Below, one piece after another: positions 1 through 64,000 of a stretch of 64,000 nt of DNA. The stretch is from contig NZ_MDFN01000014.1 in the NCBI RefSeq assembly GCF_001730525.1, positions 1 through 64,000 on the forward strand. Direction: 5' to 3'. The position numbers were made by a program, and so were the translations under genes. The notes beneath the pieces were generated by a model. That model saw nothing but the letters and a program-made list of their open reading frames with translations. It made no database searches and was not told where the DNA came from. Positions within the stretch are counted from its first letter, which is position 1. Every line of letters starts with the position of its first letter. This stretch comes from Arcticibacter eurypsychrophilus (lineage in GTDB: Bacteria; Bacteroidota; Bacteroidia; Sphingobacteriales; Sphingobacteriaceae).

Positions 1-83
1 TAATCCCGGTTTTACCGGACAACAATAATTAATTTATTTCAGGTGACGCAAAAATAAGCGTATTTAGCGTTTTAAAACAATCT
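1..83. other. Intergenic start of window
   Basis: No gene is visible. Bases 6-18 form a small CCGG-TTTTA-CCGG hairpin. No T-run follows it, so it is at best a weak terminator of an upstream gene lying outside the window. Confidence 0.4.
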
Positions 84-896
84 ATGACTAAATATATCTT
101 ACCTGTTTGGCTTTTTTCTTGTCTTTTTTACTGTGGATGTTCCTCAAATCCGTATGCCAGCACCAACCGTTTATATAGGAAACAAGCTAAAGATTTGGTA
201 AAACAGCTTACCCAGGTGCCCCTCGTATCGAATTATGGAGGCAAAGTTCCTCCTTATAGTATTGGAACGGTCAACTTAAATTTAAGAAAACCGAATTACG
301 TCATCATTCATCATACGGCACAAAACTCATGCGAGCAAACTCTTAAAACATTTACATTACAACGGACACAGGTGAGCGCCCACTACGTGATTTGTAAAGA
401 CGGAACCGTTCATCACATGCTCAATGATTATTTTAGAGCATGGCATGCAGGAAATAGTAAATGGGGTTCAGAAACCGATATTAATTCGGCCTCTATTGGG
501 ATTGAGCTGGATAATAATGGCACGGAAGCATTTTCGGAAAGCCAGATCAGCAGTCTGATGCAGCTTCTGGCAGTGCTTAAAACAAATTATAAAATTCCAA
601 CGGCTAACTTTATTGGCCATTCGGATATCGCACCAGGAAGAAAAGTGGATCCCAATGCCTTTTTTCCATGGCAGGAGCTTTCGAAGAATGGCTATGGAAA
701 CTGGCCGGACTCGCTCCTCGATACCGTACCCACTGGGTTTAATGGAGTCGCTGCATTGCGCCTGATTGGTTATAATGTAAGTGATTCTTTAGCTGCAATC
801 CGGTCTTTTAAATTGCATTTCATACCAACGGATCAGTCCCCTGGGCTTACTATTGATGATAAAGCGGTGTTAAATAACCTGTTAAAGAAGTATTAG
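84..896 (+). CDS. N-acetylmuramoyl-L-alanine amidase, lipoprotein (Amidase_2 fold)
   Basis: Predicted zinc amidase that cleaves the amide bond between N-acetylmuramic acid and the stem peptide of peptidoglycan. The first 18 residues form a lipoprotein signal ending at Cys19 (YCGC-SS), so the enzyme is probably anchored in the periplasm or outer membrane. Amidase_2 hallmarks are visible: IIHHTAQ supplies the first zinc histidine, HYVICKDGTVH and SIGIELDNNG form the core, and FIGHSDIAPGRKVDPN supplies the second histidine and the aspartate ligand. About 70 residues follow the catalytic domain, close to a peptidoglycan-binding module in size, but I cannot name them. The ATG at 84 is the only start that keeps the signal peptide. 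It stands alone, 125 bp ahead of the peroxiredoxin. AmpD-like recycling is less likely because the protein is exported. Confidence 0.88.
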   Translation: MTKYILPVWLFSCLFYCGCSSNPYASTNRLYRKQAKDLVKQLTQVPLVSNYGGKVPPYSIGTVNLNLRKPNYVIIHHTAQNSCEQTLKTFTLQRTQVSAHYVICKDGTVHHMLNDYFRAWHAGNSKWGSETDINSASIGIELDNNGTEAFSESQISSLMQLLAVLKTNYKIPTANFIGHSDIAPGRKVDPNAFFPWQELSKNGYGNWPDSLLDTVPTGFNGVAALRLIGYNVSDSLAAIRSFKLHFIPTDQSPGLTIDDKAVLNNLLKKY

Positions 897-960
897 TAAT
901 AGTACTATAGATTTTGTTTATAACCTATTGATAATACGTATAGCATATTAATCTAAAATT

Positions 961-992
961 GTTGCTTTGGCAACAAAAGCGAGGTATCTTTG
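961..992 (+). promoter_or_regulatory. Peroxiredoxin promoter with an inverted repeat at the -33 region
   Basis: TATCTTTG at 985-992 matches the Bacteroidota -7 consensus TAnnTTTG exactly. A TTG at 962-964 lies 20 bp upstream as a -33 element. The -33 region is embedded in a perfect 7-bp inverted repeat (TTGTTGC at 959-965, GCAACAA at 970-976), which could be an operator for a redox regulator. That role is inference. Confidence 0.6.
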
Positions 993-1021
993 AAATATAA
1001 TTAAAAACTAAGACAATTGAT

Positions 1022-1567
1022 ATGATAACAATAGGTCAAAAATTTCCATCATTCGAAAAAAAAGCAGTAGTTAGTATAGAAAAAGGTAAGGAATTTGATA
1101 CCATTACATCGGAATATCTCACAAACGATGATAACGTATGGTCCGTTATATTCTGGTGGCCAAAGGATTTTACATTTGTATGCCCAACAGAAATAGCTGA
1201 ATTTAATAAATCATATAGCGAATTCCGTGACAGAGATGCTCGTTTAATAGGAGCTTCTACAGATTCAGAATTTGTACACCTTGCCTGGAGAAACAATCAT
1301 GATGATCTTCGTGACTTGAAATTCCCGATGCTTGCTGATACATCAAAATCTCTTGCAGAAGAATTAGGCATTTTAGAGCCAACTGAAAAAGTTGCATACC
1401 GTGCTACATTTATTATTGATCCTCAAGGAGTTGTTCGTTGGGTATGTGTAAATGATTTAAATGTGGGTAGAAACGTGAAAGAAGTTTTACGTGTTCTTGA
1501 TGGTTTGCAAACAGATGAACTTTGTCCTTGTAACTGGGAAAAAGGTCAGGAAACAATTGGTGCTTAA
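1022..1567 (+). CDS. Peroxiredoxin (AhpC/TSA family, 2-Cys)
   Basis: Thiol peroxidase that reduces hydrogen peroxide and alkyl hydroperoxides. The peroxidatic cysteine is Cys54 in FTFVCPTE, with the Pro and Thr positions of the active site present. The C-terminal LCPCNWEKG (Cys168, Cys170) supplies a resolving cysteine. Length (181 aa) fits AhpC. No AhpF reductase is nearby. Instead an AhpD-like CxxC protein follows 101 bp downstream, so AhpD probably recycles it, as in the AhpC-AhpD pair of mycobacteria. A terminator-like hairpin sits between the two genes, which would keep the peroxiredoxin more abundant than its partner. The promoter at 961-992 carries an inverted repeat that could bind an OxyR/PerR-type regulator. 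Confidence 0.92.
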   Translation: MITIGQKFPSFEKKAVVSIEKGKEFDTITSEYLTNDDNVWSVIFWWPKDFTFVCPTEIAEFNKSYSEFRDRDARLIGASTDSEFVHLAWRNNHDDLRDLKFPMLADTSKSLAEELGILEPTEKVAYRATFIIDPQGVVRWVCVNDLNVGRNVKEVLRVLDGLQTDELCPCNWEKGQETIGA

Positions 1568-1623
1568 TTCGTTTTTAGCGTGACAGTATCTACTAATATA
1601 GATCCCTTATTAAAATAATACAG

Positions 1624-1648
1624 ATCCCCGCTTTACGGGGATTTTTTA
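1624..1648 (+). terminator. Rho-independent terminator or attenuator after the peroxiredoxin
   Basis: A perfect 7-bp stem, ATCCCCG (1624-1630) with CGGGGAT (1636-1642), and a 5-base loop are followed by a T-run. It ends only 20 bp before the AhpD-like gene, so partial readthrough would set the ratio of the two proteins. Confidence 0.8.
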
Positions 1649-1668
1649 TAAAACATAAAATTAATAAA

Positions 1669-2253
1669 ATGAGTGAAACTACTGAAGTAATAGATGAATT
1701 GTTAAAAACAATTCAATTAGATACAACCTACCGTACACCTGCTTTAGATTTGCTTGAAAAGGCTGATTCAAGATATCTTCGTGACTTAAAAGTGAACTTT
1801 ACCAGTACACTTGAATCTGAATATTTGTCTGCGAAAGAAATTGGCCTGATCGGGATCTCTATTTCCGTAAACAACAACAATAAACCTTTAACGGATTTCT
1901 ACACTGCTTTTGCTGAGAAAAACGAAGCCACTGAAGCAGAAATTGCTGAAGCGGTATCTTGCGCTTCTTTGCTAGCATCCAATAATGTTTTTTATCGGTT
2001 CAGACACTTTACACAGAAAGAAAAGTATACGCAAATCCCTGCACGAATCAGAATGCAGATTATGATGAAGCCAATCACGGGTAAGGAATTCTTTGAGTTA
2101 ATGAGTCTTGCTGTTTCTGCTGTAAACGGATGCGAGATGTGTGTTAATTCGCACGAGGATTCCCTAATGAAGCTAGGGGCTAAGGAGGAAAGGGTTTTTG
2201 ATGCGGTTCGTATTGCATCGCTGATTACTGCAACAGGTAAAATTATTTACTAA
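1669..2253 (+). CDS. AhpD-like carboxymuconolactone decarboxylase family protein
   Basis: Alkylhydroperoxidase D-type protein. The signature is CEMCVNSHED, with Cys155, Cys158 and His162 matching the CxxC...H redox centre and proton relay of AhpD. In the AhpD family this disulfide passes electrons from a lipoyl protein to AhpC. The 194-aa length equals two all-helical CMD repeats, with the redox motif in the second. It follows the peroxiredoxin on the same strand after a hairpin terminator, which supports an AhpC-AhpD couple. A true carboxymuconolactone decarboxylase is unlikely because of the CxxC and the neighbour. A convergent bidirectional terminator lies downstream at 2439-2475. Confidence 0.88.
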   Translation: MSETTEVIDELLKTIQLDTTYRTPALDLLEKADSRYLRDLKVNFTSTLESEYLSAKEIGLIGISISVNNNNKPLTDFYTAFAEKNEATEAEIAEAVSCASLLASNNVFYRFRHFTQKEKYTQIPARIRMQIMMKPITGKEFFELMSLAVSAVNGCEMCVNSHEDSLMKLGAKEERVFDAVRIASLITATGKIIY

Positions 2254-2438
2254 ACCTTGCCGATTTTTTGTAATAAAATTATTACTAGTTGTTGCAACAT
2301 TCTATATATAAAAATAAAATACTTAATTTTACTATAAGGTTAACCGCTTTCGAATTGATTTTACCCCTTTAGAGACAGCACGAAGGATGAATCGTCTGTC
2401 TTAGATTCGGAGGATAAAGGTTTTTAATTGTAATCAGT

Positions 2439-2475
2439 AAAGACCGTCTTGTGGGTAACCATAAGACGGTCTTTT
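2439..2475. terminator. Bidirectional terminator between convergent AhpD-like and MFS genes
   Basis: A perfect 12-bp inverted repeat, AAAGACCGTCTT (2439-2450) with AAGACGGTCTTT (2463-2474), flanks a 12-base loop. The A and T ends let it work in both directions. It stops transcription from 1669-2253 on the plus strand and from the efflux operon on the minus strand. Confidence 0.88.
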
Positions 2476-2477
2476 TG

Positions 2478-4025
2478 TTAATGCGCGTCTACCGGCATCG
2501 TTACATTTTTATTAAATTTTTGTAAAAACAATAATGGAATGGAACAGAGCAATACAAATCCGACTACCCAATACGTATCTGTATAAGTAAGAAGTAACGA
2601 CTGTTTAATTACATTCCCGTTCATGGCTTTAAGTGCCACGTTTTGTGCATCCAGATTGGAATAGCCCTTCGACATAAAATTATGTACCATTTGATTGAAC
2701 CGTTCTGTAAAAGCTGGATTGTAATTGCTGATATTCTCAATCAGCACATTCCGGTGAAAGCTTTGTCTGATATGGATAAAAGTTGTCAGTGCCGCAATTC
2801 CAAAGGAACCTCCAAGCTGACGCATCATATTATTTAACCCGGTACCTTGTCCTAGTTCTGGCCCTTTAAGATCCTGTATGGCCAGTGTAGTTAGCGGTAC
2901 GAACAGCAGTGACATCCCCAACCCTCGTATTGCCAGAGGCCAGAAGAAATCGGATGTCCCTGATGCGAGCGTTGATTTACTCAGCATATGCGAAAATAAA
3001 AAGAAAAGTAACATGCCACCTGCAGCCATAAACTGGGCCGGTACTTTATTCTTTAACATAATCCCAACAAATGGCATCATGACAATGGTAAATAATCCCC
3101 CAGGAAAAAGTATTTCCCCTGTTTGCTGTGCCGAAAAGCCCAGCAACTGCTGACAGAATATGGGAAATATAAACACCGATCCATATAACCCGAAGCCTAA
3201 AATAAAGGAGGTAATCATCCCTACACTAAAACTTCGGTGCCGCATGATCTTAAAGTTCACAATAGGGTGGTCTGTGCTTTGCTCTCTCCAGATAAATAAC
3301 AGGAGTCCTACAACAGCCGAAACCGACAATATTGTAATGTAACCGGTTGCAAACCAATCTTCACTTTCGCCTTTTTCAAGTACAGTTTGTAAACTGCCCA
3401 CGGCAACCGCCAGTAGACCAATTCCCCACCAGTCGATCGGTTTGTCCTTCCCATCTTTAGGCGTGATCCGTACAAATGTGTACGTACAATAGGCCGCTAT
3501 AATTCCTACAGGTATGTTTACGTAAAAGATCCAGGGCCATGAAAAATGATCTGTGATATACCCTCCGATAGTTGGTCCTACTGTAGGGCCTACCACGGCT
3601 CCCAATCCAAACAAGGCTGTTGCAATACCAACCTCCTCCCTGGGCCAGGTTTCAAGTAATATAGCCTGTGCCGTTGAGATCAGTCCCCCTCCGGCAAGTC
3701 CCTGTAGAATTCTGAAGGCTATTAGTTCATCTAAAGTTTTTGCATTACCACAAAGAAAAGAAGCAATTGTAAAGAGGATAATGGAGGTTAAAAAGTAGTT
3801 TTTCCGTCCGAAACGACTACCCAGCCAACCTGACATAGGCAATATAATTACGTTCGCTACCCCATATCCTGTTGTAACCCAGGCAACATCTTCCAGTGTC
3901 GCACCCAGGTTTCCCTGAATCTGGGGCATGGATACGTTTACAATAGTGGTATCGATTAATTCCAACAGTGAAGCGGTAATGACTGTAATAGTAATTACCC
4001 ACTTCTTTAATCCTACTTCTGCCAT
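2478..4025 (-). CDS. DHA2-family MFS multidrug efflux transporter (EmrB/QacA type)
   Basis: Inner-membrane drug/proton antiporter of the 14-helix DHA2 family. Its 515 aa match EmrB. The N-terminal helix carries the conserved acidic position (LIDTTIVNV), motif A appears as GSRFGRKNYF, and antiporter motif C as GAVVGPTVGPTIGG. It is the last gene of a minus-strand operon TetR-TolC-HlyD-MFS and starts within the stop codon of HlyD (TAATG overlap), so it is translationally coupled. EmrB-type pumps need an HlyD-family adaptor to reach the outer membrane channel. Here the adaptor gene carries an amber stop, so this pump may be impaired unless the stop is suppressed or another adaptor substitutes. 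Confidence 0.92.
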   Translation of the reverse strand: MAEVGLKKWVITITVITASLLELIDTTIVNVSMPQIQGNLGATLEDVAWVTTGYGVANVIILPMSGWLGSRFGRKNYFLTSIILFTIASFLCGNAKTLDELIAFRILQGLAGGGLISTAQAILLETWPREEVGIATALFGLGAVVGPTVGPTIGGYITDHFSWPWIFYVNIPVGIIAAYCTYTFVRITPKDGKDKPIDWWGIGLLAVAVGSLQTVLEKGESEDWFATGYITILSVSAVVGLLLFIWREQSTDHPIVNFKIMRHRSFSVGMITSFILGFGLYGSVFIFPIFCQQLLGFSAQQTGEILFPGGLFTIVMMPFVGIMLKNKVPAQFMAAGGMLLFFLFSHMLSKSTLASGTSDFFWPLAIRGLGMSLLFVPLTTLAIQDLKGPELGQGTGLNNMMRQLGGSFGIAALTTFIHIRQSFHRNVLIENISNYNPAFTERFNQMVHNFMSKGYSNLDAQNVALKAMNGNVIKQSLLLTYTDTYWVVGFVLLCSIPLLFLQKFNKNVTMPVDAH

Positions 4026-5068
4026 TATTTATCGTCTGTGTGTACAGAAACTTTTACACTCATTCCAGGGCGCAATCTCTTCATGAATTGCTCCTCTGTT
4101 TGAATTTTAATTTTAACAGGGATCCGCTGAACAACCTTGACAAAGTTTCCGGTCGCATTATCAGGAGGAAGTAAGGAGAATTTAGCTCCGGTAGCTGGAG
4201 CAAAATTGTAAACCTGTCCTTTTATGATATGATCAGGGAATGCATCCACTTCCACTTCCACATTGGATCCACTTTTAAGATCTTCCATTTGTGTCTCCTT
4301 AAAATTCGCTGTGATATAAATGCTATTATCATTCACGACAGAAAATAAGGTTTGTCCGGCTTGTATAAGTTGTCCGGGTTGGATGCTCTTCTTGGAGATA
4401 ATTCCTGATGCAGGAGCTTTAATTGTGGTATAGGATAACTGCAAATTAGCAAAGTCTACATCTGCCTGTTTCTGATCCACACCAGTATTTGTTACCTGTA
4501 ACTGAGAGCGTGTTGTTCCAACTTGTCCTTGTGCGGCACGATATTGATCTTGTGCAGCCTGGTAGGCGGCTTCTGCGGCTTCTTTTTCTGCTTTTGCTGA
4601 GTCAAATTGTTGTTGGGTTACTGCACCTTCTTTGACCAGGTTGGCATAACGGGTGTAATTTTGACTGGCCCTCTATAGACGTACTTTCGCTGAAACGGCA
4701 TTGGATCGTGCTGTAGCCGAACTAGCTGAAGTCGTATTAATTTGCGATTCTGGTACATCTATACCAGCACGTGCGCCTTTTTGTGCAGCAAGTGCTTGCT
4801 CCAGCTTAATTTGATAATCCCGCTGGTCTAGTTTAACCAATACCTGTCCTTTTTCCACATGTTGATTATCCTCAAAAAGAATTGTGTCTACATAGCCGCC
4901 TACGCGGGATACAACCGGACTGATATCTCCATCCACCTGCGCATCATCTGTATCCACATGGTTTTGCAGATATAGATATTCTCTGATACCAACTATTGCT
5001 CCAATGAGTATAACAACTGCAAGAATAATGGGTACTATTTTAATTGATTTTTTACTGTTCTCTTTCAT
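4025..5068 (-). pseudogene. HlyD/EmrA-type membrane fusion protein interrupted by an in-frame amber codon
   Basis: Periplasmic adaptor of a tripartite efflux pump. The N-terminal part (131 aa, from the ATG at 5068) has one membrane helix (IVPIILAVVILIGAIVGI), then the first half of a biotinyl-lipoyl-like domain and the start of the coiled coil. A TAG at 4673-4675 stops it after ...AKVRL. The same frame then stays open from 4672 to the stop at 4025, reading RASQNYTRYANLVKEGAVT and onward through the second hairpin arm, the lipoyl half (YTTIKAPASGIISKKS) and the beta-barrel. Together the frame encodes about 346 residues, a normal EmrA length. Homologues often have Trp where the stop lies, so TGG to TAG is the simplest change (inference). 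It starts 18 bp after tolC and overlaps the MFS gene by one base. Sequencing error, suppression or restart at Met 4480 cannot be excluded. Confidence 0.88.
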
Positions 5069-5086
5069 TACCGTGATATCGATGTA

Positions 5087-6451
5087 TTATTTTATTAATC
5101 CAGTTGATTTTTGTAAAGTATACCAAGCCAGGCCTTCATCTGCTTTTGCCAGTTCCAGGTTAATCTGTGATTGGAAAAGCTGTGTTTGAGCATCTATTCG
5201 GTCGGTTACAGATGCGATATTATTTCGGTATTTAGATTCCAGAATCCGGTCATTTTCCGAAGCCTGTTCAATAGAATTCTGCAAAATACTAATCCGGGAT
5301 AATGAGCGTGTCAAATTTTGATAATCCCTATTCACCTCTGTTTTAACTAGATCTATAGTAATGTTCCTGGTATTTTCTACTTCTACTTTCTGAATTCTGG
5401 CTTCCGAAATCTTATTCTTATTCGTCCAGAGGCGGTCTATATTCCAGGCAACCGTTGCTCCAATACTTACAGGAGCTAGAAAGGTATTGGCGGGAGGAAT
5501 AAATTTGCCGCTTGGATTGATGTAGTATAGATTAGCTGCGGCACTCAGTGTAGGACTCAAATCAGCCTTAATGGTCTTGATATTCGTTTCCGCCAGTGTA
5601 TTCCGTAGCTCATATTCTTTTATTTCCTCCCTGGAAGCGATTGCCGTATCAATCAGACTAGTTAAGATCAAGTCACTGGAAGAAGGGGTTTTAAACTCAC
5701 TCACTTCCAATTCAGTGTTTTCGGGAAGACCTAAGAGGATATCCAGATTATAATTTACAATCTTTTTGTTCGTTTCCAAATCAACACCGGTAAGCTCAAT
5801 CGTGTTGTGCTGTAACTGGAAGCGTAAAACGTCATTTTTAGTCACTAGCCCCTGACTGAAAAACTGTTGTGCCTGCTTCAGTTGTTGGTCAATCGATTTC
5901 AGGTTCTGCACCACAACCTGTTCACTTTGTTGAACCTTGTACAGGTTATAATAAGAATTAATCACTGCGTAAACCACATTGTCTTCCTCTTGGGTAGCAC
6001 CTAGTTTCGCGATCTCCGTTAAAAGATTAGTGGACTGTTTTGCATACCGCAATTTGTTACCGGCAAAAATAAGTTCCTGTACAGAGACGGTGCCAATAAA
6101 AGCATCCGCTTTGGAAGGCAAATCAAAAGCATTACTATCCGCAGTTCCTGGAAGCGCAAATCGACTGCTTAAAAAGTTTGCGTGACTATAGGTATAACTT
6201 GCAGATGCCTTAGGAAGAGCCTCATCCAGCGTTTGATTGTAGCGTGAAACCGCTTCATCAATCCTGGATTGTGACAGCTTCAGTTGTTTACTGTTTTGTT
6301 TTCCTAGTTCAATTGCTTCTGTAATCGTTATTGCCCTCTTGGTTTGAGCAAAGGATACCTCACTTAAACTGAGAAGTAACAATGCGGTAATAGTAACTCT
6401 TGCATATCCGAGTAGCTTGTTTTGCATAAGGTGATAGATATAGTGATTCAT
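5087..6451 (-). CDS. TolC-family outer membrane efflux protein
   Basis: Outer membrane channel that lets drugs taken up by the inner membrane pump leave the cell. The signal peptide (hydrophobic ITALLLLSLSEVSFAQ) is followed by two repeats of the OEP helical fold, for example ITITEAIELGKQNSKQLKLS near the start and AETNIKTIKADLSPTLSA in the second half. Length (454 aa) fits TolC/OprM proteins of Bacteroidota. The open frame starts at 6451, 2 bp after the tetR stop. A second ATG at 6427 gives a more typical signal peptide and is an equal candidate. It sits between the TetR repressor and the HlyD adaptor gene in one operon. Confidence 0.9.
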   Translation of the reverse strand: MNHYIYHLMQNKLLGYARVTITALLLLSLSEVSFAQTKRAITITEAIELGKQNSKQLKLSQSRIDEAVSRYNQTLDEALPKASASYTYSHANFLSSRFALPGTADSNAFDLPSKADAFIGTVSVQELIFAGNKLRYAKQSTNLLTEIAKLGATQEEDNVVYAVINSYYNLYKVQQSEQVVVQNLKSIDQQLKQAQQFFSQGLVTKNDVLRFQLQHNTIELTGVDLETNKKIVNYNLDILLGLPENTELEVSEFKTPSSSDLILTSLIDTAIASREEIKEYELRNTLAETNIKTIKADLSPTLSAAANLYYINPSGKFIPPANTFLAPVSIGATVAWNIDRLWTNKNKISEARIQKVEVENTRNITIDLVKTEVNRDYQNLTRSLSRISILQNSIEQASENDRILESKYRNNIASVTDRIDAQTQLFQSQINLELAKADEGLAWYTLQKSTGLIK

Positions 6452-6453
6452 GA

Positions 6454-7071
6454 TTATACTTTCAGATGGGCTTCTAATAATGCAGCTAAGTGTTTTTTTA
6501 TTCGGGGTTTAATATCGTTTATAACGACTTCAGGATTGTGCATATCTACATCAAGTAAGGCTGATGTAATATTCTTTAAATGGACCACATAATACATAGA
6601 GCCGAAAATAGTGGCTATGGTCATTTCTGGATCTACTTTCCTGAACACGCCTTCTTTAATCCCTTCTTCTATTATTGATTTGCCAATGTTTATATTCTTC
6701 AAAAGATGGTCAACGATGATGTTTGTCATATCTGACCGTTGCTGTATGGATAACTCATAAGTCATCAGGCGATGAAAACAATTATGCTTCACAATCCGAT
6801 CTGCATATATATCTACATACCGGGTAATTTTTTCCCATGATGAAAATGGACAACTGATAATCTGTAAAAGAGACTCATGAAAACCAGAAAACTTTCGTAC
6901 GAAAACTGCTTTATATAAACCTTCTTTCGAACCGAAATAATAGTTGAGCATAGCCATATTTACACCCGCGTCTTTAGCTATGGCTCTGGTAGATGCTCCA
7001 TCGTATCCGTTCTCCGAAAACAGTCTTTCGGCATGATTTAAAATGATCTCTTTTTTATCTTCTTTTATCAT
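6454..7071 (-). CDS. TetR/AcrR-family transcriptional regulator
   Basis: Likely drug-responsive repressor of its own efflux operon. The N-terminal 60 residues hold a TetR helix-turn-helix: ILNHAERLFSENGYDGAS, then TRAIAKDAGVNMAMLNYYFG and SKEGLYKAVF. The rest is a helical ligand domain with no recognisable specificity. It is the first gene of the tetR-tolC-hlyD-MFS operon, and its start codon lies inside a 48-bp perfect palindrome (7066-7113). The centre of that palindrome (AATCAATCGATTGATT) looks like a TetR operator, so autoregulation is expected (inference). Length 205 aa is usual. Confidence 0.9.
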   Translation of the reverse strand: MIKEDKKEIILNHAERLFSENGYDGASTRAIAKDAGVNMAMLNYYFGSKEGLYKAVFVRKFSGFHESLLQIISCPFSSWEKITRYVDIYADRIVKHNCFHRLMTYELSIQQRSDMTNIIVDHLLKNINIGKSIIEEGIKEGVFRKVDPEMTIATIFGSMYYVVHLKNITSALLDVDMHNPEVVINDIKPRIKKHLAALLEAHLKV

Positions 7072-7113
7072 TGTTACAATTAATCAATCGATTGATTAAT
7101 TGTAACAATGATA
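7066..7113. promoter_or_regulatory. 48-bp perfect palindrome, candidate TetR operator
   Basis: Bases 7066-7089 are the exact reverse complement of 7090-7113, centred on C|G at 7089/7090, with no spacer. The inner core is AATCAATCGATTGATT. The left arm includes the tetR ATG (7069-7071). A TetR dimer normally needs only 15-20 bp, so the outer arms are unexplained. In a transcript starting upstream the start codon would be locked in a stem of more than 20 bp. Confidence 0.85.
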
Positions 7114-7236
7114 TACCCATTTTAATATTTATGACTAAAGGATGATTTTTAAGCAATTGTTTCAACCGCGAATGAGATTGTGTATCAATCTGATAAATTG
7201 TACGCATTAGGATTAAAAAAAAACCTAAATATTTTC

Positions 7237-7244
7237 TATTTTTG
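7237..7244 (+). promoter_or_regulatory. -7 promoter element of the 59-aa membrane protein
   Basis: TATTTTTG matches TAnnTTTG exactly and ends 14 bp before the ATG at 7258. No convincing -33 TTG is seen. Confidence 0.45.
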
Positions 7245-7257
7245 ATAAAAGCATTAT

Positions 7258-7437
7258 ATGGAAAATTCAAAGCAAGAAAATACAAACGGATATTATTTTA
7301 TTATCGCAATGGTTTTTGGCGTATTAACGGGATGGGTGACAACTTCTTCACTCCTTTATGCCTTTTTTGGGGCTATTGTAGGTTTATTATTTGCAGGTCT
7401 GTTTACGAGCGCTTTTGTAAAAGGAAGACATAATTAA
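7258..7437 (+). CDS. Small two-helix membrane protein (59 aa), unknown function
   Basis: A short gene starting MENSKQENTNGYYFIIAMVF and ending KGRHN. It has a polar N-terminus, then two hydrophobic stretches of about 18-20 residues separated by a short turn (GWVTTSS), and a basic C-terminus, as expected for a helical hairpin in the inner membrane. A TATTTTTG -7 element just upstream and sensible base use support it as a real gene. It is divergent from the tetR operon, with the 48-bp palindrome between them, so the TetR protein might control it too (inference). No family is recognised. Confidence 0.7.
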   Translation: MENSKQENTNGYYFIIAMVFGVLTGWVTTSSLLYAFFGAIVGLLFAGLFTSAFVKGRHN

Positions 7438-7579
7438 AAAATAAAGCGTCACGAAAAATATCGCAACGCTCTAACCTAAACCTTATCACAATTAAGCCAA
7501 CAATCACATTGACCTATTACGCAATCAATAACGTTTAATCATTTAAATTGTTATTTAAAAAAGGGAAATAGTCTTTTAA

Positions 7580-10192
7580 TCAGGACAGACTCTCATGATA
7601 ACGTTTTACTCTTTGATAAGCATGATTAATGGAATCACTAATAATCGTAATCAGCTCTCCTGGATGTCGTTCATTCAGTACAGCTTCCCACGCTTGATCA
7701 CTTGTACCCGTTATTTGAACCGATTTATCAGGCGCAACTTCTTTGATCCCTTCGAGGAGCAAAGCAGCAATTTCTTCCTTGGTTCGTCCCCGAAGATACT
7801 TTTCCTGACAAATAATGATGTGATCAAAGATGCCTGCAGCAATGCGCCCCATTTGCCGGATATCGTCATCTCTCCTGTCGCCTGTTCCTGAAATAACCCC
7901 TGTTCTTCTGGATGCTTTCATGCTCATAATGAAATGCTTAATTCCCATTAAACCGTCCGGATTATGCGCATAATCAACCAGGATCTTAAAGTCACTGAAC
8001 TCAAATAAGTTCATTCTTCCAGGCGTTTGTTCGGTGGAAGGATAAAATGATTCAATAGAAGTACGGATCTCCGCGACTTGAAATCCCCAGAGATAGGCCG
8101 CCAAACTTGCTGCCATCGCGTTTTGTACCATGAATGCCACAGACCCATTATAAGTAATCGGAACATTCTGCAGACTGCTCAGCGTTATTTTCAAACTGCC
8201 TTTCATCAAAACGATGTTCCCGTTCTCTAAAATAGCAGCAGATCCACCATTCTGGCAATGCGCTATGATAACCGGATTGTCAGCATACATGCTAAAATAA
8301 GCAACTTGGCAATGCGTGGTATCCGTGCCAATATTGACACAATACGGATTATCCGCATTTAAAACCGCCCAGCCATTTTTCCATACAGTATCTACCAATA
8401 CACTCTTTACGCGTTGTAAATCTTTTAAGGTATGGATGTCTGAAATTCCGAGATGATCCTCCTGGATATTCGTAATCACTGCAATATCACAAAAATCAAA
8501 CCCGATACCGGAACGTAAGATCCCACCACGGGCAGTTTCCAAAACGGCGAATTCAACCGTTGGATCCTGTAGAACAAAAGCTGCACTAGTGGGACCAGTC
8601 ATGTCACCTTTTTTGTGCATCATATCCTGTATGTAGATGCCATCTGATGTGGTATATCCAACCTTATAACCGCAGTTCTTAATAATATGAGCAATCAATC
8701 GGGTGGTCGTAGTTTTGCCGTTAGTGCCGGTAATTGCGATAATTGGAATTCTTGACGACTTACCCTCTGGATAGAGCATGTCTATAAATGGGGCAGCCAC
8801 GTTTCTAGGTTTGCCTTCCGTTGGTGCTAAATGCATCCTGAATCCTGGAGCTGCATTCACTTCTAATACCACCCCGTTGGTTTGCTGTAAAGGCCGCGAA
8901 ATGTCCCCTGCCATAATATCTATTCCACAAATATCGAGGCCGATCACTTTTGCTATCCGCTGACAGGTAAATACAGTTAAAGCGTGGATTTCATCTGTCA
9001 TATCTACTGCCGTACCACCAGTACTTATATTTGCCGTAGATTTAAGGTTAACCGTTTTTCCTTCCGCCGGAACATAATCTAATGTCAAGTCTGCCTTGCG
9101 CAGCATCTCATTTGTATCCTGGTCGATCAGAATATTGGTCAGCACATTTTCGTGACCATTACCGCGCTTTGGATTTTTATTCTCTTCTTCAATAAGCTGC
9201 TGGATCGTATCTCTTCCATTCCCGATCACATGAGCCGGTTTTCGTAGTGCAGCAGCCACTACTTTATAATTAATAACCAGTACACGGAAATCAGATCCTC
9301 TAATAAAACGTTCTACAATTACTTTTGGAGATATCTTTCGTGCCAGTTCAAATGCAACAGTAGCTTCTTCTTCCGAATTCACGTTAATGGTAGCACCCCG
9401 CCCATGATTTCCATTGAGCGGTTTAAATACCAATGGAAAGCCAATCTCTTTGATCGCTTTTTTTAAGCCCTCCAGGGTCGTGATTGTACTTCCATCCGCT
9501 ACAGGAATGGCATGTTCTTTCAGTAAACGCTTGGTCTCTTCTTTATTGCCGGCAATATCGACCGCAATACTACTAGTTTTATCCGTCATCGTTGCGCGGA
9601 ACCTGACTTGATTTTTCCCTTGTCCCAATTGTACTAGTGATGCTGTATTCAACCGTGTAAAAGGAATCTTTCTTTTTACGGCCTCGTCAATGATTGCACC
9701 TGTACTTGGTCCGAAACGATCCGCATCCCGGTATCTTTCCAGTTGCCTGATGTCGGCTTTGAGATCATATTCCTCCCCAACAACCAAAGCCTCAGCAATC
9801 CGTACAGCCGCCTGGGCAGCATAGATTCCTGCTTGCTCGGCCACGTAGGTGAACACAACATTGTAAATACCTGTTGTACTGGTGCTTCTTGTCCGGCCAA
9901 ATCCGGCAAACATACCAGCGAGTGTTTGAATCTCCAGCGCAATATGTTCTACAATGTGACCCATCCAGGTACCATCATGCACCCGCTCAAAAAAACCTCC
10001 TTCGTGCCCTTCAGAGCAGTGGTGCTTTTTTAAACTTGGAATGAGTTCCTGTAAGCGCTCCTTGAATCCGGAAATAGTATCGCTTGGCCTATATTCCATT
10101 TCCCCCAGGTCAAGGCGCATTTGTATTAATTTCTTTCTTTTTACCGACCAAATATTTGGTCCCTTGAGCACCTGGATACTCTGAATTTGCAT
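7580..10192 (-). CDS. cphA: Cyanophycin synthetase
   Basis: Makes cyanophycin, the storage polymer of a poly-aspartate backbone with arginine side chains, from Asp, Arg and ATP without ribosomes. The 870 residues show the CphA order. An N-terminal domain (about 1-160) includes HCSEGHEGGFFERVHDGTWMG. An ATP-grasp domain (about 165-470) carries the glycine loop KPLNGNHGRGATI and LEVNAAPGFRMH, and adds Asp. A Mur-ligase-like domain (about 480-870) carries the P-loop ITGTNGKTTTTRL and VDYAHNPDG, and adds Arg. The start at 10192 matches the usual MxI..V..GPNIWS beginning. It is divergent from cphB and the isoaspartyl peptidase, so synthesis and breakdown genes share one intergenic region. MurC or folylpolyglutamate synthase is excluded by the double ligase architecture. 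Confidence 0.96.
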   Translation of the reverse strand: MQIQSIQVLKGPNIWSVKRKKLIQMRLDLGEMEYRPSDTISGFKERLQELIPSLKKHHCSEGHEGGFFERVHDGTWMGHIVEHIALEIQTLAGMFAGFGRTRSTSTTGIYNVVFTYVAEQAGIYAAQAAVRIAEALVVGEEYDLKADIRQLERYRDADRFGPSTGAIIDEAVKRKIPFTRLNTASLVQLGQGKNQVRFRATMTDKTSSIAVDIAGNKEETKRLLKEHAIPVADGSTITTLEGLKKAIKEIGFPLVFKPLNGNHGRGATINVNSEEEATVAFELARKISPKVIVERFIRGSDFRVLVINYKVVAAALRKPAHVIGNGRDTIQQLIEEENKNPKRGNGHENVLTNILIDQDTNEMLRKADLTLDYVPAEGKTVNLKSTANISTGGTAVDMTDEIHALTVFTCQRIAKVIGLDICGIDIMAGDISRPLQQTNGVVLEVNAAPGFRMHLAPTEGKPRNVAAPFIDMLYPEGKSSRIPIIAITGTNGKTTTTRLIAHIIKNCGYKVGYTTSDGIYIQDMMHKKGDMTGPTSAAFVLQDPTVEFAVLETARGGILRSGIGFDFCDIAVITNIQEDHLGISDIHTLKDLQRVKSVLVDTVWKNGWAVLNADNPYCVNIGTDTTHCQVAYFSMYADNPVIIAHCQNGGSAAILENGNIVLMKGSLKITLSSLQNVPITYNGSVAFMVQNAMAASLAAYLWGFQVAEIRTSIESFYPSTEQTPGRMNLFEFSDFKILVDYAHNPDGLMGIKHFIMSMKASRRTGVISGTGDRRDDDIRQMGRIAAGIFDHIIICQEKYLRGRTKEEIAALLLEGIKEVAPDKSVQITGTSDQAWEAVLNERHPGELITIISDSINHAYQRVKRYHESLS

Positions 10193-10229
10193 AATGTAGA
10201 ATCTATATTAACGCACGTGTAACCTTAAA

Positions 10230-10260
10230 CAAGTATAAAAGTTTTTTTAATGCCCTCAAA
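10230..10260 (-). promoter_or_regulatory. cphA promoter
   Basis: On the minus strand TTTG (10260-10257) is followed by a 19-bp gap and TATACTTG (10237-10230), one mismatch from TAnnTTTG. The predicted leader is about 30 nt. The 129-bp divergent region up to the cphB start shows no clear operator. Confidence 0.55.
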
Positions 10261-10321
10261 AAAAACTAAATGGTCATTTTTTTGATATATTTAATAGGTA
10301 CGCATTAAAAAAATTCGAAGT

Positions 10322-11230
10322 ATGGTCCCGAAAGGTAAATTAGTTATCATTGGCGGTGCAGTTGATTTAGGTAGTTACCTGAGTTACAATGAAGATATTA
10401 GTCACCCTCACTATATTAAATTCTTTGAACGAGGCATACTTAAAAGAATGATCACGGAATCTGCCAAAGGCGAAGATTCTAGAGTGGAAGTGATTACTAC
10501 CGCATCTAAGATTCCGGAGATTGTAGGAAAAGAATACATCAAGTCGTTTAACCAGTTGCAGGTTAACCAGGTAGATGTACTTGATATCAGTTCCAGAGAA
10601 GGGGCCAATACGCAGGATACGGTTGACCGGATCAAAAAGGCTGATATTGTTATGCTTACCGGAGGAGACCAGTTACGCTTGAGCGCCATTTTAGGCGGAA
10701 CAGAATTACACCGCATCCTGAAGAGAAGATACATTGAAGATGAGTTTATGATCGCCGGAACTTCTGCAGGAGCTGCAGCCGCTTCTACGAATATGATTTA
10801 CAGAGGGAGCAGCAGTGAAGCCTTGCTAAAAGGGGAAGTGCAGATCACAGGGGGACTTGGATTCATAGACAATGTAATCATTGATACTCATTTTGTACAA
10901 AGGGGACGGATAGGACGACTATTTTATGCCGTTGCCAGTAATCCCGGTATGCTCGGAGTGGGTCTGGGAGAAGATGCTGGCCTTTTAATTACAGGTGGCG
11001 ATTGTATGGAAGCAATAGGTGCCGGTTTAACAATATTAGTGGACGGGCGATACATCAATGAAACCAGTATCTACGACGTTGAAATTGGTTCTCCTGTATC
11101 TATTGATAATCTGAAAGTGCATGTCATGTCAATTTATGACAAGTACGATCTCCAAAAGCATACGCTTATTATTAATAAAGCAATCCAGATTGAGGATGAT
11201 GTATACCTTAAAATTAAAGATTACGATTAA
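10322..11230 (+). CDS. cphB: Cyanophycinase
   Basis: Serine exopeptidase of family S51 that releases beta-Asp-Arg dipeptides from cyanophycin. It begins KGKLVIIGGAVD and carries MLTGGDQLRL and the nucleophile motif AGTSAGAAAA (Ser148). The conserved HFVQRGRIGRL and LGEDAGLLI follow. At 302 aa with no signal peptide it should act in the cytoplasm on stored polymer. It faces cphA and its stop overlaps the start of the isoaspartyl peptidase (TAATG), so the two degradative enzymes are coupled. The dipeptidase PepE of the same family is shorter, about 230 aa, and less likely given the context. Confidence 0.95.
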   Translation: MVPKGKLVIIGGAVDLGSYLSYNEDISHPHYIKFFERGILKRMITESAKGEDSRVEVITTASKIPEIVGKEYIKSFNQLQVNQVDVLDISSREGANTQDTVDRIKKADIVMLTGGDQLRLSAILGGTELHRILKRRYIEDEFMIAGTSAGAAAASTNMIYRGSSSEALLKGEVQITGGLGFIDNVIIDTHFVQRGRIGRLFYAVASNPGMLGVGLGEDAGLLITGGDCMEAIGAGLTILVDGRYINETSIYDVEIGSPVSIDNLKVHVMSIYDKYDLQKHTLIINKAIQIEDDVYLKIKDYD

Positions 11231-12078
11231 TGGTGCCTAAAATTATCATTCAAGGAGGTTTTTTCAGTGAATCAACAGCCAACAACGAGGTAAAACGCAG
11301 TAAGCAAAAGGCTTTAAAAAAGATTGCAGAACAATCCCATGCCTATTTATTGTCTCATACTGCCGTAGAAACAGTTGTATATGCCGTCGCCCTATTGGAA
11401 GATTGCGAGTTATTTAACGCAGGTCTTGGCTCTCAAATACAGAGCGATGGAAAGATCAGAATGAGTGCTGCTTTGATGGATGGGCACACGCAACGGTTTT
11501 CAGGTGTCATAAATATTGAGGATATCCAAAATCCGATTCATGTAGCCAGCCTTTTGATGGATTATAATGACCGTGTATTGGGTGGCCCCGAAGCATTATC
11601 TTTTGCCCGGAAAAATGGATTCCGGTTCTATGATCCGGAAACGGTGGAGCGAAGGCTGGATTATGAATTGAAGCTGAAACAAACGGTACGTACAGGAACT
11701 GTAGGTTGTGTGGCTCTGGATGCACAAGGCCATTTGGCTGCGGGCACCTCCACTGGAGGAAAAGGCTTTGAAGTTCCAGGCAGAATCAGCGATTCTGCCA
11801 CTGTAGCAGGCAATTATGCTAATGCTTTTGCCGGGATTTCCTGCACCGGAGTGGGTGAAGATATTGTCAGTGCTGCTCTTGCTGCTAAAATTGTAACCCG
11901 TGTAACTGATGGGTTTTCCCTTCAGGAGGCCACTGATAAAACAATGGCCGAACTGAAGCCTTATGATGGCTTTGCAGGAATCATCGGCATTACCTCTAAA
12001 GGCGAAATCTATCATTCAGATACTCATCCTTATATGGTATGGGCGGCTTATTCTACTCTAGTTGAAACTTTCTTATAG
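11230..12078 (+). CDS. Isoaspartyl peptidase / L-asparaginase, Ntn-hydrolase (plant-type)
   Basis: Expected to split the beta-Asp-Arg dipeptide released by cyanophycinase into aspartate and arginine. The autoprocessing site is visible as RTGTVGCVALD: cleavage before Thr157 would give alpha and beta chains with Thr157 as N-terminal nucleophile. The substrate loop AAGTSTGGKGFEVPGRISDSATVAG is recognisable with local changes. The usual N-terminal HGGAG is replaced by IIIQGGFF, so this is a divergent member and its substrate range could be narrow. It is coupled by overlap to cphB. Length 282 aa is slightly short for the family. Confidence 0.9.
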   Translation: MVPKIIIQGGFFSESTANNEVKRSKQKALKKIAEQSHAYLLSHTAVETVVYAVALLEDCELFNAGLGSQIQSDGKIRMSAALMDGHTQRFSGVINIEDIQNPIHVASLLMDYNDRVLGGPEALSFARKNGFRFYDPETVERRLDYELKLKQTVRTGTVGCVALDAQGHLAAGTSTGGKGFEVPGRISDSATVAGNYANAFAGISCTGVGEDIVSAALAAKIVTRVTDGFSLQEATDKTMAELKPYDGFAGIIGITSKGEIYHSDTHPYMVWAAYSTLVETFL

Positions 12079-12113
12079 ATACAAGGTTTATGAGTTACTT
12101 TCTTTGTATATAA

Positions 12114-13115
12114 ATGAGATCTTTTTACCTTGCTTTAGCCCTCTTCGTATTTTATTCTACCAGCGCATCTGCAAGTAATAATGCAGACACACTGGAGTTG
12201 ATCCCTGCTGAAATAACGCCTGAACAGAGCCCGCAGGCCAAAATTAAAGCCCTTCGGGAGAGTATCAGTACCCTGAACCATGATATAGATATGGAGCAGG
12301 AAGCCAATCTTCACATGGCGATCGCGCAGGTCATGTTTCAACAAAGCTTTACTAAACAGGCAATTTCCGAACTCCTTGCAGCCGAAATGTTATACCACAA
12401 GGCCGGGAATACAGCCAAACGGGAAGAGGTTATCGGTCAGATTGCTGCCAATTACAGGAAAAACAATACCCTGATCGAAGCAGAGAAGTATTATATGCTA
12501 CTTTTACAAGTTCAGGAAATTCAAAAGGAATATGCGAAGGCAGCAAAAACCGTCAATATCCTTATAGCCGTACTGGTCAAACGAAAAGATGTACAAAAAG
12601 CAGCGGGATACATCAGTTCCATCCCCACCAATATATACGATGTAATTAATGAAAAAAGTACGCTGGCTGATGCTTACGTTAAGCTTGCTGAAATAAGAAG
12701 AATCCAGACACGATATAAACAGGCAGCATCTCTGATATTACAAAATGCGTTAAGCCTATATCGGTCGGCGGACAATCTAAACGGAAGGATAGGGTGTTTT
12801 GATTTATTGGGACGTATCTACCTTGAACAAAAAAGGTATTCTGAAGCGAAATGGTTTTTTATTCAAGCCAATACGCAGTCCCGCAATTTAGATAATCAAA
12901 AAGGGGTCATCACCTCCCTGGTTAATCTGTCGAAAGTTAAGATAGCTATCCACCATAATAAGCTTGCTTTGCGCGACCTGAAAGAAGCCAATGCACTGGC
13001 CCTTAAAATGAATAATTCAACTATGATAGCCAATGTAAAAAAAGGATATTCTTTTTATTATGCCAGTGTGGGTACTAAATCAGCATCCCAAGCATCCCGA
13101 AGCCAATCTAACTAG
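12114..13115 (+). CDS. Secreted TPR protein (paralogue of the next gene)
   Basis: Signal peptide (MRSFYLALALFVFYSTSASA) followed by helical tetratricopeptide-like repeats from about residue 60 to 310. A repeat reads GRIYLEQKRYSEAKWFFIQA, almost the same as in the following gene, so the two probably arose by duplication. No catalytic domain is present and the role is probably protein-protein contact in the periplasm. It starts 35 bp after the isoaspartyl peptidase and may share its transcript, though a link to cyanophycin is not shown. The C-terminus is low complexity (SASQASRSQSN). Function unknown. Confidence 0.75.
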   Translation: MRSFYLALALFVFYSTSASASNNADTLELIPAEITPEQSPQAKIKALRESISTLNHDIDMEQEANLHMAIAQVMFQQSFTKQAISELLAAEMLYHKAGNTAKREEVIGQIAANYRKNNTLIEAEKYYMLLLQVQEIQKEYAKAAKTVNILIAVLVKRKDVQKAAGYISSIPTNIYDVINEKSTLADAYVKLAEIRRIQTRYKQAASLILQNALSLYRSADNLNGRIGCFDLLGRIYLEQKRYSEAKWFFIQANTQSRNLDNQKGVITSLVNLSKVKIAIHHNKLALRDLKEANALALKMNNSTMIANVKKGYSFYYASVGTKSASQASRSQSN

Positions 13116-13165
13116 CTAAATGATTCGGTCGGCGTCTTCAAAAGAAAAGCCTCCATACAATAACT

Positions 13166-13199
13166 TGTAACCTAAATAGTTATATATGCGTATCTTTGA
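13166..13199 (+). promoter_or_regulatory. Promoter of the second TPR gene
   Basis: TATCTTTG (13192-13199) is an exact TAnnTTTG. A TTG at 13166-13168 lies 23 bp upstream, at the long end of the usual range. The leader to the ATG at 13219 would be only about 12-15 nt. Confidence 0.5.
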
Positions 13200-13218
13200 T
13201 TAAGTTCAGGATTTATAT

Positions 13219-14298
13219 ATGATTAAAAATTTATTAACTCTTGCATTAGTGGGTACGCTGATTGCAAATGGATTAGTGAAGGCAGCCGGACAGGATTCTG
13301 TACGGGTTACCAGCAATGTAAAACGAGTTGGACCCATCTATTTTGATGCATCGCCTCCAGTAGACTCTGCTCTTTTGCGCAGGCAAGCAATAAACAGGCG
13401 TTTGCGGAAAAAAGCGGATGAAACTGCAGATTTAATCAAGTATCAGAATGTGCTGATGCTGCACTCCCTGCTAAACCGAACTGAGATTTCTCAGGAGCCG
13501 CAGGAGAATATGTTAACTACCCTGAAGTTTTTACTTGAAGATTATAAATTAAGCAGCGATGACAAAAGTCAGGCTTTGATTTTAAATACCTATGGGGTTT
13601 ATTACGGTAAAAAAGGCAATATTCCACAGGCTATATATTACTTCAATGAAGCATTGCGCCTCAAAGAAAAGGTAAATGATAAACAAGGAATGGCGTCTAT
13701 TTCATCCAACCTTGCTGCTCTCTATCAGATCTCTGGTGAGTACCAAAAAGCGCTTGTTCAAAACAAGTCGGTGATTCAATTATTTACCGCTTTAAGAAAA
13801 CCTGCTCTTGTGGCAGATGCTTATTTGGAACTAGCAGAGAATCAGTTATTGCTAAACAAATATGATGAGGCTGAATATAATATCATCAAAAAAGCGTTAC
13901 CTGGATTTACTCGTTTGGGAAATAAAGCAGGCAGAATGAAATGTTTTCAAAGCCTTTCTGTCTTGTATTATAGTCAGAAGCGCTATTCTGAAGCCAAGTG
14001 GTTCTGTATTCAAACGCATGGCCTTGCCGAAAAATTGAATGACAAACAGGCCTTAATTGGTAGCCTTATTCATATGGCTGAAGTGAAAAATGCCCTTGAA
14101 GACCATCAGGATGCTCTTCGCGACTATAAAAAAGCAGAATCACTTGCTATTCAAAATCAATACCCTATAAAACTGGTTGAAATTATAGGTGATATGGGTG
14201 AAACGTATAATAAACTTGGTAATTATACCGCAGCAGGCTCTGCCTTAGATGAATATAGCCGACTTAGAGCTAATTTAATAAAAGGTATGACTTTATAA
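13219..14298 (+). CDS. Secreted TPR protein
   Basis: A 359-aa protein with a short signal peptide (NLLTLALVGTLIANGLVKAAG) and at least five helical repeats. The clearest are TYGVYYGKKGNIPQAIYYFNEA, SNLAALYQISGEYQKALVQN and QKRYSEAKWFCIQTHGLA, followed by ALRDYKKAESLA and GDMGETYNKLGNYTAAGSAL. The motif RYSEAKWFxIQ and the following ALRD..KA.ALA are shared with the upstream gene. This repeat layout resembles the sensor part of Bacteroidota TPR histidine kinases, but no kinase domain follows. It ends before a terminator at 14378. Function unknown. Confidence 0.75.
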   Translation: MIKNLLTLALVGTLIANGLVKAAGQDSVRVTSNVKRVGPIYFDASPPVDSALLRRQAINRRLRKKADETADLIKYQNVLMLHSLLNRTEISQEPQENMLTTLKFLLEDYKLSSDDKSQALILNTYGVYYGKKGNIPQAIYYFNEALRLKEKVNDKQGMASISSNLAALYQISGEYQKALVQNKSVIQLFTALRKPALVADAYLELAENQLLLNKYDEAEYNIIKKALPGFTRLGNKAGRMKCFQSLSVLYYSQKRYSEAKWFCIQTHGLAEKLNDKQALIGSLIHMAEVKNALEDHQDALRDYKKAESLAIQNQYPIKLVEIIGDMGETYNKLGNYTAAGSALDEYSRLRANLIKGMTL

Positions 14299-14377
14299 TT
14301 TTGCTTTTTATTCTATTGAATGTAATATTATTATAGACTACGAAACAATTAATACTATTTTTGATATTGTAGTGTTA

Positions 14378-14407
14378 GAGAGGCGGTACTTAACTGCCTC
14401 TTTTTTG
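14378..14407 (+). terminator. Rho-independent terminator after the TPR genes
   Basis: An 8-9 bp stem, AGAGGCGG (14379-14386) with CTGCCTCT (14394-14401), has one G-T pair and a 7-base loop, followed by six T. It separates the TPR genes from the protease gene. Confidence 0.85.
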
Positions 14408-14476
14408 TTTATACATATAATTGGTATAGAATTAGTAGATAGGTTGTAAGAAATGGATTTTAAATCTCTTAAAGAA

Positions 14477-16591
14477 ATGCTGAAAAAAATATTCCTGGCT
14501 TTGTTTACAGTGGCATTTATCGCCTGCAATGCCACACCCCGGGTTGACACGGATACGGAGGGATTAAAACCTGATGCCTCACAAAGTTTGGTTGCTAAAG
14601 AATTAGTCAAGATTATTGAAGGTGCCCATTACAAAAAGGTTAAAGTTGACGACTCCCTTTCGTCACAGGTTCTGGATAGATACCTGAAACAATTGGACGA
14701 AGGACATAGTTATTTATTAGCATCCGACATCAAGAATTTCGAAAAATACCGCTTTACCTTTGATGATGATTTAAGAGATGGAGATCTTTCTGCCTTTTTT
14801 CATATTTTCAATGTTTTCCAAACTCGTTATGCAGATCGCTTGAAATATTCGCTCACACAGGTGGATAAACCGTATGATTTTACGAAAAATGAAACGTATA
14901 CCTACAATCGGGAAAAATTACCCTGGTTAAGTTCTATCGAAGCTTCTAATGAGCTTTGGTCAAAAAGGGTGGAGTCTGATTTGTTGAGCTTGAAATTATC
15001 CGGCACAGACGTAAAGAAAAACGGGGAGACTTTAAAAACCAGATATAAAAACCTCTTGTCTCAAACTGAGAAATTAAATAATCAGGATGCTTTTCAGGTG
15101 ATCATGAACTCCTTTACAGAGGCGATTGATCCACATACCAATTACTTTATCCCGCAACGGGCACAGGCATTCAATGAAGAGATGTCCCGTACCTTTGAAG
15201 GGATAGGTGCTAGTTTGCAACTTGAAAACGAAGTGATCAAGATTATTTCAATTGTGCCGGGTGGTCCTGCTTTTAAAGCAAAAACACTACATGTAAATGA
15301 TAAAATCCTGGGTGTAGCACAAGGGAAAGAGGGTGAGTTTGTAGATGTCAGAGGTTGGCGATTAGACAACTCCGTTTCTAAGATCAAAGGTCCAAGAGGA
15401 ACAGTTGTACGTTTGAAAATCATTCCTGCAGGTCAGGAGATTTCTTCTCAGCCTAAAATTGTGACTTTAGTACGCGATAAAGTGGTCATGGAGGATCAGT
15501 CTGCTAAAAAGACCATTAAAACCATTATCCAAAACGGCAAAACGTATAAAATTGGTGTAATTGAAGTCCCAGCTTTTTATATGAACTTCAAGGATTACCA
15601 GGCTGGTGACCCGAATTATAAAAGTACAACCCGTGATGTTCGTATGATCATCGATACCCTGAAGCGCGATAAAGTTGATGGTATTGTTATTGACCTGAGA
15701 ACAAATGGTGGGGGTTCTTTGATGGAAGCCATTGAACTAACAGGTCTGTTTATTAAGAAGGGACCGGTAGTACAAGTTCGTAATCCAAGATCGACAGAGG
15801 TAAGCGACGACGATGATCCTTCTATTTCCTGGACAGGTCCGCTTGGTGTTATGGTAGATCGTTTCAGTGCATCTGCATCTGAAATTTTTGCCGCGGCTAT
15901 CCAGGATTATAACCGTGGTATCATCATGGGAACTCAAACTTATGGTAAGGGTACCGTTCAATCTGCTTTGGATTTATCCCGTTATATCAGCACGGTAGAT
16001 CAGTTCCTGAATAAGGTTAAAGACACGGATAAAACTACAACCGCTACGGAAGGGCCTAAATTCGGACAGATTAACTTAACGATTGCTAAGTTTTACCGGA
16101 TCAATGGAAGCAGTACCCAACATAAGGGTGTAATTCCGGATATTCAGTTCCCGATGATCTTTTCTGCTGATAAATATGGAGAAAGCTCTGAGCCATCTGC
16201 TCTGCCCTTTGATTCGATTAGTCCGGCTAGTTACACTGCTGTAGCTAATTTGAAACCCATCAACCTGCAATTGGTTAAGTTGCATGATGCCCGCATGAAG
16301 ACTTCTTCGGAATATAAATATTTGATGGAAGATATCAGCGAGTTCAAAAAGAGAGAGAATGAGTTTGAGGTTACTTTAAATGAAGCGAAACTGAAAAAGG
16401 AACGTGAAGTTCAGGAAGCCAGATCACTTGTCAGAGATAACCAACGACGTGCAATAAAAGGCCTGCCTCCACTTAAAAAAGGTGAAGTGAAAAAGAGTGA
16501 TGAGTATGATTTTGTACAGGACGAAAGTTTGAAAACAATGGCTGACTTTATCCGGTTAAACCAAACCGGTCAATTTACGATGGTGTATTAG
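14477..16591 (+). CDS. Tail-specific protease, S41 family (Prc type), lipoprotein
   Basis: Periplasmic processing protease. The start at 14477 gives a clean lipoprotein signal (MLKKIFLALFTVAFIAC); an upstream ATG at 14453 adds eight residues. Order: an N-terminal helical domain, a PDZ domain (about 225-320, GIGASLQLEN and VNDKILGVAQG), then the S41 core with the Ser/Lys dyad in FSASASEIFAAAIQ and YGKGTVQ, and a C-terminal DUF3340-like charged segment (about 590-700). Length near 700 aa and the N-terminal domain place it with E. coli Prc rather than the shorter CtpA, which is also present at 25178. Targets are likely lipoproteins and peptidoglycan hydrolases (family knowledge). Transcribed alone between two terminators. 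Confidence 0.93.
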   Translation: MLKKIFLALFTVAFIACNATPRVDTDTEGLKPDASQSLVAKELVKIIEGAHYKKVKVDDSLSSQVLDRYLKQLDEGHSYLLASDIKNFEKYRFTFDDDLRDGDLSAFFHIFNVFQTRYADRLKYSLTQVDKPYDFTKNETYTYNREKLPWLSSIEASNELWSKRVESDLLSLKLSGTDVKKNGETLKTRYKNLLSQTEKLNNQDAFQVIMNSFTEAIDPHTNYFIPQRAQAFNEEMSRTFEGIGASLQLENEVIKIISIVPGGPAFKAKTLHVNDKILGVAQGKEGEFVDVRGWRLDNSVSKIKGPRGTVVRLKIIPAGQEISSQPKIVTLVRDKVVMEDQSAKKTIKTIIQNGKTYKIGVIEVPAFYMNFKDYQAGDPNYKSTTRDVRMIIDTLKRDKVDGIVIDLRTNGGGSLMEAIELTGLFIKKGPVVQVRNPRSTEVSDDDDPSISWTGPLGVMVDRFSASASEIFAAAIQDYNRGIIMGTQTYGKGTVQSALDLSRYISTVDQFLNKVKDTDKTTTATEGPKFGQINLTIAKFYRINGSSTQHKGVIPDIQFPMIFSADKYGESSEPSALPFDSISPASYTAVANLKPINLQLVKLHDARMKTSSEYKYLMEDISEFKKRENEFEVTLNEAKLKKEREVQEARSLVRDNQRRAIKGLPPLKKGEVKKSDEYDFVQDESLKTMADFIRLNQTGQFTMVY

Positions 16592-16614
16592 GCATTAGAA
16601 TACTATTTTAAAAT

Positions 16615-16652
16615 AGGGCATCTTTTCTTTTTGAGAAGGGTGCCCTTTTTTT
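16615..16652 (+). terminator. Terminator after the tail-specific protease
   Basis: AGGGCA (16615-16620) pairs with TGCCCT (16641-16646) around an imperfect T-rich inner stem, followed by a run of T. It lies 23 bp past the protease stop codon. Confidence 0.75.
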
Positions 16653-17044
16653 TGCGGGTTATTTTCCTGAATTACTTTGGAAGATGAAGCGAGAATAGGA
16701 TAGCCATTATAGAAAAGAAATGGGGAGGACTTGTATGTTCTTTTTTTCTGGCAGCTTACAAGCTTTCTATCTTATTGAATCTTTGGTAGGTATTAGATGA
16801 TTGTTGATTAATGAATAGCCTAAGGAAAGATTAAGGCCAGCTTACCCTTGAAGCTAGGGTGATACTACGGTGAGGCCACAGTGAAGCCACCTTTTAGTGC
16901 AAAAACGTGGCCTCACTGTGGCCTCACCGTGGCATCACTGTGGCATCACCCTTAATCTTTCCTTAATTTCATAATGCTTTGACTTAAGTTTTAATATACC
17001 TTTATCAGTAAAACTATATCCGTCAGCCAGTGGTTTATCTTCAT
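16653..17044. other. Gene-free 390-bp interval holding a structured repeat
   Basis: No reading frame with coding character was found. Bases 16653-16820 are plain AT-rich sequence. Bases 16821-16965 form the inverted-repeat element listed separately. The remainder is the upstream region of the exonuclease gene, without a clear TAnnTTTG element. Confidence 0.6.
16821..16965. repeat. Large hairpin built of 11-bp repeats
   Basis: The right arm holds four tandem 11-bp units (16907-16950): GTGGCCTCACT, GTGGCCTCACC, GTGGCATCACT, GTGGCATCACC. The left arm holds three units in the opposite sense (16858-16890): GGTGATACTAC, GGTGAGGCCAC, AGTGAAGCCAC. A 16-base loop (16891-16906) separates them. A perfect 16-bp inverted repeat (TAAGGAAAGATTAAGG at 16821-16836 with its complement at 16950-16965) encloses the structure. 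It is intergenic and has no terminator T-run. Confidence 0.85.
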
Positions 17045-18070
17045 ATGACCCAACCTCTGCTCCAATTTAATGATAAGGGAATCTACTGTGCTGCGGGAGA
17101 TTTCTATATAGACCCATGGCGGCCTGTGGACCGTGCCGTAATTACACATGCCCATTCTGATCATGCGTATTGGGGACATAAACATTACCTGGCACATCGT
17201 CTTTCCAGGGAAGTGTTGTATTACCGTTTGGGAGAGATCTCTTTGGAAACGTTGGATTATGAGCAGGAAACGCTGATTAATGGAGTTAAAGTAAGCTTTT
17301 ATCCAGCCGGGCATATCATTGGTTCGGCACAGGTTCGGGTTGAATATAAAGGGGAAGTGTGGGTGGCTTCAGGTGATTATAAGCTGGAAGATGATGGCCT
17401 GAGTACCCCTTTTGTACCGGTTAAATGCCATACGTTCATCTCGGAATGTACCTTTGGAATGCCCATTTATAAATGGCAACCTCAGCAGAAGATCTATGAC
17501 GACATGAATCAATGGTGGAAGTTTAATGCCACTGAAGGGAGAACCACTTTCATTGCTGGTTATTCTTTAGGTAAGGCGCAACGTATTTTGCAGGGGCTGG
17601 ATCTGTCCATTGGAAAGGTTTATTTGCATGGGGTGATTGCCAATACCAATGAGGCACTGGAGCGAAATGGTATTCATTTGCCGGAAGCGCAACGAGTTAC
17701 GCCGGAATTTGTAAGGGAAAATGCTCGTGGCGGATTGGTAATCTGTCCCCCTTCGGCAGTGGGTTCAGTTTGGATGAGGCGTTTTCCTTCTGTATCTTTT
17801 GGTTACTGCTCTGGTTGGATGTCTATCAGGGGTGCTAAAAAACGGCGGGCAGCTGACCGTGGTTTTGTGCTTTCGGATCATGCGGACTGGGATGGACTGA
17901 TTACCGCGATAAAGGCTTCTGAATGCGAATCAGTCTGTTTAACGCATGGTTCAACGGCTTCCTTTTCCCGTTATCTAAGGGAACAAGGCTTAAATGCCTT
18001 TGAAGCCAATACGCAATACGGACTGGAAGAAGAGGAAAATAACGAAACAAGTTTGGAGGAAAAGGGATGA
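17045..18070 (+). CDS. Ligase-associated DNA exonuclease (metallo-beta-lactamase fold)
   Basis: Predicted DNA end-processing nuclease of the MBL/beta-CASP group that travels with ATP-dependent ligase and Lhr-like helicase. The metal motif VITHAHSDHAYWG (HxHxDH) and further conserved parts (FYPAGHIIGSAQV, SGDYKLEDDG, FVLSDHADW, CLTHGS) are visible. The ATG at 17045 (MTQPLLQFNDKG) is preferred over a GTG five codons earlier because it fits the family start. Its last codon overlaps the ligase start (ATGA), so exonuclease and ligase are made together. Length about 341 aa is typical. Its role in double-strand break or damage repair is inferred from the family and the cassette. Confidence 0.92.
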   Translation: MTQPLLQFNDKGIYCAAGDFYIDPWRPVDRAVITHAHSDHAYWGHKHYLAHRLSREVLYYRLGEISLETLDYEQETLINGVKVSFYPAGHIIGSAQVRVEYKGEVWVASGDYKLEDDGLSTPFVPVKCHTFISECTFGMPIYKWQPQQKIYDDMNQWWKFNATEGRTTFIAGYSLGKAQRILQGLDLSIGKVYLHGVIANTNEALERNGIHLPEAQRVTPEFVRENARGGLVICPPSAVGSVWMRRFPSVSFGYCSGWMSIRGAKKRRAADRGFVLSDHADWDGLITAIKASECESVCLTHGSTASFSRYLREQGLNAFEANTQYGLEEEENNETSLEEKG

Positions 18071-19680
18071 AGGACTTTGCAAAGCTTTTCGCTGATCTGG
18101 ATGAAACGAATAAAACAAATGAGAAGATTAGAATTCTAAAGGCCTACTTTATGTATGTTCCGGATGCGGATAAGATCAATACGCTGGCACTTTTCACCGG
18201 ACGGAAGCCTAAGAGGCAAATCAATTCTACGCTGGTGAAAAACTGGGCAATGGAATTGACGCACATTCCGGTGTGGCTGTTTGAAGAAAGTTATCATGTG
18301 GTAGGCGATTTGGGCGAAACGATTGCGTTGCTTTTACCGGAGCCGGAAGGTTCGCAGGATAAGTCCCTAACGGAATGGATTGCAGAAATAAATAGTCTGG
18401 CTACGTTGAAAGAAGAGGAGCGGAAGCTGTGGCTGGTGAGTTCCTGGGATGTAATGGATCGACAGGAGCGTTTTGTGTTTAATAAAATATTGACGGGCAG
18501 TTTTCGTATAGGGGTTTCCCAAAGTTTAATTGTAAAGGCGTTGGCTGAAATTTCAGGACTGGATGCTTCTGTACTGACCCACCGCATTATGGGAAAGTGG
18601 GATCCGCTGCTCTTTAGCTTCTACGATTTAATGCAGGAACAGGATGCTTCAGAGGATATTTCCAGACCCTATCCGTTTTGTCTGGCTTACCCAATTCAGG
18701 AAACCTCCACTCAGGTTAAATCGGCAGAGGAGATGGAGCTAGCTTTGGGCAACCCAGAGCAGTGGCAGGCCGAATGGAAATGGGATGGCATCAGGGCGCA
18801 GGCAATTTACAGGGGAAAGGAAATCTTTATATGGAGCAGGGGTGAAGATTTGGTAACCGATAAGTTTCCGGAGCTACATCGGTTTATAACGGAACTTCCG
18901 GATGGAACGGTGCTGGATGGGGAAGCGATTTGTTTCAGCGGGGAATGTCCTCTTCCTTTTAATGTGCTGCAAACCAGGATCGGCAGAAAGAACCTGACGA
19001 AGAAAATATTAACGGATAGTCCAATGGCCTTTATTGCTTATGACTGTCTGGAATTTCAAGGCGATGACATCCGATCGATGCCATTGAAATATCGTCGTTC
19101 TATCTTAGAGCAGCTTCATGCGCAGAGTGCGCATCAGGATATATTCAGGCTTTCAGCAATCGTTCCTTTCTCCAACTGGAAGGATTTGTATGCGCTGCGG
19201 TTGCAATCCCGGGAGAACGTTGCGGAGGGGTTTATGTTGAAACGGATTGAATCGGTTTATCAGACGGGAAGGAAGAGAGGGGACTGGTGGAAATGGAAGG
19301 TGGATCCGCTTTCGGTTGATGCGGTGATGATCTATGCGCAGAAGGGGCATGGCCGGCGGGCTGATTTATACAGTGATTATACTTTTGCGGTATGGGATGG
19401 AGATAAATTGGTTCCTTTTGCGAAGGCCTATTCCGGACTTACGGACAAGGAAATGAGTCAGGTTGATCAGTATGTGAAGCGAAATACACTGGAGAAGTTT
19501 GGACCAGTGAGAACAGTTAAACCTGGGTTGGTATTTGAAATCGGGTTTGAGGGGATTAATCAATCCAACAGGCATAAATCAGGAGTAGCCCTTCGGTTTC
19601 CAAGGATCTTACGCTGGCGGCATGACAAGAAAATTGAAGACGCCGACCATATTGAGGTACTTCGGGCGTTATTGGGTTAA
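18067..19680 (+). CDS. ATP-dependent DNA ligase
   Basis: Seals nicks in DNA by way of a ligase-AMP intermediate. The adenylation motif WKWDGIRAQ gives Lys238 as nucleophile. Upstream about 200 residues form the N-terminal DNA-binding domain, and DGEAICF, FIAYDCLEF, EGFMLKR and WWKWKVDPL mark motifs III to V. An OB-fold C-terminal part ends with FEIGFEGINQS and the HKSGVALRFPRI block. Length 537 aa. It overlaps the exonuclease by 4 bp and lies 36 bp before the helicase, forming a repair cassette separate from the NAD-dependent LigA used in replication. Confidence 0.95.
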   Translation: MKDFAKLFADLDETNKTNEKIRILKAYFMYVPDADKINTLALFTGRKPKRQINSTLVKNWAMELTHIPVWLFEESYHVVGDLGETIALLLPEPEGSQDKSLTEWIAEINSLATLKEEERKLWLVSSWDVMDRQERFVFNKILTGSFRIGVSQSLIVKALAEISGLDASVLTHRIMGKWDPLLFSFYDLMQEQDASEDISRPYPFCLAYPIQETSTQVKSAEEMELALGNPEQWQAEWKWDGIRAQAIYRGKEIFIWSRGEDLVTDKFPELHRFITELPDGTVLDGEAICFSGECPLPFNVLQTRIGRKNLTKKILTDSPMAFIAYDCLEFQGDDIRSMPLKYRRSILEQLHAQSAHQDIFRLSAIVPFSNWKDLYALRLQSRENVAEGFMLKRIESVYQTGRKRGDWWKWKVDPLSVDAVMIYAQKGHGRRADLYSDYTFAVWDGDKLVPFAKAYSGLTDKEMSQVDQYVKRNTLEKFGPVRTVKPGLVFEIGFEGINQSNRHKSGVALRFPRILRWRHDKKIEDADHIEVLRALLG

Positions 19681-19716
19681 ACTTAATAAAGGAATTTTTG
19701 TGCAACAGGACTTTTA

Positions 19717-22197
19717 ATGAGTAAAGGAGAGAAAGTAGTATCGGATTGGTTTATGCAAAAAGGATGGAAGCAGTTTGCTTTTCAGAAGGAGATGCAATCT
19801 GCTTACTTAGCGGGATATTCCGGTTTGTTAAATGCCCCTACGGGAAGTGGTAAAACCTTCGCTTTGTTCCTGCCAATTATTGCGGAATATATTAACCGTT
19901 ATCCCGATACCTATAAGACACGTAAGAATAACGGCCTAATGATGCTTTGGATCACTCCTTTGCGTGCGTTGACTAATGATATCCGTAAAGCGATGCAAAC
20001 GGTGGTGGATGACCTGGAAATGCCCTGGACGATTGCTAGTCGCACGGGAGATACTACCGCAAAGGAAAAGGCGGCTATCCAAAGGAAACAACCGGAGGTA
20101 TTGCTAACTACTCCGGAAAGCTTGCACCTGATGCTTGGGCAAAAGAATTACCCTAAGCTATTTGAAAACCTGCAGGTGGTAGTGGCTGATGAATGGCATG
20201 AGTTATTGGGATCTAAACGGGGTGTGCAACTGGAACTTGGTTTCTCCAGGTTGAAGGCAATCCTCCACAAGGATGAAAGTGTTGGTCGTAAAAGTTTGCG
20301 AATTTGGGGCATCAGTGCGACGATTGGTAACTTACAGCAAGCGGCAGAAGTGCTGCTTGGGCATGATGCTGACCCATCGGGTATTAGGCTTATTCGCGCG
20401 AACCTGGGTAAAAAGCTTCACATTGAATCGGTGATACCGGAAAATATAGAGCAATTCTCCTGGGCAGGACATCTGGGGATTAAGCTTTTACCCCAGGTGA
20501 TGGAGATTGTCGCGAAGAGTAAAACTACATTGATCTTTACGAATACGCGTTCGCAATCGGAGATCTGGTATCATGCTATTCTGGATCAGTATCCGGAGTA
20601 TGCGGGAATTATGGCCATGCATCATGGGTCGCTTGATAATCAATTGCGAAACTGGGTGGAGGTTGCTTTGCATCAGGGGTTGCTTAAAGTGGTGGTCTGT
20701 ACTTCGAGTCTGGATTTAGGAGTAGATTTCAGGCCGGTGGATTCAGTAATCCAGATTGGAAGTCCTAAGGGTGTCGCCCGTTTTATGCAGCGGGCGGGAA
20801 GGAGCGGACATCATCCGGGAGCAACTTCGTACGCCTGGTTTGTGCCCACGCATTCTTTGGAGCTTCTAGAAGGTGCAGCCATTAAGGAGGCGATTGAACA
20901 GGAGATCTTTGAAAGCAGGGATCCTATCATACTGGCCATGGATGTGTTGATGCAGTATTTGGTGACGCTGGCAGTGTCCGATGGGTTTCGTGCAGAGGTC
21001 ATCTTTAAGGAGTTGAAGTCCACTTATGCCTTTTCGGACCTCAGGGAGGAAGAGTATGGGCAGATCCTGAACTTCATTACCAAGGGAGGTAAAACCCTTT
21101 CAAAATATGACGAGTATCTTAAAGTGGAGATAGAGGATGGCTGGTATAAAGTGAATAGTAGAAGGGTGGCGATGCGGCACAGGCTAACCATGGGGACTAT
21201 TGTCAGCGATGTGAGTATCCGGGTCAAGTTTGTTACAGGAGGATACCTCGGTACGCTGGAAGAGGATTTTATTGCCCGGATGAAGGTGGGAGATAACTTT
21301 TGGTTTGCCGGCAGGAGCCTTGAATTGGTGCGGGTGAAGGAGATGACGGCTTATGTAAAGAAGTCGAACCGGACAAGTGGTCGGATTCCAAGCTGGATGG
21401 GAGGGCGACTTCCGCTATCGTCGCAGCTTTCGGCCATGTTTCGGACGAAGCTGGATGAGGTGGCGCATCATATTGAAAAGGATATTGAGGTGAAGACACT
21501 GCGTCCTCTTTTTGATATGCAGGCCAGGATTTCACATTTGCCCACGAGTGAAGAGTTTCTGATTGAGCGTTTTGATTCCAGGGACGGTCATCATTTGTTT
21601 TTTTACCCTTTTGAGGGAAGGCTGGTCCATGAGGGAATGGCCTCTTTATTTGCGTTCCGCTTGTCTAAGATCAAGAATGCAAGTTTTTCTATCGCGATGA
21701 ATGATTATGGTTTTGAGCTGTTATCTGCTGATCCGATATTTCTGGAAGAGGCCATTGCTAAGGGTCTATTTACCTCAGAAAACTTGCTGGAGGACATACA
21801 AAGTAGTTTAAATGCGAATGAAATGGCCAGACGGAGGTTCAGGGATATTGCGCACATTGCAGGATTGGTTTTCACGGGCTACCCTGGCAAGACCATGAAA
21901 AATAAACATCTTCAGGCCTCTACCTCTCTTCTATTTGATGTGTTTAATGAGTATGAGCCGGATAACGTGTTGGTGAGACAGGCGTATAATGAGGCGCTGC
22001 AATTTCAATTGGAGGAGTTCCGCCTGAGGGCCGCACTTCAGCGAATTCAGGGCTTGAAGGTTATTATAACCAATTGTAAAAAACCTTCTCCTTTTGCATT
22101 TCCTATTTTAGTGGACCGTTTGAGGGAAAAACTGACTACAGAGACACTGGAAGAAAGGGTGGCAAAGATGACGCTGCAATATGCGAAGGAAGAATAG
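19717..22197 (+). CDS. Ligase-associated DExH-box helicase (Lhr-like)
   Basis: Superfamily 2 helicase of the Lhr-C group. Walker A is NAPTGSGKTFALF, the DExH box is VVADEWHELLGSKRG, motif III is ISATIGN, and the second RecA domain shows TLIFTNTRSQSE, VCTSSLDLGVDF and QRAGRSGHHPGA. The last 350 residues form the Lhr winged-helix and barrel region. 826 aa is typical of this group, shorter than the ~1500-aa Lhr of actinobacteria and enterobacteria. It closes the exonuclease-ligase-helicase cassette. The fourth member often seen, the PdeM-type phosphoesterase, is not next to it. Confidence 0.94.
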   Translation: MSKGEKVVSDWFMQKGWKQFAFQKEMQSAYLAGYSGLLNAPTGSGKTFALFLPIIAEYINRYPDTYKTRKNNGLMMLWITPLRALTNDIRKAMQTVVDDLEMPWTIASRTGDTTAKEKAAIQRKQPEVLLTTPESLHLMLGQKNYPKLFENLQVVVADEWHELLGSKRGVQLELGFSRLKAILHKDESVGRKSLRIWGISATIGNLQQAAEVLLGHDADPSGIRLIRANLGKKLHIESVIPENIEQFSWAGHLGIKLLPQVMEIVAKSKTTLIFTNTRSQSEIWYHAILDQYPEYAGIMAMHHGSLDNQLRNWVEVALHQGLLKVVVCTSSLDLGVDFRPVDSVIQIGSPKGVARFMQRAGRSGHHPGATSYAWFVPTHSLELLEGAAIKEAIEQEIFESRDPIILAMDVLMQYLVTLAVSDGFRAEVIFKELKSTYAFSDLREEEYGQILNFITKGGKTLSKYDEYLKVEIEDGWYKVNSRRVAMRHRLTMGTIVSDVSIRVKFVTGGYLGTLEEDFIARMKVGDNFWFAGRSLELVRVKEMTAYVKKSNRTSGRIPSWMGGRLPLSSQLSAMFRTKLDEVAHHIEKDIEVKTLRPLFDMQARISHLPTSEEFLIERFDSRDGHHLFFYPFEGRLVHEGMASLFAFRLSKIKNASFSIAMNDYGFELLSADPIFLEEAIAKGLFTSENLLEDIQSSLNANEMARRRFRDIAHIAGLVFTGYPGKTMKNKHLQASTSLLFDVFNEYEPDNVLVRQAYNEALQFQLEEFRLRAALQRIQGLKVIITNCKKPSPFAFPILVDRLREKLTTETLEERVAKMTLQYAKEE

Positions 22198-22303
22198 GTT
22201 CGATTTTTCTCAATTTATACAACTCATTTTACATTTCAATGGAACTTTTTCCGAAAAAAGAGGTATGGCAATGTATTTGCATACCTATTCTAAAATCTTC
22301 AAC

Positions 22304-22495
22304 ATGAACTTAAAACGCACTTTTGGAACTATATTGACTATACTAGGAATTGTGGGACTTATTTACGCAGCAATTGGATTTGTGCAACATTCAGGCACTC
22401 CAAGGGAGCTAATCGTATATGGGGTTTTGGGATTAGTATTCTTCTTTACTGGAATTGGCTTAGTAAGAAATACTGGCGATGTAGCTAAAATGTAA
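22304..22495 (+). CDS. Small two-helix membrane protein (63 aa)
   Basis: The reading frame is open from 22181, but the helicase gene ends at 22197 and the part before Met 22304 is not protein-like, so the start at 22304 (MNLKRTFGTILTILGIVGLI) is chosen. It has two hydrophobic helices (about 8-26 and 37-56) joined by the polar loop QHSGTPRELIVYG, and a short C-terminal tail (RNTGDVAKM). This looks like a conserved inner-membrane mini-protein of Bacteroidota, but I cannot assign a function. A hairpin at 22509-22555 may end its transcript. Confidence 0.7.
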   Translation: MNLKRTFGTILTILGIVGLIYAAIGFVQHSGTPRELIVYGVLGLVFFFTGIGLVRNTGDVAKM

Positions 22496-22508
22496 ATAAA
22501 ATATAAAA

Positions 22509-22555
22509 AGGATTGATATGAATAGCTTATGCTTTCAGATCAATCCTCATTTTTG
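22509..22555. terminator. Convergent terminator between the mini-protein and the NlpC/P60 gene
   Basis: AGGATTGAT (22509-22517) and ATCAATCCT (22539-22547) are a perfect 9-bp inverted repeat around a 21-base loop, with CATTTTTG after it. The long loop makes it only moderately convincing. Confidence 0.55.
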
Positions 22556-22561
22556 AACAAC

Positions 22562-23095
22562 TTACAATTGTTCTTTCAAAGACTCAATAAGTCTTCCTCC
22601 CTTGTAATAATAACGTTGCCAGTAGGATTCGTTAAGATTACTGATTCGAACACCTCTGCTTGATGAAGCATGAGCAAACTTGTTATCTCCCAGATATACA
22701 CCTATATGCGAAATCGCACGGCTCTTAATCTTGAAAAATACCAGGTCTCCTTCTTTTAATTCATCCTTACTTACAGGGTTAACCATAGTAAAAATGTTTC
22801 TGGAGTTGTTTCCGATAACTGTGTTGAACACTTTGTCGTACAGCTGAAATGCAAAACCTGAGCAATCTACGCCTCTTTGAGTGTCGCCACCTAAACGGTA
22901 CGGCGTCCCAATCCAGTCATAAACAAATTGGTAAAGTTTTACATTTGAAGTAGCCGATGCGGCGATTCCCATAATCTGGGAAAAGTAGTCCTTGGCAAGG
23001 TTGTCAGGGTCTTCTACAGTTTTCTTTGTTTGTGCCTGAGCTCCAGACACATAAGTTATAGCAATTAAGACTGCTATGATCGTTTTTTTCACCAT
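22562..23095 (-). CDS. NlpC/P60-family peptidoglycan endopeptidase (C40)
   Basis: Secreted cysteine endopeptidase that cuts stem peptides in peptidoglycan. The signal peptide is TIIAVLIAITYVSGAQAQ. The catalytic Cys lies in GVDCSGFAFQLYD, the first His in AISHIGVYLGD and the polar third residue in KFAHASSSRGV, giving the full C-H-H triad. GTPYRLGGDTQRG is the usual entry to the domain. At 177 aa it has only the catalytic domain and no SH3 or LysM module. It has its own promoter (23170-23199) and lies 171 bp from the upstream lipoprotein gene. Confidence 0.93.
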   Translation of the reverse strand: MVKKTIIAVLIAITYVSGAQAQTKKTVEDPDNLAKDYFSQIMGIAASATSNVKLYQFVYDWIGTPYRLGGDTQRGVDCSGFAFQLYDKVFNTVIGNNSRNIFTMVNPVSKDELKEGDLVFFKIKSRAISHIGVYLGDNKFAHASSSRGVRISNLNESYWQRYYYKGGRLIESLKEQL

Positions 23096-23169
23096 TTAAT
23101 CTCGTTTAACAGTTAAACATTAATACTTTTAAACGCCCTCTTGTGACATAAGATCTGACACGAGCATTG

Positions 23170-23199
23170 CAAATCTAGCTAAATAAACGAAAGCTGCAA
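23170..23199 (-). promoter_or_regulatory. Promoter of the NlpC/P60 gene
   Basis: On the minus strand TTG (23199-23197), a 19-bp gap and TAGATTTG (23177-23170) match both boxes of the Bacteroidota vegetative promoter. It leaves a leader of about 65-70 nt before the ATG. Confidence 0.65.
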
Positions 23200-23266
23200 G
23201 TTAAAAGTGTATAGTATAGACAAATTTAACATTTGGAGTGTCTTGATTATGATACAATTGTGTAGG

Positions 23267-24211
23267 TTATTGTACAATTCCCCTTACATGAAGGGTGATT
23301 TCTGAGGGATGAAACATATTTAAAGTGGAACCAGGAATTAGGGTTAAATAGTGGCTTAGATAGACGTCAACGATTCCCTGCAGTACTTTTTTTCTTGATT
23401 CTTCAAACTCGGGACTCGTTATATATTTGTTAACGCGCATTTTTCCATTTTGATCCACAAGTACGGAAAATGTGTAAAAAAACTTTTTATAGGCTTTGTG
23501 AATTGTGATGGAATATTCGGGGAATAGGTAGGCATCGGATGGACTGCTGCTTACTAAATTATCTTTATCCATTTCAACGGGCACCTTATTTACCTGTATG
23601 TTTTTATTCGTGCTTGTAAATTGTACAGGATTGCGGGCAGCAAAGCAGCTGTCGGGGTTAAATGAATTACGGAGAGCACGTCTTATCTTACTTCTAATAA
23701 ACAAAGAGTCCTTCCTGTTGGGATGTTTGAGTTTTTCGGGATCTTGCCTTAAATGCTCCTTTAAATAGGTATAGGAGTAAAATTTCATAGTCACATTAGA
23801 GCGTTCTTGTGAAACCTTCTTTTCATCTACGGACAAGAGTTGAAAGGTGATACTGTCCTTATTAATCTCTTTGAGGCGGAGCCATTCACGTGCGATGTTA
23901 AATACAGAATCGTGATCATGATATACCGGATAATGAAAATAGACCTTTTTAACCGGATTATAGATCATCACAGAATCTTCGGAAAGGAAGTAGAGTTTCC
24001 AGTCGGGTTCTTGCTGAAAGCCCTGATCGTTAAATGAAAGGCCGGTGTTGAATTCCCGTCTCACTTCAATAAACTGAATTCCCAGGATATTTTTAAAGGA
24101 TGGGCGTTGTTTTTTGCCGCTGTCGCTTTGTTGGCTGCAGGAAAACAATGCGGTCAATAAAGTGATAAACAGGAGGAATGGAAAGGGTTTAACCGAGCTG
24201 TGAACATGCAT
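23267..24211 (-). CDS. Lipoprotein of unknown function
   Basis: A 314-aa protein with a lipoprotein signal (PFPFLLFITLLTALFSC, lipid Cys25). The mature part is rich in charged residues and beta-type segments and lacks known motifs. The region around 200-260 (VDQNGKMRVNKYI, VLQGIVDVYLSHYL) faintly resembles the C-terminal part of TonB-like domains, which is not enough for a call. It is the last of four closely spaced minus-strand genes (ctpA, MmcQ-like, lipocalin, this one). Confidence 0.65.
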   Translation of the reverse strand: MHVHSSVKPFPFLLFITLLTALFSCSQQSDSGKKQRPSFKNILGIQFIEVRREFNTGLSFNDQGFQQEPDWKLYFLSEDSVMIYNPVKKVYFHYPVYHDHDSVFNIAREWLRLKEINKDSITFQLLSVDEKKVSQERSNVTMKFYSYTYLKEHLRQDPEKLKHPNRKDSLFIRSKIRRALRNSFNPDSCFAARNPVQFTSTNKNIQVNKVPVEMDKDNLVSSSPSDAYLFPEYSITIHKAYKKFFYTFSVLVDQNGKMRVNKYITSPEFEESRKKVLQGIVDVYLSHYLTLIPGSTLNMFHPSEITLHVRGIVQ

Positions 24212-24234
24212 AAGGAACAGCTAAGTTAATACAA

Positions 24235-24771
24235 TCAGTCATTAGATTTTTGTGGAGTGATTTTGAGTTTAGAGATATCAAATCCCTTCCGGTCAGATAT
24301 GATCAATAGTTTTTTATAGACATCCATCTCCATCCATGGCTTACGACTCAGTATCCAAAGGTACTTTCTATTAGGGTGTCCGATAAGGGCATAGCTGTAA
24401 TCGGGTGCAAGATCTAAAATCCAATACTTTCCACTAAAGGGCCATTGAAACTGTACTTCGAGCTTTGCATTGGAGTTTTTATCGGTTACTTTAGCTTTAC
24501 CGAACGCGATTTTTTCTTCTCCATTGGCGATGCAGGAGTTTTTAATCGTAATGGTATCATCATCATTTAAGGTATAATAGGCGGTGGTGTAAGTGCAGCC
24601 TTTTTGAAATTTTTGAGGAAAGGAAGCAATTTCATACCACTTACCCAAATACTGCTGGAGATCGACATGTTTTACGGTATCTAAACGCTTTTGGAAAATC
24701 TTTCTGATTATAAGAGCCGCTGATCCTAAGATAAGCGACGTGGCTACGATCATCGGAGCTGATTTCTTCAT
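24235..24771 (-). CDS. Lipocalin family protein (Blc/apolipoprotein D-like)
   Basis: Small lipid-binding beta-barrel. The lipocalin signature YLGKWYEIASFPQKFQKGC (GxW motif) is followed by TYTTAYYTLNDDDT, QFQWPFSGKYWILDLA, DYSYALIGHPNRKYLWILSR, all typical of bacterial Blc. The N-terminus (MIVATSLILGSAALIIRK) is a hydrophobic anchor without a lipobox cysteine, so it is probably held in the inner membrane facing the periplasm rather than lipidated. Blc proteins bind fatty acids and lysophospholipids. 178 aa is normal. It lies 23 bp from the downstream lipoprotein. Confidence 0.92.
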   Translation of the reverse strand: MKKSAPMIVATSLILGSAALIIRKIFQKRLDTVKHVDLQQYLGKWYEIASFPQKFQKGCTYTTAYYTLNDDDTITIKNSCIANGEEKIAFGKAKVTDKNSNAKLEVQFQWPFSGKYWILDLAPDYSYALIGHPNRKYLWILSRKPWMEMDVYKKLLIISDRKGFDISKLKITPQKSND

Positions 24772-24809
24772 ATTGATTTAACAATCATTTACAAGGAAGG
24801 TTTAGTAAT

Positions 24810-25163
24810 TTAGATGCTACTCTGGAGGTCAAGTTGATTTTTTTTGGGTAATTTGGAAATAATCAGGTCATAGGAGTCCTTTATCCAGTCTTCCAGCTGT
24901 TTATTGGGCACTGCTCCGGAAATAAGAATGGTGTTCCAATGTACTTTGCTCATGTGGTAACCTGGAAGCACGTCACTATATTGTTCCCGAAGTTCTTGCG
25001 CATGTTCAGGATTGCATTTTACATTGAAAGAAAAGGGGGTTAAAGAAGCCAGGGTAAATATCTTATCCTTTACTTTCATCACGAGGGTATCATCTCCGAA
25101 AGGAAAACTTTCAGTTGCGGCAGGGAGGCTGAGGCAGAACGTTCTGTAATCTTCTATATTCAT
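24810..25163 (-). CDS. MmcQ/YjbR family protein
   Basis: 117-aa cytoplasmic protein of the MmcQ/YjbR (CyaY-like fold) family. It begins with NIEDYRTFCLSLPAATESFPFGD and has VMKVKDKIFTLASL, then FNVKCNPEHAQELREQY and HWNTILISG, all conserved in the family. Members are suspected to bind DNA but their role is not known. It lies between lipocalin and ctpA genes, 14 bp from the latter, and is probably cotranscribed. Confidence 0.88.
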   Translation of the reverse strand: MNIEDYRTFCLSLPAATESFPFGDDTLVMKVKDKIFTLASLTPFSFNVKCNPEHAQELREQYSDVLPGYHMSKVHWNTILISGAVPNKQLEDWIKDSYDLIISKLPKKNQLDLQSSI

Positions 25164-25177
25164 ACCTGGAGAGGGGT

Positions 25178-26896
25178 TTATTGTTCAGGAACGTTAGCGG
25201 TAAAGCCTAACACTGGTTTGCCAATGGATTTATATTTACCATTGCCTTTTAAGATAGAGGCGAGTACTGCTTTATCAGACAATATCGCTTGGGCTGATTT
25301 AATCTCTAAATCCGTATTAAAGGCCTGCTCCATACGCCCTTTTTGAAAGTAGTAGCGGGAGACAATTTCATTTTCTAGAATCAGTTTAATTTCTTCTTTA
25401 AATTGATTCAAATCATTTTGCTTACTGGTATAGACCTTTTTTTTCAGGGCATCAAATTCAGTTCGTATTTCAGTGAGTTTTTTCTCCTTTTCAGCTTCTT
25501 CCTGAAGTTCATTTACTAATTTCTCTGTCTTTGTGAAATAGTTGTAATCCTTGTCTGACATATATTTTACGAAATCAGTGTACTCCGTATCAGTAAGTCT
25601 GAAATCTTTGGCACTTGTCAATTGCTTATGTGTACTGCGGTATAATGTGGCGTAATCGAATATGTAAAACTTGCTTAATAAGGTGATCGCAATAGGACTG
25701 TACCGTTGTGGGGTGACAAACTGATCGGGATATATGCCACTTCCATCATAAACAAGTCGCCCTGCTTTGGTGTGATATTCAGAGATCAGCGAATCGGCTA
25801 CTTTGACCACTTCTCCCTGAGCAGAGCGGTGGGTATAGTCCAGCGATTGGATACAACGGCCGGAAGGGGTATAATATTTGGCAACGGTAACTTTGATCAG
25901 GCTATTATAAGGAAGGTTAAAACTTTGCTGTACCAGTCCTTTTCCATAGCTCCTCTGACCAATGATGACAGCTCTGTCGAGGTCCTGTAATGCGCCTGCA
26001 ACAATTTCGGATGCAGAAGCCGAACGGCTATTAACCAGGACAATTAAGGGGATATTTGGTGCTATAGGGGGATTGTAAGTCTTATAGGTATACGATTTTT
26101 CTTTTGTTTTACCTTTTTGTGTTACTACAGTTGTGTTTGCGGCAACAAAAAGATTAACAATTTTTACTGCTTCCTGAAGGATTCCACCACCATTGGAGCG
26201 CAGGTCAAGGATCAATCCGGAAGGTTTGCTTTTTAGAATGGAGGTTAAAGCTTCGGAAACTTCATTACCTGAATTTTCCAGAAACTTGTCCAGTTTGATA
26301 TACCCGATGTGATCATCAATAAGTCCGGAGTAACTCACATTAGGCTGTGTAATTTCATCCCTTATGACATCAACAGTTAGAGGAGTATTTAGGCCGGGGC
26401 GGTCAACGGTAATCTTCAGCGCAGTTCCTTTTGGACCTTTGAGCATGGTACTCACAGATTCATATGTTTTGCCTTTTAAAAAGAGACTATTGATTGCTGT
26501 GATGACATCGCCAGCACGAAGGTCACTTTTTTGGGCAGGAAAACCTTCAAATGTTTCAGCAATGAGAAATTTGCCATCATGCAGCTGAACACTGGTACCG
26601 ATTCCACCATACTGGGTACTCACATATTTCATGCGGTAATCTTCCATATCCGATTCAGGAACAAACTCGGTATATGGGTCCATGCTTTCCAGCATCGCCT
26701 CGATCCCTGTTTGAATCATTTCGGAGGTATTTATTTCATCCACATAGTTGACATTTACTTCTTTATATAGGGAAGTGAAGATCTCGAGGTTTTTAGAGGC
26801 TTGAAAGTAGTCGTCGCTAAAAGCAAATGATAGAATAACAAGTCCGGTGCAAGCGGTCAATATTATTTTTTTAGCATGTTTCCTTAGGTCAAGCAT
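25178..26896 (-). CDS. ctpA: Carboxy-terminal processing protease, S41 family
   Basis: Periplasmic serine protease with a Ser/Lys dyad. One N-terminal hydrophobic segment (KIILTACTGLVILSFAF) anchors it. The PDZ domain (about 80-170) includes GIGTSVQLHDGKFLIAE and RAGDVITAINS. The S41 core holds NSRSASASEIVAGALQD (Ser) and YGKGLVQQSF (Lys). The last 130 residues form a charged helical region. The ATG at 26896 is chosen because the longer frame would begin with a TTG at 26917. At about 572 aa it is the CtpA type, and the window also has a Prc-type enzyme at 14477. Confidence 0.93.
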   Translation of the reverse strand: MLDLRKHAKKIILTACTGLVILSFAFSDDYFQASKNLEIFTSLYKEVNVNYVDEINTSEMIQTGIEAMLESMDPYTEFVPESDMEDYRMKYVSTQYGGIGTSVQLHDGKFLIAETFEGFPAQKSDLRAGDVITAINSLFLKGKTYESVSTMLKGPKGTALKITVDRPGLNTPLTVDVIRDEITQPNVSYSGLIDDHIGYIKLDKFLENSGNEVSEALTSILKSKPSGLILDLRSNGGGILQEAVKIVNLFVAANTTVVTQKGKTKEKSYTYKTYNPPIAPNIPLIVLVNSRSASASEIVAGALQDLDRAVIIGQRSYGKGLVQQSFNLPYNSLIKVTVAKYYTPSGRCIQSLDYTHRSAQGEVVKVADSLISEYHTKAGRLVYDGSGIYPDQFVTPQRYSPIAITLLSKFYIFDYATLYRSTHKQLTSAKDFRLTDTEYTDFVKYMSDKDYNYFTKTEKLVNELQEEAEKEKKLTEIRTEFDALKKKVYTSKQNDLNQFKEEIKLILENEIVSRYYFQKGRMEQAFNTDLEIKSAQAILSDKAVLASILKGNGKYKSIGKPVLGFTANVPEQ

Positions 26897-27004
26897 AATT
26901 ATGAGGTTATAAAGCAATACGTAGGATGCGCTTTAGTAGTATAAATATACTATTTGAAGGCAGGTTTAATCCCTTTTGACCTGCATCGAATAAAAAAATT
27001 ACAA

Positions 27005-27220
27005 TTAAAGGCGGTTATTGTCAATGTTTACCAATCCTTTTTGCAGGGTGAAGACGACATACTCTCTTGTTCTTTTTAATCTGCCCATAAGCCTTAGAAT
27101 CAATTGTTCTTCTTCGCCGGCATGGAATGCCAAATCTTCTTCAGTGAGGTCTCTGTATTTGCGTTTAACCTTTAATTTTAGTCTTTCCCAGTTTTCCGGA
27201 GTGATGCTGATCTCTGCCAT
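27005..27220 (-). CDS. Small CsbD-like protein (71 aa)
   Basis: A short charged protein: SITPENWERLKLKVKRKYRD then LTEEDLAFHAGEEEQLILRL. This W..LK.KVK.K...LTE.DL....G.EE.L..R pattern resembles the CsbD group of small general stress proteins. No membrane segment or signal. The role of CsbD proteins is unknown, and expression under stress is typical. The gene is divergent from the beta-barrel gene and stands alone. Confidence 0.7.
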   Translation of the reverse strand: MAEISITPENWERLKLKVKRKYRDLTEEDLAFHAGEEEQLILRLMGRLKRTREYVVFTLQKGLVNIDNNRL

Positions 27221-27352
27221 AATTTTATTTGACGTAAAATTATGAAAATATAAGTGTTAAATAAAGGCGATTGCAGTGTACATTTACAACTTAATGGAAG
27301 AATTGTTGTTACAAATGTATAACACATCTTAATAAACTTTAAAATTGAAATT

Positions 27353-27949
27353 ATGAAAAAGAGTATATTATTTGGAATGATGCTGATGTTGGCAGGATCT
27401 GCGACTTTTGCACAGCTACCTACCTTTAATCTGGGACTAAAAGGCGGGATCAATTTCGCGAAATTAAATACTGATTTTGCAAAGGAAGAAAATCGTCTTG
27501 GCTATCAGGCTGGTGCCTGGGCACGGGTTGGTATTGCAGGATTTATTATTCAGCCGGAGGCTTACCTTGCAGGGAAAGGCGGAGAGTTTAAAACTGATAA
27601 TTCAAGTGGTGGGGTAGATGCTACAGGAAAAGTACGCTTTACAACACTGGATGTGCCTGTTTTACTGGGAACTAAAATAGGTTTGGGCCCTTTGGGTGTT
27701 CGTTTTATGGCTGGACCAGTTGTTTCTTTTGTATTGGATAAAAATCTTTCATGGGATTCAACTAATGAAGCTTTCACAAAAGACAATTACAAAGATCAGA
27801 ATTGGGGTGCTCAAATTGGTGCTGGTGTTGACATCGCTAATATTACACTTGACTTGCGTTATGAAGCAGGATTATCAAATGTGAGTAATGATGATTCGTT
27901 TAAAAAACAGAACTTATGGCAATTAAGTCTTGGGTTTAAATTACTCTAA
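27353..27949 (+). CDS. Outer membrane beta-barrel protein (PorT/OmpA-barrel type)
   Basis: Signal peptide (MKKSILFGMMLMLAGSATFA) then alternating polar/hydrophobic strands for an 8-stranded barrel: FNLGLKGGINFAKLN, RLGYQAGAWARVGIAGFII, GPLGVRFMAGPVVSFVL, GAQIGAGVDIANITLDLRY, LWQLSLGFKLL ending in a hydrophobic C-terminal strand. Such 200-aa proteins are common in Bacteroidota and most have no known function. It is probably monocistronic, with a terminator about 100 bp downstream. Confidence 0.88.
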   Translation: MKKSILFGMMLMLAGSATFAQLPTFNLGLKGGINFAKLNTDFAKEENRLGYQAGAWARVGIAGFIIQPEAYLAGKGGEFKTDNSSGGVDATGKVRFTTLDVPVLLGTKIGLGPLGVRFMAGPVVSFVLDKNLSWDSTNEAFTKDNYKDQNWGAQIGAGVDIANITLDLRYEAGLSNVSNDDSFKKQNLWQLSLGFKLL

Positions 27950-28445
27950 TCTTATTTTTAAATTTAATAACCGGGGCTGAATGATGAATTAAGTTCAGCA
28001 TTCGCTAATTAATAATAAATTTTTAATTAGCCTCAGTCTATGTTGTATTTTAACGAAAAACGACAATTTTCTATTTGAAGATTGCCGTTTTTTGTTAAAA
28101 GATATGAACCTTGTTAAGTTTTTTGGACCAACTTCCATTAGTTTATTGAAAACTAATTCGAATTTAAATACAGTTTTTAAGATTTTAATTCCTTAAAGAA
28201 TGAAATGGAAAGAATTCATTTTTGATGGTCAGATCTGATCTAACGCCTTATAATTAGTTTCTCCTATAATTTGTAAGTAGCATTAAATCACTTAGAGCTT
28301 GTTTGCTTTTACTTGCTTTGATCCAAATATTAAACTTCTTTGTTCTAATTAATTTGGAATCCAGGAATTGCTTTTAGTTTGGTTCATCCGGATGGTAATA
28401 TTAATTTAATCTGATTTTTTAAAATCAAACCAGTGCTTTCTCAGA
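27950..28445. other. Gene-free 500-bp interval
   Basis: Apart from a small inverted repeat (GCTAATTA at 28004-28011 with 28024-28031) and the terminator at 28052-28096, bases 28100-28445 are AT-rich sequence with no convincing gene, RNA or repeat. A 30-codon frame starting at 28104 is not supported. Confidence 0.5.
28052..28096 (+). terminator. Terminator downstream of the beta-barrel gene
   Basis: AACGAAAAACGACAATTTT (28052-28070) pairs imperfectly with AAGATTGCCGTTTTTTGTT (28078-28096) around a 7-base loop. The T-run is part of the right arm. Confidence 0.7.
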
Positions 28446-30005
28446 TTACTTTGCTGCTTTATAAATAGGCAAAGTAACTGAAATCATAACATTGTTTGAA
28501 GCGGCGCTTTCGTTTTTCATTCTGTCAAGGGCAGTGACTACATAATAGTAGCTTCCGGGAATGCTATCCGTGTCAATGAATGTGGTTTTGTTCTCAAAGC
28601 TGATTTTTATAATATTTGCAGCGTTTTGAATATTAATTTGTTCGGATGCGCTAAAGCGGTATATCACGTAGCCATAGGCAGTTTCTCCGTCACGGGCACG
28701 CATGGGTTCATTCCAGTTTAGCAATACTTTGTTATCTGATTGTAAGGCCACCAAATTAATAGGTACCTGTGGTGGGGTATCATCTCTCCACAACATCTGA
28801 GGAGGTAGAGATGGCCTGGAATAAAAGGTTTGCCGGAGGGAATCCTGAAGCCCCGCATAGTTGCCTGTGAGGGATTTGGAACTGAAGTATACACTCCCCT
28901 GAATCCGGTTGTTGTTACGTAGATACCTGATCTGATCGGGGATCTGTGATTTGCTATTCCATCCGGGACGCCTTTCAATGGCTCTGTAAGCCGCCTGACC
29001 AATATAAACGTGCCTCCCAAAAGCATTATCGCTCCACCAGTCTGTGAGTTTTTCGAATGCCGCAGATCTGTTATGGAAAGGGAAATAAATCTGAGGATTT
29101 ATATAATCAATCCATCCTTTCTCAATCCATTTTTTTGAGTCCCCGTACAAGGATCCATAACTATCAAGTCCGCTACTCTCCGAACCGGTAGAGTCCTGCG
29201 ATTTGTTCCGCCATATTCCAAAGGGGCTAATACCAAATTTGACGTATTTTTTCGCCTGGTGAATACTATCAGAAAGCGTTTGAATTAAGGTATCTACATT
29301 ATGCCGTCTCCAATCGCCTATATCCTTAAATTCTTTACCGTATGCTGCAAATTCTTTAGAGTCGTTAATAAACTGTCCCTTTTCGGGATAAGGGTAAAAA
29401 TAGTCGTCGAAATGAACTCCATCAATATCGTATTTCCGCACTACGTTCATAATGGTTTGAACGATATAGTTTCGAACTTCAGGAATCCCTGGATTAAAGA
29501 GTTTTTTGCCACCGTAATTAAAAAACCAGGAGGGGTTTTGACGGGTAATGTGGTTGAGACTTAACTCTGAGTTAGCCAGTGTAGTGGAAGCGCGGTATGG
29601 ATTAAACCAGGCGTGTAACTCCATTCCTCTTTTATGGGCTTCTTCGATAGCAAAGGTAAGAGGATCATAAAAAGGAAAAGGCGACTGGCCCTGTTTGCCT
29701 GATAAAAATCTACTCCATGGTTCTGTGCCGTTGCCATAAAAAGCATCAGCAGCAGGCCTTACCTGAAGTATGATGGCATTAATACCACTTTTTTGGTGTT
29801 CATCTAAGATGCGAAGCAGTTCATTCTTTTGATTTTCTGTGGAGAGACCTGGTTTCGAAGGCCAGTCAATATTGGCAACAGTTGCCACCCAGACCCCTCT
29901 GAATTCTCTTTTAGGGTGATCCTGAGTATTGTTTATTTGAGCAAAAGCAGATGAGATAGAGCAAATTAAAAAGAGGAGTATTGTAAAGTGATTTAAAATT
30001 TTCAT
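28446..30005 (-). CDS. Glycoside hydrolase-like protein (GHL10, YddW/DigH type) with FN3 domain
   Basis: Secreted protein with signal peptide (HFTILLFLICSISSAFAQ). Residues about 33-370 form the GHL10 TIM barrel: REFRGVWVATVANIDWPS, INAIILQVRPAADAFY, HAWFNPYRAS, DGVHFDDYFYPYP, and DYINPQIYFPFHN. The E. coli member DigH cuts denuded glycan strands at the division site (family knowledge). About 110 C-terminal residues form a fibronectin type III domain (PPQVPINLVALQSDNKVLLNW). Length 519 aa is usual for Bacteroidota members. Monocistronic, with a TATCTTTG element upstream. Confidence 0.9.
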   Translation of the reverse strand: MKILNHFTILLFLICSISSAFAQINNTQDHPKREFRGVWVATVANIDWPSKPGLSTENQKNELLRILDEHQKSGINAIILQVRPAADAFYGNGTEPWSRFLSGKQGQSPFPFYDPLTFAIEEAHKRGMELHAWFNPYRASTTLANSELSLNHITRQNPSWFFNYGGKKLFNPGIPEVRNYIVQTIMNVVRKYDIDGVHFDDYFYPYPEKGQFINDSKEFAAYGKEFKDIGDWRRHNVDTLIQTLSDSIHQAKKYVKFGISPFGIWRNKSQDSTGSESSGLDSYGSLYGDSKKWIEKGWIDYINPQIYFPFHNRSAAFEKLTDWWSDNAFGRHVYIGQAAYRAIERRPGWNSKSQIPDQIRYLRNNNRIQGSVYFSSKSLTGNYAGLQDSLRQTFYSRPSLPPQMLWRDDTPPQVPINLVALQSDNKVLLNWNEPMRARDGETAYGYVIYRFSASEQINIQNAANIIKISFENKTTFIDTDSIPGSYYYVVTALDRMKNESAASNNVMISVTLPIYKAAK

Positions 30006-30064
30006 TATCGATAGCTATTGAATGCATGCCCGGAGGTAGGTAGATTTTCCTGGCTAATAAATGG

Positions 30065-30072
30065 CAAAGATA
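30065..30072 (-). promoter_or_regulatory. -7 element upstream of the GHL10 gene
   Basis: TATCTTTG on the minus strand is an exact TAnnTTTG, 60 bp before the start codon. No clear -33 TTG was found at the expected distance. Confidence 0.45.
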
Positions 30073-30269
30073 CTTTCTTTAAATTTAAATTGTTAAAAGT
30101 TAATTAGGCTAAACAGAAAGGCTTTATGAAGTGTTTTGGATTAAATTATACACATGTTCAATAAAGGCTATTAAAAAAACTGCATATTAGAAGGATATTT
30201 GAGCTGTATAATACGCTTAATCTTCTTTGCTTGTACAAAGAAATGAAATATAAATAAAATTGTACTGTT

Positions 30270-31187
30270 ATGGAAAATGACTCCCCCGAACAAGTTCTCA
30301 CTAAAGATTCGAACAAGTTTTACTTTTTAATACTGTGTATAGTTGCTTTGCTGGGTTCTAATATATATGTATACGTTAACGGTAAAAAATCGGATGATAA
30401 AATTATTACACTAACAGATGAGAAATCCCGCATGGAAATTGAGATCGATAGGATTGAAGCCGAACTTGATCGCACAAAGAACTCTTATCTGGATCTTTCC
30501 ACAGAATTAAAAGAAGGACAAGAAGTAGCAAGGTTAAAAATTACTGAGCTTCGAACTCAATTAAAACAGGGAAAATTAACCCAACAGCAGTTAGCCAGGG
30601 CACAAAAGGAAATAAAAGATTTAAAGTCGTTTGTATCCACTTATACCGCTAATATTAAGAAGCTTGAAAATAAGAATGTTTCTTTGGAAATTCAAAGGGA
30701 TAGTTTACAAACTACTGTGGCGAATATAAATGAGCGGACCTCTATACTTGAAAAAGAGAATTCGGATTTGAATGCTAAAGTCAAGGTAGCCGCGGCGTTG
30801 AAGATTGCGAATATTGTTGTATCTGCTGTAAGATTAAGAAAAAACGGTAAGGAAAGTGAAGTGACCAGGGCAAGCACAGCAGGGCGTATTAAAGTAAGAT
30901 TTACTATTGCTGACAATGCGCTTGCTACCAAGACGACACATGATATTTTTATGCGAATTATTGACCCTAATGGCAACCTTTTAATTGCTGATGGGGGAAG
31001 TTTATTTACTGCCAACGATGACGAAATGCAGTATACATATAAAACAACGATAGATTTCGATAATACATATGGGAAGTTGTTTTCTATCGATTGGGATAAG
31101 ACGGTGCCTTTTCAAAAAGGGGAGTATGCGATTATTTTGTATGCAGATGGTTATACTGTTGGTAAGGTAACAATAGCTTTACGCTAA
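30270..31187 (+). CDS. Membrane-anchored coiled-coil protein, unknown function
   Basis: A short cytoplasmic start is followed by one membrane helix (FYFLILCIVALLGSNIYVYV). Residues about 40-165 are a long coiled coil (EKSRMEIEIDRIEAELDRTK and similar heptads). The C-terminal 130 residues are a compact domain that begins VAAALKIANIVVSAVRLR and ends with a beta-rich part (IRDPNG-like IIDPNGNLLIADGGSLF, YAIILYADGYTVGKVTIAL). This layout suggests an inner-membrane protein with a periplasmic rod and globular head. It converges on the kinase gene with a 10-bp gap and no terminator. Confidence 0.75.
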   Translation: MENDSPEQVLTKDSNKFYFLILCIVALLGSNIYVYVNGKKSDDKIITLTDEKSRMEIEIDRIEAELDRTKNSYLDLSTELKEGQEVARLKITELRTQLKQGKLTQQQLARAQKEIKDLKSFVSTYTANIKKLENKNVSLEIQRDSLQTTVANINERTSILEKENSDLNAKVKVAAALKIANIVVSAVRLRKNGKESEVTRASTAGRIKVRFTIADNALATKTTHDIFMRIIDPNGNLLIADGGSLFTANDDEMQYTYKTTIDFDNTYGKLFSIDWDKTVPFQKGEYAIILYADGYTVGKVTIALR

Positions 31188-31197
31188 TTTAAAGCAG

Positions 31198-34100
31198 CTA
31201 AATTACTATAGGCAGGCGCAAGTAAAAGGTAGTTCCCTTATCCTGTTCCGTAACGAAAGTAATGGTACCTAGCATGTTCTCTATGGCTTGTTTAACGAAG
31301 GCTAAGCCTAACCCTGTCCCCGAACTTTTTGTAGTAAAATTTGGGTTGAAAATAATATCTTTCAAATCTTCAGGGATACCTTTTCCATTGTCTGAAACCG
31401 TTATTATGGCAAATTGACCATCCGATTTGAGCGATAAGTTAATGTAACCCGGTTCTGTTTCAGGAATGGCCTCTATTGCATTTTTGATGAGGTTGTTAAA
31501 TATTCTTAAAAGATGATCTTTACTTCCGTTAAGAAAGAATTCGGGCATATCGTGTTTAAAGGAGATGTTAAGTCCAGGGGAATCTGCATAGATGTCTATC
31601 GATCGTTTGATGATTTCTATCAGGTTAATCCTTGAAAACGGGGTGTCTGGAAGTTTAGCAAAGTTAGAGAACTCTGAAGCAATCAATGCAAGGCTTTCAA
31701 TCTGCTCGATAAACGACTTGCTGAACCGTTCAAACTTTTTACTAAAATTAGGATCATTTTCACGCCATGATTTTTCAAGCAGTTGTACGCCTAGCTTTAA
31801 TGGAGTAAGCGGGTTTTTTATTTCATGGGCGACCTGTTTCGCCATTTCACGCCATGCTGATTCTCTTTCAGAGCGCGCAAGTTTCCTGGCGCTTTCTTCC
31901 AACGCTAAAATCATCGTGTTATACTCTTTGATTAAGCTGCCTATCTCGTCATTGCTTTCCCATTTAATAGGTTCATTTTTTCCATCAATACTAACCTCAC
32001 TGAGGCTTTTACTCACTAATGTAAGCGGAAATGTAATCTGGTTGGCGAGGAATATGGCAAATATGGCAATGATAATTAGTACAAGCGCATATACATTAAT
32101 CAATGTATTTAGATAGTGACCAATTCGGGAGTCATAATCGCGCTCAAAAGAAAATTTCGGTATGCTGAGGTAAGCAATTGTTTCGTTCCTATCGTTTCTT
32201 AAAGGTTGATAAGCGGTTACATATTTCATTCTGCCCACCAGTTCTTCATTGAGGTATTCTGAGCGTTGAAGCCTCTGGAGATAGATATAAGCCAATGCAT
32301 TCATGCGGGGCTCTAGAAATCCATTATCGTAGATCTTATATTGTGTAGTAAAAAGTAATCGGCCTTGTACATCATAAAGGGTTAAGTCTGTCGCGTTTAT
32401 TTCAGAGAATGTCCGCAACATTTCTTCTGTAGCCATTAACTTTTCATTCTTGAAAATTTTATTCTTTTCTAATCCTGAATTGATTTGATTGACTTGTTCG
32501 ATTACATCTTTCTCCAAGTCATTTTTAAACTGACTACTGATACTAAAATAGGTGATCAAACTAACCATCAATAGCGTAAAAGCAATAGCGACTACAAGTG
32601 ATGCCTGAATCCTTGTTTTATATAGAATACGATGCCGGGATAAAAGGTATTTCCATCCATTTCGGTCAATTATAAAATTTTCGTCGTGAAAGGTTACCCA
32701 TAGCTGATACAGCAAGCCGATGAAAACGGTCAAGAGTATCATTACCAGAAACATAAAGGATACAGAAGCCAGCTTCATGATCAATGATGAGATCGGACGG
32801 CTTACTACAATAAGTTTCTTGGCATTAGACTGATAGATAAGGTGACTGTACCCATTTTGTTCAGTAAAAATAAACTGATTGATTTTACCCGGAAAAGTAT
32901 TATTAATTAAATTGTAAGTGTAATTGCCATTTTGATTGAGTAAATGCCCATCCAGGTAAAAGGCAAATGAATAATTACTCAATCCCTTATCGGAAATCAT
33001 TTTGCTGTCTATCAGCACTTCGGGCAACGTACCCAAATTCTTAAATGTTTTAGATTTTAAAGTAATGATTAGTGTCCCAATCTGCCGATGTTGATCTTTT
33101 ACCGGAATGATCGCAAAATAGTTCTGAAATCCAAAAGTATTATTTACACGATAGAAATTTTCGGAAACTTTAATAGATCCAGCCAGTACCAGGTTCCTGT
33201 AGTTGTGGATTTGGGTGCTATCTGCTGTGTTATATTCCTGCCCTGGAGTAAATGTAAAAGTTTCAAATTCATATCTGGACAAGTAACCTTCAAAATAAAG
33301 TTTTTTTAGATTATCATCCAGAATCGCTTTATTTATAGTGTGTTTTCTAAAGTACTCCTTTATAAATTCGTCGTTACTCATCTCTTGCTCCAATGACATA
33401 AAAAGTAGGACAGCATTGGGATCATCAGCCGATTCTAATTTGTAGGCAGTTACCTTTCTTAACTCTCTTTCTTTTTCAAATTCAAAGGAAGACAGTTTAA
33501 TAGAGGCAATGATTGAAAAAAGTAGTACACTAAACAAAAAGATGACCAAACGGTAGTTTTTCTTTTTTGTATAAAAGCAGTATCCTCTAATAAATAGTAT
33601 AATACAGAATAAAGGGATGTAAACATTTATAGTACCCAGAATCAGATTGATGAGTAGGAGAATAATAACTCCGTTAATAAATATTTTGAGTCTTGTCTGG
33701 TTTGAAATAGGTAGTTTATCTCCGATAGCCAGGATAATTTCCAGTACAAGATAGAGGTTAAAGGCGGAAATATAGAGTAGAAAAATAGCGATCCAACTGT
33801 GATCTGTTAGATTTAAAATATTGGTAAGGTCGAAGTTAATATTTGATTTTATGATTAACGCATAAAACAAATCACTTTGCTGACTGGCAATCAGATAAAT
33901 AATCAAGCCTAAAAGGATGAAGATAATGATGCCCGCTATTTTATTTATAGGCAATGTAGTCAGCTTCAAATCCTTACGGAAACTATAAATAAAGCATAAA
34001 AACCAACTTATAATAAGTGTGTTGAGCAGATAGTCGCCCAATGAGGGAAGTAAAAATCCGTCATTGAAATGCCTGGGATCGAATAAGCTCACGTTAAATA

Positions 34101-34896
34101 CCTTGTCCAGATAAGGAAAATAGAGCGTACAGACTCTGAAAATCAAAAAATATAGGAAAAAAAGGCAGGTTGCAGCCTTTACATGTCCTTTTGAAGCAAT
34201 AGAGACACTTAAATAATTAATAAAAATAGTAGCGAAGAGTACGGCAAGAGCCCACATGGATAGCTCTAACGTAGAGTAAAAGGTGTTTGTTAAGGACGAT
34301 TTTAGTTTAACTGAAAGCATAAAATCGCCTTCAATATTTCTAATGGTATATGTTTTTTTGTCACTGAGACCGGCAATTTCAAGGTTATTGTCTTTAATGA
34401 GATCTTCGGCAAATATGTTTTTCAGATACGAATTCTGAAATTTATACTCTGCTTTTAGAGGAATGATACAAACTACAGAGAAGGATCCGGAAGTCTTTTT
34501 TATAGCTTCATACCATCCATTGTGCGTTTTTATTCGGTTACTTCCTTCCTTTAAACCAGCATCTGTTTGAGGAGCAACCCTATTTGCTCCCCAGAATACC
34601 AATTGGTTATTCTTATAAGTGTGTACATAAATTGTCTTGACATCCCGGAATGTCTGAATTAAATTTATGGCAAGCCTTGGATCTTTGTGAATGGTCCGGA
34701 GCGCGTTAAAGTTTACAGAATCGCCCAAATAATCATTGATGAACTTTTCTTTCTTGTGAAGGCGAGTCTCTAACGTTTTAGCATCAAAATCCAGTAACTC
34801 ATCTTTGCTGTACGTAAAATTAATTAATAAAGCGGTAGCTGTACAGCCTAGTGTTAACAGAAATAAAATGATTCGTATCTTAAAAGTTGCGCTCAC
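31198..34896 (-). CDS. Large NtrY-like sensor histidine kinase (1232 aa)
   Basis: Membrane sensor kinase without an adjacent response regulator. About the first 750 residues alternate some ten or more membrane helices with two extracytoplasmic segments. A second periplasmic domain is bounded by helices near 760-790 and 940, followed by a HAMP linker (ANQITFPLTLVSKSLSEVS). The HisKA box is MAKQVAHEIKNPLTPLKLG with the phospho-His, and the ATPase shows NLIKNAIEAI, SDNGKGIPED and GTGLGLAFVKQ. The AHEIKNPLTP form is typical of NtrY kinases. The start codon is GTG. It is the last gene of queD-folE-fabD-kinase and begins 34 bp after fabD. Confidence 0.9.
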   Translation of the reverse strand: MSATFKIRIILFLLTLGCTATALLINFTYSKDELLDFDAKTLETRLHKKEKFINDYLGDSVNFNALRTIHKDPRLAINLIQTFRDVKTIYVHTYKNNQLVFWGANRVAPQTDAGLKEGSNRIKTHNGWYEAIKKTSGSFSVVCIIPLKAEYKFQNSYLKNIFAEDLIKDNNLEIAGLSDKKTYTIRNIEGDFMLSVKLKSSLTNTFYSTLELSMWALAVLFATIFINYLSVSIASKGHVKAATCLFFLYFLIFRVCTLYFPYLDKVFNVSLFDPRHFNDGFLLPSLGDYLLNTLIISWFLCFIYSFRKDLKLTTLPINKIAGIIIFILLGLIIYLIASQQSDLFYALIIKSNINFDLTNILNLTDHSWIAIFLLYISAFNLYLVLEIILAIGDKLPISNQTRLKIFINGVIILLLINLILGTINVYIPLFCIILFIRGYCFYTKKKNYRLVIFLFSVLLFSIIASIKLSSFEFEKERELRKVTAYKLESADDPNAVLLFMSLEQEMSNDEFIKEYFRKHTINKAILDDNLKKLYFEGYLSRYEFETFTFTPGQEYNTADSTQIHNYRNLVLAGSIKVSENFYRVNNTFGFQNYFAIIPVKDQHRQIGTLIITLKSKTFKNLGTLPEVLIDSKMISDKGLSNYSFAFYLDGHLLNQNGNYTYNLINNTFPGKINQFIFTEQNGYSHLIYQSNAKKLIVVSRPISSLIMKLASVSFMFLVMILLTVFIGLLYQLWVTFHDENFIIDRNGWKYLLSRHRILYKTRIQASLVVAIAFTLLMVSLITYFSISSQFKNDLEKDVIEQVNQINSGLEKNKIFKNEKLMATEEMLRTFSEINATDLTLYDVQGRLLFTTQYKIYDNGFLEPRMNALAYIYLQRLQRSEYLNEELVGRMKYVTAYQPLRNDRNETIAYLSIPKFSFERDYDSRIGHYLNTLINVYALVLIIIAIFAIFLANQITFPLTLVSKSLSEVSIDGKNEPIKWESNDEIGSLIKEYNTMILALEESARKLARSERESAWREMAKQVAHEIKNPLTPLKLGVQLLEKSWRENDPNFSKKFERFSKSFIEQIESLALIASEFSNFAKLPDTPFSRINLIEIIKRSIDIYADSPGLNISFKHDMPEFFLNGSKDHLLRIFNNLIKNAIEAIPETEPGYINLSLKSDGQFAIITVSDNGKGIPEDLKDIIFNPNFTTKSSGTGLGLAFVKQAIENMLGTITFVTEQDKGTTFYLRLPIVI

Positions 34897-34930
34897 AATA
34901 AGTATTAAACTTTAAGCATTGAAATTTATT

Positions 34931-35806
34931 TTATGATGCACTTTGCGTAGGCATAGATCTGTTTACTTTTTTAACTAAACCCTGCAGTACATTACCGGGA
35001 CCAACTTCTGTAAATGAAGTAGCACCATCTTGAATCATTCTTTGTATGGTTTGAGTCCATTTAACTGGTCCTGTCAGCTGAGCAATCAGGTTGTGTTTGA
35101 TACTTTCTGCATCTGTATGTGCTTTTGCATCAATGTTTTGATAGATTGAGCATGTAGGAGAAACTACTTTAGTAGATTCGATCGCATGAGCTAGTTCTGC
35201 TCTTGCAGATTCCATCAGTGGAGAATGAAAAGCTCCATTCACATTCAGTTTTATAGTACGCTTCGCACCTCTTTCAAGTAGCATTGCACAGGCTTTATCC
35301 ACACCCTCAATGCTTCCTGATATGACAATCTGTCCCGGACAGTTATAATTTGCCGGCACCACAATCTCACTGATCATTTCGCAAACTTCTTCTACTGTGT
35401 AATCATCGAGGCCTAGAATAGCTGCCATAGTAGAAGGCTGAATTTCACACGCCCGTTGCATAGCATTCGCGCGGGCTGCAACTAGTCGCAATCCATCTTC
35501 AAATTGAATCGCTCCAGCTGATACAAGGGCAGAAAATTCGCCAAGAGAGTGTCCTGCAACCATATCCGGCTCAAATGCTTCAGCTAAAGATTTAGCAAGT
35601 ATCACAGAATGAAGAAAAATAGCGGGCTGGGTAACGCTCGTTTGTTTTAATTCTTCATCCGTTCCATCAAACATGATGTCCGTAATGCGGAAGCCTAAAA
35701 TTTCATTAGCTTGTTCAAATAACTCTTTAGCGGTTTCTTGTTGGTACAGGTCTTTGCCCATTCCTATAAACTGAGCACCCTGTCCAGGGAAAATATACGC
35801 TTTCAT
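34931..35806 (-). CDS. fabD: Malonyl-CoA:ACP transacylase
   Basis: Loads malonyl groups onto acyl carrier protein for fatty acid synthesis. The start YIFPGQGAQFIGMGKDLY, the nucleophile elbow AGHSLGEFSALV (Ser), the arginine region (AARANAMQRAC), the catalytic His in VNGAFHSPLM and the GQIVISGS and EVGPGNVLQGLV blocks all fit FabD. 291 aa is standard. It stands apart from other fab genes, in an operon with folE and the large kinase, so the kinase may be co-expressed with lipid synthesis (inference). Confidence 0.96.
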   Translation of the reverse strand: MKAYIFPGQGAQFIGMGKDLYQQETAKELFEQANEILGFRITDIMFDGTDEELKQTSVTQPAIFLHSVILAKSLAEAFEPDMVAGHSLGEFSALVSAGAIQFEDGLRLVAARANAMQRACEIQPSTMAAILGLDDYTVEEVCEMISEIVVPANYNCPGQIVISGSIEGVDKACAMLLERGAKRTIKLNVNGAFHSPLMESARAELAHAIESTKVVSPTCSIYQNIDAKAHTDAESIKHNLIAQLTGPVKWTQTIQRMIQDGATSFTEVGPGNVLQGLVKKVNRSMPTQSAS

Positions 35807-35839
35807 TCAATCGGGGTTATAGTTAAAATATAGCTGGAA

Positions 35840-36478
35840 TTAATCCAGGCTTGCTGTTATTAACTTAAGAAATTCTGAACGGGTCCTTTCATTTGCAAAA
35901 GCACCTGTAAAAGCAGAAGTGGTCGTAACCGAGTTTTGTTTTTGAATTCCTCTCATCGACATACATAAATGTCTGCATTCTATTACAACGGCAACTCCCA
36001 GGGGAGCTAAAGTCTTTTGGATACAGTCGCGGATTTCATTTGTCAAACGCTCCTGAACCTGCAATCTTCTGGAATATGCTTCAACCACCCTGGGTATTTT
36101 GCTTAAGCCTACGATGTGCCCGTTTGGAATATAAGCAATGTGAGCCTTTCCGAAAAAAGGAAGAAGGTGGTGCTCACACATAGAATACACTTCAATGTCT
36201 TTTACCACTACCATCTGGCTGTATTCCTCTTTAAACATCGCACTTCGCAAGATTTCTTCTGGCTTGATGTCGTAACCATGCGTCAGGAATTGTAAAGACT
36301 TAGCCACTCTTTCGGGTGTTTTCAACAGTCCCTCTCTTGTTGGATCTTCGCCCAGATCTGCTAATATTTCAGCATAATGCGAAGCTATACGTTCAATTTT
36401 TAACGGATTATATCGTTCAATTTTTTCGTATCCCTTTTCATTATCTTCGGTTGAATAATTCAAATCGTGTTCTTTCAT
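35840..36478 (-). CDS. folE: GTP cyclohydrolase I
   Basis: Converts GTP to 7,8-dihydroneopterin triphosphate, the entry to folate and 7-deazaguanine synthesis. Visible are the zinc/active-site motif [16 protein letters not shown], the conserved [24 protein letters not shown], and the second Cys in [11 protein letters not shown]. 212 aa matches the family. It begins 3 bp after the queD stop, so the product feeds the next enzyme directly; the adjacency argues for a role in queuosine or pterin as well as folate synthesis. Confidence 0.96.
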
Positions 36479-36481
36479 TTC

Positions 36482-36907
36482 TTAAGATATTGGCTGGTGC
36501 CCATAGTATTCTACATAGTTGTTTTCTGTTTCTACAAGCTTAACCTGATGTAGAAAAACGCCTTGCGACTCAATGTGAGGTTGTAACTGATTGAAGATCT
36601 CGATGCATATTATTTCTGTTGAAGCCATTTTTCCCTGCATGAAGTCTACATCCAGGTTTACATTCTTATGATCCAATTTGTCGGTCACGTGACTTTTTAT
36701 AATATCTTTCAATATTTTTAAATCAATTACATAGCCTGTTTCCGGGTTGACAGCTCCTTTTACGGTAACAAACAACTCATAATTATGACCGTGCCAATTG
36801 GGGTTTGCACATTTACCGAAAACTTCCAGGTTTTTCTCATCGCTCCATTCTTCCCTGAATAATTTATGAGCTGCATTGAACTGTTCTCTTCGGGTGATAT
36901 ATATCAT
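36482..36907 (-). CDS. queD: 6-carboxytetrahydropterin synthase (QueD/PTPS family)
   Basis: Uses dihydroneopterin triphosphate, made by FolE, to form 6-carboxy-tetrahydropterin on the way to queuosine. Zinc histidines are in FNAAHKLF and WHGHNYELFVTVKG, the catalytic Cys in GKCANPN just before, and the pterin-binding Glu in LVETENNYVEYYG. 141 aa is normal. The gene heads the queD-folE-fabD-kinase operon and is divergent from mqnB. A eukaryote-like PTPS role in tetrahydropterin synthesis is possible but less likely given the CxxxxxHGH spacing. Confidence 0.92.
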   Translation of the reverse strand: MIYITRREQFNAAHKLFREEWSDEKNLEVFGKCANPNWHGHNYELFVTVKGAVNPETGYVIDLKILKDIIKSHVTDKLDHKNVNLDVDFMQGKMASTEIICIEIFNQLQPHIESQGVFLHQVKLVETENNYVEYYGHQPIS

Positions 36908-36989
36908 TTAAATTTAATAAAGTGCTAATATACTTAAAACTGATGTCTTAAATGATTATGCAGCCTTCAGCTTTCTGTATATTCGTCCA

Positions 36990-37640
36990 ATGAAATCATT
37001 GATTGTCTCAGCTACCGAATTTGAGATTGCACCATTCCTTTCGCGCTTTAATTTAAAACGTGGAATTAATTATATGGGTACTAATCAGGTTTTTATTCTG
37101 ATCACAGGAGTAGGAATGGTGGCAACAGCCTTTGCAATGGGGCAAGTCCTTTCATCACCATCTTTTGATTTTGCTATGAATGCCGGAATAGCCGGAAGTT
37201 TCAACAGAAGCCTTAAACTGGGGGAAATCGTACAGGTAATGGAGGACTGTTTTTCAGAACTCGGTGCTACAGATGGGGCATCATTTATCTCCATTGATCA
37301 ATTGGGTTTTGGAACAGGAATGGCACATCCTATCCCGTATCAAACCCTGGAATCGCTTACCTCAACTATCACTCAAGCCAAAGGTATTACAGTAAACACG
37401 ATACATGGCAGTGAACAAGAAATTGCGGTTATTGTTCAGCAATTGCAACCTGATGTGGAATCTATGGAAGGAGCCGCTTTCTTTTACTCTTGTAATAAAC
37501 TGGGGATCCCCTGTATCCAGATAAGATCGGTTTCTAATTATGTGGAACGACGGGATACTACGCAATGGGATATTCCACTTGCCATTCATACGCTTAATGA
37601 GCAGTTAATACAGTTATATCAAACATTATATGAAGCTTAA
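36990..37640 (+). CDS. mqnB: Futalosine hydrolase
   Basis: Nucleosidase of the menaquinone futalosine pathway that removes the base from (amino)futalosine. It is a short member of the PNP/MTAN fold: MNAGIAGSF, the nucleoside-binding VESMEGAAFFYSC and QIRSVSNYVERRD are visible. 216 aa. The downstream gene is mqnD and overlaps it by 11 bp, which fixes the pathway assignment against an MTA/SAH nucleosidase. The rest of the pathway (mqnA, mqnC, mqnE) is not in the window. Confidence 0.93.
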   Translation: MKSLIVSATEFEIAPFLSRFNLKRGINYMGTNQVFILITGVGMVATAFAMGQVLSSPSFDFAMNAGIAGSFNRSLKLGEIVQVMEDCFSELGATDGASFISIDQLGFGTGMAHPIPYQTLESLTSTITQAKGITVNTIHGSEQEIAVIVQQLQPDVESMEGAAFFYSCNKLGIPCIQIRSVSNYVERRDTTQWDIPLAIHTLNEQLIQLYQTLYEA

Positions 37641-38466
37641 ATTAGGTTTTTCTCCTTGCCCAAATGATACTTTCATTTTTGATGCATTGATCCATCATAA
37701 AATAGATACCGAAGGGCTTGATTTTGAGGTTTTTTACGATGACGTGGAAACATTGAACCATAAAGCTTTTCGCCAGGATCTCGATGTTACTAAACTCAGT
37801 TTCCATGCCTATGCCTACTGTGTACAGAACTACGTTTTGCTCGATTCTGGTAGTGCCCTTGGTTATGGTGTTGGGCCACTGGTTATATCCAAATACCCGG
37901 TTACCGATTCAGGAACCGTATATACCGATAAAACAGTCGCCATCCCGGGGAAGTTTACTACCGCAAATTTTCTCTTTAGTTTGGCTTTTCCGGAAGTAAA
38001 GAATAAAGTAGAGCTCGTATTTTCCGAGATCGAAGAGGCAGTACTTTCCGGTAAGGTAGATCTGGGACTGATCATTCATGAAAATCGCTTTACTTATGAA
38101 CAGAAGGGCCTGCATAAAGTTATAGACCTGGGTGCTTACTGGGAAGAAAAAACAGGCTGTGCTATTCCATTAGGAGGGATAGTTGCCAAAAGAAGTCTGG
38201 ATCAGGATACCAAACATAAAATAAACCGGGTGCTGCGTAAAAGTGTAGAGTATGCATTTACGAACCCTACTTCGGGTATAGCATTCATACGAAGCCATGC
38301 GCAGACCATGGAAGATGAGGTGATGTATAAGCACATTGGACTGTACGTAAATAAATATTCTGTAGATTTGGGCTCAGAGGGCCGGAGTGCTATAGAATTA
38401 TTGTTTTCTAAAGCGGTCAGTGCAGGTGTCATTCCAGAAGTAAAAGAACACCTGTTTCTTATTTAA
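37630..38466 (+). CDS. mqnD: 1,4-dihydroxy-6-naphthoate synthase
   Basis: Converts cyclic de-hypoxanthine futalosine to 1,4-dihydroxy-6-naphthoate in the alternative menaquinone route. The periplasmic-binding-protein-like fold begins LKLGFSPCPNDTFIFDAL and carries DVTKLSFHAY, GYGVGPLVIS, LGLIIHENRFTY and the catalytic-His region shared by MqnD. 278 aa is typical. It overlaps mqnB and is translationally coupled to it. hldD follows after 16 bp on the same strand. Confidence 0.96.
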   Translation: MKLKLGFSPCPNDTFIFDALIHHKIDTEGLDFEVFYDDVETLNHKAFRQDLDVTKLSFHAYAYCVQNYVLLDSGSALGYGVGPLVISKYPVTDSGTVYTDKTVAIPGKFTTANFLFSLAFPEVKNKVELVFSEIEEAVLSGKVDLGLIIHENRFTYEQKGLHKVIDLGAYWEEKTGCAIPLGGIVAKRSLDQDTKHKINRVLRKSVEYAFTNPTSGIAFIRSHAQTMEDEVMYKHIGLYVNKYSVDLGSEGRSAIELLFSKAVSAGVIPEVKEHLFLI

Positions 38467-38482
38467 AACCCTTTCATAAATT

Positions 38483-39448
38483 ATGATCGTTATTACAGGT
38501 GCAGCAGGATTTATTAGTAGTTGTCTCGTTCAAAAATTGAACGACGAAGGTTTTTATGACCTGGTATTAGTAGATGATTTTTCCAGTGCTGAGCAAAATA
38601 AAAACTTTGAAGGAAAGCGGTTTTCGCATCAAATTGACCGTAAGGATTTTATCCAGTGGATTCGTGCAAATCATGTACATACCCAGTTTGTTTTCCATCT
38701 TGGCGCCCGTACCGATACCACCGAATTCGATCACACGCTTTTAAATGAACTCAATCTGGAGTACTCGAAAGAAGTATGGAATGCCTGTGTCGAGTTCGGC
38801 CTGCCTTTAGTGTACGCTTCTTCAGCTGCAACTTATGGACTGGGAGAACAAGGTTACGAGGATGATGAGCGCACACTCAATACGCTTAAACCACTAAATC
38901 CTTATGGCGAATCAAAGAATGATTTTGATATATGGGCATTGAAACAACCGCGTGCTCCCTATTTCTGGGCGGGTATGAAGTTCTTCAACGTGTACGGCCC
39001 CAACGAATACCATAAGGGTCGTATGGCCTCTGTCATCCTGCATACCTTTAATCAAATTAAGGCAACCGGTAAAATGAAATTATTCCAGTCGCATAACCCT
39101 AAATTTAAAGATGGGGAACAGATGAGGGATTTTGTTTATGTGAAAGATGTGATCAATGTCCTGTACTTCTTTATGCACCACAGGAAAGACTCAGGCATCT
39201 ATAACCTGGGTACCGGAAAAGCGCGGACCTTCCTTGACCTGGCAACCAATACATTTAAAGCTTTGAACAAGGAACCTGAGATCAGCTTTATTCCTACACC
39301 CGAAGATATTCGCGATAAATACCAGTATTTTACCGAAGCGCCTATGCATAAACTGCTTGCTATCGGTTATAACAACCCATTTCACACCCTCGAAGAAGGT
39401 GTTTCTGATTATGTAAAAAACTATTTAGTTCCCGGAAAATACTTATAA
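38483..39448 (+). CDS. hldD: ADP-glyceromanno-heptose 6-epimerase
   Basis: Short-chain dehydrogenase/reductase that makes ADP-L-glycero-D-manno-heptose for the lipopolysaccharide core. It has the NAD(P)-binding N-terminus, the catalytic Tyr/Lys in NPYGESKNDFD, the Ser/Thr of YASSAATYG, FFNVYGPNEYHKGRMAS and DFVYVKDV, all diagnostic of HldD. The glycine motif is unusual: GAAGFISS has Ser12 where GxxGxxG normally has the third Gly. 321 aa is normal. It is convergent with the permease gene, their stop codons lying side by side with no terminator between. Confidence 0.93.
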   Translation: MIVITGAAGFISSCLVQKLNDEGFYDLVLVDDFSSAEQNKNFEGKRFSHQIDRKDFIQWIRANHVHTQFVFHLGARTDTTEFDHTLLNELNLEYSKEVWNACVEFGLPLVYASSAATYGLGEQGYEDDERTLNTLKPLNPYGESKNDFDIWALKQPRAPYFWAGMKFFNVYGPNEYHKGRMASVILHTFNQIKATGKMKLFQSHNPKFKDGEQMRDFVYVKDVINVLYFFMHHRKDSGIYNLGTGKARTFLDLATNTFKALNKEPEISFIPTPEDIRDKYQYFTEAPMHKLLAIGYNNPFHTLEEGVSDYVKNYLVPGKYL

Positions 39449-40669
39449 CTGCTCCTTCATCTGGCTGAGTGTCTTGATGCTTAGCCTTGATGAAATGCCG
39501 GAGGTAATGATGGAGATCGTAGTTACCGTAAGGAAAACAAGAATAAAATCAGTTGCCTGCAATCCAATCGGATAAGCATCGGTGATAAAACTTTTTTCAG
39601 ACATTTTAATAAATCCAAAGTGTTGCTGTGCAAGGCAGAAAGCAAGACCTGCTGCCATTCCTGAGATACATCCAATCAGCGATATCATCATTCCTTCAAA
39701 GAAAAAGATCTTCTGAATTAAGGAAGTACCCGCTCCAATGCTATTTAAAATTACAATGTCCTTTTTCTTATCAATAACCAGCATGGTTAGGGATCCTACA
39801 ATATTAAACACCGCAATGATGAGCACAAAGGTCAGGATCACAAATATGGCCCACTTTTCCGAATTGAGTATTTTATAGAGCAATTCATTCTGTTGAATGC
39901 GGTTTTTTACTACATACTGACTTCCCAGCGCTTTTGCTATCTCTTTTTGAAAGGCCTCAGCAGATACATCCGTTTTCAAATAAATTTCAATGCTCGAAAT
40001 ATTATTTTTCTCCTCCAGCAGTTGCCTTGCAAATTCCAATGAAACCAATACCGTTTCATCAAATTGCTGCTGGATCTGAAACACACCCATGGGGTGTATT
40101 GACTTTACGGTAAACTCATCTGCCGGATTTATGGCATTAACGGCACCTTTCCTTGGGGTGTAAATATCCAGCCTCTGAAAATCATCATGAATATTAACAG
40201 AAAGATATAGTTGAACCAAAGACCCAACCACAGCATAATTTATGCCATCTTTTTGAAGCGTAAACGCTCCATCTGTCAGGGTGCTGTCTAATTGTTTCCG
40301 TTTCAGAAAATCTTCACTTACTCCTTTAACAGTGGCAATATGCTGTCTTTTTCCATATCGTAACAACGCCTTTTCCTGTAAAACCTCCGTATAATTGATA
40401 ATCCGGGGATCCTTTTTCAGCGTTGTGAAAACGGCTTTTCGAGGATCAAAGCTCTTACCTTGAGCAGGTTCAATCTTGATCTCCGGAGTAAAAGTATTAT
40501 ACATGGATAGCACTACGTTCTCGAACCCATTAAATACCGATAGAATGATGATTAAAGCGGCACTTCCTACAAATACACCCAGCATTGAAATCCCTGAAAT
40601 GAAGTTAATTGCATGGATAGACTTCTTGGAAAACAGGTATCGTTTAGCTATAAAATAAGGAGTATTCAT
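39443..40669 (-). CDS. LolC/LolE-like ABC transporter permease (FtsX family)
   Basis: Inner-membrane permease of the MacB/LolE type, probably extracting lipoproteins for transport to the outer membrane. The topology is one helix near the start (INFISGISMLGVFVGSAALIIILS), a periplasmic domain of about 210 residues, and three helices in the last 140 (FVILTFVLIIAVFNIVGSL, MMISLIGCISGMAAGLAFCL, DFILVFLTVTTISIITSGI). The LolE hallmark sequence NAINFISG-type start is clear. Its ATPase is not in this operon. It is the last gene of the comA-aroE-gldD-MBL-permease series, 12 bp from its neighbour. Confidence 0.9.
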   Translation of the reverse strand: MNTPYFIAKRYLFSKKSIHAINFISGISMLGVFVGSAALIIILSVFNGFENVVLSMYNTFTPEIKIEPAQGKSFDPRKAVFTTLKKDPRIINYTEVLQEKALLRYGKRQHIATVKGVSEDFLKRKQLDSTLTDGAFTLQKDGINYAVVGSLVQLYLSVNIHDDFQRLDIYTPRKGAVNAINPADEFTVKSIHPMGVFQIQQQFDETVLVSLEFARQLLEEKNNISSIEIYLKTDVSAEAFQKEIAKALGSQYVVKNRIQQNELLYKILNSEKWAIFVILTFVLIIAVFNIVGSLTMLVIDKKKDIVILNSIGAGTSLIQKIFFFEGMMISLIGCISGMAAGLAFCLAQQHFGFIKMSEKSFITDAYPIGLQATDFILVFLTVTTISIITSGISSRLSIKTLSQMKEQL

Positions 40670-40681
40670 GTGTTTGGTGGA

Positions 40682-41320
40682 TCAGTTCAAAAACGGATTA
40701 TGCAATTTTTCAAACCCTATTGTGGTTGCTGGACCATGTCCGGGATAAACCATACAACTATCTGGCAGTTTAAAAAGTGTTTGTGTAATGCTCTGAATCA
40801 GCTGATCGTAATTTCCTCCTATCACATCCGTCCGGCCAATACTTTTATAAAACAAAACATCTCCCCCAATCAGGAAGTCGTCCTCTTTATCATAAAAGCA
40901 TACATGCGCAGGCGAATGGCCGGGAGCAAATAGAATTTCAAGCGAGCTATTTCCAAAAGTAATCGTTCCGCTTTCTCCCAGATAGATTTCTGGTAATGGA
41001 GATACTTCATATTGAATGCCCATAGGTGCAGCATAAGCAGATACCGATGTAAGTACCGGTAACTCGCCTTCATTAAAGCGGGGTAGCAAACCATAGCTGT
41101 CAAAAATAAATTTATTGCCCAGCACATGGTCAATATGGCAATGCGTGTTCAGCAGCAGTACTGGTTCGAGCCCTTGTGTCCTGATAAAATGAACCACCTC
41201 ATCTTGCTCATTACCCGTATACATACCTGGATCAATAACTACACATTCCCCTGATTCATCATATAAAATATACGTGTTTTCCTGAAACGGATTACATACA
41301 AAACATTTGACCTGTATCAT
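40682..41320 (-). CDS. MBL-fold hydrolase (glyoxalase II-like)
   Basis: Metallo-beta-lactamase-fold hydrolase. It has the metal motif NTHCHIDHVLGN (HxHxDH), the third His in LFAPGHSPAHVC, the bridging Asp in LIGGDVLFY and the last His in YPGHGPATTIG. 212 aa is the short form of GloB-like enzymes that lack the C-terminal glutathione-binding domain, so the substrate is uncertain. It sits in the operon between gldD and the LolE-like permease. Confidence 0.9.
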   Translation of the reverse strand: MIQVKCFVCNPFQENTYILYDESGECVVIDPGMYTGNEQDEVVHFIRTQGLEPVLLLNTHCHIDHVLGNKFIFDSYGLLPRFNEGELPVLTSVSAYAAPMGIQYEVSPLPEIYLGESGTITFGNSSLEILFAPGHSPAHVCFYDKEDDFLIGGDVLFYKSIGRTDVIGGNYDQLIQSITQTLFKLPDSCMVYPGHGPATTIGFEKLHNPFLN

Positions 41321-41358
41321 ACTTCAAATTTGAACTTAAAAAATGGCTTATTCATCAA

Positions 41359-41937
41359 TTAATTCCAATGAAAGGTTTTAATCATGACATCAATATCCTT
41401 TTTGATGAAGCTGAGCACCGGTTGAATGGAGTCAGCTCTTGGTTCTTCATTGAAATATAGAGCAGCTCTTAAATAGTGTCTGCTGCTATCTGTGAGGTAA
41501 AACTGAACAGAGGATGCCGTGTTGCCCTCAATGGTATAATAAATGCCGTACAGGCGCCTTTTCGGGTCTGCAATTCTTCCCTCGTCTATAGAAGTCGCTT
41601 TAGAAGTGTGTTTAAAGGCAAACGTCCTTGCATCTTCTGTCAGCGCATTAAATGTTTTCTTCGAATCTATCACATGATAGCTGAGATGAAGGGTCGCATT
41701 AAACTGAGGATAGTTGATATTTTGCCAGCAAGGTTCGGCCAGTGCAGTGCTATCAGGCCCTATTACGGCATATGCTGGATATTGAAAGCTATAGGGACAT
41801 GTTCCGTTATACATCCTGTAGCTTTTTTCAGGATAGGTAATTCGGAAAAAACCACGAGGCTTAGGCGCATAGTCTCCCCCGCAAGAACTGAATAGTAGCA
41901 GGGTGGCAAAGGCGGTATAAATTACGCCAAACCTCAT
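41359..41937 (-). CDS. gldD: Gliding motility lipoprotein GldD
   Basis: Lipoprotein required for gliding motility in Flavobacterium johnsoniae and linked to the type IX secretion apparatus. The signal ends at the lipid Cys in LLLFSSCGGDY. YAPKPRGFFRITYPEKSYR is the conserved GldD opening, followed by CPYSFQYPAYA and the LSYHVIDSKKTFNAL region. 192 aa is normal. Its start overlaps the aroE stop by 4 bp. The presence of gldD together with porX in the window fits a cell with T9SS, whether or not it glides. Confidence 0.93.
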   Translation of the reverse strand: MRFGVIYTAFATLLLFSSCGGDYAPKPRGFFRITYPEKSYRMYNGTCPYSFQYPAYAVIGPDSTALAEPCWQNINYPQFNATLHLSYHVIDSKKTFNALTEDARTFAFKHTSKATSIDEGRIADPKRRLYGIYYTIEGNTASSVQFYLTDSSRHYLRAALYFNEEPRADSIQPVLSFIKKDIDVMIKTFHWN

Positions 41938-42716
41938 TTATTATTCCATATTTCCCATGATCTTTCTGCCTGAAGATGTAACATCTCCTCACCATTTTTA
42001 ATCGTTGCCCCCATTTCTCTGCCTTTTTTTAAAAATACAGTTTCAGCAGGATTATAGATGAGATCATACAACAAATGCTTTTTTGTCAGATGTTCATAAG
42101 GAATATCCGGACATTCATTTATGGCAGGCAGCATGCCCAAAGGGGTGGCATTAATAATTAAAGTATACTCTGAAAGTAGTGCCGGAGTAATATCGGTATA
42201 CAAGATCTGTTTTCGGGACTTCTTTCTCGATACGACCTTGTAGCTAATATTCAACTTATTCAGTACATAAGTAACTGCCCTTGACGCGCCACCACTTCCT
42301 AAAACCAAGGCCTTGTTATGGTGTTTATTCAACAGTGGCTTTAAGGAGATTTCAAAGCCGTAACTATCCGTATTATATCCTTCAAGGCGTACTTTTGTGG
42401 AAGCAAGTTCACCAGAAAAAATAGATTCCAATGAATTACTCTTAACCACTTTGATGCAATTTACGGCATCAATAGCCTTAGCAATCGGATCAATTTTATC
42501 CAAATAAAACATAACCCCAATCTTATGAGGAATGGTAACATTTAATCCGCACAGATCAGGTGTAGAATGTATGAGCTTCTCAAAGTCACTTAAGTTATCT
42601 ATTGGATACAGTTCGTAAATGCAGTCAGTAAGCTTTTCGTCCTCAAACTTTTTAGTAAAGTAATTTTTAGAGAAAGAATGACTTAAGGGATAACCTATCA
42701 ACCCAAATCTTTTCAT
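41934..42716 (-). CDS. aroE: Shikimate dehydrogenase
   Basis: NADPH-dependent reduction of 3-dehydroshikimate in aromatic amino acid synthesis. The shikimate site shows GYPLSHSFSKNYF, the catalytic Lys in NVTIPHKIGVM and the Asp in YNTDSYGF. The nucleotide motif is VLGSGGASRAV, then INATPLGM and DLIYNPAETVFLKKG. 260 aa is slightly short but complete. It starts 23 bp after comA and overlaps gldD, an order also useful for assigning the operon. Confidence 0.95.
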   Translation of the reverse strand: MKRFGLIGYPLSHSFSKNYFTKKFEDEKLTDCIYELYPIDNLSDFEKLIHSTPDLCGLNVTIPHKIGVMFYLDKIDPIAKAIDAVNCIKVVKSNSLESIFSGELASTKVRLEGYNTDSYGFEISLKPLLNKHHNKALVLGSGGASRAVTYVLNKLNISYKVVSRKKSRKQILYTDITPALLSEYTLIINATPLGMLPAINECPDIPYEHLTKKHLLYDLIYNPAETVFLKKGREMGATIKNGEEMLHLQAERSWEIWNNK

Positions 42717-42739
42717 GAATATTGCCCCGCTATGATATG

Positions 42740-43507
42740 TTATAAAGAATTAATGAAGTGATTAAAGGTATCGCCCCTTAGTCCCAACCTGATCGTTTCC
42801 AAAGGAATAACTTCCGCTGGTGCAATATTACCCAGGTTCACATTCGTTCCAATCAGCTTGATAAACCAAACCTGCTGATCTTTTTGTGGTGCTTCCCAAA
42901 TAATTTTATCCTTCGGGATTTCGGTCAATATTTCATCAATCAGGCCTTCTCTTACTTCTCCTGATTCACGATAGATGCCAACATTGCCACCTTCTCTCGA
43001 CTCTGCAATAAGTTTCCATGAGCCTGCTTCCAGTTCTGCCTTCATTAATTTGATCCATTTATAGGGCGCAAATATTTTTTGAGCATCTTTAGATCCTACT
43101 TCCGAAATTACAGTAACCTGCTCACTGAGCTTGCGGATGTACTCACATTTCTCTTCATGAGGAATATCAATAGAGCCATCAGAAACTTCCGCATGTTTCA
43201 TACCATATTTATCCAGTATGCGACGGTAATCGTCAAATTGATTACGGATGATAAAGGCTTCAAATAAAGTTCCACCAAAATATACCGGAATGCCGGCATC
43301 CTGATATACCTTTAGTTTTCTGCTTAGGTTTGGAGTTACATAGGAGGTTGTCCATCCTAATTTAACAATGTCTATATGTGGACCAGCAACTTCAAGTAAG
43401 TCTTCTATTTCCCGAACGCTTAAACCTTTATCCATAACCATGGTAAGACCATGGTCGCGGGGTTTTTCAGTGCGGATAGGAACATTTTTTAGAGTATAAT
43501 TTAACAT
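42740..43507 (-). CDS. comA: Phosphosulfolactate synthase (ComA family)
   Basis: Adds sulfite to phosphoenolpyruvate to form (R)-phospho-3-sulfolactate. The TIM-barrel protein shows KPRDHGLTMVMDKGLS, HIDIVKLGWTTSYV, VYFGGTLFEAF, EVSDGSIDIP, VISEVGSKD and AESREGGNVGIY, all typical of ComA. 255 aa. In archaea this leads to coenzyme M; here sulfolactate or a sulfonolipid is more likely (inference). It heads a minus-strand operon with aroE and gldD, separated from the TPR gene upstream by a strong terminator. Confidence 0.93.
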   Translation of the reverse strand: MLNYTLKNVPIRTEKPRDHGLTMVMDKGLSVREIEDLLEVAGPHIDIVKLGWTTSYVTPNLSRKLKVYQDAGIPVYFGGTLFEAFIIRNQFDDYRRILDKYGMKHAEVSDGSIDIPHEEKCEYIRKLSEQVTVISEVGSKDAQKIFAPYKWIKLMKAELEAGSWKLIAESREGGNVGIYRESGEVREGLIDEILTEIPKDKIIWEAPQKDQQVWFIKLIGTNVNLGNIAPAEVIPLETIRLGLRGDTFNHFINSL

Positions 43508-43522
43508 ACGTTTACAAATCTC

Positions 43523-43564
43523 AAAAAAAAATCCAATACTCAGCTTAAAAGGTATTGGATTTTT
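43523..43564 (-). terminator. Terminator of the TPR gene ahead of comA
   Basis: ATCCAATAC (43531-43539) and GTATTGGAT (43552-43560) pair perfectly and are extended by A and T runs to 13 bp. The loop is 12 bases. On the minus strand the stem runs into a stretch of T, ending transcription from 44990-43587 before comA. Confidence 0.85.
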
Positions 43565-43586
43565 CTATTATTCTGGTGAATGGTGG

Positions 43587-44990
43587 TTAGATTAAATATT
43601 TATTTATCACTTCAATGATCGCTTTGTTTGATTGCAGCTGTGGCAAATACTCAAATAAGATCTCATGTTTGGTTGGATCAATTTTAAGCGCAATCTCCAA
43701 AGTCTCAATAGCTTCATTCAATTTTCCTGTTGCAATAATGTAGGCCACCATGCGGTAATACAGCTCTGCCGTGTCCGGATTATTCTTAATCCCTTCCTGA
43801 ATGGTTTCAGTAGCCTTTTCCAGCTCATTCGATTCATAAAGGACCGATGAGAAGTCAAGCCATGCATCTGTATCCAAAGGATTCAGTTCCACTACTTTCT
43901 GATAGGCCTTTTGCGAGGCGGCCAAATTTCCAAGTTTATAATTTGCATCTGCAATTCCAAACCAGTAATCAGGGAAGGACTCATCCGAATCTCGTGCTTT
44001 TTTAAAATAATGCAGCGATTCAAAAATCCGTCCTTCCGAATCAAGCGTCACACCAATTCCATACCAGGCGTCACCAAGTTCAGGATTGATCTTTACCGCT
44101 TTCTTATAGTAGGACCTGGCTTTCTCCATTTGTTCCAGCTTTTCATAACACTCCCCTAAGGAACAGAACGTGTCCGCATTAGGTGGTTCATAACCCAATG
44201 AGAGCTTTAAAGTTTCAATCGCTTCCTCAAATTTATCCATATGGATCAGCGAATTGCCCTTGTTATAGTAGGCAGAAGAAAAGTCCTCCTTAATCAGGAT
44301 TGCATAATCATAGGCATCAACTGCTTTCTCATATAAATCCATTTTATGATAAGCATTACCCAGATTATACCAGGCCGGATAGGAGTAAGGCTCTTTGTCT
44401 ATATATTGCATATAGAAATCAATGCACTCATCCTGTCTGTTGGTTACATCATAACAAAATGCCAGTTCATAAAGTGCATCCTGATTCTCCATATTTTCCT
44501 CCAAAGCAAGGCGAAGGTTGACAATAGCACTTTCATAATCGTTCAGGTTTTGATAAACCAAAGCAATCTGAAGCAAAATCTCATCCGTGCTTTCTGCTAA
44601 CGAACAGGCTTTAAAGTAATTTTCTAGTGCCTCATGATGTCTTTCCAGTGATTCGTAGATATTTCCTCTTAAAAGGTAAATATCCGGATCCGATGGCTCT
44701 AATGTTTCTGCTTTAACTAAAGAAGCGAAGGCTCTTTCAGGCTCATTAGTGGCCATAAACAGCTGACACTGCTTAAGGAAAAAAGCGGAAGCAAAGGGAT
44801 GTTGGTTTATAGCAAATTCAACAACCTGTAAGGCCTTAACCGGGTCATTGTGCGAAATGTAATAATCAATGATGCTTTCAAATGCCCTTGAGTCGAAAAA
44901 AAGCTGATCTTCATTCCTGATCATCTCTTCATATCGCTCTACTGAAAACTTAGGATCTTCAGAGAATTCAAATTCAAAATCTTCTTCCAT
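43587..44990 (-). CDS. TPR repeat protein (467 aa)
   Basis: Cytoplasmic protein made almost entirely of about twelve tetratricopeptide repeats, for example YPAWYNLGNAYHKMDLYEKA, SSAYYNKGNSLIHMDKFEEA and GDAWYGIGVTLDSEGRIFES. The N-terminus is very acidic (MEEDFEFEFSEDPKFSVERY) and no signal or catalytic domain is present. Such conserved Bacteroidota proteins probably act as scaffolds; no partner can be named. It is transcribed alone, with its own terminator. Confidence 0.85.
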   Translation of the reverse strand: MEEDFEFEFSEDPKFSVERYEEMIRNEDQLFFDSRAFESIIDYYISHNDPVKALQVVEFAINQHPFASAFFLKQCQLFMATNEPERAFASLVKAETLEPSDPDIYLLRGNIYESLERHHEALENYFKACSLAESTDEILLQIALVYQNLNDYESAIVNLRLALEENMENQDALYELAFCYDVTNRQDECIDFYMQYIDKEPYSYPAWYNLGNAYHKMDLYEKAVDAYDYAILIKEDFSSAYYNKGNSLIHMDKFEEAIETLKLSLGYEPPNADTFCSLGECYEKLEQMEKARSYYKKAVKINPELGDAWYGIGVTLDSEGRIFESLHYFKKARDSDESFPDYWFGIADANYKLGNLAASQKAYQKVVELNPLDTDAWLDFSSVLYESNELEKATETIQEGIKNNPDTAELYYRMVAYIIATGKLNEAIETLEIALKIDPTKHEILFEYLPQLQSNKAIIEVINKYLI

Positions 44991-45323
44991 ATATACTATG
45001 TTTAAAGAACGCTTGTACTGGATATTAAGTATACCTTAAATAGTCCTGCAGGTTTTAATTTCAGCAAAATAATAAAAGGAAAAAATATAAAAATAATGAG
45101 TTTTCCACAATCGGCTCTCAAAAAAAGTAATCCACTATAAAACAAGGCACTAAAGTTTTAAATGTGGATAATTTCTTTTCTATACTTTAATCATGTCATC
45201 AATTTTCACAAAAATAACAATTTTTTTCTTAATAAGATTAATGATCCGGATTATGGCTTAATAGAGACTATTTGCAGATTTCAAGTAATTATGTTTGTTT
45301 TGTACCGTTAAACCATATACAAA
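44991..45323. other. AT-rich divergent intergenic region with DnaA-box-like sites
   Basis: A 333-bp region between divergent genes, with no gene. It contains a perfect DnaA-box consensus TTATCCACA on the minus strand (45163-45171) and two weaker plus-strand relatives, TTTTCCACA (45101-45109) and TAATCCACT (45128-45136), in a very AT-rich setting. A -7 element for the downstream gene is at 45290-45297. Whether the boxes are used is unknown. Confidence 0.5.
45290..45297 (+). promoter_or_regulatory. -7 element of the 112-aa gene
   Basis: TATGTTTG matches TAnnTTTG exactly, 26 bp before the ATG. TTTG at 45271-45274 is 15 bp upstream, closer than usual for a -33 box. Confidence 0.4.
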
Positions 45324-45662
45324 ATGAAACCTGCTGAGATTAATAAGAAGTGGACAGAGTTGCAGGTAAAGATTGCTGCTGATTTTGACACTGACCTGCC
45401 CGATATTAAAGTGATGCTCTTTTTAATAGGTGTTCAGGAATTGGGCAAGGGACCCAAAAAGTTCTCCAAAAGACAGAAAGAAGAATTAATGCATATTGCA
45501 AACTGCAGGTTATTCAGCGAACTGGGATTCTATGAGCTGGAGGGGCTGGATCAGGACGGCTGGCCGCATTGGAAACTAGCTAAACAGATGCCTAACTATA
45601 CGCTTATGGAGCAGGAAATGCTCATGAAAACACTTATACTAACGTATTTTGAACAAGAATGA
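45324..45662 (+). CDS. Conserved small protein, unknown function
   Basis: 112-aa cytoplasmic, mostly helical protein: KPAEINKKWTELQVKIAADF, LPDIKVMLFLIGVQELGKGP, LMHIANCRLFSELGFYELEG and ending in LMKTLILTYFEQE. There is no signal, membrane helix or known motif. Its good reading frame, upstream -7 element and 4-bp overlap (ATGA) with the following cyclophilin gene show that it is a real, translationally coupled gene. I do not recognise the family. Confidence 0.75.
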   Translation: MKPAEINKKWTELQVKIAADFDTDLPDIKVMLFLIGVQELGKGPKKFSKRQKEELMHIANCRLFSELGFYELEGLDQDGWPHWKLAKQMPNYTLMEQEMLMKTLILTYFEQE

Positions 45663-46453
45663 AACAGATAACCACCTTTTTATTAATTACCATATTGTTT
45701 TCCTCTTGCGTCCTATTGAAACCGGATGCTTCTCAAAAAAAAGCAGGGCAGGAGAGTAAACCGAACTTCTTCGATAATCTATTCAGCAAGAAAAACCAGA
45801 ATATTTATGTCCGGATCAGCACTTCGCAGGGCTCATCCATTGTTCGTCTTTATAAAGAAACTCCCAGGCATACGGCTAACTTTGTTAAACTCGCCAGGAG
45901 TGGTTATTTTAACGGAACGCTCTTTCATCGGGTGATGAAAGACTTCATGATCCAGGGAGGCGACCCTGATTCAAAACAGGCAAAGCCAGGTCAGTTACTT
46001 GGAGAAGGGGGACCTAAATACACCATCCCCGCAGAATTTAATCCTGCTTTATTTCATAAAAAAGGTGTTTTGGCTGCAGCAAGGGATGATAAACCTGAGA
46101 AAGCCTCAAGTGCCTCACAGTTTTACCTGGTGCAAGGGAAAACCTATACGGACGAAGAGCTTGACCGCGTAGAGAAAATCAAACTAAACGGAAGAAAAAT
46201 TCCTGCTTCACACCGAACCGTATACAAAACCATAGGAGGGGCTCCTTTTCTAGATATGAACTACACCGTATTCGGAGAGATTGTATCCGGCTATGATATG
46301 GTTGATAAAATTGCTGCCACTGAAACAGACCGAAATGACCGGCCTGTAAAAGATATTCCGATGCAAGTATCCGTACTGAAAGGAAAAGAAGTCCGTAAAC
46401 TCGAAAAACAACTTACTCAGGAGTCTTTCCGCCGTAAACTCATCATGAAATGA
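45659..46453 (+). CDS. Cyclophilin-type peptidyl-prolyl isomerase, lipoprotein
   Basis: Folding helper in the envelope. A lipoprotein signal (FLLITILFSSC) is followed by a short linker and the cyclophilin domain (about 48-250): RHTANFVKLARSGYFNGTLF, HRVMKDFMIQGGDPDSKQ (catalytic Arg in FHRVM), ASSASQFYLVQGK and NYTVFGEIVSGYDMVDKIA. A family-specific insert of about 35 residues lies before the last part (KIKLNGRKIPASHRTVYKTI). It overlaps the genes on both sides by 4 bp. Confidence 0.93.
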   Translation: MKQITTFLLITILFSSCVLLKPDASQKKAGQESKPNFFDNLFSKKNQNIYVRISTSQGSSIVRLYKETPRHTANFVKLARSGYFNGTLFHRVMKDFMIQGGDPDSKQAKPGQLLGEGGPKYTIPAEFNPALFHKKGVLAAARDDKPEKASSASQFYLVQGKTYTDEELDRVEKIKLNGRKIPASHRTVYKTIGGAPFLDMNYTVFGEIVSGYDMVDKIAATETDRNDRPVKDIPMQVSVLKGKEVRKLEKQLTQESFRRKLIMK

Positions 46454-47220
46454 AACTCATTACCTACAACGTCAACGGCATTCGTTCTGCTTTAAGTAAA
46501 GACTGGCTTACCTGGCTAGAGGCGGCAAACCCTGATATCATATGCTTACAGGAAATAAAAGCATCTCCTGATCAAATCATTACCGCTCTTCCTTTATTAG
46601 AAAAACTAGGGTATGAGCACTATTGGTACCCTGCCCAGAAAAAGGGATACAGCGGTACGGCTATCCTCTCTAAAATAAGTCCCACACATGTAGAATACGG
46701 CTGTGGCGATTGCGATTATGATTTTGAAGGCCGCGTGTTACGTGCCGATTTTGAAGGATTTTCGGTGTTAAGTACCTACTTCCCCTCGGGTTCCAGTGGC
46801 GATCTAAGACAAGCCTTTAAATATCGCTTTTTGAAAGATTTTCAGGTCTATGTCGATCAGCTGAAACTAAGCCGCCCCAACCTGATCATTTCCGGCGATT
46901 ATAATATCTGTCATAAACCCATTGATATCCATAATCCAAAATCAAATGCAAACTCTTCCGGCTTTTTACCCGAAGAAAGGGAGTGGATGGAAAACTTTAT
47001 CAACGCAGGCTTTGTCGACACTTTCCGTGAGTTTAATCCCGATCCGCACCATTATACCTGGTGGAGTTTCAGGGCTGGAGCACGAGCGAAGAACCTGGGC
47101 TGGCGCATTGACTATAATTTGGTATCTGAAGGATTGCGAAGTACTCTAAAGCGGTCATCTATCTTGTCGCAGGCAATTCATTCAGATCATTGTCCCGTGC
47201 TGGTAGAGTTCGATCTCTAA
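46450..47220 (+). CDS. xth: Exodeoxyribonuclease III
   Basis: AP endonuclease and 3'-5' exonuclease of base excision repair. The EEP fold begins MKLITYNVNGIRSALSKDW, with the metal Glu in CLQEIKASPDQ, the catalytic Asp/Asn in ISGDYNICHKPIDI, WRIDYNLVSEGLR and the final SDHCPVLVEFDL. 256 aa is normal. Its start overlaps the cyclophilin stop. It converges on the 5-formyltetrahydrofolate cyclo-ligase gene, with a repeat array between. Confidence 0.96.
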   Translation: MKLITYNVNGIRSALSKDWLTWLEAANPDIICLQEIKASPDQIITALPLLEKLGYEHYWYPAQKKGYSGTAILSKISPTHVEYGCGDCDYDFEGRVLRADFEGFSVLSTYFPSGSSGDLRQAFKYRFLKDFQVYVDQLKLSRPNLIISGDYNICHKPIDIHNPKSNANSSGFLPEEREWMENFINAGFVDTFREFNPDPHHYTWWSFRAGARAKNLGWRIDYNLVSEGLRSTLKRSSILSQAIHSDHCPVLVEFDL

Positions 47221-47316
47221 AAAAACTTACAGATTAACAGTTTACTTGTTCCATTTAGACCTAATCATCCGAGCTAATTTTGTACTATCTCGCTATTAAT
47301 TTTAGTGCACATTATA

Positions 47317-47381
47317 CGCACCTTGTCCGCACCTTCTCCGCACCTTGTTCGCTCCGAAGCATCAAAACTGCGATGAAGGTG
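47317..47381. repeat. Tandem 11-bp repeat with inverted copy
   Basis: Three units follow each other: CGCACCTTGTC (47317-47327), CGCACCTTCTC (47328-47338) and CGCACCTTGTT (47339-47349), then a degenerate CGCTCCGAAGC. GAAGGTGC at 47375-47382 is the inverse complement of GCACCTTC in unit two, so a hairpin is possible. It lies between convergent genes and differs in sequence from the 11-bp array at 16821-16965. Confidence 0.75.
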
Positions 47382-47441
47382 CAACACAGTTGCCTGTTAG
47401 ATAAAATCAAAACAATAATCAAGTAAGAAGTTTGGATGAAT

Positions 47442-48014
47442 TTAAAATTCCCAGATTTTGTTGGGAGTAACACAGCTATCCAGCGGAATATCAAATGCAT
47501 CATGAGGAAGGATGGAATCCTCTGGTGGAAAATAAGATAGACCAACTTTTGCTGCATCGGGGCGGCATTCGCTCATGAACCGATCATAAAAGCCCTTTCC
47601 ATATCCTAAGCGGTTTCCCTCCCGGTCGTAGGCAAGTAAAGGGATGAGGATCATATCTATTTTTTCTGCCGGGATATATTCTTCGGAATGGGGTTCGGTA
47701 ATACCCCAGGAGTTCATCACCAGAGTGGTGTTGGCTCTCCAGATGACATGCTGAAGGGAATAGTCGACTAAATTACTTTTTGGAAGTACAAGGGTAATGT
47801 TTGAGTGTTTTTCGCGGATCTGATTGACAATATGCAGGCAGTTGATCTCCTGTTTGCCAATGATGGGGTAGAAGATATGTAGATACTTTACCTTTTCGAA
47901 GTTCATCAAAGAGAACTGATGGGCAATTTCTAAACTCCATTGCTCCAATTGGTTGGGGTGGATCTGCTTTCTTTTTAAGGTATATTGCTTTCTTATTTCC
48001 TTCTTGTCCGGCAT
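47442..48014 (-). CDS. 5-formyltetrahydrofolate cyclo-ligase
   Basis: Converts 5-formyl-THF to 5,10-methenyl-THF with ATP. The start MPDKKEIRKQYTLKRKQI, the nucleotide site IPLLAYDREGNRLGYGKGFYDRF and the substrate block YFPPEDSILPHDAFDIPLD are all typical. 190 aa. It is the last gene of the lipid A operon, 20 bp after the ABC ATPase gene. Confidence 0.94.
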   Translation of the reverse strand: MPDKKEIRKQYTLKRKQIHPNQLEQWSLEIAHQFSLMNFEKVKYLHIFYPIIGKQEINCLHIVNQIREKHSNITLVLPKSNLVDYSLQHVIWRANTTLVMNSWGITEPHSEEYIPAEKIDMILIPLLAYDREGNRLGYGKGFYDRFMSECRPDAAKVGLSYFPPEDSILPHDAFDIPLDSCVTPNKIWEF

Positions 48015-48034
48015 AAATGAGGTTTTTGATCCGA

Positions 48035-48658
48035 TCAGTGTCTTTTATAGTCCGCTAATTGAAGTTCAAAATTACAGAAATCATATTCAAACTCCTGGTT
48101 GGAGCAGATAATCAGGGTACGGTTATTTCCAAATTGGGCCACAAGATCTTTGTACCAGATGATTCCGGCTACATCTAAATTGGAGGCAGGCTCATCAAGC
48201 AACACGACAGGCGTGTCGGAGCAGAGTGCGACAGCGAGTTTTACACGCTGTTTCATGCCTGATGAAAAGTATTTAATCAGTTTATCGGCAGACTTTTCCA
48301 GTCCCATAAGGGCAATAATGTCCTTTGGTTTAAGATGCTGTAAGGAAGATTTAAATTTAAAATGGAACTCAAGGAATTCGGTAAGTGTAAACTCTTCAAT
48401 TAATTCCATGTAAGGAGCCGCAATACTGAAATAAGGATAAACCTCGTCTATATCAATATTCTTATCCTGCGTGGTATAGGTTATGGTGCCACTGGAAGGA
48501 GTAAGACTTCCGGCAATCACCTGCAATAGGGTTGATTTGCCAGAGCCATTAATTCCTAATACGGCGTATGATTCCCCTTTTTCAAAGGTGTAATTCAGAT
48601 CCTCAAAGATCCATTCCCGATTAAAGCGCCGGCCAATATGATGTAGTGTGATTTCCAT
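48035..48658 (-). CDS. ABC transporter ATP-binding protein
   Basis: Single ATPase domain: Walker A GINGSGKSTLLQ, signature YFSSGMKQRVKLAVAL, Walker B PVVLLDEPASNLD. The FSSGMKQR signature places it with the CcmA/DrrA-like importer-exporter group. No permease is adjacent, so the transported substrate is unknown. 207 aa, short but complete. It sits after lpxA (25 bp) and may belong to envelope synthesis by context only. Confidence 0.9.
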   Translation of the reverse strand: MEITLHHIGRRFNREWIFEDLNYTFEKGESYAVLGINGSGKSTLLQVIAGSLTPSSGTITYTTQDKNIDIDEVYPYFSIAAPYMELIEEFTLTEFLEFHFKFKSSLQHLKPKDIIALMGLEKSADKLIKYFSSGMKQRVKLAVALCSDTPVVLLDEPASNLDVAGIIWYKDLVAQFGNNRTLIICSNQEFEYDFCNFELQLADYKRH

Positions 48659-48683
48659 TAGTACCGTACCGGCTTTTGTGTCG

Positions 48684-49466
48684 TTATGCCCCTTGGTATC
48701 CTTTCATTATACCACGGTTTGATGTTCTGATAAAGTCCAGAATCTCATCTCTGATTTCTGTTGGCTGATGTTCTGCTTCGATGATATCGAGCGCTACTGC
48801 CGTATTGTAGTTTTTTACAAACAGCGTACGGTAAATATCCTGAATTTCATTGATCTGTGTGTTGGTGTATCCTCTGCGTCGTAATCCTACAGAATTGATC
48901 CCTACATAAGAAAGTGGTTCGCGACCCGCTTTTACGTATGGAGGTACATCTTTTCTGACCAGGGAACCTCCGGTAATGAAGGCATGAGAACCTACTTTGC
49001 AGAATTGATGAATGGCTACCATTCCAGCTAACACGACATAGTCGCCTATGGTGATATGTCCGGCCAGGGTAGTGCTATTCGAAAAAATGCAATTATCACC
49101 TACCACACAGTCATGTGCGATATGGCAGTACGCCTGAATGAGGCAATTTTTACCGATAACAGTTTTCCATTTATCTTTTGTGCCCTTGTTTATGGTCACA
49201 CATTCGCGGATAGTGGTATTGTCGCCTATTTCGGCTGTTGTATCTTCGCCTTCGTATTTTAAGTCCTGGGGAATAGCAGAGATAACTGCTCCAGGAAAGA
49301 TCCGGCAGTTCTTGCCAATCCGGGCACCATCCATAATGGTTACGTTGGGACCAATCCAGGTACCTTCTCCGATAACAACGTTCTTATAAATGGTCACAAA
49401 AGGTTCAATGACCACATTGTCTGCAATCTTTGCCTCAGGATGTATATATGCTAATGGTTGGATCAT
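48684..49466 (-). CDS. lpxA: UDP-N-acetylglucosamine acyltransferase
   Basis: First step of lipid A synthesis: transfers a 3-hydroxyacyl chain from ACP to UDP-GlcNAc. Left-handed beta-helix of hexapeptide repeats (IADNVVIEPFVTIYKNVVIG onward). The catalytic His is in YCHIAHDCVVGDNCIF, and HQFCKVGSHAFITGG and GINSVGLRRRGYT are conserved. 260 aa. Its start overlaps the lpxC-fabZ stop by 4 bp. Confidence 0.96.
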   Translation of the reverse strand: MIQPLAYIHPEAKIADNVVIEPFVTIYKNVVIGEGTWIGPNVTIMDGARIGKNCRIFPGAVISAIPQDLKYEGEDTTAEIGDNTTIRECVTINKGTKDKWKTVIGKNCLIQAYCHIAHDCVVGDNCIFSNSTTLAGHITIGDYVVLAGMVAIHQFCKVGSHAFITGGSLVRKDVPPYVKAGREPLSYVGINSVGLRRRGYTNTQINEIQDIYRTLFVKNYNTAVALDIIEAEHQPTEIRDEILDFIRTSNRGIMKGYQGA

Positions 49467-50872
49467 TCTTCTTCGTTTTTAACTTTTACAATCTGAGCCA
49501 TCAGTTCGGCTTCCACAACTATTTTCTCGCCCACTCTTCCCACACCTTTCATTTGTGCAATGCCACGTCTTATCGGAGCCATCAGATCACATCTAAAAAC
49601 GATGATATCTCCTGGGGTCACCGGAGCTTTAAATCGTGCGTTCTCTATTTTTAGAAATAAAGTAAGCCAGTTCTTTGGATCGGGAACTGTGCTGAGCACT
49701 AAGATTCCTCCTGTTTGAGCCATTGCCTCAATTTGCAGAACACCTGGGAACAGGGGACTACCAGGGAAATGCCCACGGAAGAGATCTTCGTTCATGGTTA
49801 CATTTTTAACCCCGATCACATATGTTTTAGTCAGTTCCATGATCCGGTCGATCATCAGAAATGGCTGTCTGTGGGGCAAAATATTCATGATCTGTACCGT
49901 GTCGTATAAAGGGGGTACACTCGGATCGTAGGGTTTGTAGAGATTCTTTTTACGTTCTTTTTTAATCTGTGCTTTGATCTTCTTTCCAAAAGCAATGTTG
50001 GCAGCATGTCCCGGTCTGGCTGCCATAATGTGGCCCTTTAATGGAACTCCGATCAGGGCGAGGTCACCGATCATATCCAACAGTTTATGTCGGGCAGGCT
50101 CGTTTTGATGTCTCAACTCAATATTATTCAGAATTCCTTCCCGTGCTACATCAATATCTTCGCGGTTGAAGAGTTTGGCCAGATGTTTTAGTTCTTCTTT
50201 GCTGACCTCTTTGTCCACTACAACAATGGCATTATTTAAGTCGCCACCTTTAATCAGGTTATGCTCCAGTAAAGTTTCCAGTTCATGAAGAAAGCAAAAG
50301 GTTCTGCTTGATGCTATTTCTTTTTTAAACTCAGCGATGCTGGTGATTGCGGCATGCTGACTTCCCAGAATGGGAGAATTATAGTCAATCATACAGGTTA
50401 ACCGATATTCATCGTCAACAGGCATAGCTACCATTTCTACCTTTCTGTCGGCTTCGGTATAATGGATGTTAAAAGGGATATGATAGTATTCTCTTTCTGC
50501 GTCTTGTTCAACAAAACCGGCATCTTCCAAAGCATCGATGAACTGGATAGAGCTTCCATCCATAATAGGAGTTTCAGGTCCGTCAAGATCAATCAAAACA
50601 TTATCTACCTCTAATCCTACCAAAGCAGCTAAAACGTGTTCTATTGTGCTTACGCTTGCGCCATTCTGAGATATTGTAGTTCCTCTGGAGGTGTCCGTTA
50701 CATTGTCAACGTCTGCGTCAATAATGGGCTGACCTTCAATATCTATTCGTCTGAATTTATATCCATGATTTTCAGGTGCAGGATTAAAAGTCATATTTAC
50801 AGGTTGTCCTGTATGTAATCCTGTTCCTGAAACAGTGATTGCTGTTTTAATTGTTCTTTGTTTAACGTTCAT
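49463..50872 (-). CDS. lpxC-fabZ: Bifunctional UDP-3-O-acyl-N-acetylglucosamine deacetylase / 3-hydroxyacyl-ACP dehydratase
   Basis: Fusion common in Bacteroidota. The LpxC half (about 1-305) is a zinc deacetylase of lipid A synthesis, with VKQRTIKTAITVSGTGLHTG, STIEHVLAALVGLEVDN (zinc His), FCFLHELETLLEHNLIKGG and HKLLDMIGDLALIG. The FabZ half (about 325-470) dehydrates 3-hydroxyacyl-ACP: IMNILPHRQPFLMIDRIMEL with the catalytic His, and HFPGSPLFPGVLQIEAMAQ with the Glu. The start at 50872 (MNVKQRT) aligns with LpxC; an in-frame ATG at 50884 adds four residues. Sits between lpxD and lpxA. Confidence 0.96.
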   Translation of the reverse strand: MNVKQRTIKTAITVSGTGLHTGQPVNMTFNPAPENHGYKFRRIDIEGQPIIDADVDNVTDTSRGTTISQNGASVSTIEHVLAALVGLEVDNVLIDLDGPETPIMDGSSIQFIDALEDAGFVEQDAEREYYHIPFNIHYTEADRKVEMVAMPVDDEYRLTCMIDYNSPILGSQHAAITSIAEFKKEIASSRTFCFLHELETLLEHNLIKGGDLNNAIVVVDKEVSKEELKHLAKLFNREDIDVAREGILNNIELRHQNEPARHKLLDMIGDLALIGVPLKGHIMAARPGHAANIAFGKKIKAQIKKERKKNLYKPYDPSVPPLYDTVQIMNILPHRQPFLMIDRIMELTKTYVIGVKNVTMNEDLFRGHFPGSPLFPGVLQIEAMAQTGGILVLSTVPDPKNWLTLFLKIENARFKAPVTPGDIIVFRCDLMAPIRRGIAQMKGVGRVGEKIVVEAELMAQIVKVKNEEE

Positions 50873-50896
50873 ATCCTGATGCATGAGTATCAGTTT

Positions 50897-51931
50897 TTAT
50901 TTTGTGAATTCCTTTAATTTGCGTTCTAATTCTTCGACTTTACGTTCCAGTTCAGGGAGTCGGTTATAAATAACTTGTGCTCTCATCTGATTATTAAATG
51001 AAGTAGCAGGTGAGCCGGCCCACTTTTTATTTTCTTCCTGTATAGAACGGTTCACCCCTGATTGAGCCTGAATTTGTGAGCCTTTTGCAATCGTAATATG
51101 TCCCACAATACCAACCTGCCCACCAATAATAGATTGTTCGCCTATTTTAGTGCTTCCGGAAATTCCGGTTTGCGATGCAATGACGGCATTGGTATTGATT
51201 TCTACGTTATGAGCTATTTGAATCAGGTTATCCAGTTTTACTCCTTTTTTAATTAGCGTAGAACCCATGGTTGCCCGGTCAATACAGGTATTGGATCCTA
51301 TTTCAACATTGTCTTCAATAATTACATTCCCAATCTGGCTGATCTTGCTATAACTGCCATCTTCCAGAGGAGCAAATCCAAATCCGTCGCTGCCGATTAT
51401 AGCACCTGAATGTATGGTTACATTTGAGCCGATCTGGCTGTCGTAATACACCTTAACGCCGGGGAAAAGTGTTGTTCCTGATCCTACAGAGGCATTATCA
51501 CCTATATAGACCTGTGGATAGATCTTAGCATTATCACCAATAACCACATCAGCGCCGATATAGACGAACGCTCCGATATATACATCGGCTCCTATTTTGG
51601 CGGATGGATGTATAAAACAGGGTTGTTCAATGCCCGTTTTAGCAAGTTTAAAGGTATTGTAATGATGAAGGAGAACAGAAAATGCGGTATATGCATTCTC
51701 TACACGGATCAGGGTTGATGTTATTGGTGCAGTAGGTACAAAGTCATTACTGACGATTACAATAGAAGCATTTGTATGATAAATGAACTGTTCATACTTG
51801 GGGTTTGCCAAAAAAGACAAAGAGCCTTCCTGGGCTTCCTCGATCTTAGCCAGCTGATTTACTGTAACATCCGGATTCCCATCCACACTTCCATTAAGTA
51901 ATATTCCAATCTGTTGCGCAGTAAATTGCAT
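50897..51931 (-). CDS. lpxD: UDP-3-O-(3-hydroxyacyl)glucosamine N-acyltransferase
   Basis: Third acylation step of lipid A synthesis. An N-terminal uridine-binding domain (to about 100) is followed by hexapeptide repeats (HPSAKIGADVYIGAFVYIGA onward). The catalytic His region NLIQIAHNVEINTNAVIA and GQVGIVGHITIAKGSQI are conserved. The C-terminal helical tail (LPELERKVEELERKLKEFTK) forms the trimer coiled coil. 344 aa. It lies 72 bp after the HD gene and 24 bp before lpxC-fabZ. Confidence 0.96.
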   Translation of the reverse strand: MQFTAQQIGILLNGSVDGNPDVTVNQLAKIEEAQEGSLSFLANPKYEQFIYHTNASIVIVSNDFVPTAPITSTLIRVENAYTAFSVLLHHYNTFKLAKTGIEQPCFIHPSAKIGADVYIGAFVYIGADVVIGDNAKIYPQVYIGDNASVGSGTTLFPGVKVYYDSQIGSNVTIHSGAIIGSDGFGFAPLEDGSYSKISQIGNVIIEDNVEIGSNTCIDRATMGSTLIKKGVKLDNLIQIAHNVEINTNAVIASQTGISGSTKIGEQSIIGGQVGIVGHITIAKGSQIQAQSGVNRSIQEENKKWAGSPATSFNNQMRAQVIYNRLPELERKVEELERKLKEFTK

Positions 51932-52003
51932 CGGGTAAAGTTATATGTTATTAGTTTATGATCAAATTTGTAAATAATAGCTTCACAAATGAAGTTAATT
52001 TAA

Positions 52004-53239
52004 TTATTTAGCATTATTTAACTCTTTTGTGTAACATAAGATATGTTTCTTCACCGTCTTGGACAAGCCTTCCAAAATGGAGTTGTCTGCTGCCGCTGTT
52101 ATATCGTTAATTGTTCCATCTTTCATCAGGATATTTATGCTTCCATCGTTTGCCTTATAGGCATGATTCGTTATGGTATCAGTAAATACGAAGTATTTAA
52201 TGTCCTGGTTTTCAATATTTAATAACGCTGAAGCTTCTTGTTTAAGTCTTTCTACCCTTTGATTGCTGAAGGGTATGTGACTTATTTCTACATGATACAG
52301 CGACCGTGTTAACAAATTGTTACATAAGTGCGAAAGTACGTTGTCTTTTTCAGTTACCCAAACTTTAACTGCCGAGTAAATATCATGATCGTCTAAGTTA
52401 GAAAAATGATGCAGATGAAGCGGGTTTTCTTCAAAGTCTTTTTTGGTAATGGTTTGTGTTAAGAAATGACGCAGACTTGGGGTGGCAAATAGGTCATGTC
52501 CATCATTGCTGAGAGACTTTGCTTTCTTTAAGATATTAACCAGGAGATGTTCTGCTGCCACCGAAGTTTTGTGCAAATAAACTTGCCAATACATGATGCG
52601 GCGGGCCACTAAGAACTTTTCTATGGAATAAACGCCTTTTTCTTCTACCACTAAAGAGCCGTCGTAAATATTGAGCATTTTAATAATGCGGTCAAATCCG
52701 ATGATCCCCTCGGACACTCCGGTAAAAAAGCTATCGCGGTTTAAATAGTCCATACGGTCTGTGTCCAGTTGTCCGGATACCAGCTGATGTAAATAGGGCT
52801 TACTATAGGTGTTTTGAAAGATCTGAATGGCCAGATCAAGCTTATGATCGAACTCGATATTGAGGTTATTCATCATGAGCATTGAAATATTCTCATGTGA
52901 AATACCGTTTACAATGGTGTTCTCCAATGCGTGAGAATAAGGCCCATGCCCAATATCATGAAGCAGTATGGCCACTTTGGCTCCCTCTTCTTCTTCATCG
53001 GTGATGTGGTGCCCTTTCCATCTTAATGTCTCTATCGCAAGATTCATCAGATGCATGGCCCCCAGGGCATGATGAAAGCGGGTATGTACCGCACCGGGGT
53101 ATACCAGATGTGTCATGCCAAGTTGTTTGATATTGCGTAAACGCTGAAAATAGGGATGCGCTATCAGGTCATATATCAGATCAGACTGAATGGTTATAAA
53201 TCCGTATACCGGGTCGTTAATTATCTTTTTCTTGTTCAA
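52004..53239 (-). CDS. HD domain phosphohydrolase
   Basis: Metal-dependent phosphohydrolase resembling dGTPases/YdhJ-type proteins. The HD signature is RFHHALGAMHL with the partner HDIGHGPYSHALENT, followed by HENISMLMM and a final Asp (QLDTDRMDYLNRDSFFTG). No substrate can be named; dNTPs or nucleotide second messengers are the family's targets. The start codon is TTG at 53239 because an in-frame stop lies seven codons upstream and no ATG is nearby. It is the first gene of the lpx operon. Confidence 0.9.
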   Translation of the reverse strand: MNKKKIINDPVYGFITIQSDLIYDLIAHPYFQRLRNIKQLGMTHLVYPGAVHTRFHHALGAMHLMNLAIETLRWKGHHITDEEEEGAKVAILLHDIGHGPYSHALENTIVNGISHENISMLMMNNLNIEFDHKLDLAIQIFQNTYSKPYLHQLVSGQLDTDRMDYLNRDSFFTGVSEGIIGFDRIIKMLNIYDGSLVVEEKGVYSIEKFLVARRIMYWQVYLHKTSVAAEHLLVNILKKAKSLSNDGHDLFATPSLRHFLTQTITKKDFEENPLHLHHFSNLDDHDIYSAVKVWVTEKDNVLSHLCNNLLTRSLYHVEISHIPFSNQRVERLKQEASALLNIENQDIKYFVFTDTITNHAYKANDGSINILMKDGTINDITAAADNSILEGLSKTVKKHILCYTKELNNAK

Positions 53240-53346
53240 AATAAATGTTCTCTAAGCAAAAATTGTTAATTTTCATGAATACAAAAGACAAGTTTAATTG
53301 TTATAATTTTTTCGAATAAATATAAAAATTCTTTTAGATAGATAAT

Positions 53347-54900
53347 ATGCAGGAAACCACCATACTATGGGCTGATGATGAAATTGATTTATTAAAACCC
53401 CATGTCATGTTCCTTAATGAAAAAGGTTACAAAGTAACCACAGTGACAAATGGACACGATGCCCTTGATGCTTTTAGAAACGGATATTTTGACATTGTTT
53501 TCCTGGATGAAAATATGCCGGGACTTACCGGACTGGAAACGCTTGCTGAAATTAAGAATATTAATCCGGATGTGCCGGTTGTATTAATTACAAAAAATGA
53601 AGAGGAGCATCTGATGGAGGATGCCATTGGATCAAAGATTGATGATTATTTAATTAAGCCAGTTCATCCGAAGCAAATTCAGCTGACAATAAAGAGGCTG
53701 ACGGATAATAAACGCCTGGTAAGTGAAAAGACTTCGATGGCCTATCAGCAGGATTTCCGCACGTTGGGGATGACCTTAAATGATAATCTGAACTATAGTG
53801 AATGGGTGGATGTGTATAAGAAGCTTATTTTCTGGGAGCTCTCATTGGAAAAGCTGGAAGACGCAGGCATGCATGAAATCCTGACCATGCAAAAGGCAGA
53901 AGCGAATGCTCAGTTTTGTAAATTCATTGAGAAAAATTATATCGGCTGGCTTAAAGACCCTGATAGTGGTCCGGTTACCTCAAATCAGCTTTTGAAAAAG
54001 AAGTTGTTTCCCTTGTTGGAACCCTCTAAACCGTTATTTTTTATTCTGATCGACAATTTAAGGTATGATCAATGGAAAATTTTAAACTCGATTATAACGG
54101 AGCATTTTCGTTTGGATGAGGAGGATATCTATTTCAGTATTTTACCTACAGCGACACAGTACGCTAGAAACGCTATATTTTCAGGATTGATGCCGTTGGA
54201 GATGGAAAAGCGTTTTCCATCGATGTGGCAGAATGATGAGGATGAGGGTGGAAAGAATCTTTTTGAGGAGCAATTTTTAAAAGATCAGATCCAAAGGGTG
54301 CTGAAAAAGGATATTAAACACTCGTATACCAAGGTACTAACCTATGAGCAAGGGAAGGATTTGGTGGAGAATTTTAATAATCTGATGGGAAATGATTTAA
54401 ATGCGATTGTATTTAATTTCGTTGATATGCTTTCGCATGCCCGTACGGATATGGCAATGATCAGAGAGTTGGCCAATGATGAAGCGGCTTACCGTTCCCT
54501 TACGCTTTCGTGGTTTGAGCATTCGCCTTTATTAGAATTATTGAAAAAGATTGCGCAGAAGAATTGTAAACTGGTGATTACAACTGATCACGGAACGATA
54601 CGGGTTAAACATCCGAGTAAGGTAATTGGCGATCGTAATACGAATACGAATTTACGGTACAAGCAGGGTAAGAATTTGAATTTCAATGCGAAAGAGGTTT
54701 TTCTTATTAAAAATCCACATGATGCACTTTTACCAAAACTACATGTAAGCTCCAGTTTCATTTTTACCAAGGAGGATAGTTATTTTGTGTACCCGAACAA
54801 CTATAATCACTTTGTAAATTATTATAATGAAACGTTTCAGCATGGAGGGGTGTCCATGGAAGAGATGATCGTTCCTTATATTACCTATAGTCCAAAATAA
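53347..54900 (+). CDS. porX: PorX-type response regulator with PglZ domain
   Basis: Regulator of the type IX secretion system. A receiver domain (about 1-125) has Asp10/11, the phospho-acceptor Asp54 in DIVFLDENMPGLTG, and the Lys of DYLIKPVHPKQ. A linker leads to a PglZ alkaline-phosphatase-like domain (about 215-510) with FFILIDNLRYDQW, PTATQYARNAIFSGLMP, NFVDMLSHARTD and ITTDHGTIRVKHPS, so the metal ligands are kept. PorX in Porphyromonas is paired with PorY kinase (not in this window). 517 aa. tsaE follows after 3 bp. Confidence 0.93.
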   Translation: MQETTILWADDEIDLLKPHVMFLNEKGYKVTTVTNGHDALDAFRNGYFDIVFLDENMPGLTGLETLAEIKNINPDVPVVLITKNEEEHLMEDAIGSKIDDYLIKPVHPKQIQLTIKRLTDNKRLVSEKTSMAYQQDFRTLGMTLNDNLNYSEWVDVYKKLIFWELSLEKLEDAGMHEILTMQKAEANAQFCKFIEKNYIGWLKDPDSGPVTSNQLLKKKLFPLLEPSKPLFFILIDNLRYDQWKILNSIITEHFRLDEEDIYFSILPTATQYARNAIFSGLMPLEMEKRFPSMWQNDEDEGGKNLFEEQFLKDQIQRVLKKDIKHSYTKVLTYEQGKDLVENFNNLMGNDLNAIVFNFVDMLSHARTDMAMIRELANDEAAYRSLTLSWFEHSPLLELLKKIAQKNCKLVITTDHGTIRVKHPSKVIGDRNTNTNLRYKQGKNLNFNAKEVFLIKNPHDALLPKLHVSSSFIFTKEDSYFVYPNNYNHFVNYYNETFQHGGVSMEEMIVPYITYSPK

Positions 54901-54903
54901 GAT

Positions 54904-55356
54904 ATGAACGAAATTGTTTCAGCATTGGAGGAACTTCCTGCACTAGCCCGGAAGCTTCTTTTATTTGCAGGAGAACATCGTGTACTGGTTTTCTACGGGG
55001 AAATGGGTACCGGTAAAACGACCTTTATAAAGGCGCTCTGTAAGGAATTGGGTGTGGAGGCTACAGTTTCAAGCCCCACATTTTCTATTGTCAATGAATA
55101 TAAATATCCGCATGGCCTGGTTTATCATTTTGATTTTTACAGACTTAAAGATCAAAGTGAGGCTTTTGATATGGGGTATGAAGAGTATTTTTATTCCGGA
55201 GAATATTGTTTAATTGAGTGGCCGGAAAAAATACCTGATCTGATACCCGATCAGGTGGTAAAGGTAACCCTTGAGTTAACAGTAAATAATGGCAGGGTTT
55301 TCACAGCCGAAATACAGGGAAGAGATATTAACACGGATATAGTATCAAATGCGTAA
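54904..55356 (+). CDS. tsaE: tRNA threonylcarbamoyladenosine biosynthesis ATPase
   Basis: ATPase of the t6A37 tRNA modification complex with TsaB and TsaD. Walker A is YGEMGTGKTTFIKAL, followed by the switch VSSPTFSIVNEY, HFDFYRLKD and CLIEWPEKI, all diagnostic. 150 aa, normal. It starts 3 bp after porX and lies 26 bp before the alanine-dehydrogenase-like gene. Confidence 0.95.
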   Translation: MNEIVSALEELPALARKLLLFAGEHRVLVFYGEMGTGKTTFIKALCKELGVEATVSSPTFSIVNEYKYPHGLVYHFDFYRLKDQSEAFDMGYEEYFYSGEYCLIEWPEKIPDLIPDQVVKVTLELTVNNGRVFTAEIQGRDINTDIVSNA

Positions 55357-55382
55357 ATTAGGCTTCAAATTGAACAGATCTC

Positions 55383-56597
55383 ATGATGAATGAACTATCT
55401 GACATTGCAAAGCAGGCTATGATGCAGCCTCAGGAAGCAATGATGGAAATTAAACCCAGAAAAAATAGCCTGTATATAGGTATCCCAAAGGAATCATCTT
55501 TTCAAGAAAACAGGATTGCTTTAACTCCGCTTTCAGTTGCCGTACTGGTTAGTAACGGGCATCGGGTGGTTATTGAAACTGGGGCAGGCAAGGGCGCTAA
55601 TTTTTCTGATAACGATTATAGTGAACAGGGAGCCATTATTGAGTACAATAAGAAGGAGATTTTTAATGCCGATATCATCATTAAAATTGGTCCGCCAACG
55701 GCTGATGAAATTGAAATGATGAAACCTTGTCAGGTTTTGTTTTCTACGCTTCAAATGGCTTCACTGAAAGCAGAGAGTCTGGAAGCGATGATGAAGAAAA
55801 AGATTACCGCTTTGTCTTATGAATATCTTCGGGATGAAGGCGGTTCCTTATCTGTAATCCGTTCAATGAGTGAAATTGTGGGAGCGACTTCTATTTTGAT
55901 TGCTGCAGAGTATCTGAGTAACGTGTTTGACGGGAAGGGTTTGATGCTGGGAGGAATTACTGGTGTACCCCCAACAGAGATTGTTATCCTGGGTGGTGGT
56001 TCTGTTGCTGAATATGCGGCACGTACGGCCATTGCGCTTGGTGCTGAGGTAAAAGTGTTCGATACCTCTATTTACAGACTGCGAAGATTGCAAAATAACA
56101 TAGGGAGCCGGGTGTTCACTTCTGTGATTCAACCTCTGGTATTGAATAAAGCAATAACAAGCTGCGACGTGGTCATTGGTGCTCTAAGGGCTAATCATGG
56201 AAGGAGTCCCTGTATTGTTACCGATGAAACGGTAAGCAAGATGAAGCCAAATTCGGTCATTATTGATGTGAGTATTGATCAGGGAGGCTGTTTTGAGACC
56301 TCAAGAATAACGAATCATACGCATCCTGTATTTCGCAAGTATGATGTGATCCATTATTGTGTACCCAATATTGCTTCGAGGGTAGCGCGGACTGCAACCT
56401 ATGCGCTAACTAATATTTTTACTCCTATTTTATTGGATATTGGTGATATGGGGGGGATAAAAAATGTAATATGGGAAAAACAGGGTGTGAGAAATGCCAT
56501 TTATTTATATCAGGGTCATTTAACGAACCTGGATTTGGCAAGCCGCTTTAACATGCCACCGAAGGATCTCGATTTGTTGATTATTTCGCATCGGTAG
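55383..56597 (+). CDS. Alanine dehydrogenase-like protein lacking the catalytic histidine
   Basis: NAD-binding protein of the AlaDH/PNT family. The N-terminal part (YIGIPKESSFQENRIALTPL with the substrate Arg44) and Lys101 (DIIIKIGPP) match alanine dehydrogenase, and the nucleotide site is EIVILGGGSVAEYAARTAIA. Asp299 in IDVSIDQGGCFE is also present. The catalytic His of FTFLHLA-type sequences is replaced by Gln124 (FSTLQMAS). A 25-residue leader precedes the family start. Other proteins of this family use similar folds for saccharopine or transhydrogenase reactions, so the true substrate is open. 404 aa, after tsaE. Confidence 0.85.
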   Translation: MMNELSDIAKQAMMQPQEAMMEIKPRKNSLYIGIPKESSFQENRIALTPLSVAVLVSNGHRVVIETGAGKGANFSDNDYSEQGAIIEYNKKEIFNADIIIKIGPPTADEIEMMKPCQVLFSTLQMASLKAESLEAMMKKKITALSYEYLRDEGGSLSVIRSMSEIVGATSILIAAEYLSNVFDGKGLMLGGITGVPPTEIVILGGGSVAEYAARTAIALGAEVKVFDTSIYRLRRLQNNIGSRVFTSVIQPLVLNKAITSCDVVIGALRANHGRSPCIVTDETVSKMKPNSVIIDVSIDQGGCFETSRITNHTHPVFRKYDVIHYCVPNIASRVARTATYALTNIFTPILLDIGDMGGIKNVIWEKQGVRNAIYLYQGHLTNLDLASRFNMPPKDLDLLIISHR

Positions 56598-56686
56598 GTT
56601 TACGTGTTTCTTCAGGATCCGAAAATATAAGCCTGTCAAAACAATTTAGACGATAAAAGACTTTTCATTAAAAAAATCTGCCTTTT

Positions 56687-57676
56687 ATGCGTTTAAATAA
56701 ACAGTATCTTAAAGATCTTGGGAAAGTTTTTATGGGCTCTGCCAGTGCGTTTGTAGATGATAAAGCAATTAAATACAGTGCTTCATTGGCCTATTCTACC
56801 ATATTTGCCTTGTCGCCTTTATTGGTGTTGATTATTTCTCTGGCTAGCATATTTTATGGTAAGGAAGCTATTCAAGGCAAACTGTTTTCGGAGATTAATC
56901 AACTCGTTGGTAGTGATGCCGCGCAGCAGATTCAATCTTTGATAGAGAAAAGTGCCTTGTCTGGCGGCTCTACATTTTCACTTATTATCAGTATAGTAGT
57001 GCTCCTTATCGGTGCGACTGCCATATTTACAGAGATCCAGGATACCTTGAATATTATTTGGAGAGTAAGGCCTAAACCTAAAAAGGGTATTCAGAAATTG
57101 CTTATAAACCGGGTACTCTCATTTTCTATGATTATAAGTCTGGGTTTCTTACTGGTAGTATCCTTGGTAATCAATGGTTTGGTTGCTGGATTGAGTGATA
57201 GATTAAGTCGTTTGTTTCCAGAAATCACGGTTATCTTATTGCAGGTCTTTAATATCTTTTTAACCTTTTCTATTATTTCCATATTATTTGCCATTATATT
57301 CAAGTTCCTTCCTGATGTTATAATTTCATGGAAATATGTACGTGTAGGGGCTATTGCAACAGCCTTACTGTTTATGCTTGGAAGGGTGTTAATCGGCTTT
57401 TACCTTCAGATGGCAGGTACAGGATCTACCTTTGGAGCTGCAGGATCTTTGATCGTCATCCTGACCTGGGTTTACTATACAGCAGCCATTCTCTATTTCG
57501 GGGCAGAGTTTACGCAAGTGTATGCGGAGAAGTTTGGAGGAAGCATTAAGCCAGCAGAATATGCTGTACATCTGGTTCAAACGGAAGAGGAAGTTTCTGT
57601 TAAAGTACTGCCTAAACAAAATCATTGTGCTCTGGATGAAAATAGTGAGGAAGATTGTGAAGATAAGAGCAAATAA
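56687..57676 (+). CDS. YihY/virulence factor BrkB family membrane protein
   Basis: Inner-membrane protein with six helices: IKYSASLAYSTIFALSPLLV is the conserved first segment, followed by SLIISIVVLLIGATAIF, the IWRVRPKPKKG loop, VLSFSMIISLGFLLVVSLVI, ILLQVFNIFLTFSIISIL, and the last two (AIATALLFMLGRVLIGFYL, AAGSLIVILTWVYYTAAIL) with YFGAEFTQVYA. The acidic C-tail is longer than usual. YihY proteins were once called ribonuclease BN in error; their function is not settled. 329 aa. Confidence 0.93.
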   Translation: MRLNKQYLKDLGKVFMGSASAFVDDKAIKYSASLAYSTIFALSPLLVLIISLASIFYGKEAIQGKLFSEINQLVGSDAAQQIQSLIEKSALSGGSTFSLIISIVVLLIGATAIFTEIQDTLNIIWRVRPKPKKGIQKLLINRVLSFSMIISLGFLLVVSLVINGLVAGLSDRLSRLFPEITVILLQVFNIFLTFSIISILFAIIFKFLPDVIISWKYVRVGAIATALLFMLGRVLIGFYLQMAGTGSTFGAAGSLIVILTWVYYTAAILYFGAEFTQVYAEKFGGSIKPAEYAVHLVQTEEEVSVKVLPKQNHCALDENSEEDCEDKSK

Positions 57677-57712
57677 TGAGTAATTTGTGCAAATAAATCC
57701 ATATACTTTTAT

Positions 57713-59491
57713 ATGAAATTACAGCTTGCAGCAGGTGCATTATTGATTCTTCTCGTCTCCTGTGTTCAAAAATCTACCAAGAATACGCCACCTGCGCAGA
57801 AAGATATATCTGGGTTATTTAGTAAATACTGGGAAAAGCGCGCCCAGCTTTATCCTTTGGATGCTACCCAACAAGGAGACAACCGGTATAATGATGTGTT
57901 GCCTGATGATCAGACACAAGCTTACCGGGACACTTTATTAGTATTTTATACGTCGACATTAAACGAGCTTAAAACATTTAAGCGTGATTCATTAAATTCG
58001 AACGATCAGCTCAGCTATGATGTTCTTGCTTATGAAATGAATATGCAATTGGAAGGATTGAAACAGAAGACGTGGATGCTTCCATTTAATCAATTTTGGG
58101 GATTGCCGATTACTCTTGCTCAGCTGGGTTCAGGGGATGGCTTTCAGCCATTTAAAACTGTAAAGGATTATCAGGATTGGTTGGTAAGAGTGAAGGCATT
58201 TGGTCCATGGACTGATACTGCTATTGCAAACATGAGAAAGGGAATTAGTAAAGGAGTGGTGTTTCCTGCTGCTCTTGTTCTGAAGATGATTCCGCAGATA
58301 CAGGCAATGGTCGTTGATGATCCTTCAAGAAGTGTATTTTATGGGCCATTGAATAAATTCCCTGCGAGCTTTACTGCGCAGCAAAAAAAGGAATTGAAGG
58401 CTCAGTACATCCAAATGATTCAGAATGATGTGATCCCTGATTATAAGAAACTGCTTGTTTTTCTGCAGAAAGAATATTTACTTCGGGCAAGAAAGTCTTC
58501 AGGGATATCAGCTATTCCAGGAGGTAAAAACATGTATGCCTATTTTGTGAAATATTATACTACCACCAATGAAGATCCGGAAGAGATATATAAAACTGGT
58601 TTGTCAGAGGTTACACGGATCCGCTCAGAAATGGAGCTGGTAAAGAATGAAGTAGGCTTTTCTGGTGATCTGCCTGAATTCTTTACTTATTTGCGTACAA
58701 ATGCTAGGTTTACTCCCTTTAAATCGGCAAAAGATGTGTTAAATGCCTTTAGTGGCATATATGAAAGGGTGAAGCCAAACGTCAATGAGTTATTTGGAAC
58801 TAAACCAAAGGCTCTGTTTGAAATTCGACAAACTGAAGCATTCCGCGAAGCATCTGCCAGTGCGGAATATAATCAAGGTTCGCCTGATGGAAAAAGGCCT
58901 GGAATTTTTTATGTGCCGGTACCGGATGCTGCTAAATTTAATATTACTTCTGGAATGGAATCCTTATTTCTCCATGAAGCAATACCTGGTCATCATTATC
59001 AGATTTCACTGCAGCAAGAGAATGAAAGTCTACCAGCATTCCGTCGTTTTGCCTGGTATGGGGCATACGGTGAGGGATGGGCTTTGTATAGCGAATCATT
59101 AGGAAAAGAATTAGGACTTTATACAGATCCGTACCAGCATATGGGTGCTTTAGGGGATGAAATGCATCGTGCTGTCCGTTTGGTTGTCGATGTTGCGATT
59201 CATTTGAAAGGGATGACCAGAGAGCAGGCTATAAAATACATGATGGAGAATGAGTCCATTACTGAGGATGGAGCTATAGCCGAAGTGGAAAGGTACATGG
59301 CTATTCCGGGACAAGCGTTATCCTATAAGGTAGGAGCAATGAAAATACGGGAACTTAGAGGGAAGTATGAAAAGGAATTTAAAGGAAAGTTCAGAGTTTC
59401 AGATTTTCATGATGAACTTTTGAAAGATGGATGCCTTCCGTTATCAATTCTAGAAAGCAAAATGAATAAATGGGCTGCTGGTTTAAAGTAG
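57713..59491 (+). CDS. DUF885 family metallopeptidase-like lipoprotein
   Basis: Exported 592-aa protein. The signal is lipoprotein-like (LAAGALLILLVSC). The DUF885 signature is the zinc site FLHEAIPGHHYQISLQQEN (HExxxGH), with the distant Glu/His region AYGEGWALYSESLGKELG and DEMHRAVRLVVDVAIHLKGM, and the C-terminal PGQALSYKVGAMKIRELR. These proteins are probable zinc peptidases whose substrates are mostly unknown. It converges on the DUF4197 gene with only a 16-bp gap. Confidence 0.9.
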   Translation: MKLQLAAGALLILLVSCVQKSTKNTPPAQKDISGLFSKYWEKRAQLYPLDATQQGDNRYNDVLPDDQTQAYRDTLLVFYTSTLNELKTFKRDSLNSNDQLSYDVLAYEMNMQLEGLKQKTWMLPFNQFWGLPITLAQLGSGDGFQPFKTVKDYQDWLVRVKAFGPWTDTAIANMRKGISKGVVFPAALVLKMIPQIQAMVVDDPSRSVFYGPLNKFPASFTAQQKKELKAQYIQMIQNDVIPDYKKLLVFLQKEYLLRARKSSGISAIPGGKNMYAYFVKYYTTTNEDPEEIYKTGLSEVTRIRSEMELVKNEVGFSGDLPEFFTYLRTNARFTPFKSAKDVLNAFSGIYERVKPNVNELFGTKPKALFEIRQTEAFREASASAEYNQGSPDGKRPGIFYVPVPDAAKFNITSGMESLFLHEAIPGHHYQISLQQENESLPAFRRFAWYGAYGEGWALYSESLGKELGLYTDPYQHMGALGDEMHRAVRLVVDVAIHLKGMTREQAIKYMMENESITEDGAIAEVERYMAIPGQALSYKVGAMKIRELRGKYEKEFKGKFRVSDFHDELLKDGCLPLSILESKMNKWAAGLK

Positions 59492-59507
59492 CAACCCATC
59501 TGTTTAT

Positions 59508-60233
59508 TTATTTCTGTTTATCTGCATAGCCAAATACCTTTTGCAATAACAAACTGTTTCTGGAAGAGACATTCTGTCTTATTTTAAGCTCTTCTTTTGC
59601 TATTTCAACGAAAAGTCCTTGTATTGCTTTTTGTGTTACATAAGCAGTAAGGTCTGGATTAATATCAGAAACTAAAGGAATCTGGTTATAACGAGATACT
59701 ACATCTCCCCAATACTTGGTTGCGCCTACTTTGCCCAGACTGCTTTGAATGATGGGCTGAAACTTCGCATTCAGCTGTGAATTAGTCACTCTTTGAAAGT
59801 ATTGAGTAGCCGCATTACTCTGATTTCCCAATAAAATAGAGGAGGCATCGCTGATCGTCATTTGCTTAATAGCAGAAATAAATATCGGTTTAGCCTCTAT
59901 TGCGGCATCTTCCGCTGCTCTGTTCAGACTGGTTATCACATTGTCGCATAATGAATTAAGTCCTAGTGACCTTAAAGTCTTCTCCGCCTTTTGTGCTTCA
60001 GGAGGAAATAGGAGTTTAATCGTCAGGTTTCCTAAAAAGCCATCTCTAGCATTAAGGCGTTCGGTACTGGTATTGGTTCCAAGTTCTAAAGCTTGTTTAA
60101 GTCCTAAGGCAATCTCCGAGGATGTAGGGGTTCCCAATGATTGGGATAAAACCTGGGCAGTTTGATTTAACGTTTCGCAACTGCTTAGTAGTACAGTCGA
60201 ACACAATAGTAACCCTAATAGTGGTCTTCTCAT
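59508..60233 (-). CDS. DUF4197 lipoprotein
   Basis: Lipoprotein (signal GLLLCSTVLLSSC) of the helical DUF4197 family: IALGLKQALELGTNTSTERL, DGFLGNLTIKLLFPPEAQKA, MTISDASSILLGNQSNAATQ and VTQKAIQGLFVEIAKEELKI. Function unknown. Its start overlaps the stop of the VWA gene (TAATG), so the two are coupled and may work together in the periplasm. 241 aa, normal. Confidence 0.9.
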   Translation of the reverse strand: MRRPLLGLLLCSTVLLSSCETLNQTAQVLSQSLGTPTSSEIALGLKQALELGTNTSTERLNARDGFLGNLTIKLLFPPEAQKAEKTLRSLGLNSLCDNVITSLNRAAEDAAIEAKPIFISAIKQMTISDASSILLGNQSNAATQYFQRVTNSQLNAKFQPIIQSSLGKVGATKYWGDVVSRYNQIPLVSDINPDLTAYVTQKAIQGLFVEIAKEELKIRQNVSSRNSLLLQKVFGYADKQK

Positions 60234-62116
60234 TATTTATTTTGTGTAGAGGAGAGCAAATCCTCGGCCAACAATGAAGAAGCCTTCACTAATCGTACAA
60301 ATTCACTCCTGAATCCTTCATTATCCGGGCCAATAGAAGAGGCAGCAAGAGCGGCTGACTGCTGATAGTTTCCCTGTTGAATAAACTCAGATTTCTTAAG
60401 AAGCATCCCGTAACCGGCAACAGCAGCGGCAAATCGGAAGTCTGTACTGGCGTCCTTTAATTGCCTAGGTGTATCGGCAACCGTAGTGCTAATCAGCTTG
60501 CTTTTATCACCATCGGGAGATTTATATCTCAGTTTTATAGTAACCATTTCCTTGTTATCGATAACTATTGGCTTTTTATTGTTTTGATATTTTAAAGGAT
60601 CTACAGATGCCAGGAATCTACTTTTCAGACCCACTGGAATGATTTCGTATAGAGCCGTTACTGAATGCCCGGCACCCAGATCTCCTGCATCTTTATGATC
60701 GTCATTAAAGTCCTCTTTGCTTAACAGGCGATTTTCATAACCGATAAGACGATACGCCTGAACGTAAGCGGGATTAAATTCGAGTTGTAGCTTCACATCT
60801 TTAGCCAGAGTAAACAGAGTTCCCCCAAATTCAGTAACCAATACTTTGCGCCCCTCGCTGATGTTATCTATATAGGCATAATTGCCATTTCCCTTGTCTG
60901 CCAAGGTCTCCATTTTATTGTCCTTTATGTTTCCCATACCAAAGCCAAGAACAGAGAGAAAGACACCAGAGTTTCTTTTGGCTTCTATAAGATGCTGCAT
61001 CTGTGCATCACTGGTTTCGCCTATATTAAAATCACCATCTGTAGCCATGATTACCCGGTTATTTCCTCCTTTGATGAAATGTTTTGAAGCTAGATCATAA
61101 GCCATAGTTAACCCTGCTCCTCCAGCAGTAGATCCATTCGCTTCCAGATTGTCGATGACATCCTTAATAGCTGATTTTTGATTTCCGGATATAGGTTTTT
61201 GAGCAATTGAGGCTGATCCGGCATAGGTAACAATGGATACATAATCTTTTGCCCTCAATTGATTGACCAACATTTTTAATGATGATTTAACCAGCGGGAG
61301 CTTATTGTAATCGCTCATAGATCCTGAAACATCAATTAGCAAAACGATATTGGAAGCTGGAATATTTGCAGTATCCATCTTTTTCCCTTGTAATCCAATC
61401 CGTAGTAAACGGTGTTGTGTGTTCCAGGGGGCTACAGAGAGTTCTGTATTGATGGAGAAAGGTTGATTGCCGGTAGGTTGAGGATACTCGTAAGCGAAGT
61501 AATTGATCATTTCTTCAATACGTACCGCGTCAGATGGTGGTAACTGTCCTTGATTAATAAATCTTCTAATATTACTGTATGATGCTGCATCTACATCTAT
61601 TCCAAAGGTAGACAGAGGAGTGTTTAGTGGATCTGTAAATCTGTTTTCATTGACTGTCGCATACGTTTCTGTGTTTTGGCCTACTGGATTTGGTAGTATA
61701 ATTTGGGTGGAAACTATTCCTGGAGCAACAAATGCCATTTTCATTTCCTTATGTGAGGATCGCATTGTTTGTTGCTTGCCATAGCCTGTTACAACTATTT
61801 CGTCAAGTAAATGTTGTTCTTCTTTCAGTGTCACATTGATTCTCCGTTGACCTGTATATTTGATTTCTACCTTTTCATAACCGATTAGAGTGAATTGCAG
61901 GGTGCTCCCTTCTACAGGAATTTCCATAGTATAATTTCCTTTGGCATCCGTTTGTGTACGCTGTGTGGTGTTCTTTAACGCGACCTGAACGCCCGACAGG
62001 GGATTCAGAATCCGAATACCTGTTACCGTGCCCGAAACTTTAATAGTTTCGCTGGTTTTAAATCCGATGAGTAGTATGAATGCTAAAAAAGAAGTTAAGG
62101 CGATGGTCGTTTTCAT
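60233..62116 (-). CDS. VWA domain protein with carboxypeptidase-like regulatory domain (YfbK type)
   Basis: Exported protein. After a signal peptide (TIALTSFLAFILLIGF) there is a carboxypeptidase-type regulatory domain (about 25-100, VSGTVTGIRILNPLSGVQVA), then the plug-like motif LLDEIVVTGYGKQ, a YfbK-type N-terminal domain (FGIDVDAASYSNIRRFINQG), and a VWA domain (about 258-430) with MIDAS residues in LLIDVSGSMSD, STAGGAGL and MATDGDFNIG. A DUF3520-like C-terminus follows. Start at ATG 62116; the frame extends two codons to a TTG. Coupled to DUF4197 and divergent from the sigma factor gene. Confidence 0.9.
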   Translation of the reverse strand: MKTTIALTSFLAFILLIGFKTSETIKVSGTVTGIRILNPLSGVQVALKNTTQRTQTDAKGNYTMEIPVEGSTLQFTLIGYEKVEIKYTGQRRINVTLKEEQHLLDEIVVTGYGKQQTMRSSHKEMKMAFVAPGIVSTQIILPNPVGQNTETYATVNENRFTDPLNTPLSTFGIDVDAASYSNIRRFINQGQLPPSDAVRIEEMINYFAYEYPQPTGNQPFSINTELSVAPWNTQHRLLRIGLQGKKMDTANIPASNIVLLIDVSGSMSDYNKLPLVKSSLKMLVNQLRAKDYVSIVTYAGSASIAQKPISGNQKSAIKDVIDNLEANGSTAGGAGLTMAYDLASKHFIKGGNNRVIMATDGDFNIGETSDAQMQHLIEAKRNSGVFLSVLGFGMGNIKDNKMETLADKGNGNYAYIDNISEGRKVLVTEFGGTLFTLAKDVKLQLEFNPAYVQAYRLIGYENRLLSKEDFNDDHKDAGDLGAGHSVTALYEIIPVGLKSRFLASVDPLKYQNNKKPIVIDNKEMVTIKLRYKSPDGDKSKLISTTVADTPRQLKDASTDFRFAAAVAGYGMLLKKSEFIQQGNYQQSAALAASSIGPDNEGFRSEFVRLVKASSLLAEDLLSSTQNK

Positions 62117-62201
62117 AATCAAGTTTTAATCAGGATGAAATAAATTTGACATTTCCATATATCCGCAAAAAAAAGCTATACTTGGTCAAAGAATTTAAGC
62201 T

Positions 62202-62783
62202 TTGAAGTTTATTAAAAATAAAGAAGGTCATACAAACGTTGAGGAAGCTGATATGCTATCCGCTTATCGGCGAACGGGTGATCTTGAAATTTTGGGAAAG
62301 CTTTATAATGACTATATGACCCTCGTGTATGGGCTCTGTTTGAAATATCTGAAGGACGAGGAGCTAAGCAAAGATGCGGTGATGCAGATTTTTGAAGAGC
62401 TGATCGAAAAGCTTAAAAAGTTTGAAGTCAGCAACTTTAAAAGCTGGTTGTACACACTTGCGCGCAATCATTGTTTAATGATACTCAGAAGCAATTCTAA
62501 GCACGTTTTTGTATCTTTAGATAACGAAAATATGGAAAGACCCGAAGTTGTGCATCTTTCTATAGATACAAATAATGAGAGTCAGTTGCTAAGCATGGAA
62601 AAGTGTATAGAGACTTTGCCAGAAGAACAACGACTAACGATAGACCTTTTTTATCTTCAGCAGAAGTGTTATAAAGAGGTTGCAGATAGTACAGGTTTTG
62701 ATATGAACAAAGTGAAAAGTTATATTCAGAACGGGAAGCGTAACTTAAAAAATTGTATGGAACGCAATGGGAGAAACGAATAA
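62202..62783 (+). CDS. ECF-type RNA polymerase sigma factor
   Basis: Sigma-70 family factor with region 2 (GKLYNDYMTLVYGLCLKYLK, then AVMQIFEELIEKLKKFEVSNFKSWLYTLARNH) and region 4 (ETLPEEQRLTIDLFYLQQ, CYKEVADSTGFDMNKVKSYI, QNGKRNLKN). 193 aa from a TTG at 62202; the first ATG (62253) would remove 17 residues that relatives seem to have, but it has a better GAGGA ribosome site. A TATACTTG -7 element (62177-62184) would leave an 11-nt leader for the TTG. Its stop overlaps the anti-sigma-like gene by 17 bp. Confidence 0.88.
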   Translation: MKFIKNKEGHTNVEEADMLSAYRRTGDLEILGKLYNDYMTLVYGLCLKYLKDEELSKDAVMQIFEELIEKLKKFEVSNFKSWLYTLARNHCLMILRSNSKHVFVSLDNENMERPEVVHLSIDTNNESQLLSMEKCIETLPEEQRLTIDLFYLQQKCYKEVADSTGFDMNKVKSYIQNGKRNLKNCMERNGRNE

Positions 62784-63867
62784 ATTAAAATATAACCTCT
62801 TACAGCAGTATCTGAATGGACAGCTTGATCCTAAAGGGATGCATGAGCTTGAAAAGGATGCTTTAGAAGATCCCTTTTTAGCTGAAGCCCTGGATGGCTA
62901 TGAGGCGATTAAAGGGTCGTTGCACCCTCATTTAAGTATATTGCAAAGGCAGTTGGAGGATCGTATTGCGCAGAAGTACGTGAAGAAAAATGCGATGTTC
63001 TTTACCTGGCAGCGTCTGAGTGTCGCTGCTGCAGCAAGCTTGTTATTTGTCTCAGCAAGCATTCTGTTTTTTATGAAGGGCACAAATCGTTCAGCTAAAG
63101 TTGCAGTTAACCCTAAACAAACAGAAGTAAGACTTACTGCTGCGGATCGGCTAGGTAAGGAGGAATCTGATATTGATATTAAAGAAGAAGAACAACTTGT
63201 GGCCGCCACAGTGCCTAATAAAGCGGTTCAATCAGGGTCGTTGCCATTAACGAATTCTCAGGTTCAATCTGCAGTTCCTTCTATTTCGTCTCGGGTGCCT
63301 ATATCTGGATCTTCAGCTCGCTCCAAGGTTCAAGCTGCTGATGTAAGCGCTACTTCAATTAATGAAAGTTTTGTCAAGATTCCCCTGAGTAGCAATAAAA
63401 AAGAGGAAGGAGAAATCATTGCCTCTAGTCGAACAGCTTCATCAGCAGCAATTGCAAATCCTGATTTGCTAGTTGCATCTACTCCTAATGCAAGATTATC
63501 TAGAACAGCCAGTACTCAATCCATGGTAATGACTTCAAAAGAGCAATTAAACTCCCTTAATGAGGTGGTTGTATCAGGTTATTCATCCACCAGTAAGCAG
63601 GATTTAGTTAAGCCAGCTGCAGGATGGAAGATCTATCAGGAGTACTTAATCAAGAATCAAAATGCAGACCTTAGAACAATATCCCGGGATTCTGTTATCG
63701 TCCTGTTTAATGTAGATGTTAAAGGTAATCCTATCAATCTGCTTATTGAAAAAGGGATAGATGAATTACACAATCAGGAAGCGATCCGATTGATTAAACA
63801 AGGCCCATTATGGCAATCGAATACTAGTGGAGGTTTGCTTAGAGGCCGGGTGACAGTTCCTTTTTAA
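62767..63867 (+). CDS. Anti-sigma-like membrane protein with TonB-like C-terminus
   Basis: N-terminal cytoplasmic part (about 1-75) with LLQQYLNGQLDPKGMHELEK, the usual pattern of Bacteroidota anti-sigma/TonB hybrids, then one membrane helix (LSVAAAASLLFVSASILFFM). A Ser/Ala-rich periplasmic linker of about 170 residues contains LNEVVVSGYSSTSKQ, and a C-terminal domain (about 285-366: GWKIYQEYLIKNQNADLR, SVIVLFNVDVKGNPINLLIE, RGRVTVPF) resembles the TonB C-terminal fold. It overlaps the sigma gene by 17 bp, so the two are coupled and it probably holds the sigma factor at the membrane (inference). Confidence 0.82.
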   Translation: MGETNKLKYNLLQQYLNGQLDPKGMHELEKDALEDPFLAEALDGYEAIKGSLHPHLSILQRQLEDRIAQKYVKKNAMFFTWQRLSVAAAASLLFVSASILFFMKGTNRSAKVAVNPKQTEVRLTAADRLGKEESDIDIKEEEQLVAATVPNKAVQSGSLPLTNSQVQSAVPSISSRVPISGSSARSKVQAADVSATSINESFVKIPLSSNKKEEGEIIASSRTASSAAIANPDLLVASTPNARLSRTASTQSMVMTSKEQLNSLNEVVVSGYSSTSKQDLVKPAAGWKIYQEYLIKNQNADLRTISRDSVIVLFNVDVKGNPINLLIEKGIDELHNQEAIRLIKQGPLWQSNTSGGLLRGRVTVPF

Positions 63868-63962
63868 TCCTGGTAACAGTGCATTTCAAATTACAAATAC
63901 TGAACCGCTGTAAACGTTTCATACTATTTTAATTTTTCTTATATATTATCCAATCTTTATTA

Positions 63963-64000
63963 ATGAAAAACATCATTTTTCTGCTTTCCTTAGCCCTATT
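63963..64000 (+). CDS. Start of a gene running off the window
   Basis: ATG at 63963 begins MKNIIFLLSLAL, the look of a signal peptide, and is cut by the window end. It lies 95 bp after the anti-sigma-like gene on the same strand. The product cannot be named. Confidence 0.5.
   Translation, partial: MKNIIFLLSLAL

Follow-up and report, generated by a model that had tools for sequence, protein, structure and literature searches.

A 48-bp perfect palindrome at the tetR start of an Arcticibacter efflux operon is most likely an ordinary repressor site lengthened by template switching

The gene for a TetR-family regulator in Arcticibacter eurypsychrophilus starts inside an unusually long palindrome, which raises the question of whether the whole of it is an operator, a leader RNA or the product of a mutational event. 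The gene lies on contig NZ_MDFN01000014.1 (assembly GCF_001730525.1), of which positions 1 to 64,000 were analysed, a stretch of 64,000 nucleotides that we refer to as the window. An earlier note on this DNA had described a 48-bp perfect palindrome covering the TetR start codon, and we confirmed it: two arms of 24 nt each (7066–7089 and 7090–7113) are 100% complementary with no spacer between them, and the tetR ATG (7071–7069, minus strand) falls within.

7066..7113, no strand: 48-bp perfect palindrome, by self-complementarity of the forward strand
6454..7071, minus strand: tetR, 205 aa, with TetR_N and TetR_C_29 domains, by open reading frame and Pfam
7082..7097, no strand: 16-bp core AATCAATCGATTGATT, predicted TetR operator by its conservation beside tetR (18 bp with the flanking T/A, 7081–7098)

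The palindrome is genuine and much longer than chance would give. We scanned 264,000 bases of the genome, namely the window and ten hand-picked, non-random stretches of 20,000 bases, and among the 33 perfect palindromes without spacer of at least 14 bp found there it ranks first in length, the runner-up measuring 20 bp. The probability of 24 paired positions arising by chance is about 9e-15 per position if base composition is taken from the surrounding 11 kb and 1e-12 with intergenic composition, and on these odds together with the genome scan we rejected a chance origin. Read as RNA, the palindrome folds at -25.3 kcal/mol (z -9.6). Elsewhere in the same genome we observed further long perfect inverted repeats with arms of 21–23 and loops of 4–16 (L117 10048, L109 5112 and L116 18805), which by their look are terminators or mobile-element ends.

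The regulator itself is a clear family member, with both domains scoring above their Pfam cutoffs (PF00440, 58 bits against 24; PF17938, 37.7 bits against 26.2). An assignment to CecR or another named TetR equivalog was rejected, as all 18 of its 18 NCBIfam matches fall below their own cutoffs, and the top PDB match is a distant relative, hemolysin II regulatory protein (E 8.5e-16). The core of the palindrome had already been put forward as a plausible operator, and comparison with relatives bears this out: AATCAATCGATTGATT is likely the TetR operator, the core AATCAATCGNTTGATT or a close variant lying upstream of tetR in 86 of 89 relatives. Within the organism's own genome AATCAATCGATTGATT has a single exact match, at tetR, and one more site at one mismatch, so the regulator looks local. 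Our full-text search of the open-licence literature found no printed report of the core strings.

These counts come from 89 loci that were compared with the window upstream of tetR. Orthologs of tetR were found in 17 of the 60 genomes searched and in 5 of the 6 genus genomes, the organism's own included each time; a second collection contributed the best 80 of its 136 confirmed loci, which weights the 89 relatives to Mucilaginibacter. Among them are 85 distinct upstream 60-mers. The window's own tetR (L001), its own-genome paralogs (L002–L006) and duplicates (L007, L009–L011, L013, L014 and L017) were left out. The operator search pattern admits certain variants only, so that part of the core's invariance follows from the search itself, which does not apply to the count of the promoter box given below. 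The earlier note had named Pedobacter as the genomes to compare; with the second collection entering as its best 80 of 136, the search gave Arcticibacter svalbardensis as the nearest relative with a name.

Of the two outcomes foreseen for this comparison, the full 48 bp or a short core kept, it is the short core only that the relatives keep. The extra length of the palindrome, that is its outer arms, was seen in none of the 89. With one mismatched pair allowed, the arms measure 8–13 bp in 85 of the 86 operator-bearing relatives, 15 bp in the remaining one and 26 in the window, and perfect palindromes upstream of tetR reach at most 28 bp among the 89 relatives. Leftward of the core, conservation fades after about 2 bases. 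On the other side, shortly before tetR, the right edge of the core is overlapped in 86 of 86 operator-bearing relatives by TAnnTTTG, the −7 box of Bacteroidetes promoters, whose consensus is given in PMC6847099, where its six fixed bases are described as near-invariant in Flavobacterium johnsoniae, and also in PMC9723704.

The pattern is absent from three relatives. At L032 both the operator site and TAnnTTTG are absent from the stretch scanned, and no TolC-like neighbour was found. The other two, L021 and L022, have TAnnTTTG next to a variant operator of the same plan in other letters (TTAAACGNTTGTTTAA-like), and their regulators are altered at residues that are near-constant in the remaining relatives (91 rows, including the window's own protein and one duplicate of the sister) and that we take, from the TetR fold, to lie in the recognition helix. 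That operator and helix residues changed together supports, without proving, that TetR reads this operator, and the joint change is possibly a natural specificity switch.

In the stretch that was scanned, a second copy of the operator occurs in 15 of the 89 relatives, 23 bp upstream in one (L015) and 70–76 bp upstream in 14 (L041, L043–L045, L047, L053, L055, L065, L071, L074, L081, L098, L101 and L102), and none of the 15 copies has a −7 box. The spacing of 70–76 bp corresponds to about seven helical turns. Copies at this distance could possibly serve looping or the control of another promoter, and paired operators may matter in some relatives, though not as longer arms. The window has no second copy within 200 bp upstream of the tetR start.

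How the outer arms arose is best approached through A. svalbardensis, whose TetR is 94% identical to that of the window and whose sequence aligns collinearly at 89% identity over 11 kb (9,848 of 11,031 columns). As this lineage comparison consists of one genome of the window's species and one close sister, intermediates are not visible.

7090..7113, minus strand: left arm in the tetR sense, presumed template, 0 of 24 differences from A. svalbardensis
7066..7080, minus strand: outer right arm with the start-codon context, the part that differs from A. svalbardensis (6 of 25 right-arm columns)
7075..7082, minus strand: position of the −7 box, TAnnTTTG in 86 of 86 operator-bearing relatives and TAATTGTA in the window

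One arm is therefore unchanged, and the other has changed toward its complement only: at all six right-arm differences, the one-base length difference included, the window carries the complement of the left arm, although one of the six may belong to the sister. The window's arm is one base shorter than the sister's, and codon 2 reads ATA in the window versus GTA in A. svalbardensis. Two of the differences fall in the box and are derived in the window, since the sister and all 86 operator-bearing relatives have the box. At a third the window has A versus G in the sister, A being the commoner base (77 of 86 relatives); this change may have taken place on the sister's branch instead. The remaining three are left unpolarised by the relatives. 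At least six differences within 16 columns occur in 192 of 11,015 alignment windows and are not rare, so the argument rests on the direction of the changes. The sister has a perfect core of 18 bp, and once a single gap is introduced by hand, 19 of 25 columns of its arms pair, pointing to a quasipalindrome in the ancestor. Outside the core it would have been weak, because the sister's ungapped arms extend over only 12 nt at 92% complementarity and the RNA fold of the stretch does not stand out from shuffled sequence (z -1.2), 26 of 200 shuffles folding as well. When mutations were placed independently on the sister sequence, at roughly the divergence observed and without selection, 400,000 simulated runs gave arms of 15 bp at most, in 2 of them.

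The most likely explanation from this comparison is that an ordinary 16–18-bp repressor site was lengthened by replication template switching in the window's lineage alone. The ancestral locus would have been a TetR autorepression site, with the operator of 16–18 bp overlapping the −7 box of the tetR-tolC-emrA-emrB promoter so that bound TetR would block RNA polymerase; the overlap is seen in the sequences, and we infer the binding and the repression. This operator would have sat within a longer, imperfect and gapped palindrome, in which a polymerase probably switched template once, within the hairpin, and copied the left arm into the right. Such copying would yield the 48-bp perfect palindrome, the replacement of TAnnTTTG by TAATTGTA, the arm shorter by one base and the ATA at codon 2, and would leave the operator core intact, so that TetR can probably still bind. 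The pattern of arm changes can be read directly from the alignment, and template switching is probably the mechanism behind it. For the explanation as a whole, that is a single template switch seeded by the operator, a promoter probably weaker or moved, and an operon that may be losing function, we consider the case good but not secure.

In Escherichia coli, the making of quasipalindromes more perfect by template switching is established (PMC7202029). The locus resembles the mutations in the thyA and lacZ reporters of that source in that an imperfect inverted repeat is perfected by arm-to-arm copying, but differs from those it describes in being inferred from a comparison of species and not caught in the act, and in having as its seed a repressor operator, with a promoter box and start-codon context overwritten. 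Template switching has also been argued to be a source of perfect stems, one event being able to yield a long perfect stem (PMC8794818); a long perfect stem from a single event is the likeness here, but the account in that source concerns RNA genes whose stems are retained, whereas the stem at tetR is probably without RNA function. A search for template-switch mutation in connection with transcription factor binding sites in bacteria found no paper, and among the matches listed no title or opening abstract line described a template-switch event at an operator.

Downstream of tetR and on the same strand lie genes for a TolC-like, an EmrA-like and an EmrB-like protein, in this order.

5087..6451, minus strand: tolC-like gene for an outer membrane efflux protein (Pfam OEP above cutoff; NCBIfam TolC models below cutoff)
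4025..5068, minus strand: emrA-like gene for an adaptor, split by an in-frame stop at 4673–4675 (HlyD_3 above cutoff in the second piece; EmrA model below)
2478..4025, minus strand: emrB-like gene for a DHA2 MFS exporter (TIGR00711, 432 bits, cutoff 230)

TetR-family autorepressors of efflux operons are known as a class, and the locus resembles them in that a palindrome lies across the promoter of its tetR-efflux operon. The TolC-like gene is present at 87 of the 89 relative loci, and at one of the two without it (L095) the sequence ends about 40 bp past the tetR match. In the window, TAATTGTA is TAnnTTTG with two of the six fixed bases lost. At the −33 element, A. svalbardensis has a TTG at spacing 23, and the relatives are without clear consensus columns. 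The 200 bases upstream that we scanned retain two −7-like matches with five of six fixed bases, the nearer one, TATCATTG, at the left edge of the palindrome and the other, TAGGTTTT, about 156 bases up, and both lack a TTG at the spacing scanned. A scan for sigma-70-type promoters found 2 where 3.7 are expected. The promoter of tetR-tolC-emrA-emrB has probably been weakened or moved. Operon expression would then be weaker or shifted, and a designed RNA switch is not what we expect. The stop at 4673–4675 (minus strand) divides emrA into pieces of 131 and 215 codons, where in A. svalbardensis a single frame runs open for 353 codons. Against the sister, dN/dS is 0.061 for tetR, 0.070 for tolC, 0.069 and 0.050 for the two emrA pieces and 0.026 for emrB, comparable to the 0.067 of a neighbour gene; values this low (0.026–0.070) indicate that the operon genes were constrained for most of the divergence, and functional loss, if there is any, must be recent. 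The premature emrA stop fits an operon that may be losing function; the promoter lesion may have preceded the stop or followed it, and each of the two may be specific to this strain.

Other readings of the palindrome differ in what they make of the outer arms. The 48-bp stretch is probably not an operator over its full length. The earlier note had suggested nested operators or a site for cooperative dimers, and a selected extended operator of this kind, built by ordinary mutations for two TetR dimers or for an overlapping second regulator, would account for symmetry that is perfect on both flanks of the core; double sites do exist in the family, which partly favours cooperativity across it. 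However, the second copies in those 15 relatives are sites of their own and do not lengthen the arms, and the window lacks such a copy in the 200 bp scanned. In the relatives the outer left side varies and the right side is the promoter box, and simulated independent mutation never gave arms beyond 15 bp. We rejected this reading on the absence of the outer arms from all 89 relatives and judge it quite improbable. The same absence tells against the RNA switch that had also been proposed, in which a long hairpin in the leader masks the start codon and only short or leaderless transcripts are translated. Here the full palindrome folds stably as RNA with the AUG paired, and the A. svalbardensis transcript, judged from the position of its box, would begin at or beside the ATG. 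Yet with the promoter that the relatives use, transcription would begin within the right arm, and a transcript from TATCATTG, the nearest upstream −7-like match, would form a 10-bp hairpin with the AUG outside the helix, though weakly paired downstream. The switch requires transcription from a point upstream of the entire palindrome, for which TAGGTTTT, further up, is a possible start. On the transcript folding, and with no Rfam match at gathering score in 6900–7450, the leader switch was rejected, and we hold it to be very improbable. That the palindrome comes from a single genome in 93 contigs would allow for a fold-back artefact of assembly or library, but collinear coding sequence resumes after about 16 altered positions, where a fold-back chimera would be expected to stay inverted, and the tetR frame is preserved; an artefact is, to our mind, barely credible.

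A further alternative opposes the consequence proposed above and not the origin by template switching, so that its probability overlaps with that of the whole explanation. The promoter function may have been retained, with another promoter, TATCATTG or an atypical box, driving the operon under altered control. The fit of TATCATTG to five of six fixed −7 positions and an intact tetR with its low dN/dS speak for this possibility, but TATCATTG is also present in A. svalbardensis beside the canonical box, a TTG at the scanned spacing is missing from both five-of-six matches, and emrA carries a stop. We regard retention as a possibility to be held tentatively, with weakening or displacement of the promoter as the preferred outcome of the template switch.

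On the far side of the palindrome lies a divergent gene that it might also control.

7258..7437, plus strand: divergent gene for a 59-aa membrane protein that has homologues in the genus, with its own −7-like box TATTTTTG at 7237–7244

Homologues of this open reading frame are present in 4 of the 4 genus genomes examined, at 50–88% identity, and are absent from all 77 other relative loci, each a few kb long; its Pfam matches are below cutoff, and it has no NCBIfam match. The gene has its own TAnnTTTG match, TATTTTTG, about 120 bp from the palindrome, and for this reason we think control by the palindrome unlikely. Between this gene and the next, at 7442–7473 (minus strand), there is a terminator-like hairpin with a T run, 1 found where 0.4 are expected.

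The conserved arrangement of operator and promoter at this TetR-efflux operon spans Sphingobacteriales and nearby Bacteroidetes, and our full-text search found no report of it. It is conceivable, though we think it rather improbable, that palindromic operators are standing seeds for template switching, by which regulators would silence or rewire their own promoters in one step, and that here an autorepressed, nearly leaderless operon has become silent or hairpin-controlled. At the strength given above, the locus would be a natural example of a striking regulatory palindrome explained by one mutational event of known type, and a warning against taking long perfect palindromes for long operators.
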